The notes under the pieces are model-generated. The model did not search any database. It saw nothing but the letters and a program-made list of their open reading frames with translations, and had not been told where the DNA came from. A DNA stretch of 64,000 bases from positions 1 through 64,000 of IMG/VR virus record IMGVR_UViG_3300024966_000001; one strand, given 5' to 3'. Positions 1 to 64,000 of this stretch are shown here, piece by piece. Made by a program: the position numbers and the translations under genes. How positions within the stretch are numbered: the stretch's first letter is position 1; each line of letters opens with the position of its first letter. The DNA comes from a virus.

Positions 1-419
1 GCATCGACAACCAGAAAACCGCCTTTAGGGTCGATATAAGCGTAAGTCTTGTTCGAGAAGGTGAAGGCTCTGGGCAGCAATTCAAAGATCAGCTCATCCT
101 TGATTGCAGTGCGTTCTTTTTTGGATAGCTTACGTCCTTGTTGTTCTTCCTTTTCGTCAATTTCTTTTTGAACCATTTCGTTGACGACAGAAGAGGGGAG
201 AACGCGTTCTTCTTTCTTACTGCACAGCATCATAAAGCCGTTTGATGCGTGTACCAGCTGTTCGGATGATTTGCCCAGCGGAGAAGTCCAGCCTAAACTA
301 AATTCTTCATGACTTCCGCAGGGGCGGAAAGCCATTTGTCCCAGTTTTTCCTCCAGCTCTGCCGGAGTCAGCGCGAAGCCTTCCGTCAGCCTGAATATTG
401 CTAAGTTTTTAAACCACAT
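1..419 (-). CDS. rdgC: RdgC, recombination-associated protein (N-terminal part)
   Basis: This is the first 139 residues of RdgC; the rest lies beyond the window edge. The protein starts MWFKNLAIFRL and has the AFRPCGS and LLPRAFTF blocks seen at the same spacing in E. coli RdgC. RdgC is a ring-shaped, non-specific dsDNA-binding protein that restrains RecA, and phages often carry a copy. AGGA stands five bases before the ATG. It is the last gene of the minus-strand terB operon, behind a likely terminator, and may also have its own promoter. Identity is confident; whether it belongs to the phage or the host cannot be decided from this fragment. Confidence 0.9.
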   Translation of the reverse strand, partial: MWFKNLAIFRLTEGFALTPAELEEKLGQMAFRPCGSHEEFSLGWTSPLGKSSEQLVHASNGFMMLCSKKEERVLPSSVVNEMVQKEIDEKEEQQGRKLSKKERTAIKDELIFELLPRAFTFSNKTYAYIDPKGGFLVVD

Positions 420-470
420 ATTGATTCCTTTGTTGTCGAGTTTTTTAAAGCATCTATTTCAAAATGCTTT

Positions 471-517
471 AAAAAAAGCCCCGGAGGTGCGCTGATCAAG
501 ATAGAAGCGTCCGGGTG
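471..517 (-). terminator. Probable terminator between the 24-aa ORF and rdgC
   Basis: On the minus strand CCCGGA (512-517 side) pairs with TCCGGG, followed by GC and a run of seven T. It overlaps a perfect 13-bp inverted repeat, TTTTTTAAAGCAT at 441-453 against ATGCTTTAAAAAA at 464-476, which could form a second hairpin. It would end or attenuate the terB transcript before rdgC. Confidence 0.5.
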
Positions 518-522
518 AGTAG

Positions 523-597
523 TTACTTTTTAAATTTGAAATATAAAACCAATCCGACAACAGCGATTAGCGCAATAGCATCAAGAAACAAACACAT
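523..597 (-). CDS. 24-aa single-membrane-segment peptide
   Basis: A 24-codon ORF, MCLFLDAIALIAVVGLVLYF then KFKK. Its ATG overlaps the TAA of the TerB-like gene as TAATG, so translation is probably coupled. The sequence is one hydrophobic helix with a positively charged tail, as in many small phage membrane peptides. No family is recognised. The perfect overlap with the upstream stop is the main support for it being real. Confidence 0.5.
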   Translation of the reverse strand: MCLFLDAIALIAVVGLVLYFKFKK

Positions 598-1031
598 TAC
601 GCCGCGGCCTCAATGCCGTAGTCTTTAAGGTTCAAACCGAGACGCCGGCCAATTTCAATCAGCACGTCCAGTTCTTTTGGCTCAATTTCGCCGTCAGCTT
701 CGGCGATTGAAATGGCAGTTACAAAAACTTCTTCAGCATCGCCAGCGTTTTCAGCGATGTCTTCAATTTCCTTGAGCATCTTGATTTTGCCCATGCGGAA
801 ATCTGTTTCAACGGTTGCCGAATACTTACTGACAAGGCGCTGTATTTCAGTTTTTTTGAATGACGACAAGCTGTCATTGTTCGAAAGCATCTTTTCCAGC
901 TTCTCACTTTCCTTTTTTTCGATTTCGCCATCAGCGGCGGCGACCAGTACACTTGCCGCCACAATGGCTTCGAAAACATTTTGCTTGGCTATCGACTTTG
1001 CCGACTTACCAAGTTTGCTAAAAAATCCCAT
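597..1031 (-). CDS. TerB-like tellurite resistance domain protein
   Basis: A 144-residue helical protein with the two TerB signatures: an acidic AAADGEIEKKE block near residues 31-41 and a second IAEADGEIEPKE near 108-119. These form the paired metal-binding helices of TerB folds. TerB-like proteins act in Ter stress and membrane-associated complexes, and isolated copies occur in phages, where their role is unknown. GGAG lies seven bases before the ATG. It is followed by the coupled 24-aa ORF and then rdgC. The family call is firm; the function in this phage is open. Confidence 0.8.
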   Translation of the reverse strand: MGFFSKLGKSAKSIAKQNVFEAIVAASVLVAAADGEIEKKESEKLEKMLSNNDSLSSFKKTEIQRLVSKYSATVETDFRMGKIKMLKEIEDIAENAGDAEEVFVTAISIAEADGEIEPKELDVLIEIGRRLGLNLKDYGIEAAA

Positions 1032-1083
1032 AAATCACTCCAGGTTAAAGTTAATCTTTGTAAAACGCCCGACTTGGACGCTT

Positions 1084-1116
1084 TAAAAAGACCCGGCATA
1101 ATAGAATCGCCGGGTT
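1084..1116 (-). terminator. Intrinsic terminator upstream of the TerB gene (minus strand)
   Basis: On the minus strand AACCCGGC pairs with GCCGGGT, followed by CTTTTT. It stands between the boxA at 1555-1568 and the TerB start, so it could act as a leader terminator that an antitermination complex overrides. Confidence 0.55.
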
Positions 1117-1640
1117 AAGGTTATGACTGATACTGACTACGCCCGTCTTTTTTCGGTGCAAGCGGACACCGGTCATAGTTTCATCTTCAGGATTTGCATA
1201 AGTGACACACACATTTGCTGAATAGCCACTCTATGAATGGATATTCAGCAAGCGACTCTTTAAATCGCTTGCTAACGTGCTTCTGGTTTTAAGCAGATAA
1301 CCACATGCATCTTGTTATGCAGTCACCGTTGTTCTTTGCAATATTTCCAATAAATGTCGTGCTGTTTTATTGTTTACACAATCGATTTTTTATCTTGGTA
1401 TTACAGGTACTTTTCGGATTTTGTAGTTCGTTGTTATGGTGTTCGCCATAACCCCACACGTACCCATCCAGCTTGGTATATTTTCAAGATTGAGCGACTA
1501 TCTAACGCAACAAGTGCGCAGTCTCGCTCTGCCAGTGGATCGGGATTTACCAGTTTGTTAAAGAGCATGGCATTGCTGCCCGGTTCGGTGACTCCGTGTC
1601 GTCGATCTGTTTTTTTAAAGAACCCTATTACTAAGGATCT
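1117..1640. other. Non-coding leader region, about 520 bases
   Basis: No ORF here has a credible ribosome site or recognisable product. A plus-strand open frame of 96 codons (1354-1644) looks like chance. On the minus strand the stretch carries a boxA (1555-1568) upstream of the terB terminator, so it is best read as the untranslated leader of the terB/rdgC operon. Confidence 0.4.
1555..1568 (-). promoter_or_regulatory. boxA-like antitermination site
   Basis: The minus strand reads ATGCTCTTTAACAA, matching the rRNA-leader boxA (TGCTCTTTAACA) that binds NusB-NusE. It lies about 440 bases upstream of a terminator that precedes the TerB gene on the same strand. No boxB hairpin was recognised next to it. 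Confidence 0.55.
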
Positions 1641-1665
1641 TTAAAAAACCCACTCCGAAGAGTGG
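1641..1665 (-). terminator. Terminator of the 55-aa gene
   Basis: On the minus strand CCACTC-TTCG-GAGTGG, a UUCG-capped six-pair hairpin, is followed by G and six T. It stands 29 bases past the stop of the minus-strand 55-aa gene, so it closes a single-gene transcript. Confidence 0.8.
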
Positions 1666-1676
1666 TAGCGTTTCAG

Positions 1677-1891
1677 AGGTAGCTGAAATATTTTTAAGCG
1701 CTTACAAAAGATTCGTAGCCGCCTTGAGTTCTGACTGCGTACACACCCCATCCATCCGAGATCTTTTCAAAAGCGATTCTTCTGGCGTGTCCCATGTCCC
1801 ATGCTTCGATTGATAATGAAGATTCTTGTCCGCCTTGTAGCATTAAAAAATAAGTGTTCATGGTCTTAATCCTAGGTAGCTGAAATATTTT
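1677..1891. repeat. Perfect 18-bp direct repeat flanking the 55-aa gene
   Basis: AGGTAGCTGAAATATTTT occurs at 1677-1694 and again at 1874-1891, on either side of the small gene. The first copy reaches the stop codon and the second lies just upstream of the ribosome site. It may mark an insertion or duplication boundary of this one-gene cassette. Confidence 0.7.
1694..1861 (-). CDS. 55-aa small protein under CI-type operators
   Basis: A 55-codon ORF beginning MNTYFLMLQGG and containing GWGVYAVRTQGGYES. It has AGGA eight bases before the ATG, a promoter (-35 TTGACT 1941-1946, -10 TAAACT 1919-1924, 16-bp spacer) and its own terminator at 1641-1665. One palindromic operator covers the promoter spacer and a second lies just upstream, so it should be silent in the lysogen and turned on when CI is cleaved. 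The product is not recognised. Its tidy transcription unit makes it a real gene despite its size. Confidence 0.7.
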   Translation of the reverse strand: MNTYFLMLQGGQESSLSIEAWDMGHARRIAFEKISDGWGVYAVRTQGGYESFVSA

Positions 1892-1918
1892 GGAGCGGTG
1901 ATTTGTTTCGATGGCTAA

Positions 1919-1972
1919 AGTTTAGCAAAACGCTAAATTAAGTCAAATTAAATTTATAGCAAAATGCTAAAT
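1919..1972 (-). promoter_or_regulatory. CI-type operators and promoter of the 55-aa gene
   Basis: Two near-palindromic 17-mers, TTTAGCAAAACGCTAAA (1921-1937) and TATAGCAAAATGCTAAA (1955-1971), match the operators between cI and cro. Their centres are 34 bp apart, the same distance as between two of the cI/cro operators. The first overlaps the minus-strand promoter TTGACT-N16-TAAACT. Confidence 0.75.
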
Positions 1973-2091
1973 AATAGGTAAATATGCATATCTTGAATTT
2001 AATGTTTTGAAAAATAACGGCTATTTATTTTGAAATAAAACATAGAAGGGCGGCAATCGTTGCCGAAGAGCGCAGAATTTAAAATTTCAGG

Positions 2092-2126
2092 CAATAAAAA
2101 ACCCGCTCATGGCGGGTTGGTTTTTT
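2092..2126 (-). terminator. Terminator closing the cI operon
   Basis: CCCGC-CATGA-GCGGG on the minus strand is followed by TTTTTTATT. A short T run also follows on the plus side, so it may work both ways. It stands downstream of the minus-strand genes 3872-2221. Confidence 0.8.
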
Positions 2127-2220
2127 CATCTATAGGGAAAATCGGCTTAAGCCTGCCTTTCGGCATCGATATAATTCAGCAGCATCGATACCCACCATTA
2201 TCATAATGAAATTATTAAAG

Positions 2221-2676
2221 CTAATTATGTGTTCCAGGCTTCCATCCTGTCATGACGTTTTTCTTGCAATGGTCACAGACAAGGCGCGTGCCATTAAGAG
2301 CAAGTTGCAAAAGAACCATTCTTTTATTGCGGGCGCATTCTGTGCAAATATAGGTAGGGTGATTTTCAGCTTCATGCTCAGGCTTAATTTTATAAACGAG
2401 CATTCCAGATTTGAGTTTGTGAAGAGCATAACGCGATATTTCTCTATCAAATTTTTCCTCGCTGGAGTTTTTTTCTCGCATCTCGGCTATTTGTTGCTTG
2501 AGAAGCACATTCTCGGTCTCAAGATCAGACAGTAATTTCTGGGCTAAATTTAATTTTGAATATACATCAGAAACAGCAACGTTTAATTCGTTATATTTTA
2601 AAAGCTCTTTATTGGCCTTAATAATGTCATGCGCAGTTTTTGCGGCCTGAATTGCAGCATTTATTTCTGTAAACAT
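2221..2676 (-). CDS. Coiled-coil and zinc-ribbon phage protein
   Basis: A 151-residue protein. Residues about 1-90 are strongly helical and coiled-coil-like. The C-terminal third has a two-knuckle zinc ribbon, CTEC near 112-115 and CDHC near 134-137. It lies in the cI operon and is the last gene before the terminator at 2092-2126. No Shine-Dalgarno site is visible; instead a 40-base leader, almost identical to that of the next gene upstream, starts with CAGCTACGGCG. No family is recognised, and a DNA- or RNA-binding accessory role in lysogeny is only a guess. Confidence 0.7.
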   Translation of the reverse strand: MFTEINAAIQAAKTAHDIIKANKELLKYNELNVAVSDVYSKLNLAQKLLSDLETENVLLKQQIAEMREKNSSEEKFDREISRYALHKLKSGMLVYKIKPEHEAENHPTYICTECARNKRMVLLQLALNGTRLVCDHCKKNVMTGWKPGTHN

Positions 2677-3068
2677 GTTTAGTTGTTAATGTAGGTAATT
2701 ACTTCCGCCGTAGCTGAATGGATATTTTTTATTATGAATAATAGAGACGCTGAAAAAAAACTTATTGCTTTGAGTGGTGCCAGGATTCGACTTTGGTTAA
2801 GTAATCGCGAAGAAAAGTATGAGCAATTACAGAATCAGTTATTTCCTGATCATAAAATTGCTCAAAGTACATCAAATCTCGATCCGCCGAATGTAAGCGC
2901 TCGAAAGTCTTAATGACCTCTTTCAATTTATCAGAATGCGCAAATAACGCAGCTATAAGATGTTGGTGCGCTTCAAGCATTGCTTGCATTCGTCCAACTT
3001 GAACCTTTAAATCCTCAATCTCAGTCATAGTTAATTTTATTAGTAAGTAATTGCTTACGCCGTAGCTG
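2677..3068 (-). repeat. Two matching 40-base gene leaders (2677-2716 and 3029-3068)
   Basis: Both minus-strand leaders run from CAGCTACGGCG to the start codon in exactly 40 bases and keep the pattern CAGCTACGGCG-n-AAG-n-AATTAC-n-TAC. Neither has a clear ribosome site, so the shared leader may control translation or result from a duplication. Confidence 0.6.
2762..3028 (-). CDS. Small helical phage protein
   Basis: An 88-residue, almost wholly helical protein (MTEIEDLKVQVGRMQAML...) with heptad-like spacing over residues 1-45. It is encoded between cI and the zinc-ribbon gene and read from the shared 40-base leader described for this region. No family is recognised. Being in the cI operon suggests expression in the lysogen. 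Confidence 0.6.
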   Translation of the reverse strand: MTEIEDLKVQVGRMQAMLEAHQHLIAALFAHSDKLKEVIKTFERLHSADRDLMYFEQFYDQEITDSVIAHTFLRDYLTKVESWHHSKQ

Positions 3069-3101
3069 ATTCGACAAATTCAATAAAATAACACTTAAAT
3101 T

Positions 3102-3872
3102 TCAAGCATATCTACGTTTTGGTAATGTCGACCACCAGAATACCCAGCCTATTACCTTTACGCTTTTTGCCTCTTCAAAAGATAGTGTTTCATCAGGCCA
3201 CTCATCTCTGTTTTCACTTCTCAAGCGTAAAGCTCCGCCGGGCATTTTGTATAAGTACTTAACCCTTAATGAGCCATCGTGATCAATAGCGTACATTTCG
3301 CCATCAATAATATTAGTTGTTCCTTTGTCGATCCCTATGGCAGTGCCGTTGTGTAATTTTGGTTCCATGCTGTTTCCAGAAATAGTTGCACACGCGGCAT
3401 TGCACTCAAGAACAGCCTGGTTCTTAAGCGTTGACTTCGCAAATCTTAATTTCATCCCACAATTTTCTATAACTTCGTGGCGACTTGATCCGGCAGCCAA
3501 CTCAACTTCTCTAAAATATGGCAGCGCCACTTCATCGTCTCTCAGCGGCGTGCTGCCATCCCATAATTCTAATTCACCGAGCACATAATTAGGGGTAGGG
3601 CTTGGTAGTTCTATTCGAGTTGTCGTGCTATCGATGTAGTCAGCCAAGTCTTCGTGCATTACATCCATCCATCCAATATCTTTACCGACAGCCTGTTCTA
3701 TTTTTCGTGCCAGCGCTAAGCCAATATTCCTTTTGCTTTTCTCGCTAAAAATTTGGCTCATATATGAAGGGTCTGTGCCTATTTTTTCGGCAAACTTACC
3801 CTTATCAAGCCCAGATTCTTTTCTAAGGATCTCGTAATTTATTTTTCTGATTTCGTTAATTGTCAGTTCCAT
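3102..3872 (-). CDS. CI-type repressor, XRE HTH plus S24 LexA-like peptidase
   Basis: A 256-residue prophage repressor. Residues about 14-70 form an XRE helix-turn-helix (KFAEKIGTDPSYMSQIF). Residues about 115-245 are an S24 self-cleavage domain with the scissile AG at 127-128, the nucleophile Ser168 in GNSM and the general base Lys205 in RVKYL. It should bind the TTAGCA...GCTAAA operators on both sides of its gene, shut off cro and the 55-aa gene, and be destroyed during SOS through RecA. It diverges from cro across a 95-bp control region. Confidence 0.92.
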   Translation of the reverse strand: MELTINEIRKINYEILRKESGLDKGKFAEKIGTDPSYMSQIFSEKSKRNIGLALARKIEQAVGKDIGWMDVMHEDLADYIDSTTTRIELPSPTPNYVLGELELWDGSTPLRDDEVALPYFREVELAAGSSRHEVIENCGMKLRFAKSTLKNQAVLECNAACATISGNSMEPKLHNGTAIGIDKGTTNIIDGEMYAIDHDGSLRVKYLYKMPGGALRLRSENRDEWPDETLSFEEAKSVKVIGWVFWWSTLPKRRYA

Positions 3873-3891
3873 TTTTTTTATTTAAACAGTA

Positions 3892-3967
3892 ATTAGCAAA
3901 TTGATAAATGTACATAACGCTAAAATTAATCTTGAATAAAAATTAGCATTACGCTAAAGTTACAAAC
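3892..3967. promoter_or_regulatory. cI/cro operator region with PR-like promoter
   Basis: There are three operator-like 17-mers, at 3892-3908, about 3908-3924 (one good half, GCTAAA) and 3942-3958 (ATTAGCATTACGCTAAA). A plus-strand promoter, TTGAAT 3932-3937, 17-bp spacer, TAAAGT 3955-3960, overlaps the last site. Its predicted start falls at about 3967, on the cro ATG. Confidence 0.75.
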
Positions 3968-4171
3968 ATGGATATGAAAACTTTTGTCAAAACGACACCG
4001 AAGCCAGAAAGAGAGCGAATCGCCGAGATCGCAGGGACAACCGATGCGTATTTACAGCAATTAGCTGGTGGGCATCGAAAACCCAGTGCATTACTGGCTA
4101 AGCGCCTTGAAAAAGCTTCGGATAAAAAACTTACTCGAGCCGAATTACTTCCTGAAGAGTTCGGAGAATAA
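3968..4171 (+). CDS. Cro/YdaS-like antirepressor
   Basis: A 67-residue HTH protein of the YdaS/Cro type. The core ERIAEIAGTTDAYLQQLAGG and HRKPSALLAKRLEKAS fits the helix-turn-helix of YdaS family members. Transcribed divergently from cI, it should drive the lytic choice by binding the shared operators. There is no Shine-Dalgarno site and the predicted transcription start is at the ATG, so it is probably translated from a leaderless mRNA. A second in-frame ATG two codons later is possible. Confidence 0.82.
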   Translation: MDMKTFVKTTPKPERERIAEIAGTTDAYLQQLAGGHRKPSALLAKRLEKASDKKLTRAELLPEEFGE

Positions 4172-4194
4172 ACAATCACACCCCGGTCCGAACA

Positions 4195-4530
4195 ATGAAC
4201 AATATTTCACGCGAAAAACCAATTGATTACGAAAAATTGAGCGAAGGACTCTGTGAAGCCCGTAATAGCTCTCTTGAGATGTTTTCTCGCTCAATTCGCG
4301 ACCAATTCAACAAAAAAGGAAAAGCCATGCCTAGCCCAAATATGTCAAACACGAAGAAAGACCACGTTGGCTTGATATACCAGCATGTTGCTAGCCACGT
4401 TATGACACATAGCTGCGTCCATATAGATGAAAAGGGCGCTAGCACCATGCTAATTCCATCGGCAGATGAAATTGCTGAGAAATTATGCTCAGCATTTGAA
4501 AAGCTCAACGACCGCGTAAAAGAGTGGTGA
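4195..4530 (+). CDS. Hypothetical early protein
   Basis: A 111-residue protein directly after cro, so one of the first lytic genes. It opens MNNISREKPIDYEKL and has a Ser/Cys/His-rich middle (HVASHVMTHSCVHIDEKGAS). No domain is recognised. Its last 26 bases overlap the end of the convergent minus-strand zinc-ribbon ORF. The position is typical of CII/YdaT-type regulators, but no HTH is visible. Confidence 0.6.
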   Translation: MNNISREKPIDYEKLSEGLCEARNSSLEMFSRSIRDQFNKKGKAMPSPNMSNTKKDHVGLIYQHVASHVMTHSCVHIDEKGASTMLIPSADEIAEKLCSAFEKLNDRVKEW

Positions 4531-4702
4531 GATCTTTGATTTCTCTGGTAAGTGCCATAACGATTCCTTTTTTTGATGCTAATGGGTCTTCCTGAATGGA
4601 TATGGCTTTTAAACATAGCGGGCAAGAGTACGCGGCGAGTTTTATTTTCTCTGCTACTGATTGGAAAGCTTTTCCGCAATGAGGACAATTTATGTTTTCC
4701 AT
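4505..4702 (-). CDS. Zinc-ribbon protein, 65 aa
   Basis: A short protein with two CPxC knuckles, CPHC (residues 6-9) and CPLC (27-30), followed by a helical tail. The pair should bind one zinc. The start at 4702 is chosen because AGGGG lies seven bases upstream; an upstream in-frame ATG at 4828 has no such site. It is convergent with, and slightly overlaps, the gene after cro. Function unknown. Confidence 0.6.
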   Translation of the reverse strand: MENINCPHCGKAFQSVAEKIKLAAYSCPLCLKAISIQEDPLASKKGIVMALTREIKDLTTLLRGR

Positions 4703-4859
4703 GGTTTTACCCCTGTGTTGGTTGATAAATGTGAGAGTTTTAATTCTAACATTGGGGGTAATTTTTAAAGTAAAAAATGGAGGGTACATAACCCCCATTA
4801 TGAATCGTGCGCCTAATTTTAGAGGCACCCGGCGGGCAATAGAATCCGCATAACTACTT

Positions 4860-5368
4860 AGGCCGGTAGCTTAACCGGTAAAAGCACCCCGCTCATAACG
4901 GGGAGCTTATTTGCAACAAAAATAAATATGAAGCACTGTAATCGCTGCGACACAACTTTATCTAAAGATAGTTTTGGAAAGAATATATCTAACAGTGACG
5001 GACTCCAATCGCAATGCAAGCAATGCAGAAAACATGTAAATAATGAGCAATATGCTAATAATCCTAATCGCAGAGCAAACATAAGAAGAAACCAAGATAA
5101 ATTTTATAAAGAATCAAGAGATTACGTTAATAGCATTAAGGATGTTAGTTCATGTGCTGTATGTGGAGAAAATGCTAATTGCGCATTGGATTTTCATCAT
5201 TTTGATAATAATAAAGAATTTGGAGTTTCTGAGAATATAGGTAGATTCAGTTTAACCAGGTTAAAAGTAGAAATATCAAAATGCATAATTCTGTGCGCAA
5301 ATTGCCATAGGAAAGTACATGCAAGATTACTGATTTTATAGTCGGTTCGACACCGACACGGCCTACCA
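4860..5368 (+). tRNA. tRNA with anticodon CAU, interrupted in its variable region by an HNH gene
   Basis: The two halves make a full cloverleaf. Acceptor 4860-4866 pairs with 5358-5364 in six of seven pairs (position 7-66 is G-A). The D arm is GCTT/AAGC, the anticodon stem CCCCG/CGGGG has loop CTCATAA (anticodon CAT 4894-4896), and the T arm is GTCGG-TTCGACA-CCGAC at 5341-5357. A73 and an encoded CCA (5366-5368) follow. About 432 bases (4909-5340) separate position 48 from position 49. The anticodon allows Met or, with lysidine, Ile2. The gene is inactive unless the insert is removed or the halves assemble in trans. Confidence 0.8.
4928..5341 (+). CDS. HNH homing-type endonuclease inserted in a tRNA gene
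   Basis: A 137-residue protein with an N-terminal zinc knuckle pair (CNRCD near 4-8, CKQC near 30-33) and a C-terminal HNH nuclease: CAVC, the DFHHFD catalytic histidines near 91-96 and CANCHRKVH near the end. Such H-N-H proteins cut DNA at homing sites and carry their genes into uninterrupted alleles. The stop codon TAG ends on the first base of the tRNA T stem. Only about 19 bases of the insert lie outside the ORF. It is visibly richer in A and T than its neighbours, a sign of recent arrival. Confidence 0.85.
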   Translation: MKHCNRCDTTLSKDSFGKNISNSDGLQSQCKQCRKHVNNEQYANNPNRRANIRRNQDKFYKESRDYVNSIKDVSSCAVCGENANCALDFHHFDNNKEFGVSENIGRFSLTRLKVEISKCIILCANCHRKVHARLLIL

Positions 5369-5427
5369 GATCACCCGATTGCACAGCGGGTTAATACTGC
5401 GCAGCTTGTTTTACTTTCCTGGGTTTT

Positions 5428-5455
5428 GCCCCGAGCAATCGGCGGGGCTTTTTTT
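5428..5455 (+). terminator. Terminator after the tRNA
   Basis: GCCCCG (5428-5433) pairs with CGGGGC (5443-5448), followed by seven T. It ends the transcript carrying the tRNA/HNH unit and separates it from the downstream YdaT-like gene. Confidence 0.85.
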
Positions 5456-5491
5456 AGACGGATTAATTTTAACAAAAAAGAGGAAGAATCT

Positions 5492-6133
5492 ATGCGAGAT
5501 CAGCCGCAGTCAGGTCAAGTTTATTCATTGACTCAGGTTATTAGGGGGCATTTGCAGAAACTGCAACATGATACTGGCATCACGATAAGTGCCTTTGTTA
5601 GTAATGTGCGTAAACATTACGAAGACACCTATTTGCTTAATTCCCAATCCATCGAATGGAGTCAATTTTCTGACCCCTACATTCGCATGACGCGTGATGC
5701 CGAAAAGTTTAACCGCTGGCTCGGTGACGACATGCTTAAGCAGCTGCCGATTGATTTGCTTGAATCAATTGTCGCCGCTTTCCCGCCCGATCGCCGGTTT
5801 CGGCTTCAAATAGAACTGTCCGGTAGGCAGGGCATGATGGCTATCCCAATGCCGACCGGAAACCCGTATGAAGACTGTGTTTTTCTTGGAAAAATCGCAA
5901 AGCAAACCGGGGAAGCCATTATTGCCATTTCCCCGTTGCTTGAGGACGGCGCCATTGATAGCCGTGATAAAGCCAAAGCGCCGTCTGCGATTGCTGAACT
6001 TGATGAGGCTATTGCCGTGATGTTTGCAATGAAGGCCATTATCGAAAGGAAAGCGCTTGGGAAGCCATCGTTTGTCATCATGGGAGTCGACCTCATGACT
6101 CCACCAAAAGCGGACCCAACAAAAATCGATTAA
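5492..6133 (+). CDS. YdaT/CII-like phage regulator
   Basis: A 213-residue protein from the ATG at 5492, chosen because AGAGGAAG lies just upstream. The middle block, FNRWLGDDMLKQLPID followed by FPPDRRFRLQIELSGRQG, resembles the YdaT family of Rac and similar prophages (W-L-K/G then L-P then R-x-R-L). Those proteins stand at the CII position and may act as regulators or as growth-inhibiting toxins. Here it also follows cro in the early region. The resemblance is by eye and moderate. Confidence 0.5.
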   Translation: MRDQPQSGQVYSLTQVIRGHLQKLQHDTGITISAFVSNVRKHYEDTYLLNSQSIEWSQFSDPYIRMTRDAEKFNRWLGDDMLKQLPIDLLESIVAAFPPDRRFRLQIELSGRQGMMAIPMPTGNPYEDCVFLGKIAKQTGEAIIAISPLLEDGAIDSRDKAKAPSAIAELDEAIAVMFAMKAIIERKALGKPSFVIMGVDLMTPPKADPTKID

Positions 6134-6147
6134 GGGTGTTGATCATC

Positions 6148-6564
6148 ATGCCAAATTCAAAAGTCGAGCAGTGGCTAATTGACAATCCTGATGTGTCTTT
6201 TAATTACGAAAATTTAGTTAAATTGATGAGGTCGAAAGGGAGTGTTGAGTGCGTTATAGAGATTAATGGAAGAAGCCAATTAGCCCGCGCTGAATACACA
6301 AAAACACCTTGGGTCACCACATTTAATATCGTGACAGATGAGGTGCAATTTACTCATTCGTCATTCAATCAATTCATTAATTTCTGCGAAGAAAGCAATG
6401 TCCTTTTCAGCAAGCAAGACTTTCTCGAAAGTACCAGAAAAATGCTCGAAATCGCGAAGAACGCTGCTCAATTTAAAGCTGTCTCGGTGCCGTTGAATAC
6501 GCCGCAGGATGTTGAGGCATTGCTGGCGTTGATGGATCGAGCAAATGCAGTTAGTCCGCTGTGA
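6148..6564 (+). CDS. Hypothetical early protein
   Basis: A 138-residue protein starting MPNSKVEQWLIDNPD, with AAGGG 11 bases upstream; a GTG at 6136 is an alternative start. The N-terminal part looks alpha/beta and the C-terminal part helical. No family is recognised. It overlaps the next gene by 20 bases, indicating an operon. Confidence 0.6.
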   Translation: MPNSKVEQWLIDNPDVSFNYENLVKLMRSKGSVECVIEINGRSQLARAEYTKTPWVTTFNIVTDEVQFTHSSFNQFINFCEESNVLFSKQDFLESTRKMLEIAKNAAQFKAVSVPLNTPQDVEALLALMDRANAVSPL

Positions 6565-6817
6565 TGACTGCACTCTTTTTATTCCAAACAACATTACTCC
6601 GACAGGACTTGGGGATTGCCGGGTATATCGGCACTATTTAGAAAAGGGCGTTAAGGGCGCTGATATGGACGCGCTACTAAGAAGGCTAGGTAACAAGCCT
6701 GATATTGTTTTACGTACTTATTACCCGCTGTTCTGGGCTACTACGTTGATAGATAGAAAGTGCGAAAAATATAAACAAATCAGTTATCCGGAATTACCGG
6801 ATAACTCAAACGATTAA
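6545..6817 (+). CDS. Small cysteine-containing early protein
   Basis: A 90-residue protein, MQLVRCDDCTLF..., with Cys6 and Cys9 plus Cys25 and a later Cys, enough for a zinc site. Similar short Cys-rich proteins are common in phage early regions next to replication genes. It overlaps the previous gene in another frame. Function unknown. Confidence 0.6.
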   Translation: MQLVRCDDCTLFIPNNITPTGLGDCRVYRHYLEKGVKGADMDALLRRLGNKPDIVLRTYYPLFWATTLIDRKCEKYKQISYPELPDNSND

Positions 6818-6870
6818 CAGTTCTCAGTTGCTCGAAATTTTAGAGTAACTGATTTGATTAACAGTTTTAA

Positions 6871-6930
6871 ACCCGATACCGGCCTAGTCTGGCCAGACAA
6901 AAAGCGTTTCCTTCGTGCGCTGGCCGGTAT
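6871..6930. repeat. Perfect 10-bp inverted repeat with a 40-base loop
   Basis: GATACCGGCC (6871-6880) is matched by GGCCGGTATC (6921-6930). Together with a repeated TGATTAACAGTT-like sequence near 6811 and 6852, it fills the gap before the nuclease-like gene. It could be a leader hairpin, but no T run follows. Confidence 0.5.
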
Positions 6931-6968
6931 CAACTTTTAACGAAGACTAACGAAAGGAAAGAATAATC

Positions 6969-7559
6969 ATGGCAAAGGTATTGTGGGAGTCACAGAAGGA
7001 GCTAGAGGATTATGTTTTTAATTTTATTATTAAAAATTCACAAAATCCTATTAACGGAAATAGTGTAGATGGAGTTTATCGGCAGGTTGAACTTGGATCT
7101 TATGGAATTGCAGATTTAATTACTTTCTCTTATGAAAATCATTTTTTATATATATCCATAATTGAGCTAAAGAAAGAAGTCATTGATATAAAAACAATGG
7201 CTCAGCTTTCAAGATACCACAAGGCGGTTTCAAAATATTTTGAAAAATATCATCCTGAATGCAGCATTAGAATCAGTCTTTTAGCTGTTTCTACCGATAT
7301 AAATCAAAATGATGATTCAGTATGGTTAAGTGATTATCTATTCATTAATAACGATTTTGATGTTTTTTTATGTGACTTTGATCTTGATTCTGGGGTTAGT
7401 TTTTCTAGGACCGGACGATGGTATAAAAAAAATGAAGAATTCGATAAATTTAATAAAACGATAGGACAGATTGAAGTAAATTCGTTTATGTCCTTTGGTG
7501 AAGCGGCCGTTAAGGCCGACACTGAAATATCAAAAATATTTAGTGATAACAATGGCTAG
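6969..7559 (+). CDS. PD-(D/E)XK nuclease-like protein
   Basis: A 196-residue protein with the core order expected of a restriction-type nuclease fold: IADLITF near 47-53, supplying the Asp, then IIELKKE near 64-70, an ExK motif. A strong ribosome site, GAAAGGAAAG, precedes the ATG. It is clearly richer in A and T than the replication genes that follow, so it may be an acquired cassette. It could be an exclusion, recombination or host-DNA-degrading nuclease. The motif is visible; the activity is inferred. Confidence 0.6.
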   Translation: MAKVLWESQKELEDYVFNFIIKNSQNPINGNSVDGVYRQVELGSYGIADLITFSYENHFLYISIIELKKEVIDIKTMAQLSRYHKAVSKYFEKYHPECSIRISLLAVSTDINQNDDSVWLSDYLFINNDFDVFLCDFDLDSGVSFSRTGRWYKKNEEFDKFNKTIGQIEVNSFMSFGEAAVKADTEISKIFSDNNG

Positions 7560-8448
7560 AATCAGGACAGTTAAGCCTGAATTATTCAGGCATGAGGATC
7601 TGTTCGAGCTTGAGCAAACATCTAGGCTTCCTGTGCGGCTTTCTTTTATTGCTTTGTTTACCGCATGCGATAGAGAGGGTCGGTTCAAATGGAGGTCAAG
7701 GCAATTAAAACTAGATTGTCTTCCTTATGATGAAGTTGATTTTTCACGCGTGCTTGACGCGTTAGCAACAGGCGGATTTGTTGTGAAGTATTCCGTTTTA
7801 GGCGTTGATTACGGAGTTATTCCATCATTCAAGAGCCATCAAATCATTAATAACAGGGAATCTGAAAGTGTATTGCCATCACCACCTGAATTACTTGGTG
7901 AAAAGCTTATAAAGCCAGAAAATTTGGCACCATTAGAGCCATTAATTGATGACAAACCACGCGTAGATGACGCGTGCGGCACGCCCCTTAATCTAGATCA
8001 AGGGGAAAGGGAAGGGAAGGGAAGGGAAAAGGAAGGGGAAAAGGAAGGGGAAAAGAATACTCCTAATCACAATGCGGAAAAATTCGATGAAGACAAAATT
8101 CCGCAAACTACTGGCGAGTGGATGGAGTTCTTTGTCAACCAACATGGCTTTCAATTTCACGAAGTCCAGACTGCAAAAACTATCCCGATGTATGCCGACT
8201 GGGTTAAGCGAGAAATCAGCATCGGCATTGTTGAATCCGCTATCAATGCCACGGCAAGCTGGCTTGAGCGAAGGGGAGAAAAGGGCAAGCCCGATAATCC
8301 GGGTATTTATGAAAAATTCGTAAACACAATAATCAACGAACAATCCAGATTGGAGCTAAAAAATGAACGCAGCCCGACAAGAAATCAAAAGCCCAAGGTC
8401 GATTCGGTGTTTTCTGAAAAATATGCCGGAATCGGGTCCATCCCTTAG
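7552..8448 (+). CDS. Replication initiation protein O-like
   Basis: A 298-residue phage replisome organiser. The N-terminal winged-helix block (MARIRTVKPELFRHEDLFEL, then ACDREGRFKWRSRQLKLD, then RVLDALATGGFV) is the standard opening of this family. An unusual purine-only tract at 8000-8056 encodes a GEREGKGREKEGEKEGEKN linker, followed by a helical C-terminal domain that usually contacts the helicase loader. It overlaps the nuclease gene by eight bases and the DnaC-like gene by 86. As with lambda O, the origin may lie inside this gene. Confidence 0.85.
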   Translation: MARIRTVKPELFRHEDLFELEQTSRLPVRLSFIALFTACDREGRFKWRSRQLKLDCLPYDEVDFSRVLDALATGGFVVKYSVLGVDYGVIPSFKSHQIINNRESESVLPSPPELLGEKLIKPENLAPLEPLIDDKPRVDDACGTPLNLDQGEREGKGREKEGEKEGEKNTPNHNAEKFDEDKIPQTTGEWMEFFVNQHGFQFHEVQTAKTIPMYADWVKREISIGIVESAINATASWLERRGEKGKPDNPGIYEKFVNTIINEQSRLELKNERSPTRNQKPKVDSVFSEKYAGIGSIP

Positions 8449-9112
8449 CTCAGAAGAGCTCATGCTACAGGCGGCTGAGATAAGCAGGGAAGCAGCCGAA
8501 AAACTGGCGGAAGAGCGTCAAGCTATGCGCCAAAGTAGAGCTGAAGGACTTATGAGCAGAACTGCGATTCCGGCTCGATACAGGGATGCAGACTTGATGC
8601 CAAAGACTTCTGCGCAGGTAAAGGCGTATGCAGAAGGGAAGGCTTTTGTTGACGGATTTCAAGACAGACTGAAAACGGGTGCAGGCATGGTGATATGGGG
8701 AGATGTGGGTACCGGGAAGACGCATATGGCTTGCGCTATAGCCAATGCACTTATCGCCCAATTGCGTCCGGCGCTTTACTGCACGGCGCTTGAAGCGATT
8801 ATGTTAGTTAAATCGACCTGGAAGCGCACTGCTGGCATGTCGGAGTATGACGTATACGGGCGATTCGGAGAGCCGCAATTGCTAATCATCGATGAAATTG
8901 GGGTTCAGTGCGGAACTGATTTCGAGCGCATGGTGCTGACAAGTATCGCGGATATTCGGAGCCGTAATTGCCTACCTACAATCATTATCTCGAACCTTAA
9001 CCCAGAGGAAATGTACGGTGTTTTAGGCGAGAGAATGTTTGATCGCTTAGTTGGGTTTGGAGCGAATATTACTCACATGCCTGGGCGGTCATTGCGGTTA
9101 CGTGCAGTTTGA
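8363..9112 (+). CDS. DnaC-like helicase loader ATPase
   Basis: A 249-residue AAA+ ATPase with Walker A GDVGTGKT at 113-120, Walker B LLIIDEIG near 172-179 and an arginine-finger region at the C-terminus. It should load the host replicative helicase at the O-bound origin. GGAG seven bases before the ATG supports the start at 8363, although the start lies inside the O gene. Its TGA overlaps the methyltransferase ATG (TGATG). Confidence 0.9.
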   Translation: MNAARQEIKSPRSIRCFLKNMPESGPSLSSEELMLQAAEISREAAEKLAEERQAMRQSRAEGLMSRTAIPARYRDADLMPKTSAQVKAYAEGKAFVDGFQDRLKTGAGMVIWGDVGTGKTHMACAIANALIAQLRPALYCTALEAIMLVKSTWKRTAGMSEYDVYGRFGEPQLLIIDEIGVQCGTDFERMVLTSIADIRSRNCLPTIIISNLNPEEMYGVLGERMFDRLVGFGANITHMPGRSLRLRAV

Positions 9113-10665
9113 TGAGGTATTTATCTCTGTTCAGCGGCATTGAGTCCGCAACAATGGCTTGGCACGATCTTAACTGGGAGCCGGTGGCGTTCGCAGAAAT
9201 TGAGCCATTCCCTTGTGCGGTGCTTGCTCATCACTACCCGGATGTACCCAATCTCGGTGATGTTACAAAAATAACAGAAGAGCAAATCAAGTCATTGGGG
9301 GAAATCGACTTAGTTGTGTTTGGTTCGCCATGTACCGATTTATCAATTGCAGGAAAACGAGCAGGATTTAAAGATGCAGACGGCAACGACACGCGCAGCG
9401 GCTTATTCACCACAGCAATTAGAATTATTCGATGGGCAAGGAAAAATAACGGATGTCGTTTTGCATTATGGGAAAACGTCCCCGGCGCTTTCAGTTCCAA
9501 CAAAGGAGCAGACTTTGCGCGAGTGGTTAGCGAAATGGCAGGACTCGACGACGTTGCAGCCCCCAAAAACGGTTGGGGCACAGAAGGCGCAGCGGTTGGC
9601 GACAATGGAATGCTCGAGTGGGCTTGTTTGGACGCGCAATGGTCCGGACTGGCGCAGCGGCGCAAGCGCGTGTTCGCTCTCGTCGATTTTGGAGACTGGG
9701 CCAGTAGACCGCCGATACTACTTGAGCGCCACAGCTTGCGCGGGGATACTCCGCCGAGCCGAGAAACGGGGCAAGGAGTTACCTATGATGTTGCACCATG
9801 CCTTACAAGCAGTGGCAGAGGGGTTGAGCGAGCAGGGGATACTAGAGGACAAGATCCGGTAGTGGCCGTAGCTTTGCGCGGAAGAAATGGCGGAGCAACA
9901 GCAGAGCTTGGTGATGATGTTGGGTTTGCTCTTCGCGCTTCAGGCGGGGGAGGCGATAAGCCGCATGTGTTGTGTTTTGGTGGAAATAACACCAGTGGTC
10001 CTGTAGAGGTTTCGTCAACTCTTAACGCACATGGTGTTCGACTTGATTTTGAGTCTGAATTATTTATTGCTCAACAAGATTCTTATCACAACCTCCCTGG
10101 TCCCGACGTATCGGGATGCCTTAACTCAAGCATGGGTAATGGCAAGAATGGACAGGATACTGGCTTGCTGGTACCTGTGCCATATCACTCAACCGGCACC
10201 GGATATTGGCAGGAAGGTTTCGGCACTCTAAGAGCGCGGGCTCAGGACAGTCATGAGAACTTAATAGCTTTTTCGTGCAAAGACAGCGGCGCGGATGCTG
10301 GGGCAATAAGTCCAACTTTGCGTAGCATGAATAGCGTAAACAGCAATCAAAATGCGGGTGGTCAAGTAGCAATTGCCCTGCAAACCGATGTAACGCCAAA
10401 AGCAAGCGTGGAGTTAGCATTTACACTTAAATTGCCGAGTAAAACCGGTGGTGGTCAGCCAGCAGCTGTAATGGCTCCGGATATGGTGGTCCGCAGATTA
10501 ACGGCAAGGGAGTGCGAGAGATTGATGGGTTTTCCTGACGATTTCACATTGATTTCTGTTCGCGGCAAGCCAGCAGCAGATGGGCCAAGGTACAAGGCTT
10601 TGGGAAATAGTATGGCGGTATCGGTTATGGCTTATATCGGCCGGCAGATAATTCGGTGCTTATAG
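9112..10665 (+). CDS. DNA (cytosine-5) methyltransferase
   Basis: A 517-residue C5 methyltransferase. Motif I is LSLFSGIESATMAW at the start, motif IV is GSPCTDLSIAG with catalytic Cys74, motif VI is LWENVPGAF, motif VIII is QRRKRVFALVD, and the C-terminal motifs are RRLTARECERLMGFP and YKALGNSMA. PCT replaces the usual PCQ. Residues about 240-450 form a repetitive, Gly/Ser-rich target-recognition region with recurrent AL-R and TLRS/TLKL segments. It probably protects phage DNA against host restriction. A second conserved protein is encoded in another frame at 9374-9862. Confidence 0.9.
   Translation: MRYLSLFSGIESATMAWHDLNWEPVAFAEIEPFPCAVLAHHYPDVPNLGDVTKITEEQIKSLGEIDLVVFGSPCTDLSIAGKRAGFKDADGNDTRSGLFTTAIRIIRWARKNNGCRFALWENVPGAFSSNKGADFARVVSEMAGLDDVAAPKNGWGTEGAAVGDNGMLEWACLDAQWSGLAQRRKRVFALVDFGDWASRPPILLERHSLRGDTPPSRETGQGVTYDVAPCLTSSGRGVERAGDTRGQDPVVAVALRGRNGGATAELGDDVGFALRASGGGGDKPHVLCFGGNNTSGPVEVSSTLNAHGVRLDFESELFIAQQDSYHNLPGPDVSGCLNSSMGNGKNGQDTGLLVPVPYHSTGTGYWQEGFGTLRARAQDSHENLIAFSCKDSGADAGAISPTLRSMNSVNSNQNAGGQVAIALQTDVTPKASVELAFTLKLPSKTGGGQPAAVMAPDMVVRRLTARECERLMGFPDDFTLISVRGKPAADGPRYKALGNSMAVSVMAYIGRQIIRCL
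9374..9862 (+). CDS. Conserved protein nested in the methyltransferase gene
   Basis: A 162-residue ORF lies wholly inside the methyltransferase gene in another frame. It is not a random shadow. It has a LELFDG...GKTSPALS block, a TLREWLAKWQDSTT segment and the C-terminal block SLSSILETG...YYLSATACAGILRRAEKRGKELP. I recognise these from free-standing phage proteins next to methyltransferases. AGGA lies seven bases before the ATG at 9374. Both frames therefore seem to code. Function unknown; it may modulate the methyltransferase. Confidence 0.7.
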   Translation: MQTATTRAAAYSPQQLELFDGQGKITDVVLHYGKTSPALSVPTKEQTLREWLAKWQDSTTLQPPKTVGAQKAQRLATMECSSGLVWTRNGPDWRSGASACSLSSILETGPVDRRYYLSATACAGILRRAEKRGKELPMMLHHALQAVAEGLSEQGILEDKIR

Positions 10666-10724
10666 AGTCATCAGCATTCAGCACTATCAAGTCAATTTTG
10701 TAATCAGTAATCAGGAAAGCACTA

Positions 10725-11024
10725 ATGAGCAATTTAAGTTTGATTGGAAATAAAACAATGTCCAGTGTTGAGCCGGTGAAAACATTACTCGATATTGTGA
10801 AAGTAGGTTTAGTCGAGTCTGGATTTGATGGGCTTTTTAATGAATGCGGTGAGTGCGGGTGTGAGGTTTCAGATCTTGCGCCGGGTGACAAATGTTTTAA
10901 CGAAGATTGTATTCCAGCTTACAAGCACACTCACTCAAGCAGTAAAGATTTTATCATGAGTACAAAAAAAGAAGGTTTTACCGACGCGGATATAGAGGGC
11001 GTATTGAATGAAAGCTCTATTTGA
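10725..11024 (+). CDS. Small zinc-binding-like early protein
   Basis: A 99-residue protein with AGGA eight bases before its ATG. CGECGCEV and DKCFNEDC in the middle give four or five cysteines spaced like a zinc ribbon. It starts an operon of tiny coupled genes. No family is recognised. Confidence 0.6.
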   Translation: MSNLSLIGNKTMSSVEPVKTLLDIVKVGLVESGFDGLFNECGECGCEVSDLAPGDKCFNEDCIPAYKHTHSSSKDFIMSTKKEGFTDADIEGVLNESSI

Positions 11025-11127
11025 AACCCTACAAATAGCCGTTGTGATAGCTATTTGCATGTTTGGATTATTCGCGGTGTTGTGCGTAACAGCACCAAAG
11101 CCGCCTATCTCAAGTGGAATTGATTGA
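11008..11127 (+). CDS. 39-aa single-pass membrane peptide
   Basis: MKALFETLQIAVVIAICMF and onward gives one transmembrane helix (about residues 9-29) with a proline-rich tail. It overlaps the previous gene by 17 bases, and its TGA overlaps the next ATG as TGATG. The tight coupling on both sides supports a real gene of unknown role. Confidence 0.6.
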   Translation: MKALFETLQIAVVIAICMFGLFAVLCVTAPKPPISSGID

Positions 11128-11588
11128 TGGCACTGGAGATATTTTTCAGAAAACTCTATGACAAGCTGGTACCCGCTGATGAATACCAGCTGGAGCTTAT
11201 GGAAAGCTTGAAAATGAACGGCGAGTACAAGGCTGTTTTAACCCAGCCGCGCAATTATCTATTTCATAAGAAATTCTTTAAGTTTTTAAATAAGTGCTAT
11301 CAAAACTATGAGCAGCCGGAAGTTTTTTATCAGGACATTAGGGTGTTTAAAAGTTTTGATCGGTTTCGCGATGAAATCATCATTGCTTGCGGGTATTGGG
11401 AATTGGGTCTTGATAAGAGAAACAGAGTTATCCAGGTAGCTAAGTCAATCAGCTTTGCAAAGATGGATCAGGTTCAATTTGAGCAACTTTTCAGCAAAGC
11501 CATTGACGTTATTTTAGCTGATTATTTGCCGAACTATGGGCGTGAAGATATGGATGCGCTGGTTGCTGAGATTTTGAGGTTTTCGTGA
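11127..11588 (+). CDS. DUF1367 family protein
   Basis: A 153-residue protein. PRNYLFHKKFFKFLNKCYQNY near 44-64 is the signature RNP-x-F-HRKFFaLL stretch of DUF1367, a family widespread in lambdoid early (nin-like) regions. The biochemical role is unknown. It sits between the membrane peptide and the Ref-like nuclease, with start/stop overlaps at both ends. Confidence 0.75.
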   Translation: MALEIFFRKLYDKLVPADEYQLELMESLKMNGEYKAVLTQPRNYLFHKKFFKFLNKCYQNYEQPEVFYQDIRVFKSFDRFRDEIIIACGYWELGLDKRNRVIQVAKSISFAKMDQVQFEQLFSKAIDVILADYLPNYGREDMDALVAEILRFS

Positions 11589-11839
11589 TGAGCACAGCAA
11601 CGGAAAAACGGCACATGGGAAGGGTCGCCGCGCTTGGCTGTTTGATTTGCCAGCAGCCAGCCAATGTGCATCACATTCGCACAGAGCGGATCAAGAGCGA
11701 TTTCCTGGTGATACCGCTTTGCAGAGAGCACCACCAAGGGGATTTTAGTATTCACATGAGTAAGCGTCAGTTTGAGGGTGTTTACGGCTCTGAGTTACAT
11801 CTTTTGGCTCAGACGATAGAGAGATTAACAAAAATATGA
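11588..11839 (+). CDS. Ref-like HNH nuclease
   Basis: An 83-residue protein with MGRVAALGCLICQ, HHIRTER, PLCREHHQG and a FEGVYGSE tail. The zinc and H-N-H residues are arranged as in phage P1 Ref (RecA-dependent nuclease) and the related DUF968-type nin-region proteins. It may process recombination intermediates with RecA. It is shorter than P1 Ref because it lacks the basic N-terminal arm. Its ATG overlaps the TGA of the DUF1367 gene. Confidence 0.75.
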   Translation: MSTATEKRHMGRVAALGCLICQQPANVHHIRTERIKSDFLVIPLCREHHQGDFSIHMSKRQFEGVYGSELHLLAQTIERLTKI

Positions 11840-11884
11840 ATTTGACATGCGCCTGTAACCACGGCTATCCTTTACTCACTGCCC

Positions 11885-12112
11885 CACATTGGGCAGGCGG
11901 GTTTTTGCAGGCTCGGTTGGAACTGGCGCAAAGAAGATATGCGTCAACAGGCGTATGTCTTTTTTTATGCCCTCACTTTTTATGGTGGGCGGCGTATTTG
12001 GGAGGCGAAAGCCTGGCGGCCAGTTCCCGCTCTGCAAACCCGGATATGTTGTCCACCGCCCAAGTTTTTGCAGGCTTGTTCGGTGGCTTTAATTCACTGA
12101 ACTGGAGTCTGA
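11885..12112 (+). ncRNA. C4/Ash-type antirepressor leader RNA, copy 1
   Basis: A structured leader in front of a truncated antirepressor. A hairpin, ATATGCG pairing with CGTATGT, is followed by seven T. A GCCC/GGGC stem and a GGGAGGCGAAAGCCTGGCGG hairpin come next. An open frame of Ash-family type runs through it (MNLTCACNHG... from 11836, with FLWWAAYLGGESLA), but this frame is probably a by-product of the conserved RNA. C4-type RNAs repress ant genes in P1/P7-like systems. Confidence 0.5.
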
Positions 12113-12114
12113 AA

Positions 12115-12441
12115 ATGAATAACCAATCCCAAGTTACGCCCGTAATCCGCGTAGAAAACACCGACATCCCCGTAACCGTTTACCAAGCAGATATTGACAG
12201 CCCGCAAAAACCGGATGATACTGACCGCACTACAACGTTAAGCGGCCAACCGCACCCGACAGCCTTTGCGGTTTTTTTACGCCCAAAATTTCATTATGGG
12301 CGGGACGATAGGCCAAAATACAAGACCTTCGGGGAATATGCCAGCCGTCTTAACGCGGTAGTTGAGTCCCGCCTTCCCACTACTAATGGGAAGGTTTTCA
12401 AACTAAACGTTAAGGAGACCTTCAATGGTTGCTCAATCTAG
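12115..12441 (+). pseudogene. Truncated antirepressor N-terminus
   Basis: With GGAG eight bases upstream, the frame begins MNNQSQVTPVIRVENTDIPV, a close copy of the first 25 residues of the ORF6N gene at 12425 (STVCVENIQIPVVVYQD). After VTVYQADIDS the match stops and the frame runs through leader RNA copy 2 as unrelated sequence. It looks like the remains of a duplicated leader-plus-antirepressor unit whose body has been deleted. A short functional peptide cannot be excluded. Confidence 0.55.
12243..12420 (+). ncRNA. C4-like antirepressor leader RNA, copy 2
   Basis: CCGCACCCGACAGCCTTTGCGG is a hairpin followed by seven T. Then come a GCCC/GGGC stem, GGGACGATAGGCC, the core AATACAAGACC, and GAGTCCCGCC closing the long-range pair with GGGAC. 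The same order and core bases recur at 18615-18760, also before an antirepressor. It ends at the ORF6N ribosome site. Confidence 0.6.
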
Positions 12442-13153
12442 TCACACCCAAAATCCGTCCACCGTTTGCGTGGAAAATATCCAAATTCCGGTTGTTGTTT
12501 ATCAAGATGCTCGTGTAATTACCACGGACTTGCTTGCTCAGGTCTATGGTTCAGAATCAAGACGTATAACAGAAAATTTCACTCGCAATCAAGACCGCTT
12601 TGAAGTGGGCAAGCACTATTTCAAACTAGAAGGCGAAGAACTAACACGCTTTAAGCGTAGTAGTCCGCAAATCTCAAAACAAGCTCGTCATTTAATCCTT
12701 TGGACCGAACGCGGCGCAGCCCGCCACGCCAAGATGCTCGACACCGACCAAGCCTGGGACGTGTTCGACAAACTGGAGTCGGCTTACTTCGAGCCGACAA
12801 AAGCGCTACCCACACAGGAACCCGCCAAGCTGCCGCCTGCCGACGACCTCCCTCCCGACGTTTTAGCGGTGATTGACCACCGCGCAATGGCGATGTCTAT
12901 CCGGCACTATGACAAATACAGACAAGAATTGCGCAAGGCGATCAAAAGCTGGGGGCAACATCTGACCGGGCAAATGCTGGTCGAATTCGTCAAAACCATC
13001 GAGATGAAGGACAGCCAGCTGGTTATCGTCCACAGTGACACGTTGTGGCGGCTGTCCACCCGGCTGTCCACGCTGGAAGTCGTGCAACGCGAAGCGCTGG
13101 ATGCCGTGCATACGCTGGAGCAAGAAACAGGAAGGTCCTGGTACGGAAGGTAA
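12425..13153 (+). CDS. ORF6N-domain antirepressor
   Basis: A 242-residue protein. Residues about 15-115 form an ORF6N domain: IQIPVVVYQDARVITTDLLA, SRRITENFTRNQDRFEVGKHYF and LILWTERGAARHAKML. The C-terminal half is helical. ORF6N/KilA-N/BRO proteins commonly inactivate repressors or regulate phage genes. AAGGAGAC precedes the ATG. The leader RNA just upstream implies control by antisense or attenuation. Confidence 0.8.
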   Translation: MVAQSSHTQNPSTVCVENIQIPVVVYQDARVITTDLLAQVYGSESRRITENFTRNQDRFEVGKHYFKLEGEELTRFKRSSPQISKQARHLILWTERGAARHAKMLDTDQAWDVFDKLESAYFEPTKALPTQEPAKLPPADDLPPDVLAVIDHRAMAMSIRHYDKYRQELRKAIKSWGQHLTGQMLVEFVKTIEMKDSQLVIVHSDTLWRLSTRLSTLEVVQREALDAVHTLEQETGRSWYGR

Positions 13154-13264
13154 GGAATATTAACGGCCAGGGATGGCTATATGAAAACAGTTTAAATAGT
13201 TTGTCAAGTAATTAATTTTAAAGGATAAGTTGTATAATATTGGCTTAAAAATAAAGGATAAAAC

Positions 13265-13759
13265 ATGCTCAATAAAGTTATGTTAATTGGCCGATTGGGA
13301 GCTGATCCCGAAGTTCGCTACATGCCGAGCGGCGGAGCCGTTACCACAATTCGCATGGCAACGTCGAGGCGCTGGAAAGATAAGCAATCGGGTGAGCGCC
13401 GCGAAGAAACCGAATGGCATAGGGTGGTGTTTTATAATCGTTTGGCTGAAATTGCCGGCGAGTATTTAAAAAAAGGCAGTCAGGCTTATGTTGAGGGGCG
13501 TATTCGCACTCAGAAATGGCAAGGTCAAGACGGTCAGGATCGCTACACCACGGAAATCATTGCCGATACCATGAATATGCTGGATAGCCGCAGCGGCGGC
13601 ACTTCCGAGTTTGGCGGCGAACAGCCGCAGGGCGGATATTCCGCTCCCGCATCAAGACCGGACAACCCGCCCCAGCCATCGGCGCCGCAAAGCAGTTCCG
13701 GCTCCATGCCGCCGCCACCGCCAAATTATGACGATTTTGATGATGATATCCCGTTCTAG
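13265..13759 (+). CDS. ssb: Single-stranded DNA-binding protein
   Basis: A 164-residue SSB with an OB fold ([51 protein letters not shown]), a Gly/Pro/Gln-rich linker and the acidic tail DDDIPF that binds partner proteins. It protects single-stranded DNA during phage replication. A TATAAT at 13233-13238 and the ribosome site AAGGATAAAAC suggest it is also transcribed from its own promoter, although no good -35 is visible. Confidence 0.95.
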
Positions 13760-13771
13760 AGGTCACCTAGC

Positions 13772-13861
13772 ATGGTTCTTTTAATGGTTTTTATATGGGC
13801 GGCTCTTAGTAATCATTGGATGGTTGCTTTGGCGCTGCTTTATTGCATGCTGACATATTAA
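13772..13861 (+). CDS. 29-aa membrane peptide
   Basis: MVLLMVFIWAALSNHWMVAL then ALLYCMLTY is almost entirely hydrophobic and could span the membrane once or twice. It fits exactly between ssb and the resolvase gene, ending two bases before the next ATG. Its ribosome site is weak. Supported mainly by position. Confidence 0.4.
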   Translation: MVLLMVFIWAALSNHWMVALALLYCMLTY

Positions 13862-13862
13862 T

Positions 13863-14294
13863 ATGACTAAAGTTATCGGCATTGACCCAGGCAAGACAAC
13901 TGGTTTCGCTCTTTGCATTGATGGTCAGTTGACGCATGTTATACCTACTGATTTCTGGGGGTGTATTAGGCTGATTGATGATTGCCCGGATGCAACTATA
14001 GTTGTCGAACTGCCATTAACAAAGCACGTTTGGCACAACGGCGCTACATCAAAGAGAGCAGTACAGCGTACTGGCGTCAATGTTGGGTCGTGTATCCGGG
14101 AGGCCGAATTGATAGTCGAGTATCTTCAAAAAAATGGCCGCAACTACATTACTCAAAAACCCAAAGGAAAATTAAATGCTGAGTCATTTAAAAAAATAAC
14201 TGGATGGAAAGGACCGACAAACCAGCATGCAAGAGATGCAGCGATGCTGTGCTTTGGGTTAAAAAATTTAAATAAAGTACAGGTGAGTCAATGA
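13863..14294 (+). CDS. RuvC-like Holliday junction resolvase
   Basis: A 143-residue RNase H-fold protein. VIGIDPGKTTGFAL carries Asp8, VVELP carries Glu49 and HARDAAML carries Asp125, in the order of RuvC and phage resolvases. It should cut branched recombination or replication intermediates before packaging. It overlaps the next gene by four bases (ATGA). Confidence 0.82.
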   Translation: MTKVIGIDPGKTTGFALCIDGQLTHVIPTDFWGCIRLIDDCPDATIVVELPLTKHVWHNGATSKRAVQRTGVNVGSCIREAELIVEYLQKNGRNYITQKPKGKLNAESFKKITGWKGPTNQHARDAAMLCFGLKNLNKVQVSQ

Positions 14295-14494
14295 TCGATC
14301 AGAATGAGTTCGCGCATAACGGCGTGGCCTATGTGGCCGAATCATCGCCATCGGTAGGCAGTGTATGTTTTGGCTGTGCATTTTTTGATTATGGTTGCTT
14401 TTCGCCTGTAGTTGATAGTTATTCGTGTAGATCAAGCGTTAGAACCGATAAGCGCGACATAATCTGGAAAAGAAAGCTTGGTGCTCATGAGTAA
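14291..14494 (+). CDS. Cysteine-rich small protein
   Basis: A 67-residue protein with CFGCAFFDYGCF and a later SYSCRSS. Four cysteines suggest a small zinc or disulphide fold. It is coupled by ATGA to the resolvase and overlaps the next gene by eight bases. A family of such small phage proteins accompanies replication genes; the role is unknown. Confidence 0.6.
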   Translation: MIDQNEFAHNGVAYVAESSPSVGSVCFGCAFFDYGCFSPVVDSYSCRSSVRTDKRDIIWKRKLGAHE

Positions 14495-14657
14495 CGATCT
14501 TGACACGCATTGGTTCAGGGCTAAGTGCGATGCCAACTATATCCCTGCAAATGCCGACAAAGAGCACGACTTTATCGAGCGTGTTGGCATGAAGAATGAT
14601 AGCGGCACTAGCTTAGAGGATTCGAGAAACGAAGCTTGGAAGGAGTGTTTTGCATGA
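14487..14657 (+). CDS. 56-aa acidic hypothetical protein
   Basis: MSNDLDTHWFRAKCDANYIP and onward, acidic and soluble. It overlaps the genes on both sides (ATG inside the previous gene, TGA overlapping the next ATG). No family is recognised. Confidence 0.55.
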   Translation: MSNDLDTHWFRAKCDANYIPANADKEHDFIERVGMKNDSGTSLEDSRNEAWKECFA

Positions 14658-14902
14658 GCAGGGTTATAGTTATTGGAACTGGCATATCTGCGAACGTAAG
14701 AGCTTTGATGTTGGCTAAATTATCGCTTATTTGCATAGTTCAAGAGCAAACCAAAATTGATAGCGAGGTTGGGGCACCGGTGATTATTAGGTGTTTTGAT
14801 CATCATGACATCGATGCTTCATCTTTTATCAAAAAAAAACACTGTGATGGCCGTGGTTCGTGGCCCGATACTCGAAAAAGACATAATTCCAGGAAAAAAT
14901 GA
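14654..14902 (+). CDS. 82-aa hypothetical protein
   Basis: MSRVIVIGTGISANVRALML starts like a nucleotide-binding beta-alpha unit (VIGTG), followed by a basic tail (KRHNSRKK). GGAG about seven bases before the ATG at 14654 fixes the start. It is coupled by overlap to the next membrane peptide. Function unknown. Confidence 0.55.
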   Translation: MSRVIVIGTGISANVRALMLAKLSLICIVQEQTKIDSEVGAPVIIRCFDHHDIDASSFIKKKHCDGRGSWPDTRKRHNSRKK

Positions 14903-14991
14903 TAGAAACAATAATTGTATTAACCGGTACGGCTGTACTGGTTTATTTTTGGGTTAAGGAGTGGTTGAGTGAGCATGAAGCCAAAAATTAA
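14899..14991 (+). CDS. 30-aa membrane peptide
   Basis: MIETIIVLTGTAVLVYFWVK and onward has one transmembrane helix and a charged tail. Its ATG overlaps the previous TGA, and it overlaps the next small ORF by 17 bases. It belongs to the chain of tiny coupled genes. Confidence 0.5.
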   Translation: MIETIIVLTGTAVLVYFWVKEWLSEHEAKN

Positions 14992-15103
14992 AAAGCAGTA
15001 CGGCAGCTGGGTATGTGTGTGCGATATGGGCATTATTGGGGAAGGCGACATACCGATAATCGCGTTTCTTGATTGGCAGTTAAAGCGTAAAAAACAAAGG
15101 TAA
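14975..15103 (+). CDS. 42-aa basic hypothetical protein
   Basis: MKPKIKKQYGSWVCVCDMGI then GEGDIPIIAFLDWQLKRKKQ. Basic ends surround a CVC motif. The GS-W-x-C...G-x-A-x-x-W pattern resembles short phage proteins often found before terminase genes. It overlaps the preceding peptide. Function unknown. Confidence 0.5.
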   Translation: MKPKIKKQYGSWVCVCDMGIIGEGDIPIIAFLDWQLKRKKQR

Positions 15104-15140
15104 AACAATTTCTGGTTTATTAAAGGAACTTAATCTGCTT

Positions 15141-16190
15141 ATGGTAAGTCAATCCGTTATTGATGATGTAAATGAAACCGTTCAGTTGATTATTGCTGAT
15201 ATGGTTATTGCAAGTGGCGATGATAACAGAGAGTATTTTGAACGACGTTTTTACCGGGAGCCAGGTATTTACCGGTTACCGGAACCAATACAGCCGATCA
15301 TGGTTGATATGGCGCGAAAGATGGGTACCGTACCGGCAATCAAAGCCATGCAACGGGCTTTTACAGCGCATGGCTGCTATTTAAAGCCTGATGGCATTAT
15401 TGGGCCGATCACTGTTTCGGTGTCAAACCTGATGTACCCGGTTTACGGACAACAAGTAAAAGATGCATTGGTAAAGGAAGTCGTTGAATTTTATGCCCGC
15501 AGGTCCGATAAAAAAACAGCTCATAAGCCAATTCTGGATAACCGGATTACCGCGGCATCGTTGAGGGCTGAGCAGGTCGAAATGGTGAAGGTCATGGGGT
15601 CAAGATTCAAGGAAGCCCGTGAGATTTGCAATATGTCGCAGATATTGGCCGCCAAGGAACTGGGTTACTCAAACTCATCGAAGCTGGCCAAGATCGAGGG
15701 TAGCACTGACACCATTTCAGTGCCGCTATGGGTAATACGCCGAGCGGCCAGGTTGTACGATGTATCTATTGATTTCTTATTCGGGGAAACCGACGACTGG
15801 GAGCGGGATATAACCGCTTCCCGGCAGAACAATGTTGCGCGCTGGCTGGTTGAGTACGGAAAACAGGCTGACGCGGCCAAGATAAGCGCCTTCCTGGTTC
15901 TAAACAATAAGCTTTCAGCGCTGGAAAAGGCGGTCGATGTAGCGGTTAAGCGGTCAAATGAGAATTTAACTGTGTTGCGGCGCATTCAAGAGCTGAACCC
16001 GGAATTTGATGAGCTGAAGGGTGGTTCCAAGCTTGTATTATGTGCTCAAGAGTCAGTGGTTGATGCAAATAAGGCGATGGCCGAGCTTAAGCGGTTTCAT
16101 TGTTTGATTGAGGCTTCTCATTCAAATGGGGTTGTGTTGTTCAAGAACGTGGATCTTTTTGATTATAAGGATGATGGGTTTGATTACTAA
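15141..16190 (+). CDS. XRE-family regulator with a peptidoglycan-binding-like N-terminus
   Basis: A 349-residue protein. Residues about 60-100 contain KPDGIIGPITVSV, a DGxxGPxT pattern like that of phage muramidase or peptidoglycan-binding modules. Residues about 152-215 are an XRE HTH (SRFKEAREICNMSQILAAKE). The C-terminus is helical, with a coiled coil near 230-290. The combination is unusual. It stands immediately before the terminase genes, where phages often place late regulators, and so is one candidate for the activator of the GGAAAACC promoters. Confidence 0.6.
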   Translation: MVSQSVIDDVNETVQLIIADMVIASGDDNREYFERRFYREPGIYRLPEPIQPIMVDMARKMGTVPAIKAMQRAFTAHGCYLKPDGIIGPITVSVSNLMYPVYGQQVKDALVKEVVEFYARRSDKKTAHKPILDNRITAASLRAEQVEMVKVMGSRFKEAREICNMSQILAAKELGYSNSSKLAKIEGSTDTISVPLWVIRRAARLYDVSIDFLFGETDDWERDITASRQNNVARWLVEYGKQADAAKISAFLVLNNKLSALEKAVDVAVKRSNENLTVLRRIQELNPEFDELKGGSKLVLCAQESVVDANKAMAELKRFHCLIEASHSNGVVLFKNVDLFDYKDDGFDY

Positions 16191-16202
16191 GGTTTGTTTT
16201 TA

Positions 16203-17030
16203 ATGGCACGGCTAACTAAACAGCAATGGTCCGATGCCCGCAAGGTATGGGAACTTGACCCGCGTGAAGGCCATCAGTGGCTTGCCGATGATTTGATTGG
16301 TAAGGGCTTTGATGTAAACCGGGTAGCCATTGCCAAGGCTGCAAAAAGACAGGAATGGGCTAAGGTCACTCAGGGCGAAAAAGTCACTGAAAGCGTCACT
16401 CAAAAAGTCACTCAGAGTGACAAAAAGTCACTTAAAAAAGTTACTACTAAAAAAACAAAAACGGTACCAGTTATTACCGATGCGGTGTGGGAAGAGGTAG
16501 ATGAAAAGACCGAGCGATTGCATGGGAATTCTCTTTATAAACATGAATATGCTGAGCAAGTTTATAAGTTGTGCTTGTTGAGTGCTACTGATGTTGAGAT
16601 AGCAGACTTTTTTAGAGTGTCTGAGCAAACAATTAACAACTGGAAGCATGGTTATCCCGATTTCCTTGAGTCCCTGCACCGTGGCAAGCTCATGGCTGAT
16701 GCCAATGTAACGGACAGGCTTTATCAGCGAGCTATGGGCTATTCGCATGCTGATGAAAAGATATTTAATAACATGGGTGAGATTGTCAGGGCTGAAACCA
16801 TTAAACACTATCCTCCCGACACTGGCGCTATAAAGTTATGGTTGTTCAATCGTCGACCTAAAGATTGGAAAGCCAACGTTGAGGCTCCTATTGAAATCAA
16901 TCTGAATGTATTCCCAGCAAAAGAAGTGCTGGATGGTATTTATGAAAAAGCGCTTGAAGAAGCAGCCAAGCGTGATCAAAAGCTAATCGGCAGGCGTGAG
17001 CGGCTGGGTATATTGATCGAGCACGATTAA
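16203..17030 (+). CDS. Terminase small subunit
   Basis: A 275-residue protein with HTH segments: WLADDLIGKGFDVNRVAIAK near the start and SATDVEIADFFRVSEQTINN in the centre, the latter typical of TerS DNA-recognition domains. A lysine- and threonine-rich repeated linker (VTESVTQKVTQSDKKS) separates them. It selects the pac or cos site and hands DNA to TerL. Its stop overlaps the TerL ATG (TAATG). Confidence 0.85.
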   Translation: MARLTKQQWSDARKVWELDPREGHQWLADDLIGKGFDVNRVAIAKAAKRQEWAKVTQGEKVTESVTQKVTQSDKKSLKKVTTKKTKTVPVITDAVWEEVDEKTERLHGNSLYKHEYAEQVYKLCLLSATDVEIADFFRVSEQTINNWKHGYPDFLESLHRGKLMADANVTDRLYQRAMGYSHADEKIFNNMGEIVRAETIKHYPPDTGAIKLWLFNRRPKDWKANVEAPIEINLNVFPAKEVLDGIYEKALEEAAKRDQKLIGRRERLGILIEHD

Positions 17031-18556
17031 TGTCCGATAAGCGCGTACTACTTCCTGAAGATCCGCGATGGCTTCCGTTTTGCGAGCGATACGCGGGCGA
17101 CTTGGAAAAGTTCGCCATTGAAGTGCAGGGGGTTATTCCATCCTCGCAACAAGTTGAGTTATTTGCAAGTGTTTCGCCGTCACGGTCACGCACGTCGGTG
17201 GCTTCTGGTCATGGGACTGGAAAAACCTTTTCAATCGCCAATATCGTACTTTGGCATCTTCTCTGTTACCCGATGTCCGTAACATTGCTCACGGCAAACG
17301 ACATGGACCAGCTGAAGGTAACGGTATGGAAAGAAATTGGCATAGCACTGGAGCGTATCAGGCGAGGGCCGCATGGATGGATTGCCGAGCACGTTGATAT
17401 TTTAGCCGACGCTACGTGCCGTGTTGTTGGTTTTGAGGCGGTATGGTTTGTAGAATCTAAGACAGCCAATGAAAAGACTGCAAACAAGATGGCCGGGCGC
17501 CACGGCGAATGGCTGTTAATTATCGGCGACGAAGCATCCTCATTGCCCGAGATTGTGCTGACAACGCTCTCAGGAGCACTTACTGAGCAGCACAACCGGA
17601 TGATGTTGACCAGTCAGCCGACCCGTAACGCCGGTTTTTTCTACCGAACACACAATGACCTTTCAAGCAATAACGGCGGCGAATGGACATCGTTAGTATT
17701 TGATTCGTTTGATTCTCCGTTTGTTAGCGATGAGTCGCTTATGGAACTGTGGAATCAGTACGAGGATGACGAGCGTAATGTCAGGTTGCTTGGCCGGTTT
17801 CCACAGGATTCATCAAAGCACATGATGAGCCGGGCTGTTGCTGAGTCAATGTACACGCGAGGCCGTATTATTCAAGATAATGAGAATTACGGCTGGCTTT
17901 CCCTGGGTGATATTGCGTCTGGTGAGGGGTTACGCGATAAGTCGGCAAACGTCATCGCAAAGGTTGTCGGTTATGGCGATATTGGCCCGGATGCGCGGCG
18001 GGTAGAGGTCGTCATCATCCCGCTGTTGACCAATAAAATACGCTCAAATCAGTTTGCGTGGTCAATGGTCGACAATGGTTCTGATTTTCATAATATTACC
18101 TATACGGTTGACTCGGGTGGTCTTGGTATTAATGTGTGCCAGGATCTCGAAGATGCCGATAAGGTTGTTCACCGGGTCAACTGGGGCAATCCTTGTTTCA
18201 AGAAAAGCAATAAGGATCGATACCTTAATCTTAGGGCTCAAGCCATGCACCAAGCGGCTAGGGCGGCTAAAGAGGGGCGTTTATCTGTACTGACTGTTGA
18301 TTTTAAGAACGTAATGCTGGATCAGTCATCGCGCATACCGAAAGACTTTACCGATAAGGGGCGTATTCGAGTGCCGCCCAAGGGATCTAAAGAATGGGAT
18401 GGCCTGGGCAGTCCGGATTTGTGGGACGCAGTGTGCTTTGCGTTTCTTGAGAACGTAAATTACATGGTTTGTGAGAGCGATAAAGGCGGAGATGGGATTA
18501 CGGCAGCCGACACAGCCAAGGCCGAGGCCGCGAATATGTTTGCTGATGTGGCTTAA
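17030..18556 (+). CDS. terL: Terminase large subunit
   Basis: A 508-residue packaging ATPase/nuclease. Walker A is GHGTGKT at 60-66 and Walker B is LLIIGDEAS near 163-171. The C-terminal RNase H-like nuclease has VDSGGLG and the late acidic block PDLWDAVCFAF. It drives DNA into the prohead and cuts concatemers. The portal gene lies more than 31 kb away, an unusual order. A sigma70-type promoter begins two bases after its stop codon. Confidence 0.92.
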   Translation: MSDKRVLLPEDPRWLPFCERYAGDLEKFAIEVQGVIPSSQQVELFASVSPSRSRTSVASGHGTGKTFSIANIVLWHLLCYPMSVTLLTANDMDQLKVTVWKEIGIALERIRRGPHGWIAEHVDILADATCRVVGFEAVWFVESKTANEKTANKMAGRHGEWLLIIGDEASSLPEIVLTTLSGALTEQHNRMMLTSQPTRNAGFFYRTHNDLSSNNGGEWTSLVFDSFDSPFVSDESLMELWNQYEDDERNVRLLGRFPQDSSKHMMSRAVAESMYTRGRIIQDNENYGWLSLGDIASGEGLRDKSANVIAKVVGYGDIGPDARRVEVVIIPLLTNKIRSNQFAWSMVDNGSDFHNITYTVDSGGLGINVCQDLEDADKVVHRVNWGNPCFKKSNKDRYLNLRAQAMHQAARAAKEGRLSVLTVDFKNVMLDQSSRIPKDFTDKGRIRVPPKGSKEWDGLGSPDLWDAVCFAFLENVNYMVCESDKGGDGITAADTAKAEAANMFADVA

Positions 18557-18557
18557 T

Positions 18558-18586
18558 TTGACAACTGCTATAGGTGCGGCTATGCT
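18558..18586 (+). promoter_or_regulatory. Strong sigma70-type promoter of the antirepressor leader
   Basis: TTGACA (18558-18563), a 17-base spacer and TATGCT (18581-18586). The transcription start should be near 18593, at the beginning of leader RNA copy 3. Confidence 0.75.
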
Positions 18587-18592
18587 TTGTCT

Positions 18593-18830
18593 CGGAGTCT
18601 CGAAATCTCCTCTCAAAGCGGAACCCGCACCCGAAAGACCATGCGGTATTTTTTTGCCTTGCATTTTTCAGATTATCGATCAATGTTGGGGATAGGCTAA
18701 TACAAGACCCGAAAGGGAAATAGGCCTGACTGTCTTTGAGCAGTTTCGAGTCCCCGACACCAAACGGAATAGGGGGTATATGGATAATCCACATACCCCT
18801 TTAATAATCGAAAATAACTCAAGGAACCAT
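18593..18830 (+). ncRNA. C4-like antirepressor leader RNA, copy 3
   Basis: CCGCACCCGAAAGACCATGCGG, a hairpin like that of copy 2, is followed by TATTTTTTT. Then come GGGGATAGGC, the core AATACAAGACC, a CCCGAAAGGG hairpin, ATAGGCCTGACTGTC, and GAGTCCCC closing the long-range pair with GGGGA. It ends with the AAGGAACC ribosome site of the antirepressor. The shared order of hairpin, T run and core with copy 2 shows a conserved regulatory RNA. Confidence 0.65.
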
Positions 18831-18831
18831 C

Positions 18832-19851
18832 ATGACCACTCAAACATTAACCATCAATTTCCACGGCACTGATTTATTCATCGTTGAACACGACGGACAG
18901 CCTTATACTCCAATGAAAACCATCGTTGAAGGAATGGGTTTAAATTGGGCAAGTCAGTTTGTAAAACTGAAATCAAATGAACAAAGATGGGGTATTGTGA
19001 AAATCGCAATCCCCACCCTTGGCGACATGCAAGAGGCTATATGTATGCCTTTGCGCAAACTAGCTGGGTGGCTATCAACAATCAGCCCAAACAAGGTTAA
19101 GGCAGATTTACGCGATACCATTATCTATTATCAAAATGAATGCGATGATGTCTTATGGAATCACTGGACAAAAGAACATGTTCAATACGGCCTAAAACAA
19201 CTCCCAGAACCTAAAACCAAAAAAGCCCTGCCCGGCGGACTGACTCTTGAAATGCAGGACGAAATCAAAGCTCTGATCAAAGAGCGCGTCGAAATGCTAC
19301 CGCAAGAGAAATGGCGTGGTGCATCAATGCAGCTTTGGGGTAGCATTAAAAAGAAATTCAGCTTAACCAAAGAGCAATCTTACAAAGATTTATCGCCAGA
19401 GCATTATGCCAGCTGCCTTTCCATGCTTACCAGATTGGAGCTAAAAGGCGACCCACTACTTCACGTCACGCCGCTGGAACTTGCCGCCCTGGTAGATGAG
19501 CGGGTTAAGGCGATTGAGGGCGAATTATTGCCCAAAACAAAGCCCGTGCAATACAACAGCATCACACTAAACCTTGTACCGATTACCGACGGCAAGATGA
19601 AGCGCTTTATGGTAACTCAACATCCTGAGGGTGGGATGGATTTTTGGGCGGTCGGTGACGATAAGAAAATCATGACCGACGAGCAAATGATCTTGCATTT
19701 ACAAAATAATAATTATGTCGTTGTCGAGCGCACACCCGGCGGCATGACCCGTATGGTTGCGCACTATTTGCCTCATCAGGTCTTGCCGGTTCTATTACGA
19801 GCTATTGGTGAGCGAATTGAAAGAACTGAAACGGGTAAATTGCAGGCTTAA
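18832..19851 (+). CDS. P22 Ant-like antirepressor
   Basis: A 339-residue protein. Residues about 5-115 match the P22 antirepressor N-terminal domain: FHGTDLFIVEHDGQPYTPMK, EGMGLNWASQFVKLKSN, CMPLRKLAGWLSTI and RDTIIYYQNECDDVLWNHW. The C-terminal half is separate and poorly known. Such proteins bind and inactivate CI-type repressors. It has its own promoter and a conserved structured leader RNA that probably keeps it silent in lysogens. It is the strongest antirepressor in the window by completeness. Confidence 0.82.
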   Translation: MTTQTLTINFHGTDLFIVEHDGQPYTPMKTIVEGMGLNWASQFVKLKSNEQRWGIVKIAIPTLGDMQEAICMPLRKLAGWLSTISPNKVKADLRDTIIYYQNECDDVLWNHWTKEHVQYGLKQLPEPKTKKALPGGLTLEMQDEIKALIKERVEMLPQEKWRGASMQLWGSIKKKFSLTKEQSYKDLSPEHYASCLSMLTRLELKGDPLLHVTPLELAALVDERVKAIEGELLPKTKPVQYNSITLNLVPITDGKMKRFMVTQHPEGGMDFWAVGDDKKIMTDEQMILHLQNNNYVVVERTPGGMTRMVAHYLPHQVLPVLLRAIGERIERTETGKLQA

Positions 19852-19886
19852 TTGCCGAGTGCCATCAAGCCAAGGATGGCGTACTC

Positions 19887-19926
19887 GGAAAACGCCAAAA
19901 ATCATTAATCCAAATCCAATTAACCT
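19887..19926 (+). promoter_or_regulatory. GGAAAACC-type late promoter, site 1
   Basis: GGAAAACG at 19887-19894, preceded by ACTC, and TAACCT at 19921-19926, exactly 34 bases from the first G. It precedes the exported 101-aa protein. Confidence 0.6.
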
Positions 19927-19975
19927 ATCCGCTCATTGTAAAAAAAATGAATTAGTTAATTTTAGGAGACATATC

Positions 19976-20281
19976 TTGAAGAAAATACCTTATCTTGTTG
20001 CACTCATGATTGCGTTTTTTGTTAGCTTGGCTGCTCCAGTAGCCGCTATGGCTGATACCGAAACCGGCTGGGTGGCGCAACATCAAAGTAATGAGGTTTC
20101 GGCCATTTACGCTGAGCCGGTTATCTTGCATGCAAATCGAAGCGGTATCACAGATACTGTTTTGGATTTTTATGCTGTATTGCCTAACGATAGAGGCTAT
20201 TCTCGACCGAGTTCAGATCAGGTTATGGGTTATAACGGCAAGGCTGTTGTGGCTGGTTACAAAGATCGACCGGGTTGGTAA
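19976..20281 (+). CDS. Exported 101-aa protein
   Basis: A 101-residue protein from a TTG start with TAGGAGAC just upstream. MKKIPYLVALMIAFFVSLAA then PVAAMA is a clear Sec signal peptide with an AMA cleavage site near residue 26. The mature part is short and has no recognised domain. Its own box promoter and terminator make it a separate unit. It could act in the periplasm, for example in superinfection exclusion, or be a virion-linked protein. Confidence 0.65.
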   Translation: MKKIPYLVALMIAFFVSLAAPVAAMADTETGWVAQHQSNEVSAIYAEPVILHANRSGITDTVLDFYAVLPNDRGYSRPSSDQVMGYNGKAVVAGYKDRPGW

Positions 20282-20300
20282 ATGTAGTTTTGACCAACAC

Positions 20301-20339
20301 AAAAAGCCCCTTGCATGAAGAATGTTAAGGGGCTTTTTT
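20301..20339 (+). terminator. Terminator after the exported protein gene
   Basis: AAAAAGCCCCTT pairs with AAGGGGCTTTTT across an 11-14 base loop, a strong bidirectional-looking intrinsic terminator. It isolates the following head operon. Confidence 0.88.
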
Positions 20340-20355
20340 ATTGCCCGGCGCATTC

Positions 20356-20395
20356 GGAAAACCGCAAATAAATAGGCAATTTACCCGCCTATCAT
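20356..20395 (+). promoter_or_regulatory. GGAAAACC-type late promoter, site 2
   Basis: GGAAAACC at 20356-20363 and TATCAT at 20390-20395, spacing 34. It drives the head gene operon starting at 20426. Confidence 0.7.
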
Positions 20396-20425
20396 TGCCC
20401 TGACAGTTTTTAATAGGGTAATGCC

Positions 20426-21292
20426 ATGCCAAAGTCAATCGTACAGCCACCGCTGATAACCTACAACCTGAATGACCGCGGCCGTAAGCATCGTGGAAAG
20501 GACAGAAATTTCAATATCAAGGCTATTTGTGACGCGATAAATAGTCCTGCCTGTCAGGAGCGTGTCAAGACTCGCGCTATGCTGGGCTACTACGGGCATT
20601 TACCAAGGCGATTAGCCGGACTGGAGCCGGTTGAAAGCTTGGTCAATTCTGGAAAGTACAATGAAATAGAACCGGCCATCGTAACGACAAGCCTTGAAGC
20701 GTTTCCGGATGGAACAATCAGGCATCAAACTGAATTCCTTGATTCTTTTCCAGGCAGAAAAGCCGCTCGAATGTTTGCCAATAAGGTCGGCGGATTCAGT
20801 TCGGCCATTGATAAAAATAAGCCTGAAATGTTTGGTTTTGACTATGTTTTGGACCCGAACTACTCCACTAACCGTGGATTCACGCTGGATTCAGCGGGCG
20901 TTACCTTTGATGACGCATCCGGGGAAGAGTTAGCGCTTGATCAGGTTATCGAAATTGTTCAGAGTGAGGAGCAAGAGTCTTTGCTTTCAATAATCGAGCA
21001 AAAAAACGCCCAAATCGAGCAAATGGCGCAGGCACTTGATAGCGCAAACGCCGAAAATGAAGAACTGCTTTCGATACTGGCATCCAAGAACACCAACGCC
21101 GTTCTCGATAGCGCGTCTATAGCGCCAATAGCTGTGTCTTTGGATAGCATTGACCGTATCAAAAAAGACACCGAATTCTTCAGACAGACAGCGAAATTGC
21201 CTGGCTTTGTAGCGCCGTTATCCGGCGACCAAAAACAGGCCGAAAAAGAAACTAACGACCTGTTTGGTCGGATGAGTCAGCGCAATGTTTGA
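20426..21292 (+). CDS. Head scaffold / maturation-protease-like protein
   Basis: A 288-residue protein before the head genes. The N-terminal 160 residues hold HLPRRLAGLEP, SLEAFPDGTIRHQTEFLDSF, KVGGFSSAID and GFDYVLDPNYSTNRGFTLDS, a block I associate with phage head-processing proteins. Residues about 185-225 are a coiled coil (QKNAQIEQMAQALDSANAEN), as in scaffolds. The LDSA-type tetrapeptide recurs several times. A catalytic triad was not located, so protease activity is uncertain. Confidence 0.55.
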   Translation: MPKSIVQPPLITYNLNDRGRKHRGKDRNFNIKAICDAINSPACQERVKTRAMLGYYGHLPRRLAGLEPVESLVNSGKYNEIEPAIVTTSLEAFPDGTIRHQTEFLDSFPGRKAARMFANKVGGFSSAIDKNKPEMFGFDYVLDPNYSTNRGFTLDSAGVTFDDASGEELALDQVIEIVQSEEQESLLSIIEQKNAQIEQMAQALDSANAENEELLSILASKNTNAVLDSASIAPIAVSLDSIDRIKKDTEFFRQTAKLPGFVAPLSGDQKQAEKETNDLFGRMSQRNV

Positions 21293-22013
21293 GGCGGTTA
21301 AGGTTGGCTTTGGTGGCTACATGGGGGCATTTTATACGTCCATTTCGTCAACAACAATGAAGTCGCTGCATGAGTACACAGCGCGTGGACTTGCAAAGAG
21401 TATCGTTTGGGCGCCATCCAGAATGATTGACCAGGCCGAAGATATGCTGTCTTTATGGCAGCGTAACGATACCGATAGCAGCGACACTCATCCAGCCAAG
21501 TTGCCGGTGGTTATTGTAGCCGTTGCCAGGGATTACACGCCAACTGGCAGGGATTTTACGCGGCAGATTTCTGACTCCACACACGTCATTATCCCAGGCG
21601 ATACCAAAGAGCGTCATTTTGGCTTACGGACTATTGCCGGGGACATTCGCGCGCAAGTAGCCATATTCGCAGCCGACGAGCCGACAGCGCACTCTCTTGC
21701 ATCCCAGTTTTGCCTATTCCTTGATGCTATGCCGAATCGGCGCTTTCATGCCGATTATGCTTTTGCCGGTGTAACGACCGGGTGGCCGGTGCAGATCGAG
21801 TCTCCCGATAGTCCAGTAGCATCCGTCCAAACCGGGTTAAAAAACGTAGTGATTATGGTTGTCGACTTAACTTTAAAGGCCTCAATCCCGCTATTCGATG
21901 CGCCTAAAGTTGGCGACCCTTATAACGACGGCAAAGGAACTCCAGGAACCGATGACCCGGCCGGTTATCAACTGGTTGTCCAGGTTGATGTGACCGATAC
22001 GGAGATTCAATGA
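21285..22013 (+). CDS. Head-tail joining / tail completion-like protein
   Basis: A 242-residue protein overlapping the scaffold gene by eight bases. Alpha/beta sequence such as LPVVIVAVARDYTPTGRDFT, then HFGLRTIAGDIRAQVAIFAA, ending with ASIPLFDAPKVGDPY. Position between scaffold and capsid and its size fit neck or tail-terminator proteins of myoviruses. No specific family is recognised. Confidence 0.45.
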   Translation: MFEAVKVGFGGYMGAFYTSISSTTMKSLHEYTARGLAKSIVWAPSRMIDQAEDMLSLWQRNDTDSSDTHPAKLPVVIVAVARDYTPTGRDFTRQISDSTHVIIPGDTKERHFGLRTIAGDIRAQVAIFAADEPTAHSLASQFCLFLDAMPNRRFHADYAFAGVTTGWPVQIESPDSPVASVQTGLKNVVIMVVDLTLKASIPLFDAPKVGDPYNDGKGTPGTDDPAGYQLVVQVDVTDTEIQ

Positions 22014-22225
22014 TGGTTTTAACGCTAATTGATTTTTCGTTGCGGTACTTCGTGATTGGTTTGGTAACCCTGCTTGTCTTGATTCAGATCGCTAAAAAGG
22101 ATGATTACGACTATCAAAGCATGTCTGAAAATCTTGGTCGATTTGTTATTTTTGGGATACTTGGGTGGCCTTATGTGGCGGTTGTGTGGGTTTTCTCGTG
22201 GTCAATCTGGCTCAAGAAATTATGA
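22010..22225 (+). CDS. 71-aa two-helix membrane protein
   Basis: Two hydrophobic helices (about residues 3-28 and 44-68) with a charged loop KKDDYDYQSMSENLG between them. Its start and stop overlap the neighbouring genes, so it is translationally coupled inside the head operon. A membrane protein in this place is unusual; function unknown. Confidence 0.6.
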   Translation: MMVLTLIDFSLRYFVIGLVTLLVLIQIAKKDDYDYQSMSENLGRFVIFGILGWPYVAVVWVFSWSIWLKKL

Positions 22226-22722
22226 TTGCCATACAAACCACAATAGTCGGCTATTCGGGCAAGCCCTGTACGCTATTTTCGGCATATGACCAAGAATCTC
22301 AGGTATTGGTTGTGTCGGTCGAGGCGGCATACCGTCGGGACCGGCGCGATGGCTGTATGGTCATTACCAATGATGACAATATCGAACGTGACGGACTGTT
22401 CTCGGAAGAAGATTTGCAAACATCCATTACTTCATATTTCAGCATGCTGGGCAGTGTGGCCTTGGACGGAAAAAGCTCCAGGGTTGTGTTCGCCGACAAG
22501 GCGGCGCGGGCAAACCCGGCGCAATCGATTGAAAAAGACGGAATGGACTCGAGTGGTCAGCGCTACCGAATTGCCGAAACCATTACCAGTGCTCAAATTG
22601 CCGCATTGGCAACCTGTTGGTATACCTCATCACGAGTCAACACCATAGACAAAATGCTAATCATGGCAGACAAGCTGTTAGACATAGAGCTTCTTAATCG
22701 TGGCGGGATTTTAACAATATGA
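22222..22722 (+). CDS. Virion-region hypothetical protein
   Basis: A 166-residue protein from the ATG at 22222, overlapping the upstream TGA. It contains VLVVSVEAAYRRDRRDGCMV and VALDGKSSRVVFADKAARAN, suggesting a compact alpha/beta fold. It is coupled at both ends to neighbours in the head operon. No family is recognised. Confidence 0.5.
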   Translation: MIAIQTTIVGYSGKPCTLFSAYDQESQVLVVSVEAAYRRDRRDGCMVITNDDNIERDGLFSEEDLQTSITSYFSMLGSVALDGKSSRVVFADKAARANPAQSIEKDGMDSSGQRYRIAETITSAQIAALATCWYTSSRVNTIDKMLIMADKLLDIELLNRGGILTI

Positions 22723-23174
22723 ACCAATTAACTTATGCGCGAAAAACGTCGATACTTTTTGCTTTGGCTTTGATGTATTCGTGCTCGCATCCTGATCCTG
22801 TTATGGCGGTCGAATACGGAGATAAGCCAGCAACGGTAATCAAGGTACATGACGGCGATACTATCGCTGTATCAATACCTGATTGGCCCAGCGTGATCGG
22901 CAATAAAATTCCTGTCCGTGTTTATGGGATCGATACGCCGGAACTATTGGGCAAATGCGCCAATGAAAAAGCAAAAGCGCTATTGGCTAAAGCGTTCACT
23001 GAAAACTTTGTCAATTCAAAGCTGGTCACGTTAAAGGCGATCAAGCGCGACAAGTATTTCAGAATCCTGGCAAGTGTTTACGTGGGCGATAGCAGCCTTG
23101 CCGATGGATTACTTAAAGCAAATCTGGCTCGACCGTATTTTGGCAGTAGCAAATCGAATTGGTGTGCGCCTTAA
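22719..23174 (+). CDS. Lipoprotein-like staphylococcal-nuclease domain protein
   Basis: A 151-residue protein. The N-terminal hydrophobic stretch ends in LALMYSC, a plausible lipobox. Residues about 36-150 are an SNase fold: VIKVHDGDTIAV (catalytic Asp), VYGIDTPELLGKCANEKA (Arg and Asp/Glu sites) and RDKYFRILASVYVGD. The family cuts DNA or RNA with calcium. A secreted nuclease inside a head-gene operon is odd. It may degrade incoming or extracellular DNA. Confidence 0.8.
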   Translation: MNQLTYARKTSILFALALMYSCSHPDPVMAVEYGDKPATVIKVHDGDTIAVSIPDWPSVIGNKIPVRVYGIDTPELLGKCANEKAKALLAKAFTENFVNSKLVTLKAIKRDKYFRILASVYVGDSSLADGLLKANLARPYFGSSKSNWCAP

Positions 23175-23509
23175 TGAGCGATGTAGACAGCCAGGCCGCA
23201 AAGGACTTTTACAGGGAAGTACGGCGGTTTTCTGAGCGCACAAAGCTTTGGGAGAAAGCAATATTTCACGAAGTAACGCCGGATGAAATGCGGGACTTTA
23301 CCCTTGTTTCGGCGCGTGTTTATGGTCGGCGCGATGAGTATTTGGCTGTTATGGCAGCGGCCGGTATAGATACTGTCGATCAGCCTTTGCCACAAAAGAC
23401 GCTGGTATTGCCGACCGACTCGCAGTTGAGCGTAATTAAGCGCCTGACCGGCTTTGAAAGCCGGGATGAATATCGTCAGGATGGCAAGCCAACTTGGAGT
23501 GAGGATTAA
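23174..23509 (+). CDS. Virion-region hypothetical protein, 111 aa
   Basis: A mostly helical protein starting MSDVDSQAAKDFYREVRRFS; the ATG overlaps the nuclease stop (TAATG). The N-terminal half is rich in Arg, Glu and Phe and the C-terminal half ends RLTGFESRDEYRQDGKPTW. It ends two bases before the next gene's start. No family is recognised. Confidence 0.55.
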   Translation: MSDVDSQAAKDFYREVRRFSERTKLWEKAIFHEVTPDEMRDFTLVSARVYGRRDEYLAVMAAAGIDTVDQPLPQKTLVLPTDSQLSVIKRLTGFESRDEYRQDGKPTWSED

Positions 23510-23511
23510 AT

Positions 23512-24618
23512 ATGGCCGATAACTCATGGCTTGGTAGCTTAAAAGGGTCGGCTTCAGAGGCGAAGCAGCGGGCAAAAGAAGATGCCGCACAGCGCAAGGC
23601 TGAAGGGCAGCGAAAGGATAGTATCATCCTAAATCAGAAGGATATACAAACCGGCAGCTGGGATGCAACAAAGGTTTTATTTACAACTATCGGCGGGCAG
23701 CTTCGACCTATAACGGCCGATGATTTGGCAGCATTCCGGCGCAACATTGCTTCGGCGCAGTCACAAACAGGAAGATTTGCAAAAGGTGTTACAGCAAAGC
23801 AGGTTATAGACTGGTCGGCCGGTATTGTTCAGGGCACACAGTTTGCAGTTTATGGTATTCAAAAATCTGATTTAGACCGGGCAACTCGCGAGATAACGAT
23901 GGCCGTCCCGGTATCGGCTCAAAACAGTGTCGATGGGCAGGGCGCAAAGGTACGATTTATCACCAATGCTGGACCTGATTCCGATGTGTCTCGGCATCAT
24001 ATCCTGGTTGAGTTCATGAACTATGGCCCCGAAGCAGCATCCGGGCTTACCGATCCGCGTAAATCAGCTATGCGCTTACGCAACGGCCCGCTAAAAATTG
24101 AGTGCGATTGCGGTCGCTGGCGCTACTGGTTTAGATATTTGGCTACGATCGGCGGCTATAACGCCGGGCGACCAGAAACGGGTTACCCAAAAATACGCAA
24201 CCCAAAACTACAAGGAATAGCCTGTAAGCACATTGTCAGGGTTATGTCTGAGGTTAAGTCTGGATCGGCAACGCTTAATTTTTTAACCAAATTAATGGAC
24301 AAGGCCAAGTCAAGCGACGAGGCCAAGGCGGCTCTACGAAGTAAACAATCAGAGGCCGAAAAACTAATTAAAAACCAATCCAGGCGCACGGCCGGCAACG
24401 AGATTAAAGCCAGTGAACAAAAACGACTGGAGCGCTCAGCAAAGAACGCCGCCAACGCCACCAAGCAAGCCGCAAAACCGAAAAAAGAAAAGCGCATGTC
24501 CAAAAAAATAGCCGGAATGACTCCAGATCAAAGGGAGGCGGCTTTACGCGCGTCGATGGCTCAGTTTGGAGCGGTGCCGACACCTGAGCAGATATCCGGA
24601 GTAAGAAATGCTAAATAA
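23512..24618 (+). CDS. SWIM zinc-finger virion-region protein
   Basis: A 368-residue protein. Residues 198-240 form a SWIM-type zinc finger: C198-x-C200GRWRYWFRY, a 37-residue insert, then C238-x-H240 in GIACKHIVRVM. Flanking sequences are highly charged and lysine-rich at both ends, with a coiled coil at about 265-330. SWIM domains bind DNA or proteins. Such a domain among head-tail genes suggests a DNA-associated internal protein. Function is inferred only from the motif. Confidence 0.65.
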   Translation: MADNSWLGSLKGSASEAKQRAKEDAAQRKAEGQRKDSIILNQKDIQTGSWDATKVLFTTIGGQLRPITADDLAAFRRNIASAQSQTGRFAKGVTAKQVIDWSAGIVQGTQFAVYGIQKSDLDRATREITMAVPVSAQNSVDGQGAKVRFITNAGPDSDVSRHHILVEFMNYGPEAASGLTDPRKSAMRLRNGPLKIECDCGRWRYWFRYLATIGGYNAGRPETGYPKIRNPKLQGIACKHIVRVMSEVKSGSATLNFLTKLMDKAKSSDEAKAALRSKQSEAEKLIKNQSRRTAGNEIKASEQKRLERSAKNAANATKQAAKPKKEKRMSKKIAGMTPDQREAALRASMAQFGAVPTPEQISGVRNAK

Positions 24619-25081
24619 TGTCCCTGAAGCCATTAATAAAATGGCTCGAAATGTCGTCATCAATCACCCTAATTCTTACAACTGCATTGCAGTGCGCAAG
24701 CGGGTAACTCGTCCGGGCGCAGTAGTCAGTGGATTGCCAACTCTTGGCGGCATGGGTGTAATCAGTTCGGACGATGAAGAGTCTATCGAATGGGATTTAC
24801 TGGGCAACGGCTATGCGCTAAAAGCAGATCCGTTCGGCGTTTCGCAGATGATGGACCGGCAGGATGCAAACAATGGATCGGAGGACGAGTTCCGGTTCTT
24901 AATCGAACCCGAAGAGGAAGGTTTGTTCGCCATAAAAAAACACGACGTAATCTACCTTGTGTTCGGTGATGTTCGCTTGGCCTTCCAGATTGTCGGCGTT
25001 GAAACAACCAGTGATATTCCGCCATACACCCAGCGCTATGTCTGCAACCGGCGGGATGATCTGCATTTCGTAGAAGGATAG
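24608..25081 (+). CDS. Head-tail connector-like protein
   Basis: A 157-residue protein overlapping the SWIM gene by 11 bases and placed directly before the capsid promoter. It includes VVINHPNSYNCIAVRKRVTR and DVIYLVFGDVRLAFQIVGVE, beta-rich segments with a pattern usual in small head-tail joining proteins. No exact family is recognised. Confidence 0.45.
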   Translation: MLNNVPEAINKMARNVVINHPNSYNCIAVRKRVTRPGAVVSGLPTLGGMGVISSDDEESIEWDLLGNGYALKADPFGVSQMMDRQDANNGSEDEFRFLIEPEEEGLFAIKKHDVIYLVFGDVRLAFQIVGVETTSDIPPYTQRYVCNRRDDLHFVEG

Positions 25082-25120
25082 CCCATTAAATTACAGGGCG
25101 AACTTGTACTTTTCACACTC

Positions 25121-25160
25121 GGAAAACCTCACAAAAAGGCAAATTTTTAGAACTCAGAAT
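25121..25160 (+). promoter_or_regulatory. GGAAAACC-type late promoter, site 3
   Basis: CTCGGAAAACC with the box at 25121-25128, and CAGAAT at 25155-25160, spacing 34. It stands before the major capsid gene. Confidence 0.7.
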
Positions 25161-25212
25161 TAAACCATGCCGTTGAAGACGGCATTTGTTTAACTTCTTG
25201 GGACATAAAAAA

Positions 25213-26916
25213 ATGCCAACTTCTATCCGGCGCTCGCAGCGCATCGTAAACAGCGCCACGGCTATCGGCGCGGCTCAATTCTTTGATAGTTTGAAAGACA
25301 ATAAAATTGCAACATTTGATTCCGCTAATGACGCTTCATTGGCTGTATTCGACTCGGCGGCGGCCAATGAGCTTGTTTCGGCTACGGATACGAATGTGCC
25401 GGAAAACCTGCAAATGGTTTTCGACGAAATCGGCGCTGAAAAAACAGCCGATGTTGTTAAGGCGATTCTTTGCGGGGCAAACGAATACGAAAGCAGACAT
25501 GGCGTATCGGTCCCAGCTGACGTACTGAATTATGCGTTTAGCTTGGCGGCCGGAACAACCGATCAAGCCCGTGCGGTGATGGCCCTCGACTCGGCCAACA
25601 GCTTGCATGGCGACAACTTATCGATGCAACCCAATCGCGCAGTGATCGCTGTTTATGCAGCCTTAATGGAAGCGATTCCTTTTGCGCATTATCTGCCGGT
25701 GGATATTGGCTCCAATGAAGCAAAGTTGGGCATTGTTACGCACCAAGCTGGCGGCCATTTCGGTATGTATGCGGCTAACGGCGGCATGGACGGCATCTCT
25801 TCTGGCGATCCGTACATCACGTCTTCGCGTATCCATGCCACGACCAATAGTTCCGGTGCTCATACCGGACAATTAACTTCCGTTCAAACCGACCGCGACA
25901 CTTGCGCCGCAGTCAGTGGCGATGTGGTTGCTGTTAAGTTGCTGCGAGGCCGTACTCAGGTTTACGTCAATGGCCGTATCGTTGCCCGCGAGGTCAGTTC
26001 GGCTGGCTCTGGCTTATCGACCGTTAGCGGTTCCGTGGTTATCTCCGGCACAACCTATCAAATCGGCGGAACAGTAAACACCGATACGGGCGCCATTGCA
26101 CTGACCTCTACGCCTGCGCTTGGCGACAGCGTACCGGTGCATGTTGAAGGCTTCCTCGATTACGACCGCCAACCCTCGTTGACACCAACTATCGTAACCA
26201 ACGCGGAAATGTTCTCCATTTTTGCCAAACCTTGGCAGGTGGCTACACAAATCGGCATGTCGAGCAGAACGCAAATGGCGAACGAGCTTGGTTTGGATGC
26301 GCATTGCGAAAGCTTGCTGACTATTCAGTCCCAGTTCGCGAACGAGCGTCATTACGAGGTGCTGGATAAAGCGCTGCGCCTTGCTACTTACAGCGGCAAT
26401 ACCGCTACTTTCGACTTTGCCTGGTCAACCCAAAGCGCGCAAAAAACGCGTGCCGATGTGTTGCAGGATCTCCAGTCTCACTTGGGCGTCGTGTCTCAAC
26501 AAATGGCAATTGACACCATGTCTTACGGCGTTACACACCTCTACGTCGGTAAGTATCTCGGCGCAATGATGTTGGGATTGCCTACAACCATCTGGCAGCC
26601 GTCCGGTGTGCGTCATCGCCCAAGCATTTACCGCTTAGGCCGCTTGTTTGGTCTGTACGACGTTTACTACACGCCAAAAATCATCACCGAATCCAGCTCA
26701 GCCGGTCAAATCCTGTGTATCGGTCAAGCGCCTGACGTTGCTCGCAACCCGTTTGTCTTGGGTGATGCGGTTCCACCAACACTGGTTGTATTGGGTGTTG
26801 GCATGGACCTGAAACAAGGTAACGGCTTCTACGGTCGTAACTTTACTGAAACCAATCCGCACGGACCTTCTTCAATGGGTTGCGCACTGATTAATGTCAC
26901 CAACATGGGTCTTTAA
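25213..26916 (+). CDS. Major capsid protein
   Basis: A 567-residue protein from the ATG at 25213. The C-terminal part (RLGRLFGLYDVYYTPK, APDVARNPFVLGD, GVGMDLKQGNGFYGRNFTET and GCALINVTNMGL) is the conserved end of major capsid proteins of some large myoviruses. The N-terminal about 70 residues are rich in DS/DSA peptides and may be removed at maturation. A beta-rich insert (about residues 220-310) may be a surface domain. It has its own box promoter, as expected for the most abundant protein. Confidence 0.75.
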   Translation: MPTSIRRSQRIVNSATAIGAAQFFDSLKDNKIATFDSANDASLAVFDSAAANELVSATDTNVPENLQMVFDEIGAEKTADVVKAILCGANEYESRHGVSVPADVLNYAFSLAAGTTDQARAVMALDSANSLHGDNLSMQPNRAVIAVYAALMEAIPFAHYLPVDIGSNEAKLGIVTHQAGGHFGMYAANGGMDGISSGDPYITSSRIHATTNSSGAHTGQLTSVQTDRDTCAAVSGDVVAVKLLRGRTQVYVNGRIVAREVSSAGSGLSTVSGSVVISGTTYQIGGTVNTDTGAIALTSTPALGDSVPVHVEGFLDYDRQPSLTPTIVTNAEMFSIFAKPWQVATQIGMSSRTQMANELGLDAHCESLLTIQSQFANERHYEVLDKALRLATYSGNTATFDFAWSTQSAQKTRADVLQDLQSHLGVVSQQMAIDTMSYGVTHLYVGKYLGAMMLGLPTTIWQPSGVRHRPSIYRLGRLFGLYDVYYTPKIITESSSAGQILCIGQAPDVARNPFVLGDAVPPTLVVLGVGMDLKQGNGFYGRNFTETNPHGPSSMGCALINVTNMGL

Positions 26917-26945
26917 GACACCGGTCTTAGCTTAGGAGCGAACTA

Positions 26946-27368
26946 ATGAATATTGTGAAATTAGGCGCTCCTTCCCTAACCGGGAAGGACGCAAACGATT
27001 TAGTGGCAGAAGCTTTCAAAGATGCCGCATTCCCATTACAGATTAAAGCAACGAATTTAGTTGCTCATCCGCTGAGCTTTCCTGAAGTGTCCGGTATGTA
27101 TTTGGATCCTTGCACGCATGGCGACAAAGCGACCGTAGTGGTCACCGTGACAAGCAACGACGCGCTGCAAAGACTGGCTTCCAGTATCGAGCAAATCGCG
27201 GAATTGAATCATCATGAGGCAATGCTGGAGCTGTCGGCATATGACGCCGAAGCGAAATTGGTTGACGAAGCGTCGGAAGAGCAACCGGAAGTAGACGCTA
27301 CCGGTTCCGATACTGATACAGCCGAAGCGGGTGACAAAAAAACTCGTTCTGCAAAATCAAAAATCTAA
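26946..27368 (+). CDS. Virion-region hypothetical protein, 140 aa
   Basis: A 140-residue protein between capsid and sheath. A beta-rich N-terminal two thirds (LPLSFPEVSG-like stretch, TVVVTVTSNDALQRLAS) is followed by an acidic, disordered C-terminus (QPEVDATGSDTDTAEAGDKK). AGGAG lies upstream. It could be a decoration or head-completion protein. No family is recognised. Confidence 0.55.
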   Translation: MNIVKLGAPSLTGKDANDLVAEAFKDAAFPLQIKATNLVAHPLSFPEVSGMYLDPCTHGDKATVVVTVTSNDALQRLASSIEQIAELNHHEAMLELSAYDAEAKLVDEASEEQPEVDATGSDTDTAEAGDKKTRSAKSKI

Positions 27369-27382
27369 CTGGAGTTTAGGCT

Positions 27383-29230
27383 ATGACAACCGCTTTTGTT
27401 AGGCAATTAGGTGCGGAAGCGGGTGTTCAGCTGAACCCGTTACGCGACAATTCAGAAATACCGACACAGGACAATTACGATCAGGTGTTTGGAATCATGA
27501 TGCGGGCCACACGCGGACGCATCGATAAACCGTTTAAAGTTAACCGTGCCAACGTAGCAAGTAAGCTCGGCAAGGGCGAACAAATCCGCGTTTCAGCGTT
27601 AAATGAAGCGTGGGTGCATGTGGTCGAGGCGTTAAACAATGGCGCTTATGAGGCCGTTGTTCAGCGCCTGATAACTTCGTCAGCGGTAATTAAGTACGCC
27701 GTCTGCTACATGGGTTCTGGTTTGGTTTTGGGTACGCCGGTTGTTTCCAGCGGTGCCGTTACCAGCATTCCGATTACCAGTGGCGGTACCGGTTACGGCG
27801 TTGCACCTGACATCACTATTACTGGCGTTGGAACAGGGGCATCGGCAACGGCAACTGTTGTTGCCGGTGTGGTTACCGCGCTGACCATAGTGGGCGGAAC
27901 CGGTTATACCTCAGCTCCGACTGTCACTGTAGCAGATACGCCTAAATTTTTGGCCGAAACGGCGTTACCCAGCATCCCATACCTGTTTGCCGTTAAGCAT
28001 CTTGAATGCTTTAACGACGGCATTAAAGTTGATTTTAGGGCGGATGAAAAACGCTCTGGCGGCGTCAGTGCTGCCAACGATCAAATCACGCTGATTATCA
28101 GGGATATTGACGGCAATGCGCTGTATGAGTTTACCGGTTCGCTAAGTTCTACGGCACAGGATGATTATAACAATTCGGCCTATCTGGCTGATGTTGTATC
28201 GGGCAGGACCGATGCTGTCGAGGTGACTGTTGGCTTGCTGGGCACGATTCCGACTACATCAACCGCATATGGCTACAGCGACACGACCGGTCAGCCCAAT
28301 TGGGCAAAATCCGGCACGCTGGCTTGCTTTACCGAGGGCGGTACCGGTTATTCGACATCCGATTACTCGGCTGCGCGAGTAAAACTGCAATATTCGCCTC
28401 AGAATTATGCCTATATCAGTTCTGGCGGCTCTCAGTCGGCGGCATTATTGGCACAGCTGGCGCAATTGTCATTTGATACCAACAGACAGCTAAGATTAGA
28501 CGTGCCCGGCGGACTTACTGTGGACGCAGCCATTACATTCGTTGAGCAGTTAAACATGGGGGCAAGCCAGACATCGCATTTGATGCATCAGTTTTGGCCT
28601 TTGTTTAAGTCTGATGACCCTACAGGCATCAACGGTAAGGGATATTACGGAACGGCAACACTGAATATTGCTTATGCCTGTGCGCGTAACGCTCAAACCA
28701 ATGCTAAGGGATTTGCGCCAAAGAACTATCCGATAGCTGGTAAGCAATGGCCAGTAAGGCGCACAGGTATTGTTCATGATGCACGGCCTTCTGATCAGGA
28801 TTTAAACGCCCTGGCCAGAGCCAAGATCAACCCTGTTATGTTTGAAACTTACACCGGTGGCGGCCGTACTGTGTTTCGCGATTCTTTAACTGCGGCACAG
28901 GTTGAATCAAGCTCGAAAAAACTGATCGCTGTTGCAGACATGTCTTCGTCAATTGATGATGCCGTGACCCGGTTTAGCAACGACGCGTTGCAGCTGCCGA
29001 TGGATATTGCAGTGAAGCGCACCAAGGATTATCTGAAGGCGTTATTTGAAGGCGCTCAGGCGGCTGGCTGGATTGTTCCATCGTCTGATCCGAGCATGAA
29101 TGGTGCTGCGTTTATCTATGAGGTCAAGCCAAATGATGTAAGGCCGTATGACCGTATGGATGTGAGCTATGGCTTGCGCTACGACGGCACCGTAAGGCAA
29201 ATTTTTGTAACTCAAACGCTACCCAAATAA
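27383..29230 (+). CDS. Tail sheath protein
   Basis: A 615-residue protein. The opening [19 protein letters not shown] and [16 protein letters not shown], and the C-terminal half with [40 protein letters not shown] and [20 protein letters not shown], fit contractile-tail sheaths. Residues about 125-195 are an inserted repeat domain with [12 protein letters not shown] and [11 protein letters not shown] units, probably exposed on the outside. Its presence makes the phage a myovirus. Confidence 0.72.
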
Positions 29231-29243
29231 GGGGCAATAAAAA

Positions 29244-29933
29244 ATGAACGACTTTTTACGAGAAATGCTGAAGCCTAAAAAAGCGGCCAAAAACAAACCG
29301 GCTTTGGATGGCTGCGGCGAGGATAAAGACAAGGAAATGCCGGTTCTGGATGGCGCTGTTGATTACACAACGGCCGACATTTCGCTGAAGTCAGTGGCGG
29401 CGGTACAGCAATGGGTTGAAACCGATGACCTTGACGAAGGCGAAACTTTGGTCGACCGCCTGATGAATATGTTTGTCGGCATTGCCGACGCCAATAAAGA
29501 CGGCGAAATCAGTGAAGACGAGCAGGGCGTAGTTGATATTGCCCTGAACGAAGCCTGGGGTTATCTGGAGCAGTACGGCGTTGCAGAGGACGATATTTCA
29601 GCGTTACTGAACGACTGGGATAACGATGCCGCTGAACGCATTCGCGATTTACTGGCCGCGTCTTTGCCGGAAGGCGAAGCGGCCGATGCTGATATTGACG
29701 GCTTTGTTTTCGGTAGCGGCGATCAAGAGCCAGCCCTGGATGCTGTCTATAAAAAGACCATGGCAGTCCGTGACGGCAAAAAAGTCAGAATCAATAAGCG
29801 TATCAGTGGAACTGTTAGGCTTTCAGCCAAGCAAAAAATAGCTATCCGCAAGGCCGGAATGAAATCGCATAGCGCAATGGCAATGATGCATCGCGCTAAA
29901 TCAATGAAAGTCCGCAAAAGAACCGGGCTGTAA
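29244..29933 (+). CDS. EF-hand calcium-binding virion-region protein
   Basis: A 229-residue acidic protein with a perfect canonical EF-hand loop at 82-93: D-A-N-K-D-G-E-I-S-E-D-E, with ligands at positions 1, 3, 5, 7, 9 and 12. LDG/LDA peptides recur near 21, 35 and 158. The C-terminal 60 residues are very basic (KKVRINKRISGTVRLSAKQK). It lies between sheath and a tail protein. Calcium-triggered structural change during assembly or infection is a reasonable guess. Confidence 0.65.
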   Translation: MNDFLREMLKPKKAAKNKPALDGCGEDKDKEMPVLDGAVDYTTADISLKSVAAVQQWVETDDLDEGETLVDRLMNMFVGIADANKDGEISEDEQGVVDIALNEAWGYLEQYGVAEDDISALLNDWDNDAAERIRDLLAASLPEGEAADADIDGFVFGSGDQEPALDAVYKKTMAVRDGKKVRINKRISGTVRLSAKQKIAIRKAGMKSHSAMAMMHRAKSMKVRKRTGL

Positions 29934-29935
29934 TT

Positions 29936-30655
29936 GTGGCTGAGCCGCCGCTGTCATCCTTATGGGACGGGCTATCGCCGCATCTGATCGCCTCGTTCTA
30001 TGAAGTTAATCGTGACGGCTCTCGCGTTAATTACGACTTGACCGTTAAAGCGCCGTTGATGGATGTCAATATCGACGTGACGCAGAACTGGCAAAGCCCT
30101 TTTGAGAATGTAGGGCAAAGCAATTTCCCTACGTTGCAGCAATTGTTACAGAGCGGAGCCGCTTTACCGTTAGCGCAAATAGCGGATGACAAATTAGGCA
30201 CGGATCTTAAGAGGCTGGTTGCATCCGTCGATGGCAAGAGCAGCGTAACCAAGCTGAACTCTATTCAGGTATGGAGCGGCGCGCCGCCGGCAAAAATTCA
30301 AGGCACGGCGGTTTTTCGCGCCTGGAAAGATGCCGTGTCAGAAGTTGAAAACCCTGTCGATCAACTCATGAAGTGGTCCTTGCCAGTTAATCTGGCCGCT
30401 GACGGGTTAATTTTTTCCAGGCTTGCCGACAAAGGCGCGAGCGTGGATACCGTGCTTCCGTCCGAAGTGCCAGTGCTGATCGCCATGAAATACAAAAACA
30501 GAACTTATTCGCCAATGGTTATCGAATCCATAGGTATGCCGTTGTCCAGCCCGGTTAATGCCGATGGCCGGTATGTTGAGTTATCCGTGCCAATTACGCT
30601 CTGCACTTTAACCGCCATTGACCGGTCAGACTGGATCAACTACACAAAAATCTAA
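29936..30655 (+). CDS. Tail protein, baseplate/tube-associated
   Basis: A 239-residue protein starting at a GTG two bases after the EF-hand gene. Segments such as IQVWSGAPPAKIQGTAVFRA and NPVDQLMKWSLPVNLA are found in myovirus tail proteins near the tube or baseplate. No exact family is recognised. It is followed within 15 bases by the tail chaperone gene. Confidence 0.5.
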   Translation: MAEPPLSSLWDGLSPHLIASFYEVNRDGSRVNYDLTVKAPLMDVNIDVTQNWQSPFENVGQSNFPTLQQLLQSGAALPLAQIADDKLGTDLKRLVASVDGKSSVTKLNSIQVWSGAPPAKIQGTAVFRAWKDAVSEVENPVDQLMKWSLPVNLAADGLIFSRLADKGASVDTVLPSEVPVLIAMKYKNRTYSPMVIESIGMPLSSPVNADGRYVELSVPITLCTLTAIDRSDWINYTKI

Positions 30656-30669
30656 CAAGGTATAGCGTC

Positions 30670-31446
30670 TTGAAACACTTTCCCATCCTGAGAACCCGGC
30701 GATTAACGGTACAGCTCAAAGAGCTGAGTATCGGTGACGCTATTGCAATTGCCAATATGCCTGAGCACATGGCAGAGGCTGAACTCGCTGCATTTATTCG
30801 CTGCATAACCGCCGAAGTAACGGCCGGACCGACTGATCCGGCAGACTGGACCGTGCAGGAACGAACATTGGTTGTTTCTCATTATTTAGCATCCGTAGTC
30901 GATGATGGCCCGGACTTTTCATTAGGCGCTGGTAAATACTCGGATTACCTGGACGGTGCCGCCGATATATCGCTGGCGTTTACGCAAGTGCCTATTGGCG
31001 AAGTAGGCGGAGACCGGTGGGAAATAAGACACTTAACCGGCGCAATGGCGGAATCTATCGAGCGGCTACAGGGTGAAATCGACCGGCTTGAATCGAGGCT
31101 GCACTGGATTGTCGGCGCTATGGCCGCGCAATTAACAAGGTCCGGGGAAGAAATACCGGAGCTATCGGCAGACGGTGGCTATGATGAATGGCTTTTAGGG
31201 CGCATTAATATCCTGATTGGATTCCCTGAAAGCGACTTTGAGAAGTTGATGGGCAGCTATCAGGCGGGGCGCGAAAAGCTGCATCATCTATTCGCCTTTA
31301 CCTTTGATGATGGCGGTATTGTTATCTTGCCGAAACAAGGAGGTGCGGAAGGATTACCTCCCGCACGATTTCCGGTACGCACCTGCTTGTCAAAACTCGC
31401 GTGCTCAATGGCGGGAAAACCTAACGGATTTGGCAGTCAGCCTTAG
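30670..31446 (+). CDS. Tail assembly chaperone, first frame
   Basis: A 258-residue protein from a TTG start. The N-terminal KHFPILRTRRLTVQLKELSI and IANMPEHMAEAELAAFIRCI suit a gpG/Mu gp41-type chaperone. The last about 40 residues look random, which suggests most functional products leave this frame earlier. Together with the overlapping ORF at 31304 in another frame it forms the classical pair joined by programmed frameshifting, which helps the tape measure recruit tube subunits. Confidence 0.6.
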   Translation: MKHFPILRTRRLTVQLKELSIGDAIAIANMPEHMAEAELAAFIRCITAEVTAGPTDPADWTVQERTLVVSHYLASVVDDGPDFSLGAGKYSDYLDGAADISLAFTQVPIGEVGGDRWEIRHLTGAMAESIERLQGEIDRLESRLHWIVGAMAAQLTRSGEEIPELSADGGYDEWLLGRINILIGFPESDFEKLMGSYQAGREKLHHLFAFTFDDGGIVILPKQGGAEGLPPARFPVRTCLSKLACSMAGKPNGFGSQP

Positions 31447-31648
31447 TTTATATTCGTCAACGTCGCTTAATGATGCACTAAATTTGCCGGTTTCCATAGC
31501 AATGCGGTTTTTCGAATCAAAGCCGTTTTCGGACTGGAAAAAATCAAGAGAATCTGAAAACAAAATACAGGTAGCCATCATCGACAGGCTGAACGGGGTC
31601 ATTAGGTCGTTCGGAGTTTTTGCAAAAGCAATCGCGGGGAGGAGATAA
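31304..31648 (+). CDS. Tail assembly chaperone, frameshift extension
   Basis: This ORF overlaps the first chaperone ORF by 143 bases in the +1 (equivalently -2) frame and has no credible start of its own. SRAQWRENLTDLAVSLSLYS near its middle, followed by a helical segment ending FESKPFSDWKKSRES, matches the second half of G/GT-type chaperones. Inside the overlap a perfect AAGGAGGT (31337-31344) and alternative hairpins GGAGGT/ACCTCC and GTGCGG/CCGCAC could stimulate the shift. The exact slip site was not identified. Confidence 0.6.
   Translation: MMMAVLLSCRNKEVRKDYLPHDFRYAPACQNSRAQWRENLTDLAVSLSLYSSTSLNDALNLPVSIAMRFFESKPFSDWKKSRESENKIQVAIIDRLNGVIRSFGVFAKAIAGRR
31414..31454 (+). promoter_or_regulatory. 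GGAAAACC-type promoter, variant spacing
   Basis: GGAAAACC at 31414-31421 and TATATT at 31449-31454, spacing 35 rather than 34, inside the chaperone ORFs. If active it would serve the lysis cassette at 31651. It is less secure than the intergenic sites. Confidence 0.35.
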
Positions 31649-31650
31649 AT

Positions 31651-31824
31651 ATGACATTAGGTATAGATTTTAGTCAACGTACAACAAGACTTGGCGCTCT
31701 AGTGTTGCTGGGCGTTGTTATAGCACTGCTTTTTTTGGCATTCAGCACGCCTGAAAAAGCCTTTGCCGTCATGACGATCATTGGAACTGCATCTGGACTA
31801 TTGGGTCTGGCAGTAAAAGACTAA
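31651..31824 (+). CDS. Holin-like two-helix membrane protein
   Basis: A 57-residue protein with two hydrophobic helices (about 15-31 and 38-54) separated by STPEKAFA and a charged N-terminus. GGGGAGGAG precedes the ATG. It opens the lysis cassette: holin-like, Rz, Rz1, second membrane protein, endopeptidase. It should form holes in the inner membrane that release or activate the endolysin. Its stop overlaps the Rz ATG (TAATG). Confidence 0.65.
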   Translation: MTLGIDFSQRTTRLGALVLLGVVIALLFLAFSTPEKAFAVMTIIGTASGLLGLAVKD

Positions 31825-32324
31825 TGCCAATCATGACCGAGGTTAAGTTAGTCGTATTGGCGTTATCCGCGGCTTCCATTTTTGGGGCTGGATTTGGACT
31901 TTCGCATAAAATCGATGAGGCTAAAATTCAGCGCATGGAGTTTGGTATTTTGATGGCTAACAATGAGGCGAAATCACTGCTTCAGTTAGCCTCAGAACGA
32001 GCGGAAACGGCCACGGCCAATGCAAAAAAGTTAAATTCAGAGTTGGATGAAGCCCATGAAGCATTTATTAAAACTGCTGTTGATTACGATCAGCAGCTTG
32101 ATTCTATCCGCTTGTACGCCGACCGTAGGCCGTGTGGTTCTGGCGCCGCGACAGCAAGTAATTCTACCGGAATTTCTCAAGAAGCCGCCCGTGAAGCCGA
32201 ACTTGACTCAGAAATTGATAGAACTATCAAAGAGGCGGCAGTTGTTGCGGACATTGCCGCCGACTACGCTCACAACGCCTACACGTTCGCCAATGTAAAT
32301 AACTGCGGAATACTAAGGGAATGA
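31824..32324 (+). CDS. Rz-like inner-membrane spanin
   Basis: A 166-residue protein with an N-terminal membrane anchor (VKLVVLALSAASIFGAGFGL) and a long periplasmic coiled coil (residues about 30-95), the plan of i-spanins. The o-spanin Rz1 is encoded inside it in the +1 frame, as in lambda. Spanins fuse inner and outer membranes in the last lysis step, so the host is Gram-negative. Confidence 0.8.
   Translation: MPIMTEVKLVVLALSAASIFGAGFGLSHKIDEAKIQRMEFGILMANNEAKSLLQLASERAETATANAKKLNSELDEAHEAFIKTAVDYDQQLDSIRLYADRRPCGSGAATASNSTGISQEAAREAELDSEIDRTIKEAAVVADIAADYAHNAYTFANVNNCGILRE
32056..32298 (+). CDS. Rz1-like outer-membrane spanin lipoprotein
   Basis: An 80-residue lipoprotein nested wholly in the Rz gene. 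MKHLLKLLLITISSLILSAC is a lipoprotein signal with lipobox LSAC. The mature part has a conserved P-rich EFLKKPPVKPNLTQ segment seen in lambdoid Rz1 homologues. An ATG three codons upstream is an alternative start. It pairs with Rz across the periplasm. Confidence 0.78.
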   Translation: MKHLLKLLLITISSLILSACTPTVGRVVLAPRQQVILPEFLKKPPVKPNLTQKLIELSKRRQLLRTLPPTTLTTPTRSPM

Positions 32325-32569
32325 ATATGCCAAGTGATGAATGTAGAATTGCAAAACTTGAACAGCGCATGGATGGTTTGTGCCGTGAACGCAATGAAGA
32401 TAAAGCCGAAACCAAAGATCTGATCGATAAAATATTCGCCAAGCTTGATGCGATTCTCGATACACAATCAAAACAAAAAGGATTCTGGTCTGGAGTGGCT
32501 TTTATCCTATCTGCGATAGCAGGATCATTCGGCATTATTATATATTTTGTAACGGGGAAGTCGGCATGA
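32321..32569 (+). CDS. Second lysis-cassette membrane protein
   Basis: An 82-residue protein with a charged coiled-coil N-terminus (KLEQRMDGLCRERNEDKAET) and one C-terminal membrane helix (GVAFILSAIAGSFGIIIYFV). This plan is found in phage holin partners or antiholins and in hemolysin XhlA-like proteins. Lying between Rz/Rz1 and the endolysin, it probably tunes lysis timing. It overlaps the endolysin start by four bases. Confidence 0.6.
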   Translation: MNMPSDECRIAKLEQRMDGLCRERNEDKAETKDLIDKIFAKLDAILDTQSKQKGFWSGVAFILSAIAGSFGIIIYFVTGKSA

Positions 32570-32979
32570 TAAACAGCAGAAACATTAATGATTTAACGAC
32601 AAAGGCTGCCGACTTGTGTTACTTGTTTATCGCTAAATGCGCCAAGCAGGGAATTGACGTTATCGTTACCAGCACCTATCGCGACGCCGATTCTCAAAAT
32701 GCTTTGTACGCTCAAGGACGCACAAAGCCAGGGCCTAAAGTAACAAATGCTAAAGCTGGAGAATCCTTTCATAACTACCGTGTTGCTTTTGACTTTTGCC
32801 CAATTGTCAACGGCAAGGCAGCCTGGAACGATACCATGTTGTTTGAGCGTTGCGGTGAGATAGCCGAATCAATCGGCCTGGAGTGGGCTGGACGCTGGAA
32901 GTCATTTAAAGAGCTGGCGCATTGTCAAATGAGCGGCTACACGCTTGCCGAATTAAAGGCAGGAAAGGCGGTTGTTTAA
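32566..32979 (+). CDS. M15/VanY-type endolysin (L-Ala-D-Glu endopeptidase)
   Basis: A 137-residue peptidase with the zinc motif SFHNYRVAFDF (His and Asp ligands, near 67-77), the second HCQ ligand near 124-126 and an STYRDADSQNALYAQGRTKP block, all typical of M15 phage endolysins. It cuts the peptide stem of peptidoglycan. It has no signal peptide, so it needs the upstream holin. Val replaces the usual Gly in SFHNxG. Confidence 0.85.
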   Translation: MINSRNINDLTTKAADLCYLFIAKCAKQGIDVIVTSTYRDADSQNALYAQGRTKPGPKVTNAKAGESFHNYRVAFDFCPIVNGKAAWNDTMLFERCGEIAESIGLEWAGRWKSFKELAHCQMSGYTLAELKAGKAVV

Positions 32980-32982
32980 TTT

Positions 32983-33345
32983 ATGAGTCAATTATCTGCA
33001 ATTTTGCGAGATACCGAAGGCAACGGGATTATGTTCTGGTGCCCCGGTTGTGATGGCGCTCACCGTATCCAGCATGGCGCTGGTACTGGGCCGCGCTGGG
33101 GTTGGAACGGCGATACTGAAAAGCCAACGTTTACACCTTCTGTTTTGGTTAACGCTACTGAGCTGACCGAAAAAGGCGAACAAGAGCGTCGGGATTGGGT
33201 TGATGCCGGTTATCCGAAGCTTGAAAAACCTTTAGACTCGGTACCGACTGTTTGTCACTCATTCGTAACCGATGGAAACATCCAATTCTTAACTGATAGC
33301 ACTCATTCGCTGTCCGGACAAACCGTACCATTGCCAGAGTGGTAA
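32983..33345 (+). CDS. DUF6527 family protein
   Basis: A 120-residue protein with FWCPGCDGAHRI, GWNGDTEKPTFTPSVLV and CHSFVTDGNIQFLTDSTHSL, the hallmarks of a small zinc-binding phage family that often follows lysis genes. The cysteines and histidines probably bind zinc. Function unknown. It ends the lysis operon. Confidence 0.78.
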   Translation: MSQLSAILRDTEGNGIMFWCPGCDGAHRIQHGAGTGPRWGWNGDTEKPTFTPSVLVNATELTEKGEQERRDWVDAGYPKLEKPLDSVPTVCHSFVTDGNIQFLTDSTHSLSGQTVPLPEW

Positions 33346-33455
33346 AAATCGCCATAATCCTGTGCGAAAACCCTATGCATCAACTCTAATTAGGGCAATC
33401 AATCCAGGCTGCCGTGGGCGATTTAATACGCGGCAGACAAATATTAGTAACACTC

Positions 33456-33495
33456 GGAAAACCCCACCAAAACCAAAAAATTCACATAATAAAGT
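33456..33495 (+). promoter_or_regulatory. GGAAAACC-type late promoter, site 4
   Basis: CTCGGAAAACC with the box at 33456-33463, and TAAAGT at 33490-33495, spacing 34. It lies in the 180-base gap before the tail tube gene. Confidence 0.7.
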
Positions 33496-33527
33496 TATGG
33501 CACATTTTCAATTACTGGAATACCGCC

Positions 33528-34028
33528 ATGACCATCAGCAACGCCGCTTACTTGAAAATCTTTCACGATACCGCAAAAGCAAGCGGCGCGAAGGCTATTT
33601 CATCTGACTTTTCTTTCGAGATTGAAGGGTTTGAAGCCAACTGGATACTGACCAAGCAATGCCCTTGGCCGGTAGTTTCCACCGCTGGCGAAATTGAAGT
33701 ACCCATGCCGCTGGGATCAACCGGATGGGAAATGCAGCAAGCCAAGGTTAATCAGCAAGGGGCCATTGCCTTTATGGAAACCACCGTGGGCAGTATTGAT
33801 CAGATGATGGTCAATTTAATCGCTCAAGGCGGCAAGTTCAACGCCAAAATCTATGAAGGAACTCCGCAGAAATTCTTGCGGGCAAAGCGTATTGAAGATT
33901 GTTACATTCAGCTCGATAACGCAGACCGTGATTGGGAAAACCGTTCGCAAATTTTAATGTTCAGCGGAACCCTGTTTTTCCACTATTTTGGAGAAATTAT
34001 TCAAGGCAATTCCAACGATTACCGCTAA
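33528..34028 (+). CDS. Tail tube protein
   Basis: A 166-residue protein, MTISNAAYLKIFHDTAKASG..., with EVPMPLGSTGWEMQQAKVNQ, a long beta-hairpin region and a helix in the middle, as in myovirus tube proteins. It would form the inner tube inside the sheath. The tube gene is about 4.3 kb from the sheath gene because the lysis cassette lies between them; it therefore has its own box promoter. Confidence 0.65.
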   Translation: MTISNAAYLKIFHDTAKASGAKAISSDFSFEIEGFEANWILTKQCPWPVVSTAGEIEVPMPLGSTGWEMQQAKVNQQGAIAFMETTVGSIDQMMVNLIAQGGKFNAKIYEGTPQKFLRAKRIEDCYIQLDNADRDWENRSQILMFSGTLFFHYFGEIIQGNSNDYR

Positions 34029-34064
34029 TTTTATTTTTAACTTACTTAAAGAGGATTAAATCTC

Positions 34065-34427
34065 ATGCCAGGACCAAATGATTCACCGGCTTATATTGGA
34101 CCAATCTCCGTTCCTCCTGGAGCAACAGGCGACTTGGTTCCACAGCGCCAAGAAATTGATGCGGAATTTACAAAGAAAACCGGGCTTGTTATTTCCGAGG
34201 CGGCAAATGGCAAGCAGGGCGTAGCAACATTAGTAGCTGGAACCCAGGTGGTTTCAAATACCAGTATCACGGCAAACAGCCGCATCTTTTTGACCACCAA
34301 CACGCCAGGCGGTACACCGGGTTGGTTACAGGTTTCCGCAAGAACAGCCGGAACAAACTTTACAATTTTATCTAGCAGCAATACCGATACCAGTGTTGTT
34401 GCTTATGAAATTTTCGAGCCAGCTTAA
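34065..34427 (+). CDS. Virion-surface beta protein (fibre-associated)
   Basis: A 120-residue protein with NGKQGVATLVAGTQVVSNTS and NSRIFLTTN...LQVSARTAGTNFTI, a pattern common in phage head decoration or fibre-end domains (a beta-sandwich ending in SSNTDTSVVAYEIFEPA). AGAGGA precedes the ATG. It begins the fibre block. Confidence 0.6.
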   Translation: MPGPNDSPAYIGPISVPPGATGDLVPQRQEIDAEFTKKTGLVISEAANGKQGVATLVAGTQVVSNTSITANSRIFLTTNTPGGTPGWLQVSARTAGTNFTILSSSNTDTSVVAYEIFEPA

Positions 34428-34447
34428 GTAAATGACAACTACTGGCA

Positions 34448-34762
34448 ATGGCGTTTCTTAAAATAAAACAAGGTGAGTCATTTACTCTGAATGGGCGGTA
34501 TTTGGAGGATGATGGGATTACCTCTAAATCACTGGACGGAGTAACACTGAAAAGCCAGATAAGGCTTGAAAGCAAACTAATATCGACCTTGACAGTTACA
34601 GTACTTAATTCAGCGGAAGGCACTTACAGGCTCGATGCAGTAGAAGGCACCGCAAATTGGCCTGTCGGCACTTTATCTTGGGATATAAAAGAACGGGTAT
34701 TAGGGGTTGATAGGCTAACGGAAACCCATCAGATCAGCGTAAAAAAAGCGGTTACGATATGA
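34448..34762 (+). CDS. Fibre-block hypothetical protein
   Basis: A 104-residue beta-rich protein (MAFLKIKQGESFTLNGRYLE..., VTVLNSAEGTYRLDAVEGTA, TLSWDIKERVLGVDRLTETH). The layout resembles BppU-like or fibre-linked immunoglobulin-like domains that begin with a polymer-like F-x-L-x-G-x-Y strand. It overlaps the next gene by four bases. Confidence 0.55.
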   Translation: MAFLKIKQGESFTLNGRYLEDDGITSKSLDGVTLKSQIRLESKLISTLTVTVLNSAEGTYRLDAVEGTANWPVGTLSWDIKERVLGVDRLTETHQISVKKAVTI

Positions 34763-35238
34763 GCATGCATAGATTTGCCATCCCCCCATCATCAACTATT
34801 CAGGTAGTCGGTGGGGGGGCGGGTAATGTTGTAGTATTTTCATCTTTTTCGCCACCACCAGGCCTTAGTGCGTATCAGATCGCCGTTAAAAACGGCTTTA
34901 TAGGTGGCGAAGCTGAATGGCTGGTGTCGTTATCCGGTCCGGCAGGTAATCCATCGGGTAGCGATATAGATGCGCTGCTAGAGCAAAGGTTATCCGATTT
35001 GGCCGCTGCGGTCGCCATTGATATAGCCGACCTCAATCAAAAAACAGCCAAGTATGAACACCATCAAGCGACACCGGAAGTGCAATGGGTGGCGCAGCAC
35101 AACTTGAACAAAATACCAAGTATTACCGTGCTTGACTCGGCGGGGAGCGAAGTGGAAGGGGACTACAGCTACCCTTCATTGGATCAAACACATCTACAAT
35201 TTTCCTCACCGTTTGGTGGGGTGGCTTACTTTAAATAA
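34759..35238 (+). CDS. Tail-fibre tip domain protein
   Basis: A 159-residue protein. The C-terminal block WVAQHNLNKIPSITVLDSAG then VEGDYSYPSLDQTHLQFSSP followed by GGVAYFK is a well-known C-terminal domain of phage tail fibres. A Pro/Gly-rich N-terminus (GGGAGNVVVFSSFSPPPGLS) and collagen-like SGPAGNPSG are visible. It probably joins the fibre complex encoded by neighbours. Confidence 0.65.
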   Translation: MSMHRFAIPPSSTIQVVGGGAGNVVVFSSFSPPPGLSAYQIAVKNGFIGGEAEWLVSLSGPAGNPSGSDIDALLEQRLSDLAAAVAIDIADLNQKTAKYEHHQATPEVQWVAQHNLNKIPSITVLDSAGSEVEGDYSYPSLDQTHLQFSSPFGGVAYFK

Positions 35239-35247
35239 GGATCAATC

Positions 35248-36345
35248 ATGGCGAAGAAACTGCTGACCAATTTGGATCTCAATAAAAACGAACTGCAAAA
35301 TGCCAGGACTCAGAATTTAGCGGCGCCCCCAGGTGCCCCCGTCGCGGGTTTGCGCTACCACGATACCCTTTTACTGTCTGAGCATTTTTACAACGGAACC
35401 AGCTGGGTGCCGTGCGATGCGCGACTCCGTAACGGCATCCCTATAACCAATTTAGCCACCGACCCGCTGGCCCGAGGCAATCATACCGGCACTCAAGTCG
35501 CTTCGACTATTTCCGACTTGGCTACGGTTGTGCAGACTTATCGACTTGATCAGTTTGCAATGCCGACCGCGTCTGTCGCTTTTAATGGACAGAAAATTAC
35601 CGGCTTAGGGACTCCGACGGCGGGCTCCAATGATGCCGCCCGTATTGTGGATGTTGAGAACGCCGTCCAGTCGTCGGCTGCGGGGATTGACTCCAAGCCG
35701 TCGGTGCGGGTGGTCTCGGTTGCCAACATCGCCACCTTGTCCGGATTACCTACTATCGATGGCATTACATTGCTATCAGGGGAGCGCATCTTGTTGACGG
35801 GACAGACGACTTCAGCCCAGAACGGCCCGTATTCCGTGGCAGCGGGGGCCTGGTCGCGCGTGGTCGATGCCGATCAAACCGGAGAAGTCACCCCTGGCGC
35901 ATTTTGGATGATAGAAGAAGGTACGCTGTACAATAAGACTCAATGGCGGTGCGGCAACTCCGGGGCCATTACATTAGGCACTACGGCCATCACTATCACC
36001 CAATTTGGTGCGGCCAGTATGTACACGGGGGGCGCAGGTCTAGTGCTGACCGGTGTGGATTTCTCTGTCGGCCAAGGCGCAGGCATTATTGTTGCGGACG
36101 ATACGGTCAGTATCGATACCGCTGTCGTGGTCCGCAAGTATGCAGCAACGATTGGCGACGGCGCAGCTACTTCGATCACTGTCACGCACAGTCTTAACAC
36201 GCAAGATGTTACTTACAGTATTCGCGAGGTGGCGACTAATAGTATGGTGGATTGCGACGTGCAAGCTAACGGGGTTAATACGGTAGTGCTCACCTTCGCC
36301 AGCGCCCCGGCTAATAACTCATTACGTGTTGTGGTGCATGGCTAA
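35248..36345 (+). CDS. Tail fibre protein
   Basis: A 365-residue protein. It holds a typical fibre shaft block (FNGQKITGLGTPTAGSNDAA) and the module VRVVSVANIATLSGLPTIDG to NGPYSVAAGAWSRVVDAD, which recurs in the fibre at 62880. The C-terminal HSLNTQDVTYSIREVATNSM domain is like the fibre-tip module of the preceding gene. It should help recognise the host surface. Its stop overlaps the next start. Confidence 0.75.
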   Translation: MAKKLLTNLDLNKNELQNARTQNLAAPPGAPVAGLRYHDTLLLSEHFYNGTSWVPCDARLRNGIPITNLATDPLARGNHTGTQVASTISDLATVVQTYRLDQFAMPTASVAFNGQKITGLGTPTAGSNDAARIVDVENAVQSSAAGIDSKPSVRVVSVANIATLSGLPTIDGITLLSGERILLTGQTTSAQNGPYSVAAGAWSRVVDADQTGEVTPGAFWMIEEGTLYNKTQWRCGNSGAITLGTTAITITQFGAASMYTGGAGLVLTGVDFSVGQGAGIIVADDTVSIDTAVVVRKYAATIGDGAATSITVTHSLNTQDVTYSIREVATNSMVDCDVQANGVNTVVLTFASAPANNSLRVVVHG

Positions 36346-37082
36346 TGAAGAGCTTATCGTATAAAACAGCTCCTAGTATTGCGACTTTGCCTGAAGCAAT
36401 TAGTGCGTTGGCAGGAGCTATCGCCAGGCTAACTAACAATAACCGTCCATTTTGGTGTACAGGTTCGACGTGGATTGACCTAATGCCGGTACCCGGCGAA
36501 ATACGCATGTACGCCGGAGCCTCCGCCCCGGAAGGCTGGTTGATCTGCGATGGATCGCAAATACTGATAGCGACGTACCCGGCACTGGCCGCTGCGATCG
36601 GCACCACGTACGGAGGTAATGGCACGACGCACGTGGCGCTGCCCGATTTGCGTGGTCGCATGGCGATGGGCGCGAGCACCGCACATGCCCTTGGAGCTAC
36701 AGGCGGGGCAGAGTCAGCTACCCTGACTACCGCGCAAGTGCCGCTGGCTGCGCATACGCACACGGCTACGTTTACACCCGGCGCGGATGTTTCGGTTAAT
36801 ATCGCTATCCCTGCGGTTTCCGGCGCTGACGCAACAACCAATTCACCCGGTACAGGAGTAAACCTTGGCGTAGGCTTGGCGGATCTTAACGGTGTTGGAG
36901 CCGGTACCGGGCCAGCCAATATTTACAGCACCAGCGCAGCGAATACCACATTGAAACCGTTTTCGGTGTCGGTGCCTGCCAGCTCCGGTACGGTTGCGGT
37001 CAACGCCAACACTGCATCGTCCGCAAGCCCCGTTTCGCTACTGAACCCGTTCTGTGCGCTGAATTTCATTATTGCTACATGA
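36345..37082 (+). CDS. Phage tail-collar domain protein
   Basis: A 245-residue protein with GEIRMYAGASAPEGWLICDG, GNGTTHVALPDLRGRMAMGA and LTTAQVPLAAHTHT, the tail-collar (PF07484-like) signature of short or side fibres. HTHT is the metal-binding knob motif. The C-terminus LLNPFCALNFIIAT is also characteristic. It probably forms a trimeric adhesin. Confidence 0.85.
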   Translation: MKSLSYKTAPSIATLPEAISALAGAIARLTNNNRPFWCTGSTWIDLMPVPGEIRMYAGASAPEGWLICDGSQILIATYPALAAAIGTTYGGNGTTHVALPDLRGRMAMGASTAHALGATGGAESATLTTAQVPLAAHTHTATFTPGADVSVNIAIPAVSGADATTNSPGTGVNLGVGLADLNGVGAGTGPANIYSTSAANTTLKPFSVSVPASSGTVAVNANTASSASPVSLLNPFCALNFIIAT

Positions 37083-37107
37083 AAGAACGTGGTGAAAAGG
37101 AAGTAAA

Positions 37108-37521
37108 ATGCTCTTAATTGAACTTGTAGATCGCTTTGAATCTCAGGAACATCCAATCGGAATGCTGGACACCACAGTTATTCTTGCGCAGGCTATCGCC
37201 GCCGTCAGCTTTTACGCGGGTTATGCTGTACTTGCTGCGCATCTGGCAATACCGATTGCCGATCCTGCGCCGGTAACGCCGACTCCATACCCGGAGATAA
37301 CGGAGGCCACCGATATAAGCGTGTCTGAATGGGCACTTATCCGGCCACTTTTTCTGTTGTATGTAGAGCGAGAAAATGCATTGCAGCTTGAAGCATCGCG
37401 CGGTATGGGTATTGACCCATTTGGTCGGACATCGTCCGAGGTTGCCGCCGATATTGCGCTAATGGAAAGCAGTACGGAGCTGCCGCATAGGGCATCTTGT
37501 AGTCCTATTATTACAATTTAG
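37108..37521 (+). CDS. Structural-region hypothetical protein
   Basis: A 137-residue protein. An alanine-rich helix (AQAIAAVSFYAGYAVLAAHL) could be membrane-associated or packed. A proline-rich turn, PAPVTPTPYPEITEATDISV, follows, then a helix rich in charged residues. It lies between the collar protein and the baseplate hub, perhaps as a small assembly factor. No family is recognised. Confidence 0.5.
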   Translation: MLLIELVDRFESQEHPIGMLDTTVILAQAIAAVSFYAGYAVLAAHLAIPIADPAPVTPTPYPEITEATDISVSEWALIRPLFLLYVERENALQLEASRGMGIDPFGRTSSEVAADIALMESSTELPHRASCSPIITI

Positions 37522-37531
37522 CAGAACCGCA

Positions 37532-38422
37532 ATGATCCTAACCCCATCTAACGGCAAAGCCTTACGCGGCGATATTATCAAATCGGCAGTATTGCGCTAC
37601 GACCTGTCACCGGTGCCGTCCACACTTGAGGCCGAAATACGCGTTGATGATGAATTGCGCAAGTTATTGGCCGAAGGTCAGATAATCAACTGCAACGGCG
37701 ATGATTTTCGCATCATCAAGCCCGTGGGCGGATCGGGTAAAGATGCCCAGGGGCAGCACGATTTAAGCGTTTTGCAGATCACAGCTTTGCTGAATGCTTG
37801 CCATGCGGTAACGTTCGTGCGGCAAAGGGCCATTATTAAAGAAAACGCGGTGTTATCTGAAATCTACCGTGCGGCCGGGGCGACGCTTCGACCTGTGGAC
37901 GGTGATTTTAAGGTTGACCGGTTTAACTGCATGGTCGGCGGCACGCCAAGCTTTCATATCGCAAAATTATTGCAGGAAGAGGGCGGCGTGGTGCGTTGGA
38001 AAAACGGCAAGCTCGGATTTTTACGCCTGCCTGATTTGTTTAAGCAGAAAGCGGCCATGTTGCTACCGGACAACGCCAGTGAAAACGTAGTCAGTGGATT
38101 CCTTGAGCGCCATGAAATAGCGGCGTTTTATTCAATTTCTCCGACCGGAGAAGTTGTACATGGCAATCGTGAAAAGCCACGGTCGGCCGAATTTGTGCTG
38201 GGCAAAAACCAATTGCAGCTGATTAATATGTCGCGTTGCTTGGTTCAGCGAAAAATATCAAAGACTTCATATAACGAAAAGCTGCACGCCGGTGACCTGA
38301 TTGATTTTGTCGGTTCCGGTCCGCTGGTTATCGTTACCGCTGCGCATGTCTTTCAAGGCGGAACTGATGGGGCAGGCAGCAATCAGTACACAAAGCTCTG
38401 GTTGAGCGGATTATCATCATGA
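37532..38422 (+). CDS. Baseplate hub protein
   Basis: A 296-residue protein with SNGKALRGDIIKSAVLRYDL, CNGDDFRIIKPVGG and, later, KLHAGDLIDFVGSGPLVIVT. The layout (beta-rich tube-like domain first) and the position directly before the spike gene fit the gpD/gp27-like hub that caps the tube. The family was not fixed by eye. It overlaps the spike gene by four bases. Confidence 0.6.
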   Translation: MILTPSNGKALRGDIIKSAVLRYDLSPVPSTLEAEIRVDDELRKLLAEGQIINCNGDDFRIIKPVGGSGKDAQGQHDLSVLQITALLNACHAVTFVRQRAIIKENAVLSEIYRAAGATLRPVDGDFKVDRFNCMVGGTPSFHIAKLLQEEGGVVRWKNGKLGFLRLPDLFKQKAAMLLPDNASENVVSGFLERHEIAAFYSISPTGEVVHGNREKPRSAEFVLGKNQLQLINMSRCLVQRKISKTSYNEKLHAGDLIDFVGSGPLVIVTAAHVFQGGTDGAGSNQYTKLWLSGLSS

Positions 38423-38958
38423 CAAGTTACGGAACCTATCCGGGGAAATACCCGGCCTTCGTCGAATCCTACGAAAAAACAACCCGGCAGGTGCGCGTGT
38501 CGATACCCGGTATTACCGACGGAAAGGACGTGTTCCCGGTGTCCGAAATCGAATACCCAATAGGCGACAAGTCGCGCATTGTAGAGGGGCAGCATTCAAC
38601 TGAAATAGAAATTCTGCCCGGTGACCATGTTTGGGTGATGTTTATCCGCGGCGATGAACGCTGTCCGATTATTACCGGCTACCGAAACCCCAATGCGCCC
38701 AGTTCAAATTCAATCGACTGGCGCCGGTTTCATCATGCCAACATAGAACTGACAGCCGACGGCGTTATGCGCCTTAATGCGAATGCCATTGAGATTAATG
38801 CAGCGACGACAATTACTACCAATGCGGCCAATGCCATTATTAACGCCAATACCGACATTAACGGATCAACGCTAACCCACAACGACAAGTCAGTGGGAGA
38901 CAATCATCAGCATTCTGGGGTTCAACCAGGATCAGGAAACACAGGGGCACCAACATAA
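38419..38958 (+). CDS. Baseplate central spike (gpV-like)
   Basis: A 179-residue protein. An OB domain (about 8-100: FVESYEKTTRQVRVSIPGIT, LPGDHVWVMFIRGDERCPII) is followed by a triple-helix-like repeat region (LNANAIEINAATTITTNAAN) and a DNHQHSGVQPG tip. The HxH near the end is the iron-binding motif at the tip of P2/phi92 spikes. It should be the membrane-piercing needle of the contractile tail. Confidence 0.82.
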   Translation: MTSYGTYPGKYPAFVESYEKTTRQVRVSIPGITDGKDVFPVSEIEYPIGDKSRIVEGQHSTEIEILPGDHVWVMFIRGDERCPIITGYRNPNAPSSNSIDWRRFHHANIELTADGVMRLNANAIEINAATTITTNAANAIINANTDINGSTLTHNDKSVGDNHQHSGVQPGSGNTGAPT

Positions 38959-39461
38959 TGAACCAGCCAAGCAAATCAAATTTATTGTTCACCTTCGCCG
39001 ATATGTCGGTTAAGGACAAAGCCGCCAAGCAGGTAATGAAATACTTCGCCAGAGCTGGCACTAATGTCGTATCGCAAGATGTATCGACGCAGGTAAAACG
39101 CACATCCGGTATCAGTTACCGGGAAATGCTATTGACCTTTGGTGACTCTCAAAAAGTGCTGTTTAGAATTAAGCAGTCTGGCGACATTTATCAAGTATTG
39201 CTGAACGGCAAGCTGGTCCCGATCAAACGCCAAGATGACCATATTGGTGCTGTCACCGAGATAGTGCAAATGATGGACTCCGGACGCACTAAGTTTCAAG
39301 CAAAGCTGGCGGCCGCGGTGGTCAAGATTCCGCCGGCTATAAAAACAGCTGCACCGAAAATGCTTCAGGTGTTGACTGAAAAGCGCGATAGCCTGAGGTC
39401 GGCCATTGCCGATGTTAGGGCTGAAATAGCGCAGATTCGCGGCGATTCTGCCAGTGCATAA
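38958..39461 (+). CDS. Structural-region hypothetical protein, 167 aa
   Basis: A 167-residue protein with MSVKDKAAKQVMKYFARAGT and MLLTFGDSQKVLFRIKQSGD, then a long C-terminal coiled coil (KRDSLRSAIADVRAEIAQIR). It stands just before the polyvalent antirestriction genes. The N-terminal half is like small virion-linked defence proteins encoded beside DarA/DarB, but this is only a resemblance in context. Confidence 0.5.
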   Translation: MNQPSKSNLLFTFADMSVKDKAAKQVMKYFARAGTNVVSQDVSTQVKRTSGISYREMLLTFGDSQKVLFRIKQSGDIYQVLLNGKLVPIKRQDDHIGAVTEIVQMMDSGRTKFQAKLAAAVVKIPPAIKTAAPKMLQVLTEKRDSLRSAIADVRAEIAQIRGDSASA

Positions 39462-39610
39462 TGCCCATGTAGCCCTGCATTACCGGTTCCTATGTTGGCT
39501 TTCCGAAAAGCAGCGTAAGCCAGGCGCAGCTTCACTATTACACGCTGGCGATGCGTGAAGAAGATCCGGAATGGAAGCCTGCCCACTTGCCCAGGAAAAC
39601 CGGCCAATAA
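39461..39610 (+). pseudogene. 49-codon ORF interrupted by an amber codon at position 4
   Basis: ATG-CCC-ATG-TAG, then an open frame CITGSYVGFPKSSVSQAQLH through LAMREEDPEWKPAHLPRKTG to TAA at 39608. The ATG overlaps the preceding TAA (TAATG). The product is plausible and soluble but cannot be made past codon 3 unless the TAG is suppressed. No internal start has a ribosome site. Degenerate gene, sequencing error or read-through are all possible. Confidence 0.45.
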
Positions 39611-39633
39611 TTCCACTAAGTCATGGCGATAAT
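39594..39633 (+). promoter_or_regulatory. GGAAAACC-type late promoter, site 5
   Basis: GGAAAACC at 39594-39601 and GATAAT at 39628-39633, spacing 34. The predicted transcription start, about 39640, is the A of the next ATG, so the mRNA would be leaderless. Confidence 0.65.
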
Positions 39634-39639
39634 ACCGTC

Positions 39640-42477
39640 ATGACTAAAAATATAATCAACGACTTCATTAAGATCGAAAACGCCGCGCATGACGGCGCTT
39701 TCGGTGACAATCCGCGAGCAATCCCCACCGATGCTCAGTCCGTAGCGGGAAATTATAAACTTGGCCGGGTTACCGCTTACGGGCTACCTATCGCCATCGA
39801 ACAACCACGCAATTCATATCGTACCGGCATAGACCAGAAGACCGGCAAGCGCTGGACAAACCGAATGGCGGCGCATTATGGCTACTTTTCCGGCACCAAA
39901 GGCGCAGACGGTGACGGAGTAGACTGCTTTATCGGTTTCTATCCGCAATCGGAGTACGTTTACATCATCAATCAGTTTGTTGGTGGGCGTTTCGATGAGC
40001 ACAAGGTTTGTCTTGCGTTTCCTGATGAACAATCCGCAATAAACGCATACCTGAATAGTTACGACAAAGGCTGGAAAGGTTTGCACTCAATTATTACAGC
40101 ATCCATCACCCAATTTAAGTGGTGGCTAAAAAACGGCAACATGAAGAACCCAATTGCACTCAATCATTTACCCTTTGAAGGACTTGAAACCATGAGACAA
40201 CAAGTAGCCTGGGACAGCACTGAAAACCCAAAAGGCATGACCTTGGATAAGGTGCTGTACGAAATAAAGCGCGCCGATGGCGGCAATAATTTGATATTCG
40301 ACGCAATCTGTATGCGGGATATTTTGGATGATGCTGACAGCGTAATTACGTTTGATGCCCTGGTTACGCCTTACGCACAACTTGAGCGAAAGATGCAGGT
40401 ACTAAAAAACATAATGGATCGTTCTGGTGGTGCAATCAAGACAGCGGCGCTACAGATCAGTGACCCATTCAAGCAAAGCGGAGTAGCGCAAGTGGCGGCG
40501 GTATTTGAGCTATCGGACGGGCAAACTGTATCGATATTTTTCCATAACCCGGATGTGGACCCGCGCAAGATCCAGCAAGGCGACGAATTGATCAGCTGGA
40601 AGTGGCTGCTCAATAAAAAGGACATCACAATTGTGGTTGCCCCAGAAAAAGGCGTTGACTTGAACATCATGAATGTTGCCCAGCGCATCATGAAGCTGGC
40701 GGAGAAAAACAGCGCGGCATTTATCCGTGCGAACGGTAAGCGGGCAGAAAAAATGCAGGCTATTGAGGATATAAAGGTTGAAATTGTTGGTCTTGAGGCT
40801 GAATTAAAGACAGTTCTACATGAACTTGAAGTCGCCAAGGTTGAGGCCGAGGATGTGGCGGTTGTTGACCCCGTTGTTGATCCACAGTCCGTTGAAGGTG
40901 ATGACGCAGACCCAGTAATAACGCCTGAATCTGAATTAACTCCTGCCCCTGAGATTACTCCTGACCCAGCGGCCGAAACAGAAGCGCTAAAACAAGCAAC
41001 CTTACAAGCTCTGGTTGATAATTTTGGCTGGAAAAATCAGTCAACCGTTGGCGGCCCGTTATTTTGGGTGACCAAAGAAATTGGCGGCGGACACAAGGGC
41101 GGAATGGTTAACCCTGATGGAATTCGCCGGGTAAGCGCCAAGTTTGAGGAATCTAGCATGATTGCCATGCACGGCGACAATGTTGTGGCTCGGTCATGGT
41201 TTGATGTTAGCAAAACCCCTGAAGAAAACGCAGATGAACTCAACCGGGTAGTTAATTCGATTGATCCCAATTATGTTAAGCCTGATGAAAGCGAGGTTGT
41301 TGACCCTAAGCCGGAACTAGAATTAACGCCTGTGCCAGAAATTACACCTGATCCTGAAGTAATTCCAGAACCAGAAACAATAATTCCAACTGAAGAGCAA
41401 ACCAATGAGCAAGAAAACGAGCAAGCAGAAATTACGCCGGAAACAGAAACGGGCGGAGCGGAAGGCGATTTAGTTTCGACCAAACCATTTGATGATTATG
41501 TGTCGGATGCCAATGGCGATTTATATGATGCAGCAAAAAATTATTTCAAGTCAGAATTACAGAATAAGGTTGTAAGAACAGTTATTGGTGATGTTTATAT
41601 TATTGGATCAACCTTTACCGAAATGAAGCGTGGATTAAAACGCGATGAGATTAAGGCTAATTTATTTTCGTTTATTGAGCCTATCTTGACGAATGGATCT
41701 TATAAAGGAAAAGAGGAGCTAAATAAACTACGCAATGATAGTTTTATAGCATTTCACTTTTTTGAATTGGATAATATTAAGATAGGTGAGTATTTAGTCA
41801 ATGCGGGTGTTACCGTTGCTCAGCGAGTAAGCGGAGAGCTTGAGTTTGATTTATCTGCCTATGGGTTAGGCCATAGTAATGAAGTAAGGTGGCAAAAAAG
41901 AAAAGGGGGTAGCCCGCTACTCCGGTCAAGAGCCGAAGACGAATTACCCCCCATAGAGTCAGCAGAGCCAGCTCTTGATTCAAGTTTAGATCAAGAAAGC
42001 GAATCAATCAATTTAATCATCTTAAAAGTAACGGATTTAGATGGTAATGAGCTTGTAGAGTTGGAGGATGATGTTAATGAGCATGAGCAAATCGACGAAC
42101 CTGAAACAGAAAACGAACCCATACCGGTTACCGCCGGTAGTGACGAAACTATTACTCCTGCGGGCGAAAAGTCCGACGAAATGGATAGCCAAGTTAAAGA
42201 ACCGATCAACGAAGCCCAAGCGGTGGAAGATCTGGCACCGGCCGTAAGTGAAGCGGCAATAGAGCCACAAGTTAACCCAATAAAAGCGGGATTTGAGGCG
42301 GAGCTTGAGGCGCTAAAGCTTGAAACCGACATTGAGACATACGATAAGCGACTGGATGAGATTTATGAGCGCATTGAAGCTGCCGGGTTAGCTGAAGAAA
42401 TGGATGCTAAACTGCATGAAACGGCTGACGTACTGACTGAGTTACTGATGGAGGCTGAGAAGAATTTCCAGGAATAG
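39640..42477 (+). CDS. Polyvalent (DarA-like) injected protein with pyrophosphatase-like and LPD domains
   Basis: A 945-residue multidomain protein. Residues about 40-170 hold the inorganic pyrophosphatase-like phage domain: YGYFSGTKGADGDGVDCFIG, QFVGGRFDEHKVCLAFPDEQ and YLNSYDKGWKGLHSI. A central region of large polyvalent domains follows (near 470-540 DNFGWKNQSTVGGPLFWV, near 640-740 VVRTVIGDVYIIGSTFTEMK), separated by Pro/Glu-rich linkers (ELTPVPEITPDPEVIPEPET). Such proteins enter the cell with phage DNA and protect it from host defence. Expressed from box site 5, apparently leaderless. Confidence 0.7.
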   Translation: MTKNIINDFIKIENAAHDGAFGDNPRAIPTDAQSVAGNYKLGRVTAYGLPIAIEQPRNSYRTGIDQKTGKRWTNRMAAHYGYFSGTKGADGDGVDCFIGFYPQSEYVYIINQFVGGRFDEHKVCLAFPDEQSAINAYLNSYDKGWKGLHSIITASITQFKWWLKNGNMKNPIALNHLPFEGLETMRQQVAWDSTENPKGMTLDKVLYEIKRADGGNNLIFDAICMRDILDDADSVITFDALVTPYAQLERKMQVLKNIMDRSGGAIKTAALQISDPFKQSGVAQVAAVFELSDGQTVSIFFHNPDVDPRKIQQGDELISWKWLLNKKDITIVVAPEKGVDLNIMNVAQRIMKLAEKNSAAFIRANGKRAEKMQAIEDIKVEIVGLEAELKTVLHELEVAKVEAEDVAVVDPVVDPQSVEGDDADPVITPESELTPAPEITPDPAAETEALKQATLQALVDNFGWKNQSTVGGPLFWVTKEIGGGHKGGMVNPDGIRRVSAKFEESSMIAMHGDNVVARSWFDVSKTPEENADELNRVVNSIDPNYVKPDESEVVDPKPELELTPVPEITPDPEVIPEPETIIPTEEQTNEQENEQAEITPETETGGAEGDLVSTKPFDDYVSDANGDLYDAAKNYFKSELQNKVVRTVIGDVYIIGSTFTEMKRGLKRDEIKANLFSFIEPILTNGSYKGKEELNKLRNDSFIAFHFFELDNIKIGEYLVNAGVTVAQRVSGELEFDLSAYGLGHSNEVRWQKRKGGSPLLRSRAEDELPPIESAEPALDSSLDQESESINLIILKVTDLDGNELVELEDDVNEHEQIDEPETENEPIPVTAGSDETITPAGEKSDEMDSQVKEPINEAQAVEDLAPAVSEAAIEPQVNPIKAGFEAELEALKLETDIETYDKRLDEIYERIEAAGLAEEMDAKLHETADVLTELLMEAEKNFQE

Positions 42478-42536
42478 TCTTGCTAAAATGACGGTCAAGA
42501 TTGGTTAAGCGTCATTCTTACCGGTTTTTTAATAAC

Positions 42537-42560
42537 AAGCCTCTTAATTGAGGCTTTTTT
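42537..42560 (+). terminator. Terminator after the DarA-like gene
   Basis: AAGCCTC-TTAATT-GAGGCTT followed by T residues. It separates the two giant genes; the next box promoter begins 10 bases later. Confidence 0.85.
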
Positions 42561-42569
42561 ATGCGAGCA

Positions 42570-42609
42570 GGAAAAGCGGGCGTTTCCATGCTCCGCAGCG
42601 CCCTAAGAT
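42570..42609 (+). promoter_or_regulatory. GGAAAACC-type late promoter, site 6
   Basis: GGAAAAGC at 42570-42577 and TAAGAT at 42604-42609, spacing 34. It lies directly after the terminator and before the DarB-like gene. Confidence 0.55.
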
Positions 42610-42633
42610 ATTGGCACAATCGCCATTATCAGG

Positions 42634-45600
42634 ATGCAACAAATGCTATCGTTTTCAGAAAAAAGAACCTCCCAGCGCATTATCGTTGAGCAAAACAAAA
42701 TCCTTTCTGGTTCTCCATTATTTACAGCTAAACGCAACGCCCAAAAGGTCAAGCTTGAGGCTATGGCTAAGTTGGGGATGGTTGCAAAAACTGTTGCAGG
42801 GATACAGCTTGAGCCAAGCGATGATGGTGCTTTTTATGAAATAAAAAATGCAACACCAGGGCGAGAAGATCAGTTTATTAATAAGTCACCGCTTTGGGAG
42901 CGCACCGGGCCCAGTGCGTCGTCAGAATCCGAAGATCAGACCTTCTTACTCCCAGAAGCCAAAGACGGCTTAAATAAAAGTGTAGACCAAAATTCAAATA
43001 TCAGCAACTCAAACTACGGGCTGCAAACCAGCGGCATTAAGACCAGAGAAAAAATAAACGACCAAGTTAAAGCCGTTGCCAATCAAATCCAAGCTGGGAA
43101 AGACCCGGCAACATTGACTGCTGACGAGGTGGCGCTGCTTAAGCAGTATTCCGGAAAGGGCGGCTTAACCATCAATTCGCAGTTCGAGTATTTTACACCA
43201 ACCCCGGTTGCTGAGGGTACTTGGGATGCACTTAAAATTAACGGGTTTGAAAACGGGAATGTTCTTGAGCCGAGTACCGGTGCAGGCGTGTTCCTGGCTA
43301 CCAAGCCGGCCGGCGTTATTGCCACCGGTACCGAGATTGACCCGACAAGCGCCACAGTCGCCCAAGTGCTTAACCCGACCGATCAAGTTTCAAACCAGTC
43401 TTTTGAAAAGCTGGCGGTCAATGCCCCGGATAACAGCTTCGATGCAGTCATCGGCAACGTTCCGTTCGGTAACGCGCGCGGTCCGTCAGCGCACGATGAT
43501 CCGGCCTATAAATCAGAAAAGCTGATTGAGCGCTATTTTGTCAACCGGGTTATTGATAAGGTTCGTCCGGGCGGCTTGATTGCGTTGGTTGTGCCGGTCA
43601 ATATCATCCGGGCCAAAGGCAAGGCTTGGGAAAAGTTTCGCATTGCAATCAGCAAAAAAGCCGAGTTTTTGGGCGCCCATAAGCTTCCTTCGAAAACTTT
43701 CGCCAAGCAAGGCACCGATACCGTTGTTGATGTTCTGGTTATGCGTAAGCACAGCGCCGATTTCCTGAGCACTATTAACGACCTTCCATTCGATACATTG
43801 ATAGCGGCCAATGTGGTATGGCCGGAATTCATCGAAGGCCGATACTGGCAAGGCGAAGGCAAGCGCTTTATTCATGGTGAATTTGTACCCAAAGACCCGA
43901 CCAAGTTCCGCGACACGGACAAGGTTATTGCCGGCGAGAATTTTACTGACGAGTCATTAAAGCGCGCGCTGGCTGTTAAGTTTTCCAGTCGCATTGACTG
44001 GACCATGTTGGATGCCGCCGAGCCCATTGTCCGTAATTATACCGAAGGCGACCGCCGGGAAATGAACGGCCTTGATTATGAACTGAAAGACGGCGTATGG
44101 ATGAAGGTCGCTTATACAGACAATACGGTTGCGCTGGATTCGGCCATCTATGGCGTTGAATCTATGACCGCATTGCAGTCAATCATGCAATCGGAATCGG
44201 GCATTTTGTCGCTTGGCTGGGGGCATATTGAGTCAATAGCAGAAACATTCCCGAACATGGTCCCGCAAAGCGTTAAAGATGCGCTCAAGTTCTCCCGCCT
44301 ACAGCCGGATGATGTGCAGTGGAGGGCATTCCGAGGCGCTGTCATCGGAGCAAAGATTGAGGCCTATACCAATGGCCGAACCGACGATCCAGGCGAATTG
44401 GCTGAATTAAAAGAGCTGATTCTGCATGAAGTTATCCAGTATGGCCCCCCGAAAGATATTAAGGGTTTGGTACTGGCCGGAAACGACTCTAAGCGCCTGG
44501 GCATGTTTATCAACTCAGTGGACGAGTCCGGTAATTTCTCCGCTTTGATCGAAGCTGGCTCCATCCAGCAAGAAACCGACAGCTTTAACTCTAAAGACGT
44601 GCTGTCGATTATCGATTACTTGTTCGAGCAGAACCAATACCCGATTGAACTTGGGGTCGTACTATCACTTTACGACGGCGACATGCTCATAGAGGACCTT
44701 GGCGACATAGTTACCAAAATACCTGGACTGGCCGTTTCTCCGGATGGATTCATTTACCCATTCGACCAATACTGTTCTGGGCTGATTTATCCAAAACTCA
44801 ACGCGATGCGCGATGCGATGGTGCAGGAAAAGGACAAGCGCATTATTGAGCAGTACAAAAAGCAAATTGAAAGCATTGATACTAAGTGCCGCAAAACGCC
44901 GACCGAAAATATTACGTTTGGGATGCGGCAAAAATGGTTCAACCATACTGCTTACGCGCTGGAGTTCTTGAAAGCCAACGGCTATAACCGAGCCATCGAC
45001 TATAACGAAGAGCGCGGCGAATTCGTATCCAACAGCACCGGTGGCATTGCATCACAAATCGTCAATTATCTGAACGATAAGCCGGTAATGGGCGGCGTCA
45101 AGGTATCTGAGTACAAAGACGGTATTCGTGCGCTGGAAGAGCAATTTGACGCCTTCATGAAGTCGCACGCCGATAGCGAAGACTTGACCAGCGAATATAA
45201 TCGTAAATTTAACGGTTATGTCGAGTTCGATTACAGTTCAAGTGATTTGAAGCTGAAAAATATCGATGATAGATTGGTTCCGCACAGCTATCAAAACGAG
45301 GCGATACGACGATTATCACGTGAAGGGATCGGTATTTTAGGGTTCGATGTCGGCCTGTGAAAAACCCTAAGTTCGTTTGCGCTGCAAGCTTACAACGAAC
45401 AAATGGACCGGTCTAAGCGGACTTGTATCGTGGTTCCTGATGCGGTGCTGGCGAATTGGTATCATGAACACCGGGCGTTTTATAAAGACACATCGAAGAT
45501 GCTGTTTGTTGGCATGTCGCCTAAAACAAATAAAGACGGCGGCATTCAACGCGAGCCAATACTGGACGAGCAGGGCAATCCAAAGCTGGTCAATGATAAG

Positions 45601-48600
45601 GAAATCTATCAAGACATCCTGACTAAGGACAACAAGGACATTATCTGGGATAAGATGCACAAAATCCCGCAGTCTAACTTTTCCTTGGTGGTGATGTCGC
45701 ATTCTCGGTTCGGCATGATTCCGGTAAAGGGCGACACCAAGCGTAAATACGCAGACCTGATGATGTCGCGTGAGTTATTAAGTGCCGGCGAGGCCGACAA
45801 GCTGATGAGCGCGAATCCAGGGAAAGTATCGTATGCAGATGCGCAAAATAATGACCGGTTAGGGCAGAAATACTCGGACGAAGGCACGACCAAGCAGGAT
45901 GCTTACCCATATTTTGAAGATATGGGTTTTGATACGGTTATCGTGGATGAGGCGCATTTTTTTAAAAATTCATTTTCTCCGGGTAAAGAATCGCAACGCA
46001 TAGCGTACCTGCCAACACCGAACCCATCACAACGCGCTATCGATATGTCGCTGAAAATGTCCCATATCCGGGAGATTAATGGCGGTAGGGGAGTAATTTT
46101 ACTTTCAGCCACTCCTGTTACAAACAGTCCTTTGGAGATTTACAACATGCTGTCTTTGTTGATCCCAATGGAAGAGTTTGAGGCGTTTGGGGTGTACACG
46201 CCTGATGATTTCGTACGCGTGTTCGGCGATATTCAGCACATAGAAAAAATGAAGGTATCCGGGGAAATCGGCAATGTTGATGCAATGGTTGGCTTCCAGA
46301 ACCTTGACGGTTTGCGTTCGCTGTTCCACAAATATTCCATTATCAAGAATGCCGACGATGTGAAACTGCCATTGCCGGATTCAGAAGAAGTTCAGGCAAC
46401 CGTGGAATTGTCGGATGAGCAACAGGAAATTTATGTAGGGTTAAGAGCTGAAGCCAAAGACGCCACATCAGGCGATCAGAAGGTACGCGAAGCGGCAAGG
46501 CCGCTTTTTTCCATCATCCGGGACATGGATAGGACTACGACAGACCTTGATATGTTCCACAAGCGCATTACCTTTATTTTCAAATCAGAGTTTAAAGATG
46601 CTGTTAATTCAGCGCTGGTTAAGATGCCAAAAACCGTGCAGCGCAAAGAATACGACTCCGATCAGGAAAAGGATGTTGTTATCACAGTACCGTTTGAATA
46701 TGAAGTCACCGAGAATAATGGCAAGATTATTGTGATGATGACCGATGCCGGCGAAGAGGATATGGTTAATGCTATCCAGAAAGTCGGTATTCCAGAAGAT
46801 GAGGTAGCGCACCCAATTACGCCAAAGTATGCCGAGTTGCTTAAAAATCTGGCTCATGAAATGGAATTGGGCGGCAAGCAGATCATTTTTATCGAGGAAA
46901 AAACCCAGCACAAAAAGTTGGCTCGAATCCTGGTCCATTTTCTGCCGATTACCTTAGCGAACATTGGCATTATCAATGCAACCGATGCCGCCGGCGAAAA
47001 GTTGCAGCGTATTTCCGACGATTATAATGCTGGAAAAATCAAGATTGTGATTGCCAACAAAAAAGCCGAGGTCGGAGTAAACCTGCAAAAAGGTACGTCA
47101 GCGATCCACCATTTAACTTTCCCTTGGGTACCGGCCAGTATGCAGCAGCGCAATGGCCGAGGCATCAGGCAAGGCAATACCGTCGAAACAGTGCGTATTT
47201 ACCATTATATCGGCAAGGGTTCGTTTGACCTATTCAGGCTAAACCTGATCAACCAAAAAGGCAGCTGGATTAACGATATTTTGCGCGGTACCGAGTCCAA
47301 TATGGAAAGCAAGGGCGACGGGCATTTGTCGGCCGAAGATGTGATGGTGCTGCTGTCGGATAATCCAGAAGAAGCGCGCGCGAGAATGGAAGAGTCCAAG
47401 GCCAAGCGCGAGAAGGCTAAAAAGGGAAAAGCCGATAAAGCGATGGTGATTAACTTGAACCAGCTTATCGAAGCGCGGCGCAAGTTATCCTTGCTGTCTG
47501 GATGGAAAGCTGACGAAAAAACCAAGATTGAAGACGAAATCAGCAAGCTGAATGCCCGCATCGAGGCCCACCAAGACGACGGCACCGAAGATGCCAAAAA
47601 CAAACTGATCGACTTAAAACGCAAGCGTACGATTCAGGCGAATAAACTATCAGGGCTGGATGCCAAATACCAAGCTATCGAAGAATCGGCGGCGTCTTCC
47701 GTGAAGCAGAAGACAGTATTCCTAAAGGCTAAGGCTGCTTCCGGTGAACTGCCGTTTGATACCGGTGCCATTGATAACCCGGATTCCGTGTTGATTACTC
47801 GGGATGGCCGGGTAATACGTGCCGGCATGGTGTTCGATTTCACCACGGAAAAATACGGCGGAACGGCCATTACCGGGTTGCGCCTGGTTTCGGCGATTGA
47901 TTCAAAAACTCAAGCGGTATCGTTGCTGTCCAAGGGCTCAACCTATGTGCAAAATATCGGCCTGGGCGAGCTTTACCGTTACGCTATGAAGACGGTGGCG
48001 ATGACAACCGAAGAATGGGATCTAATGTCTAAATTGTCGCGGGAATTATCGCTACAGGAAGTCATTGACCTGGGCCGCGATACCGTTGATAAATTCAAGT
48101 CCGAAATCAAGCTGAAGTACGCTGAATATTACCTTGTGGATGCCGGTGACGGCGAAGTGCTGATAGTAAAAAACAACAGCTCTTATGAGACACTGGACAA
48201 AAAGGCGTTCACTTGGCCGGAACTGAAAAACGAGGCGCAAAAATGTAGCGTTGCCAAGTATTACCTGGGCAATACGCTGTATGGTGTTGATGATTTTATG
48301 GCGTTATTGTTTGGCGCTGAATGGAAAACGGTGATTGAGCAATTTGCCGAAAATGCGACTCAAGAGGATGTTATTAAATCCTGCAATGCGGCTTATCTGG
48401 ACATTGTTAAGCGTGTTTCTAGTGGCGATGAATTTCTATTTATGTCATCAAACGCCAATTACAACCTATCGAGTGTTATAAATCAGATTGTACCGGATAT
48501 TACTGGCGACAACCGGCAGCAAATAAAAACTTGGGTTTCCGAGTTTATATCCGGCCGTAAAGTCTGGTACGACGAAGAGAGTATTAAGCGCAAAGCCGAA

Positions 48601-49143
48601 GCCGACCAAAAAGCACGAGAAGCGCTTAAAAGCAGTCCTGACTACAAAGAGGTTCCTGCTGATGTGACCAGCCGACTCGCAGCAAAAGGCATTACAGCAA
48701 AATACAATGCCAGTTCTATTTATGCACGCCGTAATTGGCCTGCTTTCTCGTTGCTATTACTTCAAGATGAAAGCGGTAAGAATGGCTTGCTGTTTGCTAC
48801 CAAGGACCGGTTAAAGAGTTCATTTGGCGCTCAGTTTGGTGCCGATATTTCCGGTGATTTCCGGGGCGCTTGGTGGTATGTTTCATCTAGCACTGATATT
48901 AATGCGCTGGTTTCGGTTGTGCTTGATGAAAAAGAAGTAGAGCTGGTTAATGCCAACAAGGGCGCCCCAGAAAAACTTAAAATCCCGGCTGGCAAGGTTG
49001 CTGTTGGCGATATGTTAGCGGGATTTACCGTAAATAGCCTAGGAAAAACCTGGGAAGCCAAAAGCTATGATATAAGTTCAGTAAAACGAGATTCCGGCTT
49101 CGATATTGAAGAAGGTGATTTAATTCAATATGCAAGGTTCTAA
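42634..49143 (+). pseudogene. DarB-like methyltransferase-helicase polyvalent protein with in-frame TGA at Walker A
   Basis: One reading frame of 2169 codons (42634 to 49143), split by TGA at 45358-45360. The first 908 residues hold a DNA methyltransferase: motif I VLEPSTGAGVFL (210-221) and motif IV GNVPFGN (274-280). At 900-912 the helicase motif I should read GFDVGLGKT, but the Gly codon is TGA. After it come a DEAH box (VDEAHFFKN), SATPVTNSP and a NGRGIRQGN motif VI. P1 DarB is the nearest known plan. A single GGA to TGA change explains it. A fragment starting at 45403 would lack Walker A. Confidence 0.75.
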
Positions 49144-49144
49144 C

Positions 49145-49552
49145 ATGCGACTTTATAACAAACAGGATTTACAGGACCCATTATTCGAGGCGCTGGACAA
49201 TAACAAAAGCGAGGTCGAATTTATCAAAAAATACGCTACCAATGTCGGTAAAATCATCAAGAAAAAGCCGCAGTTTTACCGCTATTTTGGTCCGTACTGG
49301 TGGGCTTTAAAAGCCATTATGCTTAAGTATGATGTGCCGGGAATTGATGACTTTATCGACTTGGAGTGGCTTGATCGAATCAATCTTGCCGGCGATTCTT
49401 ACGTTTGTGTAGCGGCATGGGCCATGCAGGAGAGCCGAATAGAGGCCATGGAGTTACCTACTAATTTGGTTATGTTGGAAGATGAAGACGGCAATGTAAC
49501 CGAGTGCGTAGTCATTGACCCATTTCTTGAGGCGCTAGTTAAGAGCGGTTGA
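49145..49552 (+). CDS. Hypothetical protein after the DarB-like gene
   Basis: A 135-residue helical protein. It contains YRYFGPYWWALKAIMLKYDV and LDRINLAGDSYVCVAAWAMQ. The ATG at 49145 is just past the stop of the DarB-like gene, so the two form one operon. A small partner protein for the giant antirestriction factor is possible; no family is recognised. Confidence 0.6.
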   Translation: MRLYNKQDLQDPLFEALDNNKSEVEFIKKYATNVGKIIKKKPQFYRYFGPYWWALKAIMLKYDVPGIDDFIDLEWLDRINLAGDSYVCVAAWAMQESRIEAMELPTNLVMLEDEDGNVTECVVIDPFLEALVKSG

Positions 49553-49605
49553 ATGCAATTAATGCGACTTCGATAAGTCATAACATCGACTAGCCATATT
49601 CCACC

Positions 49606-49645
49606 GGAAAACCAACCAAAAAAACCACAACTGACGCTCCATAAT
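49606..49645 (+). promoter_or_regulatory. GGAAAACC-type late promoter, site 7
   Basis: GGAAAACC at 49606-49613 and CATAAT at 49640-49645, spacing 34, before the portal gene. Between them and the ATG lies CATAATTAGCC...GGCTAATTATGG, an inverted repeat (GGCTAATTAT against ATAATTAGCC) that could hold a repressor or fold the leader. Confidence 0.7.
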
Positions 49646-49674
49646 TAGCCAAACTACCATCATAGCGGCTAATT

Positions 49675-51210
49675 ATGGCGAAAATCTTCTCACAGCTTGG
49701 TATATCAAAGCGTCAATTTATGACGACGCATGTTGATCCTGCTAAGCAAATTTCACAGGCCGATACATTCCTTTACGGTTCTGGAACCACCACAGTAGCA
49801 ACGCTGTTAGGTTCCGGTAGGCGCGTAGCCAAGGCCCGGCAACTGATCTATGAAAAGTGGTCGACCATGGAGGCTGACGCAATATGCTCATCGGCTTTGA
49901 TGCTACTTGTTACCACGGCACTCGGCGGGCATGAAACCACCGGGCAAATGGTCTTCATCGAAAAAAACCCAAAGCACCAAGACGACAAGCGCATGACTGC
50001 TATGGTCGACGAGATTGCCGAAGATTTGACCGGGCTATTTAATCGTGTCGCCTATCAAATGGCCTATACCGGGTCCGCATTCGGCGACTCTTATGCACGT
50101 ATTTACAGCAATGGCCGTGGCGTTATCGACCTTTACACGGACGAAATGGTTCGTCCGCCACTGGTACAGCCGTTTGAGCGCGGTAGTCGCACTGTCGGCT
50201 ACGCGGTCTATGTCGGAGAGCGTAATTTCGAAAAACTGGACGTTACCCAGCTGGCCCGGTTAAAAATGCCGCGTACCCAGTGGGTGCCGCAGAACGGCGT
50301 TGTCGAAAAATCATTGCGGATTGCGATTACTGAAGACGATCCTGATAAGCTGCCAATTATGCCCGCTATGGCCGGCGGCTCATTGCTTTATAACGCCGAA
50401 GAATCATATGACAACATGGTTGCATCCTTAATGGGCTTGGTCGGCCAGCGCTGGATGGATTCGATTGATGAAAAAATGCTCTCGGTCAATCTGGAGTCCA
50501 TGACCGTTGACCAACAAGACAAGTTCGTCGGCTCGATTGTAAAAATGCTCAAGCGGTCAAAGGAGCTGGCCGAAAATGCCGTCAAGGGCGGAAAGCCGAT
50601 CATGGAGCGTATCCGGCATATCATTCCGGTATTCAATGAAAAGCAAGTCACGCAAATTGACGCATCCGGCGCACAAACAGGCCGTTCCGGGACTATTTCC
50701 ATTGAAGATGTCATCCTACATGCCCGGCTAATGTCCGGCGCTATTGGCGTTGATTTGGCGATGCTGGGTTTTGCCGACCAGCTCAGCGGCGGACTTGGTG
50801 ATGGTGGTTTTTTCAGGGTATCGGCTCAGGCCGCAGAGCGCGCGCGGGTGATTCGTTCGGCACTGGCCGATTTCTTCAACGATGTCATCGATATTCATAC
50901 CCTTAAGCGCTATGGCGTGGTTTTCCCGGCCAATGACCGGCCTTGGGCAATGAATTTTTATGGCTCCATTTCCTCACTCGAAGCCGAAAGGCAGCGCAGC
51001 AAAGTAGACGGCGCCAACGCGGGAATGGTCTTGGCGCAAGCCATTCAAATGTTCAAAGACATGGGCTGCACGTCTGAAATTTTAGCGGACATACTCAGCA
51101 AAGAATTTCTGCTAGACGAAGAGCAAGCCAAAATGTACGCCAAGATTTTGGATGTTAAGCCGCCCGAGCCGCCTGAAGGCGATGGCGGCAATGGCGGTGG
51201 GTTTCGATGA
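49675..51210 (+). CDS. Portal protein
   Basis: A 511-residue protein. LIYEKWSTMEADAICSSALM, VAYQMAYTGSAFGDSYARIY, GVIDLYTDEMVRPPLVQPFE and a long helical wing/stem to HARLMSGAIGVDLAMLGFAD, then SAQAAERARVIRSALADFFN, match the phage portal fold (clip, stem, wing, crown). The portal forms the dodecameric vertex through which TerL packages DNA. In most phages it adjoins terL; here it is 31 kb away in its own box-driven unit. Confidence 0.7.
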   Translation: MAKIFSQLGISKRQFMTTHVDPAKQISQADTFLYGSGTTTVATLLGSGRRVAKARQLIYEKWSTMEADAICSSALMLLVTTALGGHETTGQMVFIEKNPKHQDDKRMTAMVDEIAEDLTGLFNRVAYQMAYTGSAFGDSYARIYSNGRGVIDLYTDEMVRPPLVQPFERGSRTVGYAVYVGERNFEKLDVTQLARLKMPRTQWVPQNGVVEKSLRIAITEDDPDKLPIMPAMAGGSLLYNAEESYDNMVASLMGLVGQRWMDSIDEKMLSVNLESMTVDQQDKFVGSIVKMLKRSKELAENAVKGGKPIMERIRHIIPVFNEKQVTQIDASGAQTGRSGTISIEDVILHARLMSGAIGVDLAMLGFADQLSGGLGDGGFFRVSAQAAERARVIRSALADFFNDVIDIHTLKRYGVVFPANDRPWAMNFYGSISSLEAERQRSKVDGANAGMVLAQAIQMFKDMGCTSEILADILSKEFLLDEEQAKMYAKILDVKPPEPPEGDGGNGGGFR

Positions 51211-52112
51211 GCCTATACGACGACATTTCAAACTCACTTTCCACAAAAGGACTGACAACCGCAGTAGGCGACGGAGTTAACTCGGCGCTGGGCGGCGTCG
51301 GTGAAGGTATAGCTGGAGCGCTGGGTGGCGGCACATTCGGCAAGGCCGTTTCCAATATCGGCACCAGCATGGCTCGTAATGCCGCCGTCGGCCTGGTCAA
51401 TAAATACGTACCAGCCAAAGTGCAGCGCCTGGCGAATGCCGGTACCGGTGCATTGGGCGACATCATGAACGGCGATTTTAACAATGCCGGTCTTCGCCTG
51501 CTGGATTCTGGACTGCTCAGCGAGTTTCTGCCCGGCATGGATGGCGTCGGTTCTCAAGCTCGATACTGGGGAACGCCGACGCCGCTATTTGGCGGCATAA
51601 CCCCGGCAGAAGCACGAAGCATCTATCAAGAAATGCGCAGCAATCAATATTGTCGTAAGAATTTATGGCTGATTGAGGTTGAAAGCTGGCTGCTTGATGA
51701 TGTTTCAGGCCGATTCAATATGTTTGCTATCGATCTTGAATATACGCCGCTGACTATCTCCGGCGAAAAACGTAAGATCGGCGCAGCCCATGTGGATTGC
51801 GTCAACTCGTCCGATCCGATTGAACTGCGAATGACCACGATGGATGATACCAGTGGATTTGTTAAAAGCTGGTTCCGCACCCATTGCGCCGCCGCAGCCG
51901 CACCAGACGGCACTGTAGGCGTTCCATCCGAATATGCTATCAAGATAAAAGTCGTTCACGGCTTCATTACCCAGAGCAGTAACCTTGGCGGTTATCAGGA
52001 TCTTGGGTTATTCCGTTGCGCATCAATGGACGTAAGCCTGTCCCGTCGTGAAGATGGGTTGCAAGAACTACCGTTAACATTTGTCCAGTTGGACACCTTT
52101 ATTAAACCGTAA
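51207..52112 (+). CDS. Tail/baseplate protein upstream of tape measure
   Basis: A 301-residue protein. Residues about 1-100 are Gly/Ala-rich (NSALGGVGEGIAGALGGGTF), followed by a beta domain with CRKNLWLIEVESWLLDDVSG and LYTPLTISGEK-like strands. The C-terminal half matches the small-domain proteins that link tube and baseplate. It lies between portal and tape measure, overlapping the portal stop. No exact family is recognised. Confidence 0.5.
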   Translation: MSLYDDISNSLSTKGLTTAVGDGVNSALGGVGEGIAGALGGGTFGKAVSNIGTSMARNAAVGLVNKYVPAKVQRLANAGTGALGDIMNGDFNNAGLRLLDSGLLSEFLPGMDGVGSQARYWGTPTPLFGGITPAEARSIYQEMRSNQYCRKNLWLIEVESWLLDDVSGRFNMFAIDLEYTPLTISGEKRKIGAAHVDCVNSSDPIELRMTTMDDTSGFVKSWFRTHCAAAAAPDGTVGVPSEYAIKIKVVHGFITQSSNLGGYQDLGLFRCASMDVSLSRREDGLQELPLTFVQLDTFIKP

Positions 52113-52115
52113 ATC

Positions 52116-54692
52116 ATGCCTCTACAATCCGACTCACAAGGCTTTTTAATCGGCGATGTCGTTACCGATATTCGCCGTGCAACCGATCATCTTCTGGCAA
52201 TCCGCGCCGATATAAGGGCAATTAAAAACGCAGTTTCCGGCGTGTCGCCTGGGAGCCGAGAAAGCGGCAATGCTCGCGGTTCCGACAGCGGAGGCAGTAT
52301 CCGCGCCAATAGTCTCCGCAGTAGCACTGCTACACCAACCGGCTCGGTAGGTGGAAATCCAAGTCCGGCGATTAGGGATTTATCATTGATAAATTCCAAT
52401 GAAGTGGCTACGCCAGGTGGAAGAACCCGTGATGCTTCTGGAAGATTTATTGCAAACAGAAATGCCGGGGCGGATTCATCTGGAGCGCCAGGTGATGATC
52501 CCGAGGATAAAAATAAAAATAAAGAAAAAGAACAGGGTCGCCTTTTAAATGGCTTCGCAAACCGGATTGCCACAGCCATAACCGCAACAACTGCTGGCGC
52601 CGAAGAAGCCGATCCAACCATCAAAGCATTTAAAGAAGTCGCTGAACCGCTTGCCCGAGGTTATGAAATATTTGCCGGTGGTGACAAAAAAGAGCGCTGG
52701 TATAGGAAAATATTTGGCGTACTCAATAAGATTAGAGGAGAAGAATCGATATTCAACCGCATAGCCAGAAGTTTGCATAATATTGAGAATAACCCTGGCG
52801 GATCGGGTGGTGCCGGTGGAAGTGGCGGTAGTGGTGGAGTAGGTGGCGGCTTAATAGGCATGTTGGCCGGGCTGATGGGTGGTAGAGGCTTGCTTGGCGC
52901 GGGTAGAGGATTGCTTGGTGCTGGAGCGGGATTATTAGGCGGCGCAGGAAGGGGTTTGCTTGGTGCAGGCAAGGGATTATTTAAGAGAATACCTATTCTT
53001 GGCGCCCTACTTGGTGGCATGACAGCCGCTTCTGATGTTTACGGGGCTGAAAATGATAATACCTTAGCGCGCGGGGAAAAAGACAGGCGAGACGGCAAAG
53101 CGGCCGGCGGCTTGGCCGGAAGCTTCGCGGGGATGGCAGCAGGAGCTAAGCTGGGTGCAATGGCGGGAGCTTTTGGTGGCCCCATTGGTGCGGCTATAGG
53201 GGGGGTAGTCGGCGGCGCAGCGGGAATGTTCTTCGGTGATCAAGCTGGGCAAATTATCGGCGAGAAAATGGGGGAATGGACAACCCAACTTCGTGAGGCG
53301 GACATACCTGGCAAGATTGTTGGGGCGTGGGAAACAACAACCAGTGCCATAAAAAGCGGCTGGGACGGCGCTTTAAAGCTGATGTCAGATACTTGGGGCA
53401 AAGCCAAAGACCTTGGCAATGCGGCTAATGACTTTGTGAAGGACAAGACCGGGATTGATGTAAAAGCAGAAGTTAAAAACGCCTATGACGACGTAGTTAA
53501 ATATACCACAGATACCGTTATTCCATCCTTAGTAGACCTGAAAAACAAGGGGGTTGATGCAGCGGGAAAGGGTGCTCAATGGGTTGGTGAGAACACGACA
53601 GTAGGCAAAGGAGCCAAGGCCGCATGGAATGGAATGAAATCAATTGGTGATATTTTACGTGGTGGCGAAAGTGGTAAGGAGGGCTATAACGCATATAACC
53701 GCGGTACTGGGTTAGGATCAAATGGGCATAGAGATTTAACCAATATGACCATTGCTGATATTCAATCAGCTCAAGAATTACCAAAGAGCGATAAAGGCAG
53801 ATTAATGGCTGTTGGCAAATATCAAATGATGCCGTCAACATTAAAAGAGGGGGCTGAAGCATTGAAGCTTGGGTCGGATGCAAAATTCGATGAAGCAACT
53901 CAAGAGAAGCTATTTAGTCAGTACCTACTTGGCAAGAAGCGCCCACAAATTCAAGATTACATCACAGGTAAAAGCGATGATGCGCAAGCTGCTCAAATAG
54001 CCGGCGCAAAAGAATGGAGGTCGATTGCTGACCCGCGAACAGGAAAAACCTATGCAGATAAAGGCGCTTCCGGCAATAAAGCATCTATTTCATCGGATGA
54101 CTGGTTGTCGTCGATGGATGCAGCTAAAAAACAATACCAAGAGAACCTAAAGCTGGGTTTAAATGAAACAGAGGCATACAGCAAGGCCGTTTCCGGACTA
54201 CAAGCGGTCACCGCTATTAATGAAGCGGGAACGCCAACCGCCATGCCGTCTTTAGCCGACGATCCAACCCAGAGCGGCCGCTTCAAATACGAAACGCTTG
54301 AAGGCGGAACTGTTCAAGTAACTGATAGTCAAGATGGTACGATTTCACTTGCCAGCGACGAGCAGGCCAACGCCTACAGAAAGCAGCAGGGTAAGCCGTA
54401 TTTAGATGCGTTTGCTAAGGCCAATAACCCGGATTCTTACAGGTCGCTTAATAGCTTCGTATCGGGACCAGGCAACGCCGCCCAGGTGCAAGTTGCCTCA
54501 GCACCGCCCATAAAACCGCCGGTATTCGCGCCGCCTCCGCCAATTCCCGAAGCACCGCCGATAATCGAGCCGCTGGCCAGTAATTCAAACCGCAGTATGA
54601 CGGTATCGATGCCAGCACAGGATGTTGGACAGGATGTTAAGGATAGAGGGATTGCGCACATTGTTACAGGAGGATATTCAAGTCGCGGGTAA
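52116..54692 (+). CDS. Tape measure protein with lysozyme-like domain
   Basis: An 858-residue protein. Residues about 225-420 are Gly/Ala-rich hydrophobic helices (GGLIGMLAGLMGGRGLLGAG, AGSFAGMAAGAKLGAMAGAF). Residues about 525-680 form a transglycosylase-like domain containing RLMAVGKYQMMPSTLKEGAE. The end is proline-rich (APPIKPPVFAPPPPIPEAPP). Tape measures set tail length; the hydrolase domain helps the tail cross peptidoglycan during infection. Confidence 0.75.
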   Translation: MPLQSDSQGFLIGDVVTDIRRATDHLLAIRADIRAIKNAVSGVSPGSRESGNARGSDSGGSIRANSLRSSTATPTGSVGGNPSPAIRDLSLINSNEVATPGGRTRDASGRFIANRNAGADSSGAPGDDPEDKNKNKEKEQGRLLNGFANRIATAITATTAGAEEADPTIKAFKEVAEPLARGYEIFAGGDKKERWYRKIFGVLNKIRGEESIFNRIARSLHNIENNPGGSGGAGGSGGSGGVGGGLIGMLAGLMGGRGLLGAGRGLLGAGAGLLGGAGRGLLGAGKGLFKRIPILGALLGGMTAASDVYGAENDNTLARGEKDRRDGKAAGGLAGSFAGMAAGAKLGAMAGAFGGPIGAAIGGVVGGAAGMFFGDQAGQIIGEKMGEWTTQLREADIPGKIVGAWETTTSAIKSGWDGALKLMSDTWGKAKDLGNAANDFVKDKTGIDVKAEVKNAYDDVVKYTTDTVIPSLVDLKNKGVDAAGKGAQWVGENTTVGKGAKAAWNGMKSIGDILRGGESGKEGYNAYNRGTGLGSNGHRDLTNMTIADIQSAQELPKSDKGRLMAVGKYQMMPSTLKEGAEALKLGSDAKFDEATQEKLFSQYLLGKKRPQIQDYITGKSDDAQAAQIAGAKEWRSIADPRTGKTYADKGASGNKASISSDDWLSSMDAAKKQYQENLKLGLNETEAYSKAVSGLQAVTAINEAGTPTAMPSLADDPTQSGRFKYETLEGGTVQVTDSQDGTISLASDEQANAYRKQQGKPYLDAFAKANNPDSYRSLNSFVSGPGNAAQVQVASAPPIKPPVFAPPPPIPEAPPIIEPLASNSNRSMTVSMPAQDVGQDVKDRGIAHIVTGGYSSRG

Positions 54693-54693
54693 A

Positions 54694-55461
54694 TCATTTT
54701 CCTTTCAAAGCATCCCGTAAGCCAGCAATTCCTTTTTTATGGGATTCTGCGTTAAACGCTTTTGGCTCTGTTTTTTTCGGTGCTTTTGAACGTGAATCTT
54801 CGAGCGCTTTGCGAACAGATAGTCCTTTATCAAACGATACCTGCGCGCAATCTTGAATACCGCGAACATCAAATTCATCTATTTCTTCGGAAGCCAAAGC
54901 TTCGGCAAGGCCAATGGCCGCCAATGAAGACATTTTTGCATGGTCGCGGATGTTTATTTTTTTTGGAAGATTTGGCTTGTTCTCGCGAATGCCTTGTTCT
55001 ATTTCAGATTTATTCTTGTTAAAAATGCCCTTGTAAATCTTATTGGTGCATTGGCCTATTTCATGGCCGGGCTTAACATCATGCTCTATCAGAGTTGATG
55101 TATAAACTTTACGTGTGTCGATATACTGCTCGCGCTTAGAGATCCATTGATCGTCATGCCCTTGATTTTTCCATGACGCCTTTGCTCTTTCTCGGCTCCG
55201 AGTTATACCAAGCTCGGGATCTATAGTTTCTTCGAGTCTTTCCTTAAACACCTGATTAACAGCAAGATGAAGCTCTGGAGAAAGATATTGCGCATAAGAC
55301 AAAGCGAGCTGCCAGTGCGCCCAGGTGCCGCCATTAACTCCACGTCTTGTTTTTAAAACGGGGGATTTACCCCCATTTATTGATTCTATTACCTTTTTGG
55401 CACTAATTAACCTGACATGAGATTTAAACCATGCAAACACAAGACTGGCAGGCGACCGCAA
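54694..55461 (-). CDS. KilA-N domain protein, 5' truncated
   Basis: A 255-codon frame on the minus strand. Residues about 27-75 (GGKSPVLKTRRGVNGGTWAH, LALSYAQYLSPELHLAVNQV, FKERLEE) match the second half of the KilA-N domain, but the first half (usually an LT-x-LW-K start) is missing. The frame runs 5' into the plus-strand DUF6471-like gene, so the original start has been lost in a junction. The remaining protein may be a remnant or start at an internal GTG. It is the only convergent gene at the end of the tape measure operon. Confidence 0.6.
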   Translation of the reverse strand: MRSPASLVFAWFKSHVRLISAKKVIESINGGKSPVLKTRRGVNGGTWAHWQLALSYAQYLSPELHLAVNQVFKERLEETIDPELGITRSRERAKASWKNQGHDDQWISKREQYIDTRKVYTSTLIEHDVKPGHEIGQCTNKIYKGIFNKNKSEIEQGIRENKPNLPKKINIRDHAKMSSLAAIGLAEALASEEIDEFDVRGIQDCAQVSFDKGLSVRKALEDSRSKAPKKTEPKAFNAESHKKGIAGLRDALKGK

Positions 55462-55652
55462 AGAACATTCTAAAAGCAGAGCTAAAGCGTAAGGGGGTTG
55501 ATTACGAAACCCTTGCTGAGAAGCTTAAGGGATTTGGGATAGAGGAAAGCTATAACAGCATCAATACCAAGATCAACCGGGGAACCTTTACCTTTCAGTT
55601 CTTCTTGCAGTGCATGAAGGCTATCGGAGTTAATGACATTAGACTTTACTAG
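55431..55652 (+). CDS. DUF6471-like small HTH protein
   Basis: A 73-residue protein: QDWQATAKNILKAELKRKGV, DYETLAEKLKGFGIEESYNS, then KINRGTFTFQFFLQCMKAIG. The sequence is the DUF6471 pattern, an XRE-like HTH found in single-gene cassettes and toxin-antitoxin neighbourhoods. Its 5' end overlaps the truncated KilA-N frame by 31 bases. It may be a small transcription regulator for the adjacent module. Confidence 0.75.
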   Translation: MQTQDWQATAKNILKAELKRKGVDYETLAEKLKGFGIEESYNSINTKINRGTFTFQFFLQCMKAIGVNDIRLY

Positions 55653-55724
55653 AGGAAGCATAAAAATATAAATGGGAATAATTTGGGAATATTTTGCTAT
55701 AAATTTTCAGTTTTTGTGTATAAT

Positions 55725-55751
55725 GGATTATCGAAAAAAGGTAAGAGGATT
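55725..55751 (+). promoter_or_regulatory. Promoter -10 of the XRE-ImmA module
   Basis: GTGTATAATGG contains a perfect TATAAT at about 55719-55724, followed by the ribosome site AAGAGG. A -35 at the best spacing was not clear. It is consistent with the module having its own promoter. Confidence 0.4.
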
Positions 55752-56375
55752 ATGATGATTTCAAGCGCTGAAGCTGTAGAAATTTTAGAGTTACATTTTG
55801 CTGCATTTCATAAAGTCGCGCATGATGCGTGGGATGCATATTTGGAAATACCTGAGAAATCCAGAATGGGACTCTCCAAGCGTTCAAGAGCTAGCATAGT
55901 GCATGATTACATGATTCTTGAAGCTGCAAAATATGCGGACTCAGCAGATGGAATTAAGTTATTTAATCTTAAAATGCTATACGGATTGGTAATTGACAAT
56001 GTTGCCATAAGGTTTAAAAAATTTAATGAGCTCAATTTATCAAGCAATAATTTAACCGCTCAAGTTAAAAATTTTAGGAACCAGCTTCAAATAGAAGGAA
56101 TTCCAGCCATTTGCCACCTAGAAGTTGGATATAGCCTAGATGATCATGAAAAAGAAATTTCTCAAGTTACGCTGGCATGTCCGGGTGGAGTAAGAAGTAA
56201 CATTTGGGAAATGGAGCTCAATGGGGCAGAAGCTATTCCATTAGTTGAAAACATATTTGATTCAATTAAAAAGGACGACATAAAACCTTCAATAATCAAA
56301 TCGAAGAAAAAAGGCGAGGTTATCCCGATTGGAATAGCCTCAGGAGAGCAAAAAGATGGTAACGACGACAAGTAA
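55752..56375 (+). CDS. Putative toxin or partner of the XRE-ImmA protein
   Basis: A 207-residue protein rich in charged residues (LHFAAFHKVAHDAWDAYLEI, then SRASIVHDYMILEAAKYADS, then a beta-rich C-terminus). AGAGG stands before the ATG. It overlaps the downstream XRE-ImmA gene by 20 bases, so the two are co-translated. The pair is notably AT-rich. This order matches two-gene defence or toxin-antitoxin modules with an ImmA/IrrE partner, such as RosmerTA, although no toxin family could be named. Confidence 0.55.
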   Translation: MMISSAEAVEILELHFAAFHKVAHDAWDAYLEIPEKSRMGLSKRSRASIVHDYMILEAAKYADSADGIKLFNLKMLYGLVIDNVAIRFKKFNELNLSSNNLTAQVKNFRNQLQIEGIPAICHLEVGYSLDDHEKEISQVTLACPGGVRSNIWEMELNGAEAIPLVENIFDSIKKDDIKPSIIKSKKKGEVIPIGIASGEQKDGNDDK

Positions 56376-57462
56376 AATTAATGGAGACCTACTAATTCTT
56401 GCTAGAGAATATCGTGCAATAACGCAAGAAGAACTCGCAAAAAAAATAAATATTGCCCAATCTACTATCGCAAAAATTGAAAATGGCATTAAAAATGATG
56501 TTGATAATGAGATGGCTGAATTAATATCCAGAGAACTAGACTTTCCCGTCGAGTTTTTTTATCAGCAAGAGGATATTTTGAGTTTTGGATCGAGCGCTTA
56601 TTTTTATAGAAAGAGGGCAACAATGCCTGCATCTGAGCGAAAAAGAATCCATAGCATTGTTAATATCACAAGAATAGGTATAAAAAAAATTCTTAAATTT
56701 GTTGATATTGAGCCTACCTTGTCTCTTCCTGAAGTAGAAATTGATGAATATGGCAATAGCGCCTCACAAGTTGCAAAAGCGATCAGGGTTTTTTGGCATT
56801 TAGCCGACGGCCCAATAAAAAATCTTACAGGATTGTTAGAAAGCGCAGGAATTATAATAATTCCATGTGATTTTGGCACGAGAGCAATCGACGCGACCAG
56901 CTTAAGACTCTCTGAGATGCCGCCGCTTATCTTTATAAATAGAGACATTCCTGGGGATAGATGGCGATTTACTTTAGCTCATGAGTTAGCTCATCTGATC
57001 ATGCATCGAATTCCTCACGAGAGAATGGAGCAAGAGGCAGATGAATTCGCAGCAGAATTTTTAGTTCCTGAAATTGAGGTTAAACCCCAATTCAGAATGA
57101 TTCCAACTTTAAAACTACCGGATTTAATAAAATTAAAAGAATTTTGGAAGGTTTCTATAGCTATGCTTGTAATGCGCGCAAAGTCGCTGGATATAATTAA
57201 TGACACACAAGTGCGCTATCAATTCATGATGTTAAGTAAAAGTGGTTATCGTATTAATGAACCAGCTCCTTTACAAAAAGAAGTTACAAGTAGTATTGGC
57301 AGGATTCTATCTGCAATGGTTGATGACAGCGGATTAACAAAAGAAGATATAGCAACAGCACTCAAGTGGTCTGTTCGCGATACGGAATATTTACTTCCTT
57401 TACCGTTTCAGGTCAATAGAACTCAGTTACGACTTGTAAGGCAGGGTAATAAAAGATATTAA
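56356..57462 (+). CDS. XRE HTH plus ImmA/IrrE-type zinc peptidase
   Basis: A 368-residue protein. Residues about 12-65 form an XRE HTH (LAREYRAITQEELAKKINIA, STIAKIENG). Residues about 160-240 form a minimal M78 metallopeptidase: HELAH at 209-213 and EADEFAAEF near 227-235 with the third ligand. In antitoxin or repressor roles such proteins bind DNA with the N-terminus and sense or cut a partner with the C-terminus. Read with the preceding gene, it is likely the regulator of a phage-borne defence or toxin-antitoxin unit. Confidence 0.8.
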   Translation: MVTTTSKINGDLLILAREYRAITQEELAKKINIAQSTIAKIENGIKNDVDNEMAELISRELDFPVEFFYQQEDILSFGSSAYFYRKRATMPASERKRIHSIVNITRIGIKKILKFVDIEPTLSLPEVEIDEYGNSASQVAKAIRVFWHLADGPIKNLTGLLESAGIIIIPCDFGTRAIDATSLRLSEMPPLIFINRDIPGDRWRFTLAHELAHLIMHRIPHERMEQEADEFAAEFLVPEIEVKPQFRMIPTLKLPDLIKLKEFWKVSIAMLVMRAKSLDIINDTQVRYQFMMLSKSGYRINEPAPLQKEVTSSIGRILSAMVDDSGLTKEDIATALKWSVRDTEYLLPLPFQVNRTQLRLVRQGNKRY

Positions 57463-57470
57463 TAAGATTC

Positions 57471-57500
57471 GAGCCAATGACGCGCCAACGTCATTGGCTC
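57471..57500. terminator. Strong 12-bp hairpin after the XRE-ImmA gene
   Basis: GAGCCAATGACG pairs perfectly with CGTCATTGGCTC across six bases. No T run follows, so it may be an RNA-stability element or rho-dependent site rather than an intrinsic terminator. Confidence 0.6.
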
Positions 57501-57622
57501 CTAGTGACATGGAAGTCGAGCATCCCTCTGTCACCTACAGCTTGTCCTAGCAGACTCCATGAATAATAGTCTATTCATAGGTTGTAGGCAAATATTGCTC
57601 TCCATATTACTTGGAGATAAAC

Positions 57623-57751
57623 ATGAGAAATGTTTACAACAGAGTAAAAGATGTATTTGTTAACAAATATACTCGATTCCGTTTCGGACGTATCGAGCAT
57701 GTTTGCCAACATTGGCGGTCGCATCCTGGGCAGCTAGATTTGTTTAATTAA
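57623..57751 (+). CDS. 42-aa basic protein
   Basis: MRNVYNRVKDVFVNKYTRFR then FGRIEHVCQHWRSHPGQLDL. Basic and aromatic, with HVCQHW in the middle. TTGGAGAT seven bases upstream gives a good start, and a terminator follows at 57763. The tidy unit supports it. No family is recognised. Confidence 0.6.
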   Translation: MRNVYNRVKDVFVNKYTRFRFGRIEHVCQHWRSHPGQLDLFN

Positions 57752-57762
57752 TACTGCTATTT

Positions 57763-57801
57763 TGCCGTGCCATTTGAAAATAATGGCGCGGCATTTTTAT
57801 T
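57763..57801 (+). terminator. Terminator after the 42-aa gene
   Basis: GCCGTGCCATT pairs with AATGGCGCGGC (one bulge), followed by ATTTTTATTT. The loop is the A-rich TGAAAAT stretch. Confidence 0.75.
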
Positions 57802-57853
57802 TCCGCCTTTGTGCGGCTGCTACATAATACTGAAAAATAACGAAAGTTGTCAA

Positions 57854-58147
57854 TTACTCGGATTTTTTAACAAGTTCAACTGATATTAATTTTTTAAGTG
57901 TTCCGCCATATTCATTTTTTTCCACCATTGCAGTGGCTTTGCAAACATCGCCGCCATGACATTTATCAAATATTTTTTTTGACTTTGGGTCATTAGAAAT
58001 AAAGGTTATGTCATTGCCACTTTCGTCAGTAATTGATGAGTCTAACGTACCGTATTGCAATACTCCGGTGACAGTTACTTTCTCATCTTTTGCTTGAGCA
58101 GAAAACGCAATAAATAATCCTAACGCCATAACAACAACTTTTTTCAT
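57854..58147 (-). CDS. Periplasmic hypothetical protein
   Basis: A 97-residue protein with a signal peptide MKKVVVMALGLFIAFSAQAK (AQA cleavage site). The mature part includes VTVTGVLQYGTLDSSI and a CHGGDVC pair that may form a disulphide. GGAG eight bases before the ATG at 58147 supports this start. It resembles small phage-encoded periplasmic OB-like proteins. It may modify the lysogen envelope. Confidence 0.65.
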   Translation of the reverse strand: MKKVVVMALGLFIAFSAQAKDEKVTVTGVLQYGTLDSSITDESGNDITFISNDPKSKKIFDKCHGGDVCKATAMVEKNEYGGTLKKLISVELVKKSE

Positions 58148-58242
58148 ACCATTCTCCAAATTTAATCGCTAACAAAAATCATAAGCCGCGCATGGTCGCC
58201 GAAGCTGGGCGTTATGTCAATCGTGTTAGGGTGCATAAAGTC

Positions 58243-58282
58243 GGAAAATCAGAGAAAAGCTTTATAAATCCATGAATATAAT
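58243..58282 (+). promoter_or_regulatory. GGAAAATC-type late promoter, site 10
   Basis: GTCGGAAAATC with the box at 58243-58250, and a perfect TATAAT at 58277-58282, spacing 34. It faces into the 3' end of the minus-strand gene 58322-58636. A hairpin AACCGG...CCGGTT with T6 at 58381-58413 could end its transcript at about 125 bases. Confidence 0.55.
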
Positions 58283-58321
58283 AAAGCCAACTATCGGGGC
58301 GTGTCGCTTGCTCGGTCGTAC

Positions 58322-58636
58322 TTAGTTTGTTTGCAGTAAAGACATGACATTGCAGGCCAAGCCAATAATTTGCATGAAAAAACCGGCTGCTAATAACTTG
58401 GTCCCGGTTTTTTCTGCCTCATTGACTTGGTTATGCATACCATGAATCTGAATATTACGAATATTCTCCCCCCTTGCTCTGGCGGCATTGACTTGAAAAT
58501 TAATATCCAGCGCCCGGACAGCCAAAGAGAGCGAGCCAAGAATTTTTGTAACCCTCCACGATACAAGCAAGGTTCCAATAAACATGAAAACAGCACTCAG
58601 TATTTTTAATAGATTTACATCAATTTCGAGGATCAT
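58322..58636 (-). CDS. Two-helix membrane protein
   Basis: A 104-residue protein. Hydrophobic helices lie at about 8-32 (LLKILSAVFMFIGTLLVSWR) and at about 82-100 (LLAAGFFMQIIGLACNVM), with a charged Asn-rich middle (GENIRNIQIHGMHNQVNEAE). It could be a superinfection-exclusion or stress membrane protein. The ATG at 58636 lies four bases from the opposite gene start and has no ribosome site, so a later start is possible. Confidence 0.55.
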   Translation of the reverse strand: MILEIDVNLLKILSAVFMFIGTLLVSWRVTKILGSLSLAVRALDINFQVNAARARGENIRNIQIHGMHNQVNEAEKTGTKLLAAGFFMQIIGLACNVMSLLQTN

Positions 58637-58640
58637 AAAA

Positions 58641-58856
58641 ATGTGGCCATTTAAAAAAAGTAAAAAATCAGAACCTGTAAAAGATTTATATTCGTTTACT
58701 CCTCAAGACGATATTACCGCTCTTGAATGTGCTGATTTCTTAAGTGATTCGACTAGGTTCAGAATTATAACCGAAGACTATGTAAGCAATCTTCCCGACT
58801 CGATGAAAAGGCATTTCCAAAAAATATCTGCATCCGATTGCGAGTCCAAGCAATAG
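58641..58856 (+). CDS. 71-aa hypothetical protein
   Basis: MWPFKKSKKSEPVKDLYSFT then a helical acidic part. GAGG about ten bases upstream supports the ATG at 58641. The start is almost back to back with the minus-strand membrane protein gene, so each promoter would lie within the other gene. Function unknown. Confidence 0.5.
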   Translation: MWPFKKSKKSEPVKDLYSFTPQDDITALECADFLSDSTRFRIITEDYVSNLPDSMKRHFQKISASDCESKQ

Positions 58857-58884
58857 CTCGGGATAAGCCGCTTTTTTCGCCATA

Positions 58885-58924
58885 GGAAAACGGTGTAAAT
58901 ACAACTAAATTTAGGCAATAACAT
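58885..58924 (+). promoter_or_regulatory. GGAAAACC-type late promoter, site 11
   Basis: GGAAAACG at 58885-58892 and TAACAT at 58919-58924, spacing 34. It drives the triple-HTH regulator. A TGACTC/GAGTCA inverted repeat (58927-58932, 58946-58951) beside a TATAAT (58933-58938) overlaps the leader and may be an autoregulatory operator. Confidence 0.55.
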
Positions 58925-58954
58925 AATGACTCTATAATTTTTACGGAGTCAATT

Positions 58955-59581
58955 GTGAGCAATTTAATCAAAAGCAACGCGGTCGCAAGACTTCTTTCTG
59001 TGACCATGCATACTATCCGCGACATGCGGCGTGACGGACTTCTTCCGCTGCCTGTTGTTGTTGGAAAAAGCGAGTTATGGGTTGATGCTGAGATCGAATC
59101 CTGGCTAAAGTGCAAGTTAGCCGAAAGAGAGGGGTGCAACATGGATGTTGTTAACGACCTGCCTTGGCCTCCTGTTTTGTTGAGTGGCAGACAGGTAGCA
59201 AGTATTTTTAAGGTAATGGATGATACCGTCTTGGTCCTTGCCAAGGCCGGTAAATTACCAGGCGCAATTATCATCGCAAAGAAAAATTCTTACCGATGGG
59301 TTAAGTCTGAAGTTTATGACCTCATTAAAAAGCTTCTTTTAGAGAGAGGTTGCGCTAATGAAATACCTTCCGAGCCTGTTTTGATTGGCGCAAATGAAGT
59401 CGCTATAAAATTAGGTTTCACAAATTCCGGCTATATATCAGCGCTCAGCAAGAAAGGGGTACTGCCCAAGCCAATCACGATAGGAGGCAAGCTACTTTTT
59501 TGGGTTGAGTCTGAGATTCAGGAATATGCTGACAGCAAAATAGCGGAGCGTGACGCGGCTGTTGATGGGGGTGCGGAATGA
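58955..59581 (+). CDS. Triple AlpA/MerR-type HTH regulator
   Basis: A 208-residue protein from a GTG start, with three tandem winged-HTH repeats, each about 50 residues: about 8-57 (NAVARLLSVTMHTIRDMRRD...), about 80-130 (RQVASIFKVMDDTVLVLAKA...) and about 147-199 (NEVAIKLGFTNSGYISALSK...). Each ends in a W-V-[DKE]-[AS]-E-[IV] wing. AlpA/Xis proteins usually have one such unit; three in one chain would contact three DNA turns. It is itself behind a GGAAAACC box, so it is a good candidate for the activator of this regulon. Confidence 0.75.
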   Translation: MSNLIKSNAVARLLSVTMHTIRDMRRDGLLPLPVVVGKSELWVDAEIESWLKCKLAEREGCNMDVVNDLPWPPVLLSGRQVASIFKVMDDTVLVLAKAGKLPGAIIIAKKNSYRWVKSEVYDLIKKLLLERGCANEIPSEPVLIGANEVAIKLGFTNSGYISALSKKGVLPKPITIGGKLLFWVESEIQEYADSKIAERDAAVDGGAE

Positions 59582-60333
59582 GCCAGTTAATTCCATTCGA
59601 GTTTGAAAGTTCGTCTGTTCGCATAATTACCAATGATAATGGCGATCCATTATTTGTGGCGAAGGATGTTTCTGAAGCGCTGGGTTACGCTTGGTCCGGT
59701 GCCGCTACGATCAGGCATATACCGAATGAATGGAAGGGGGTTGATTCGGTTCCAACCCCCTCCGGAAACCAAGAAATGTCAGTACTTACAGAGCAAGGCT
59801 TGTACTTTTTCCTTGGTAGAAGTGACAAGCCAAAAGCGCTCCCAATGCAAAAATGGATTGCAGGCGATGTTTTGCCATCAATCCGCAAAACCGGCAAATA
59901 CGAACTAAATCCAGCTGATCAACAATACAAATTGCCCGGCAATTATATCGAAGCTCTTGAGGCTCTACTTGAGTCTGAAAAGCAAAGAGCCCTGGATGCG
60001 CCAAAAGTCCGACTAGCCACACTCATTTCAGAGTCATCAAATTCTCGCTGCATTAGGGTTTGGGTTAAAGCCATGAAAAACGAGAATAACCTATGTGTTG
60101 GTGAGCGCGACGTTTTCAAATATTTGATCGATAAAAAGTACATCTTCAAGCCGAAAGGTGAAAAAGGCTATCTCCCATATTCCCGCCACGAATCAACAGG
60201 AACGGGTTTTTTCGCGGTTGTTGTCGATGAAATTAACGGAAAGCCAAGGCGAATGCTCAAGATAACAGGAAAAGGGGTTTTGAACTTAACCGCCAAAGTG
60301 ATTGAGCATTTCAATGAGGATATAGCTGCTTAG
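59578..60333 (+). CDS. BRO-N / KilAC antirepressor
   Basis: A 251-residue protein. Residues about 5-105 form the BRO-N domain (VRIITNDNGDPLFVAKDVSE, ALGYAWSGAATIRHIP, MSVLTEQGLYFFLGRSDKPK, FMQKWIAGDVLPSIR-like end). Residues about 150-245 form a KilAC-type domain (VFKYLIDKKYIFKPKGEKGY, RMLKITGKGVLNL). Such proteins act as antirepressors or regulators. It overlaps the triple-HTH gene by four bases, so both are made together. Confidence 0.82.
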   Translation: MSQLIPFEFESSSVRIITNDNGDPLFVAKDVSEALGYAWSGAATIRHIPNEWKGVDSVPTPSGNQEMSVLTEQGLYFFLGRSDKPKALPMQKWIAGDVLPSIRKTGKYELNPADQQYKLPGNYIEALEALLESEKQRALDAPKVRLATLISESSNSRCIRVWVKAMKNENNLCVGERDVFKYLIDKKYIFKPKGEKGYLPYSRHESTGTGFFAVVVDEINGKPRRMLKITGKGVLNLTAKVIEHFNEDIAA

Positions 60334-60339
60334 CTACTC

Positions 60340-60379
60340 GGAAAACCCGACAAAGCAACAGAATCATGCCTCATATACT
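60340..60379 (+). promoter_or_regulatory. GGAAAACC-type late promoter, site 8
   Basis: CTCGGAAAACC with the box at 60340-60347, and TATACT at 60374-60379, spacing 34. The predicted start is the A of the next ATG (60386), so the baseplate mRNA would be leaderless. Confidence 0.72.
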
Positions 60380-60385
60380 TGAGCC

Positions 60386-60679
60386 ATGAATAAAATTACC
60401 GGAAGTGAAGTTCAGGGTATGGTTGAGCACTGGCTGAATACGCCAACCTGCGGCTATTTGGGGTCCGACTACGGTCAGGATGCTAAGGCATTACTGCAAC
60501 TTCCGCAATCCGACGGTGCAGCCGATGACTTCCTGCGAAAATTGCGCGATGACGTTCAGATTTTGCAGGCATACCCGCCTGGAAGCCTGAATATTTACGG
60601 TGTGCACTCTGGAGCTGACCGGTTGGATCTATTTATCGAGGTAGCCGGGCCGGCTATTTCTGTGCCGGGCGTCAAATAA
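60386..60679 (+). CDS. Baseplate wedge protein, gp25-like
   Basis: A 97-residue protein before baseplate J. YGQDAKALLQLPQSDGAADD, FLRKLRDDVQILQAYP and RLDLFIEVAG are compatible with the gpW/gp25-type wedge subunit that anchors sheath to baseplate. The identification rests partly on order (gp25, J, I). Its stop overlaps the J start. Confidence 0.55.
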   Translation: MNKITGSEVQGMVEHWLNTPTCGYLGSDYGQDAKALLQLPQSDGAADDFLRKLRDDVQILQAYPPGSLNIYGVHSGADRLDLFIEVAGPAISVPGVK

Positions 60680-62172
60680 TGCTGATTAAGGCTGATTTTT
60701 CAAAAGCGATTGCTGATTCTATAGTCAAATACCCGGCTATCGGCCCATTGTACCAGGCGGGAGATCCACGCATATTACAAGGACTAGATGCCATGGCAAC
60801 CATGCTGGCAATGATGTCGGCGCAAATGGAAGCAGCCCAAGCCGAACCCTTTGAAAAAGTGCGTGACGCTACTGTGCTGGCCGACTCGGCCATGCGCGGC
60901 ATCATCCGTAAGGCGGCACCGGGCCGGGTTAGAGTACGGGTCAGTAATAGCAACAACTCCAGTTTTACTGTGGAAACCGGCCGGGTTATCTTTGATTCGG
61001 TCGGCAATCCCTATATTGTCGAAACGGCGGCGGTTATTGCGGCGGGCAACAGCGGTACTTTTTACGCGATCCAGGTTAAGCACGACGTGATTACCCATAC
61101 CGTTACCGGCAGCGTGCCGTTTTACGCCATTGAAATTACCGATCCCGGCGACGGCTCTTATTTAAGCGGGATTGCCGTCAGTGATTCGGGCGGCGAATAT
61201 GAATACCGTGAGCGTTACGTCAACACTTGGCCGGATGAGCGGGTTTTTCACGTTGAGGTGGATGATAAGCAGCGAGTTTATGTGCGCTTCGGGCAAACTG
61301 ATATTGTCAGTGTTCAGCCGTTGGACGGGCAGGTTATAACGCTCACTATTTCGCGCACGGACGGGGAAATAGCGCCGGCATCCGGCTCGCCGTTTTCGTT
61401 TGAATACCTTCAGTCGCCCTTGGAGTCCGGCATTGATCTGACAATGGATGCCTTGGTATTTAAGGGCCAAAACCCGCCCGATATGGCGACTTTGCGCGAC
61501 CTGATTAAATACCCCTCTGTTTACGACCATAACGCGGTTTACCTGGGCGAGTTCGATTTCGTGGTGCGCCGGGCCTATCCCGATGTGAAATTTTTGTCGG
61601 TCTGGAATGAGTCTATTGAAGAAATGGTGCGCGGCGCTGATGTCGATAACATTAATACGCTGTTTGTCGCGGTGCTGTCAGCCGATGATAGCGAAACGGT
61701 TTTAACGGAGCCGGACCCAAATAATCCGGTAAGCCCAATAGTCATTCCTGAGTCTGAGTATACGGCAACTCATGTGGGTATAAAAAACACGATAAATGCA
61801 GCAGATGATAGCTACCGCGTAAGGTTTTTAACGCCGGTCAGATCGTTAATAGAAGTAACAGTCTCGGCTACGGTATCGACCAGCTATGTTGCCAGTGATG
61901 TCAGGTCAAAAATTATTGATGTCTTGCTTGCTGAATACGGTGAAGGCGCTGCGGCGTCAAGCCGGGGCTCGAATAAACTACTGTACCGCCTCATATATGC
62001 CTTACTGAAAGAAAGGGTGCCAGCGCTATCCGATGGCAATGCCGATATTAGACTCACGGTTGCTGATCCAGTTGGCGAGTTACGTCCTGAACTTTGGCGT
62101 TGCGTTTCGACCGACAGTCTTACTGTGACCGTTACGCCGGTGAATATCACCCTGCCATCCTGGGGCCGATAG
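60679..62172 (+). CDS. Baseplate assembly protein J
   Basis: A 497-residue protein. VRDATVLADSAMRGIIRKAA, the beta-rich middle and the C-terminal EYGEGAAASSRGSNKLLYRL then LTVADPVGELRPELWRCVST match J/gp6-like wedge proteins of contractile tails. It forms the baseplate ring with the gp25-like and I proteins. Encoded without a gap to either neighbour. Confidence 0.75.
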   Translation: MLIKADFSKAIADSIVKYPAIGPLYQAGDPRILQGLDAMATMLAMMSAQMEAAQAEPFEKVRDATVLADSAMRGIIRKAAPGRVRVRVSNSNNSSFTVETGRVIFDSVGNPYIVETAAVIAAGNSGTFYAIQVKHDVITHTVTGSVPFYAIEITDPGDGSYLSGIAVSDSGGEYEYRERYVNTWPDERVFHVEVDDKQRVYVRFGQTDIVSVQPLDGQVITLTISRTDGEIAPASGSPFSFEYLQSPLESGIDLTMDALVFKGQNPPDMATLRDLIKYPSVYDHNAVYLGEFDFVVRRAYPDVKFLSVWNESIEEMVRGADVDNINTLFVAVLSADDSETVLTEPDPNNPVSPIVIPESEYTATHVGIKNTINAADDSYRVRFLTPVRSLIEVTVSATVSTSYVASDVRSKIIDVLLAEYGEGAAASSRGSNKLLYRLIYALLKERVPALSDGNADIRLTVADPVGELRPELWRCVSTDSLTVTVTPVNITLPSWGR

Positions 62173-62883
62173 ATGGATTTTCAAAACACCGAACTGCCTA
62201 AATTAACGCCGTTAAAATACAGTTTTGCGGCTGATGACGTTGAAAATGACCTACGCAATTTATTCATCGACCTATTTGAGACGTTACTGGCCGGTCAGGC
62301 ATTCGATATAAATGTCTTGGGCGCGGCGCATCTTGGTAGCCTTGATCTGGTTCGTAAAATGGTCAATGCGGACGGTTTGGTTCTGATTGAAGGTGACCGG
62401 GAAGAGGCGGCAACCCGCTACCTGTATCGGGCATGGAAAGCTAGGAACTGTCAGGGCAGGGGCTTTCATTTCCTACGCACTTACTTACAGTTGCTGTTCC
62501 CGAATGCGGCTACGGTTGAGCAAATGGCACAATCAAAAATATCGCCATATCCAACCGGATTAAAGCCACTTCAAAGCACCGAGCCAGCAAGCCATTATTC
62601 CACAAGCCGAGTACGAGTAACCATAGATGCAAGGGTTACGTCATGGGAAAACGTCGAGAAAATGCACCCCATACTGCGCTCTATAATACCCGCACGGTTT
62701 TTACTCTATTTCACACTGCTTACTGTCTGGAACCAAAAGACTTATGCCGGGGCCGCAATGCTGTCATCTGGTATCGCAACGATTTATCCGGCAGCCAGTC
62801 AGCCTACGGAATGGAGTAGCAATACATTTATAGGTGCAGCAATGTCCAGTATTTCAACGATTACTATCTACCCACAATCATGA
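62173..62883 (+). CDS. Baseplate protein I (tail protein I)
   Basis: A 236-residue protein with FIDLFETLLAGQAFDINVLG, the DREEAATRYLYRAWKARNCQ turn and RGFHFLRTYLQLLF, as in P2 gpI/gp7-type tail proteins. The C-terminal 100 residues are beta-rich (RVRVTIDARVTSWENVEKMH...) and link to fibre attachment. Its stop overlaps the fibre ATG. Confidence 0.7.
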   Translation: MDFQNTELPKLTPLKYSFAADDVENDLRNLFIDLFETLLAGQAFDINVLGAAHLGSLDLVRKMVNADGLVLIEGDREEAATRYLYRAWKARNCQGRGFHFLRTYLQLLFPNAATVEQMAQSKISPYPTGLKPLQSTEPASHYSTSRVRVTIDARVTSWENVEKMHPILRSIIPARFLLYFTLLTVWNQKTYAGAAMLSSGIATIYPAASQPTEWSSNTFIGAAMSSISTITIYPQS

Positions 62884-64000
62884 GTGTTTACTACACCCTA
62901 TTAACAGCTGTAGGCGCGTCTGCGATGTCATACGCCGCCGCTCACGGCACGCCAGTAGTGCTGACCGAAATCGCCCTGGGTGATGGCGGCGGGTCGGTGC
63001 CGTCACCGACAAAAGACACGACTGCGCTGGTCAACGAGGTATACCGAGCTGACATTAATTCGATAACTCAAGATCCTGTGAATTCATCCTGGTTTATCGT
63101 TGAGTTGGTTATTCCGCCCGAGGTGGGCGGATTTACGATACGCGAATTCAGGATCGACGATGCAGCCGGAAATGCAATTTACGTCGGTAACTGCGCGGCC
63201 GAAACCAAGCCGGTTTTGCCCGAAGGTATGACACGAGACAGTATTTATCGCTTAATTGTTGAAACCAGCAATGCAGCGACAATCAATCTATCGGTTGACC
63301 CTACAATAGCCATTGCTACGCATGATTACGTACAGGGCGAGCTACAGAAACTTGATCATAAACAGTCGGTAAGAGTTGCTTCAACCGCCAATATCCCAAC
63401 GCTATCCGGGCTGTTAACGATTGACGGCGTATTGCTTGTTGAGGGTGATCGGGTACTTGTCAAAAACAATACCACGGCCAGCCAAAACGGGATTTATATC
63501 GCATCGCCCGGTGGATGGTTGCGTGACGTCGATGCTAATTCAGCATTAAAAATCAATGCCGGAATGACGTTTGTTATTGAGGCCGGTACCGCCAATGCGG
63601 ATACGGTTTGGATGTTGCTGACTAATAACCCCATTACGATCGGCACTACGGCACTGACATTCGACTGGATTGCCGGTGTTAGGGTCACAATGCCATTAGG
63701 GACCAGTGATGCTACAAATGCGTCAACCGCATTTGTGCAAAATACCGTAGGCGGCATGGTAACAAAGTCGGTCACAGGCGTTGGCGCAACCTTAACGCTG
63801 ACTTCAGTTGAAGCTGGCAACGCAACAATTAAGCTGACCGGAACGTTAACGACAAACCTGAATGTTATTGTCCCGGCCGCCGTAACGCGCGGCTGGACCG
63901 TCATTAATGCGACTACTGGGGCTTATTCGCTCACCGTTAAACCTTCTGGCGGTGCTGGAATAGTCACCACCCAGGGTAATTCGATCAAGGTTTACTCTGA
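62880..64000 (+). CDS. Tail-collar fibre protein (3' end outside window)
   Basis: An open frame of at least 373 codons that runs off the window. The N-terminus MSVYYTLLTAVGASAMSYAA, ALGDGGGSVPSPTKDTTALV and GGFTIREFRIDDAAGNAIYV is the standard tail-collar fibre start that attaches to baseplate I. Further on it carries the VRVASTANIPTLSGLLTIDG module shared with the fibre at 35248. It recognises the host. The ATG overlaps the previous stop. Confidence 0.85.
   Translation, partial: MSVYYTLLTAVGASAMSYAAAHGTPVVLTEIALGDGGGSVPSPTKDTTALVNEVYRADINSITQDPVNSSWFIVELVIPPEVGGFTIREFRIDDAAGNAIYVGNCAAETKPVLPEGMTRDSIYRLIVETSNAATINLSVDPTIAIATHDYVQGELQKLDHKQSVRVASTANIPTLSGLLTIDGVLLVEGDRVLVKNNTTASQNGIYIASPGGWLRDVDANSALKINAGMTFVIEAGTANADTVWMLLTNNPITIGTTALTFDWIAGVRVTMPLGTSDATNASTAFVQNTVGGMVTKSVTGVGATLTLTSVEAGNATIKLTGTLTTNLNVIVPAAVTRGWTVINATTGAYSLTVKPSGGAGIVTTQGNSIKVYS

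What the first reader, a model, noticed from the sequence alone, without database searches (positions are those of the whole stretch)
4860..5368. tRNA(CAU) gene split in its variable region by a free-standing HNH gene
All parts of a tRNA with encoded CCA are present, but about 432 bases holding an HNH nuclease ORF separate the anticodon arm from the T arm. The HNH stop codon (TAG) ends on the first base of the T stem. Known tRNA introns in bacteria are group I elements in or near the anticodon loop and need a folded core of a couple of hundred bases. Here only about 19 bases lie outside the ORF, so a normal intron has no room unless its core overlaps the coding region. This may be a new type of tRNA-targeting homing insertion, a self-removing element, or a broken tRNA used as a target site.
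Basis: partly seen in the sequence, partly recalled or inferred. Interest (0 to 1): 0.78.

Follow-up and report, generated by a model that had tools for sequence, protein, structure and literature searches.

The report
Homing endonuclease gene splitting phage tRNA
A small selfish DNA-cutting gene has landed inside a phage's own tRNA gene and cut it in two; related genes have done the same to tRNA genes in unrelated phages, apparently wrecking the tRNA rather than being spliced out.

Summary
Window 4860-4908 and 5341-5368 are the two parts of one tRNA(CAU) gene, separated by 432 bp that hold one HNH ORF (4928-5341) plus a 19-nt leader. Joined halves are called as a tRNA; 0 of 3000 random joins are.

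It is not an intron. There is no group I match and no unusual fold. The 137-aa ORF is a full-length member of a phage HNH family (PHROG 2255) and leaves no room for a ribozyme. A family member that does sit beside a group I intron was picked up by the same search.

The family lives in phage tRNA arrays: 33 of 64 non-redundant members lie within 100 nt of a tRNA. Two further lineages show insertion into a tRNA gene. In Klebsiella Mydoviruses the HNH gene replaces nt ~1-50 of an intact tRNA-Lys(CUU) gene (occupied against empty alleles). In P1-like phages it splits a chimeric tRNA-Thr with three broken stem pairs. In all three the downstream junction lies at the start of the T stem.

Best reading: a free-standing tRNA-targeting homing endonuclease gene inserted at the variable region/T-stem border and inactivated the tRNA. 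Cleavage, homing and loss of the tRNA are inferred, not shown.

The parts
4860..4908 (+). 5' part of the tRNA(CAU) gene, nt 1-48 (acceptor 5' strand, D arm, anticodon arm, variable region AGCTT)
   Evidence: direct reading; ARAGORN on joined halves; partial Rfam tRNA match 22.6 bits
4894..4896 (+). anticodon CAU
   Evidence: direct reading; ARAGORN on joined halves
4909..5340 (+). insert, 432 bp, AT-rich; 5' boundary inferred, could lie elsewhere in the variable region
   Evidence: tRNA geometry and T48 in intact relatives; G+C 0.312
4928..5341 (+). HNH endonuclease ORF, 137 aa, free-standing homing-endonuclease type; stop TAG uses G49 of the tRNA
   Evidence: PHROG 2255 E 1.3e-31; full-length alignment with 21 relatives; model pLDDT 93.5
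5341..5368 (+). 3' part of the tRNA(CAU) gene, nt 49-76 (T arm, acceptor 3' strand, A73, CCA)
   Evidence: direct reading; ARAGORN on joined halves
5428..5455 (+). hairpin followed by a T run, probable terminator after the tRNA
   Evidence: read by eye; not in the strict terminator list, whose limit on loop length it exceeds

Best explanation
A free-standing HNH homing endonuclease gene of a family that specialises in phage tRNA arrays has inserted into this phage's tRNA(CAU) gene at the border of the variable region and the T stem. The likely route is cleavage or nicking of an intact tRNA gene near its conserved T arm, repair from a donor that carries the HNH gene flanked by tRNA sequence, and copying of the HNH gene plus some flanking tRNA sequence into the target. 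Insertion destroys the recognition site and so protects the carrier. It also splits the tRNA gene, which is then probably dead and decays; it is not spliced. Shown: the split, the full-length HNH ORF, the family's association with tRNA genes, empty and occupied alleles in Mydovirus and P1-like phages, and the T-stem location of the 3' junction. Inferred: cleavage site, homing, loss of tRNA function.
For: Full-length HNH family member. 33 of 64 non-redundant relatives lie within 100 nt of a tRNA; 17 overlap a downstream tRNA, 9 of them by exactly 10 nt so that T8-A9-G10 gives the stop codon. Mydovirus occupied/empty alleles: the HNH gene replaces tRNA-Lys nt ~1-50 and homology resumes at nt 51. 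P1-like clade: HNH inside the variable region of a chimeric tRNA-Thr, with whole tRNAs at that locus in other P1-like records. Same 3' junction in the three lineages. No group I intron, with a positive control in L014, and no fold signal in the insert. P1-clade split tRNA has 3 of 17 pairs broken; 10 of 366 intact phage tRNAs have that many. Tree: all three in one supported tRNA-array clade, with the P1-clade gene nested among genes that precede whole tRNAs.
Against: In the window itself the tRNA halves are almost perfect, which would also fit continued use of the tRNA. No empty allele of the window's own phage was found; the nearest syntenic locus lacks a tRNA. Endonuclease activity and target were not tested. 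Most characterised free-standing homing enzymes cut far from their insertion site (PMC2988022), whereas this model places the target close by.
Confidence: 0.83

Rival explanations
1. The insert is a new kind of intron, or a group I intron whose core overlaps the ORF, and is spliced out to give a working tRNA.
For: Window halves pair at 16 of 17 positions checked, and the joined tRNA is complete with CCA.
Against: No Rfam intron at E up to 10 and no RF00028 match in the record although the search finds one beside relative L014. Insert fold z -0.46. The ORF fills 413 of 432 bp and is conserved as protein along its length. In the P1 clade joining the halves leaves three bad pairs, and in Mydovirus the 5' part of the tRNA is missing.
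Confidence: 0.04
2. [quoted passage not shown]
For: Nearly perfect halves. Precedent for function of genes split by a free-standing homing gene: nrdA with mobE (PMC2988022).
Against: Two related lineages show decay or deletion of the tRNA. No RtcB or RNA_ligase family in the phage record; the T4 Rnl1 search was uninformative because its controls did not ring. Nothing in the sequence points to a nuclease that would release the halves.
Confidence: 0.08
3. The two halves are relics of two different tRNA genes that once flanked the HNH gene in an array, fused by deletions.
For: Many relatives lie between two whole tRNA genes, and G7.A66 does not pair.
Against: The acceptor strands pair at 6 of 7 positions, and an intact CAU tRNA from another phage (L095) resembles both halves, including TAGCTTAAC in the 5' part and the whole ACGGCCTACCA end in the 3' part.
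Confidence: 0.05

Closest known systems
SegB of T4-like phages (free-standing homing endonuclease associated with tRNA genes; PMC13096335, PMC2988022)
   Same: Free-standing homing gene found next to phage tRNA genes and moving tRNA-bearing DNA by recombination
   Different: SegB is a GIY-YIG enzyme located between tRNA genes; here an HNH enzyme lies inside one tRNA gene and splits it
mobE inserted in nrdA of phage Aeh1, and mobA in the T4 topoisomerase gene (PMC2988022)
   Same: Free-standing HNH homing gene inserted within a gene, splitting it
   Different: Those split protein genes, and the Aeh1 nrdA pieces were shown to work; here an RNA gene is split and function is untested and doubtful
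HNH endonucleases of Felix O1 and related phages (PMC3185647)
   Same: Felix O1-like phages carry relatives of this HNH family in their tRNA regions
   Different: In those fetched the HNH gene lies between whole tRNA genes or overlaps the start of one; no split tRNA was seen
Group I introns in bacterial tRNA genes (own knowledge)
   Same: Interrupt a tRNA gene and may carry a homing endonuclease gene
   Different: Sit in or near the anticodon loop and have a ribozyme core; neither applies here

Membership tests
Free-standing HNH homing endonuclease gene | HNH nuclease domain with conserved catalytic and zinc-binding residues | tested here: met
   PHROG 2255 E 1.3e-31; invariant HH, CxxC pairs and CANCHRKVH in the alignment. 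The Pfam HNH match is weak, below cut-off.
Free-standing HNH homing endonuclease gene | not carried by an intron or intein | tested here: met
   no intron by Rfam or RF00028, with a positive control; the ORF is not in a protein gene
Free-standing HNH homing endonuclease gene | occupied and empty alleles at the same site | tested here: met
   met for relatives: Mydovirus tRNA-Lys and the P1-like tRNA locus. Not found for the window's own phage.
Free-standing HNH homing endonuclease gene | cuts or nicks the empty allele and is inherited preferentially | not testable with these tools
   needs enzyme assay and mixed infection
Group I intron in a tRNA gene | group I catalytic core | tested here: not met
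Group I intron in a tRNA gene | insertion in or near the anticodon loop | tested here: not met
   the insertion lies in the variable region or at its border with the T stem
Group I intron in a tRNA gene | spliced product | not testable with these tools
   needs RNA
SegB | GIY-YIG nuclease domain | tested here: not met
   named PHROG matches are HNH endonuclease or endonuclease VII families; no GIY-YIG family listed

The most novel reading that the evidence does not exclude
The split tRNA(CAU) still works, either as two RNA pieces or after removal of the insert by an unknown route, so that a homing gene lives inside a functional bacterial tRNA gene without an intron.
Probability: 0.09. Interest if true: 0.9.

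Novelty: new variant of a known kind. Interest (0 to 1): 0.52.

Why it matters
It shows homing genes entering tRNA genes themselves, not only the gaps between them, with the downstream junction in a stretch that almost all tRNA genes share. It suggests one reason why phage tRNA arrays gain, lose and remodel tRNAs, gives a natural source of chimeric and broken phage tRNA genes, and offers a testable target for the enzyme: the T arm. Such split genes are missed by ARAGORN and mis-called by annotation pipelines.

Tried and rejected
Group I intron overlapping the ORF: no match and no fold signal. Chance tRNA-like halves: 0 of 3000 random joins. The shared G7.A66 mismatch as a functional sign: it occurs in both split tRNAs and in none of 366 intact ones, but the intact tRNA-Thr relatives and L095 carry T7:A66, so it is better read as a chimera or decay scar. 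L027 joined call: no split tRNA by eye, and no tRNA match in its record. L089/L090 pattern hits: HNH gene without tRNA. Foldseek against PDB gave no significant match, and the PDB sequence search only a 5-methylcytosine-specific restriction enzyme at E 1.4. A search of the window DNA against phage records found nothing. No paper found in the held library describes an HNH gene inside a tRNA gene; most subscription journals and preprints are not held, so this does not prove that it is unreported.

Full report
Observation. The window is part of a 73,380-bp virus record. Reading 4860-5368 directly gives nt 1-48 of a tRNA with anticodon CAU at 4860-4908, then 432 bp, then nt 49-76 with encoded CCA at 5341-5368. 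ARAGORN sees nothing in the intact window but calls tRNA-Met(cat) for nearly all join points tested; random joins of the same geometry give 0 of 3000. The stems are intact but for G7.A66. CAU could be methionine or lysidine-type isoleucine; the C4-G69 and C5-G68 pairs resemble the latter (own knowledge, untested).

The insert. It is one ORF of 137 aa plus a 19-nt leader. The protein matches PHROG 2255 (HNH endonuclease) at E 1.3e-31. It aligns end to end with 21 relatives that share HH...CANCHRKVH and is modelled with high confidence (pLDDT 93.5), though no solved structure matches well. The insert is AT-rich against the phage (0.312 against 0.469), as expected of a newcomer. Its fold is no better than shuffles (z -0.46). 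Rfam gives no intron. A group I search finds none in the window record or in a P1-clade record, but finds one (E 3e-10) just upstream of the HNH gene of relative L014. So the method can see an intron next to this family, and here there is none.

The family and tRNA genes. Relatives are common in phages: 321 INPHARED records and 69 IMG/VR loci. In a survey of 64 non-redundant loci, 33 lie within 100 nt of a tRNA and 17 overlap the 5' end of an intact downstream tRNA. In nine of those the overlap is exactly 10 nt, so that nt 8-10 of the tRNA supply the stop codon. Examples are KIL1 tRNA-Thr, NINP13076 tRNA-Lys and Kenya-K36 tRNA-Ile.

Other tRNA genes invaded. (a) In Klebsiella Mydoviruses, phages VLCpiM5b and KB57 have an intact tRNA-Lys(CUU) gene at a locus where K54lambda1.1.1 and VLCpiM5a have the HNH gene. 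Downstream homology resumes exactly at tRNA nt 51 and upstream homology stops near nt 5, so about 50 nt of the tRNA are gone and its T arm follows the HNH stop. (b) In a small clade of P1-like phage-plasmids of E. coli, E. fergusonii and Salmonella, the HNH gene (41% identical to the window's) splits a tRNA-Thr(UGU) in its variable region. Its 5' end GATGGTGTAGCTCAG is that of the resident P1 tRNA gene, while the anticodon arm and 3' part are Thr-like (compare KpF5 and Potts1). This is what co-conversion from a tRNA-Thr donor using tRNA homology would leave. P1, SJ46 and other P1-like records have whole tRNAs there. Of 555 E. coli records that match the query, only four hold most of the split form. 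The split tRNA-Thr has lost pairs 7:66, 51:63 and 27:43.

Common anatomy. In the three lineages the 3' end of the cassette meets the tRNA at the start of the T stem (48/49 in the window, about 48/49 in the P1 clade, 50/51 in Mydovirus). The tree puts all three in one supported clade of tRNA-array members. The P1-clade gene joins HNH genes of phages ENT3 and BPS15Q2, which precede whole tRNA genes. That favours repeated events over one inherited insertion, though the position of the window gene inside the clade is unresolved.

Mechanism. The simplest account is a tRNA-targeting homing gene that recognises the conserved T-arm region, is copied into tRNA genes by repair using flanking tRNA homology, and either ends where a tRNA begins (harmless) or interrupts a tRNA (harmful to it). 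The window looks like a recent or well-kept interrupted case, the P1 clade an older one, and the Mydovirus locus a deleted one. This ordering is inference. The nearest known parallels are SegB, a tRNA-region homing enzyme of another nuclease family (PMC13096335; PMC2988022), and mobE/mobA, HNH genes that split protein genes (PMC2988022). The Aeh1 nrdA pieces still work, which is why a functional tRNA in pieces is kept as a minor rival.

Limits. No empty allele of the window's own phage was found; the best syntenic locus lacks a tRNA. Cleavage and tRNA function are untested. The flank comparisons rest on a few independent lineages. The literature check covers only the held open-access library.

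Noticed in passing
window 6877-6943 and 18685-18766: Rfam int-alpA RNA and sRNA-Xcc1 matches above gathering score; the second lies just after the terminase large subunit gene.
   Followed up: no
P1-like tRNA locus: L078 951-1104, L086 850-1098, L087 462-613, L085 350-849: The tRNA content between conserved flanks varies strongly among P1-like phages: Asn/Thr, Arg/Tyr/Thr, Arg/Thr, or one HNH-split Thr.
   Followed up: partly
L085 353-451: The RefSeq annotation calls a 99-nt tRNA-Thr that covers the 5' half of the split gene plus part of the HNH gene, probably a spurious call.
   Followed up: no
L014 2660-2895 (G003:C1:6932-7167, minus strand): A relative of the HNH gene lies just downstream of a group I intron match at E 3e-10, so the same family is also found with introns.
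   Followed up: partly
L019 about 2870-2960 and 3410-3500: Two similar tRNA-like sequences flank an HNH gene and are not called by ARAGORN; possible degenerate duplicate.
   Followed up: no
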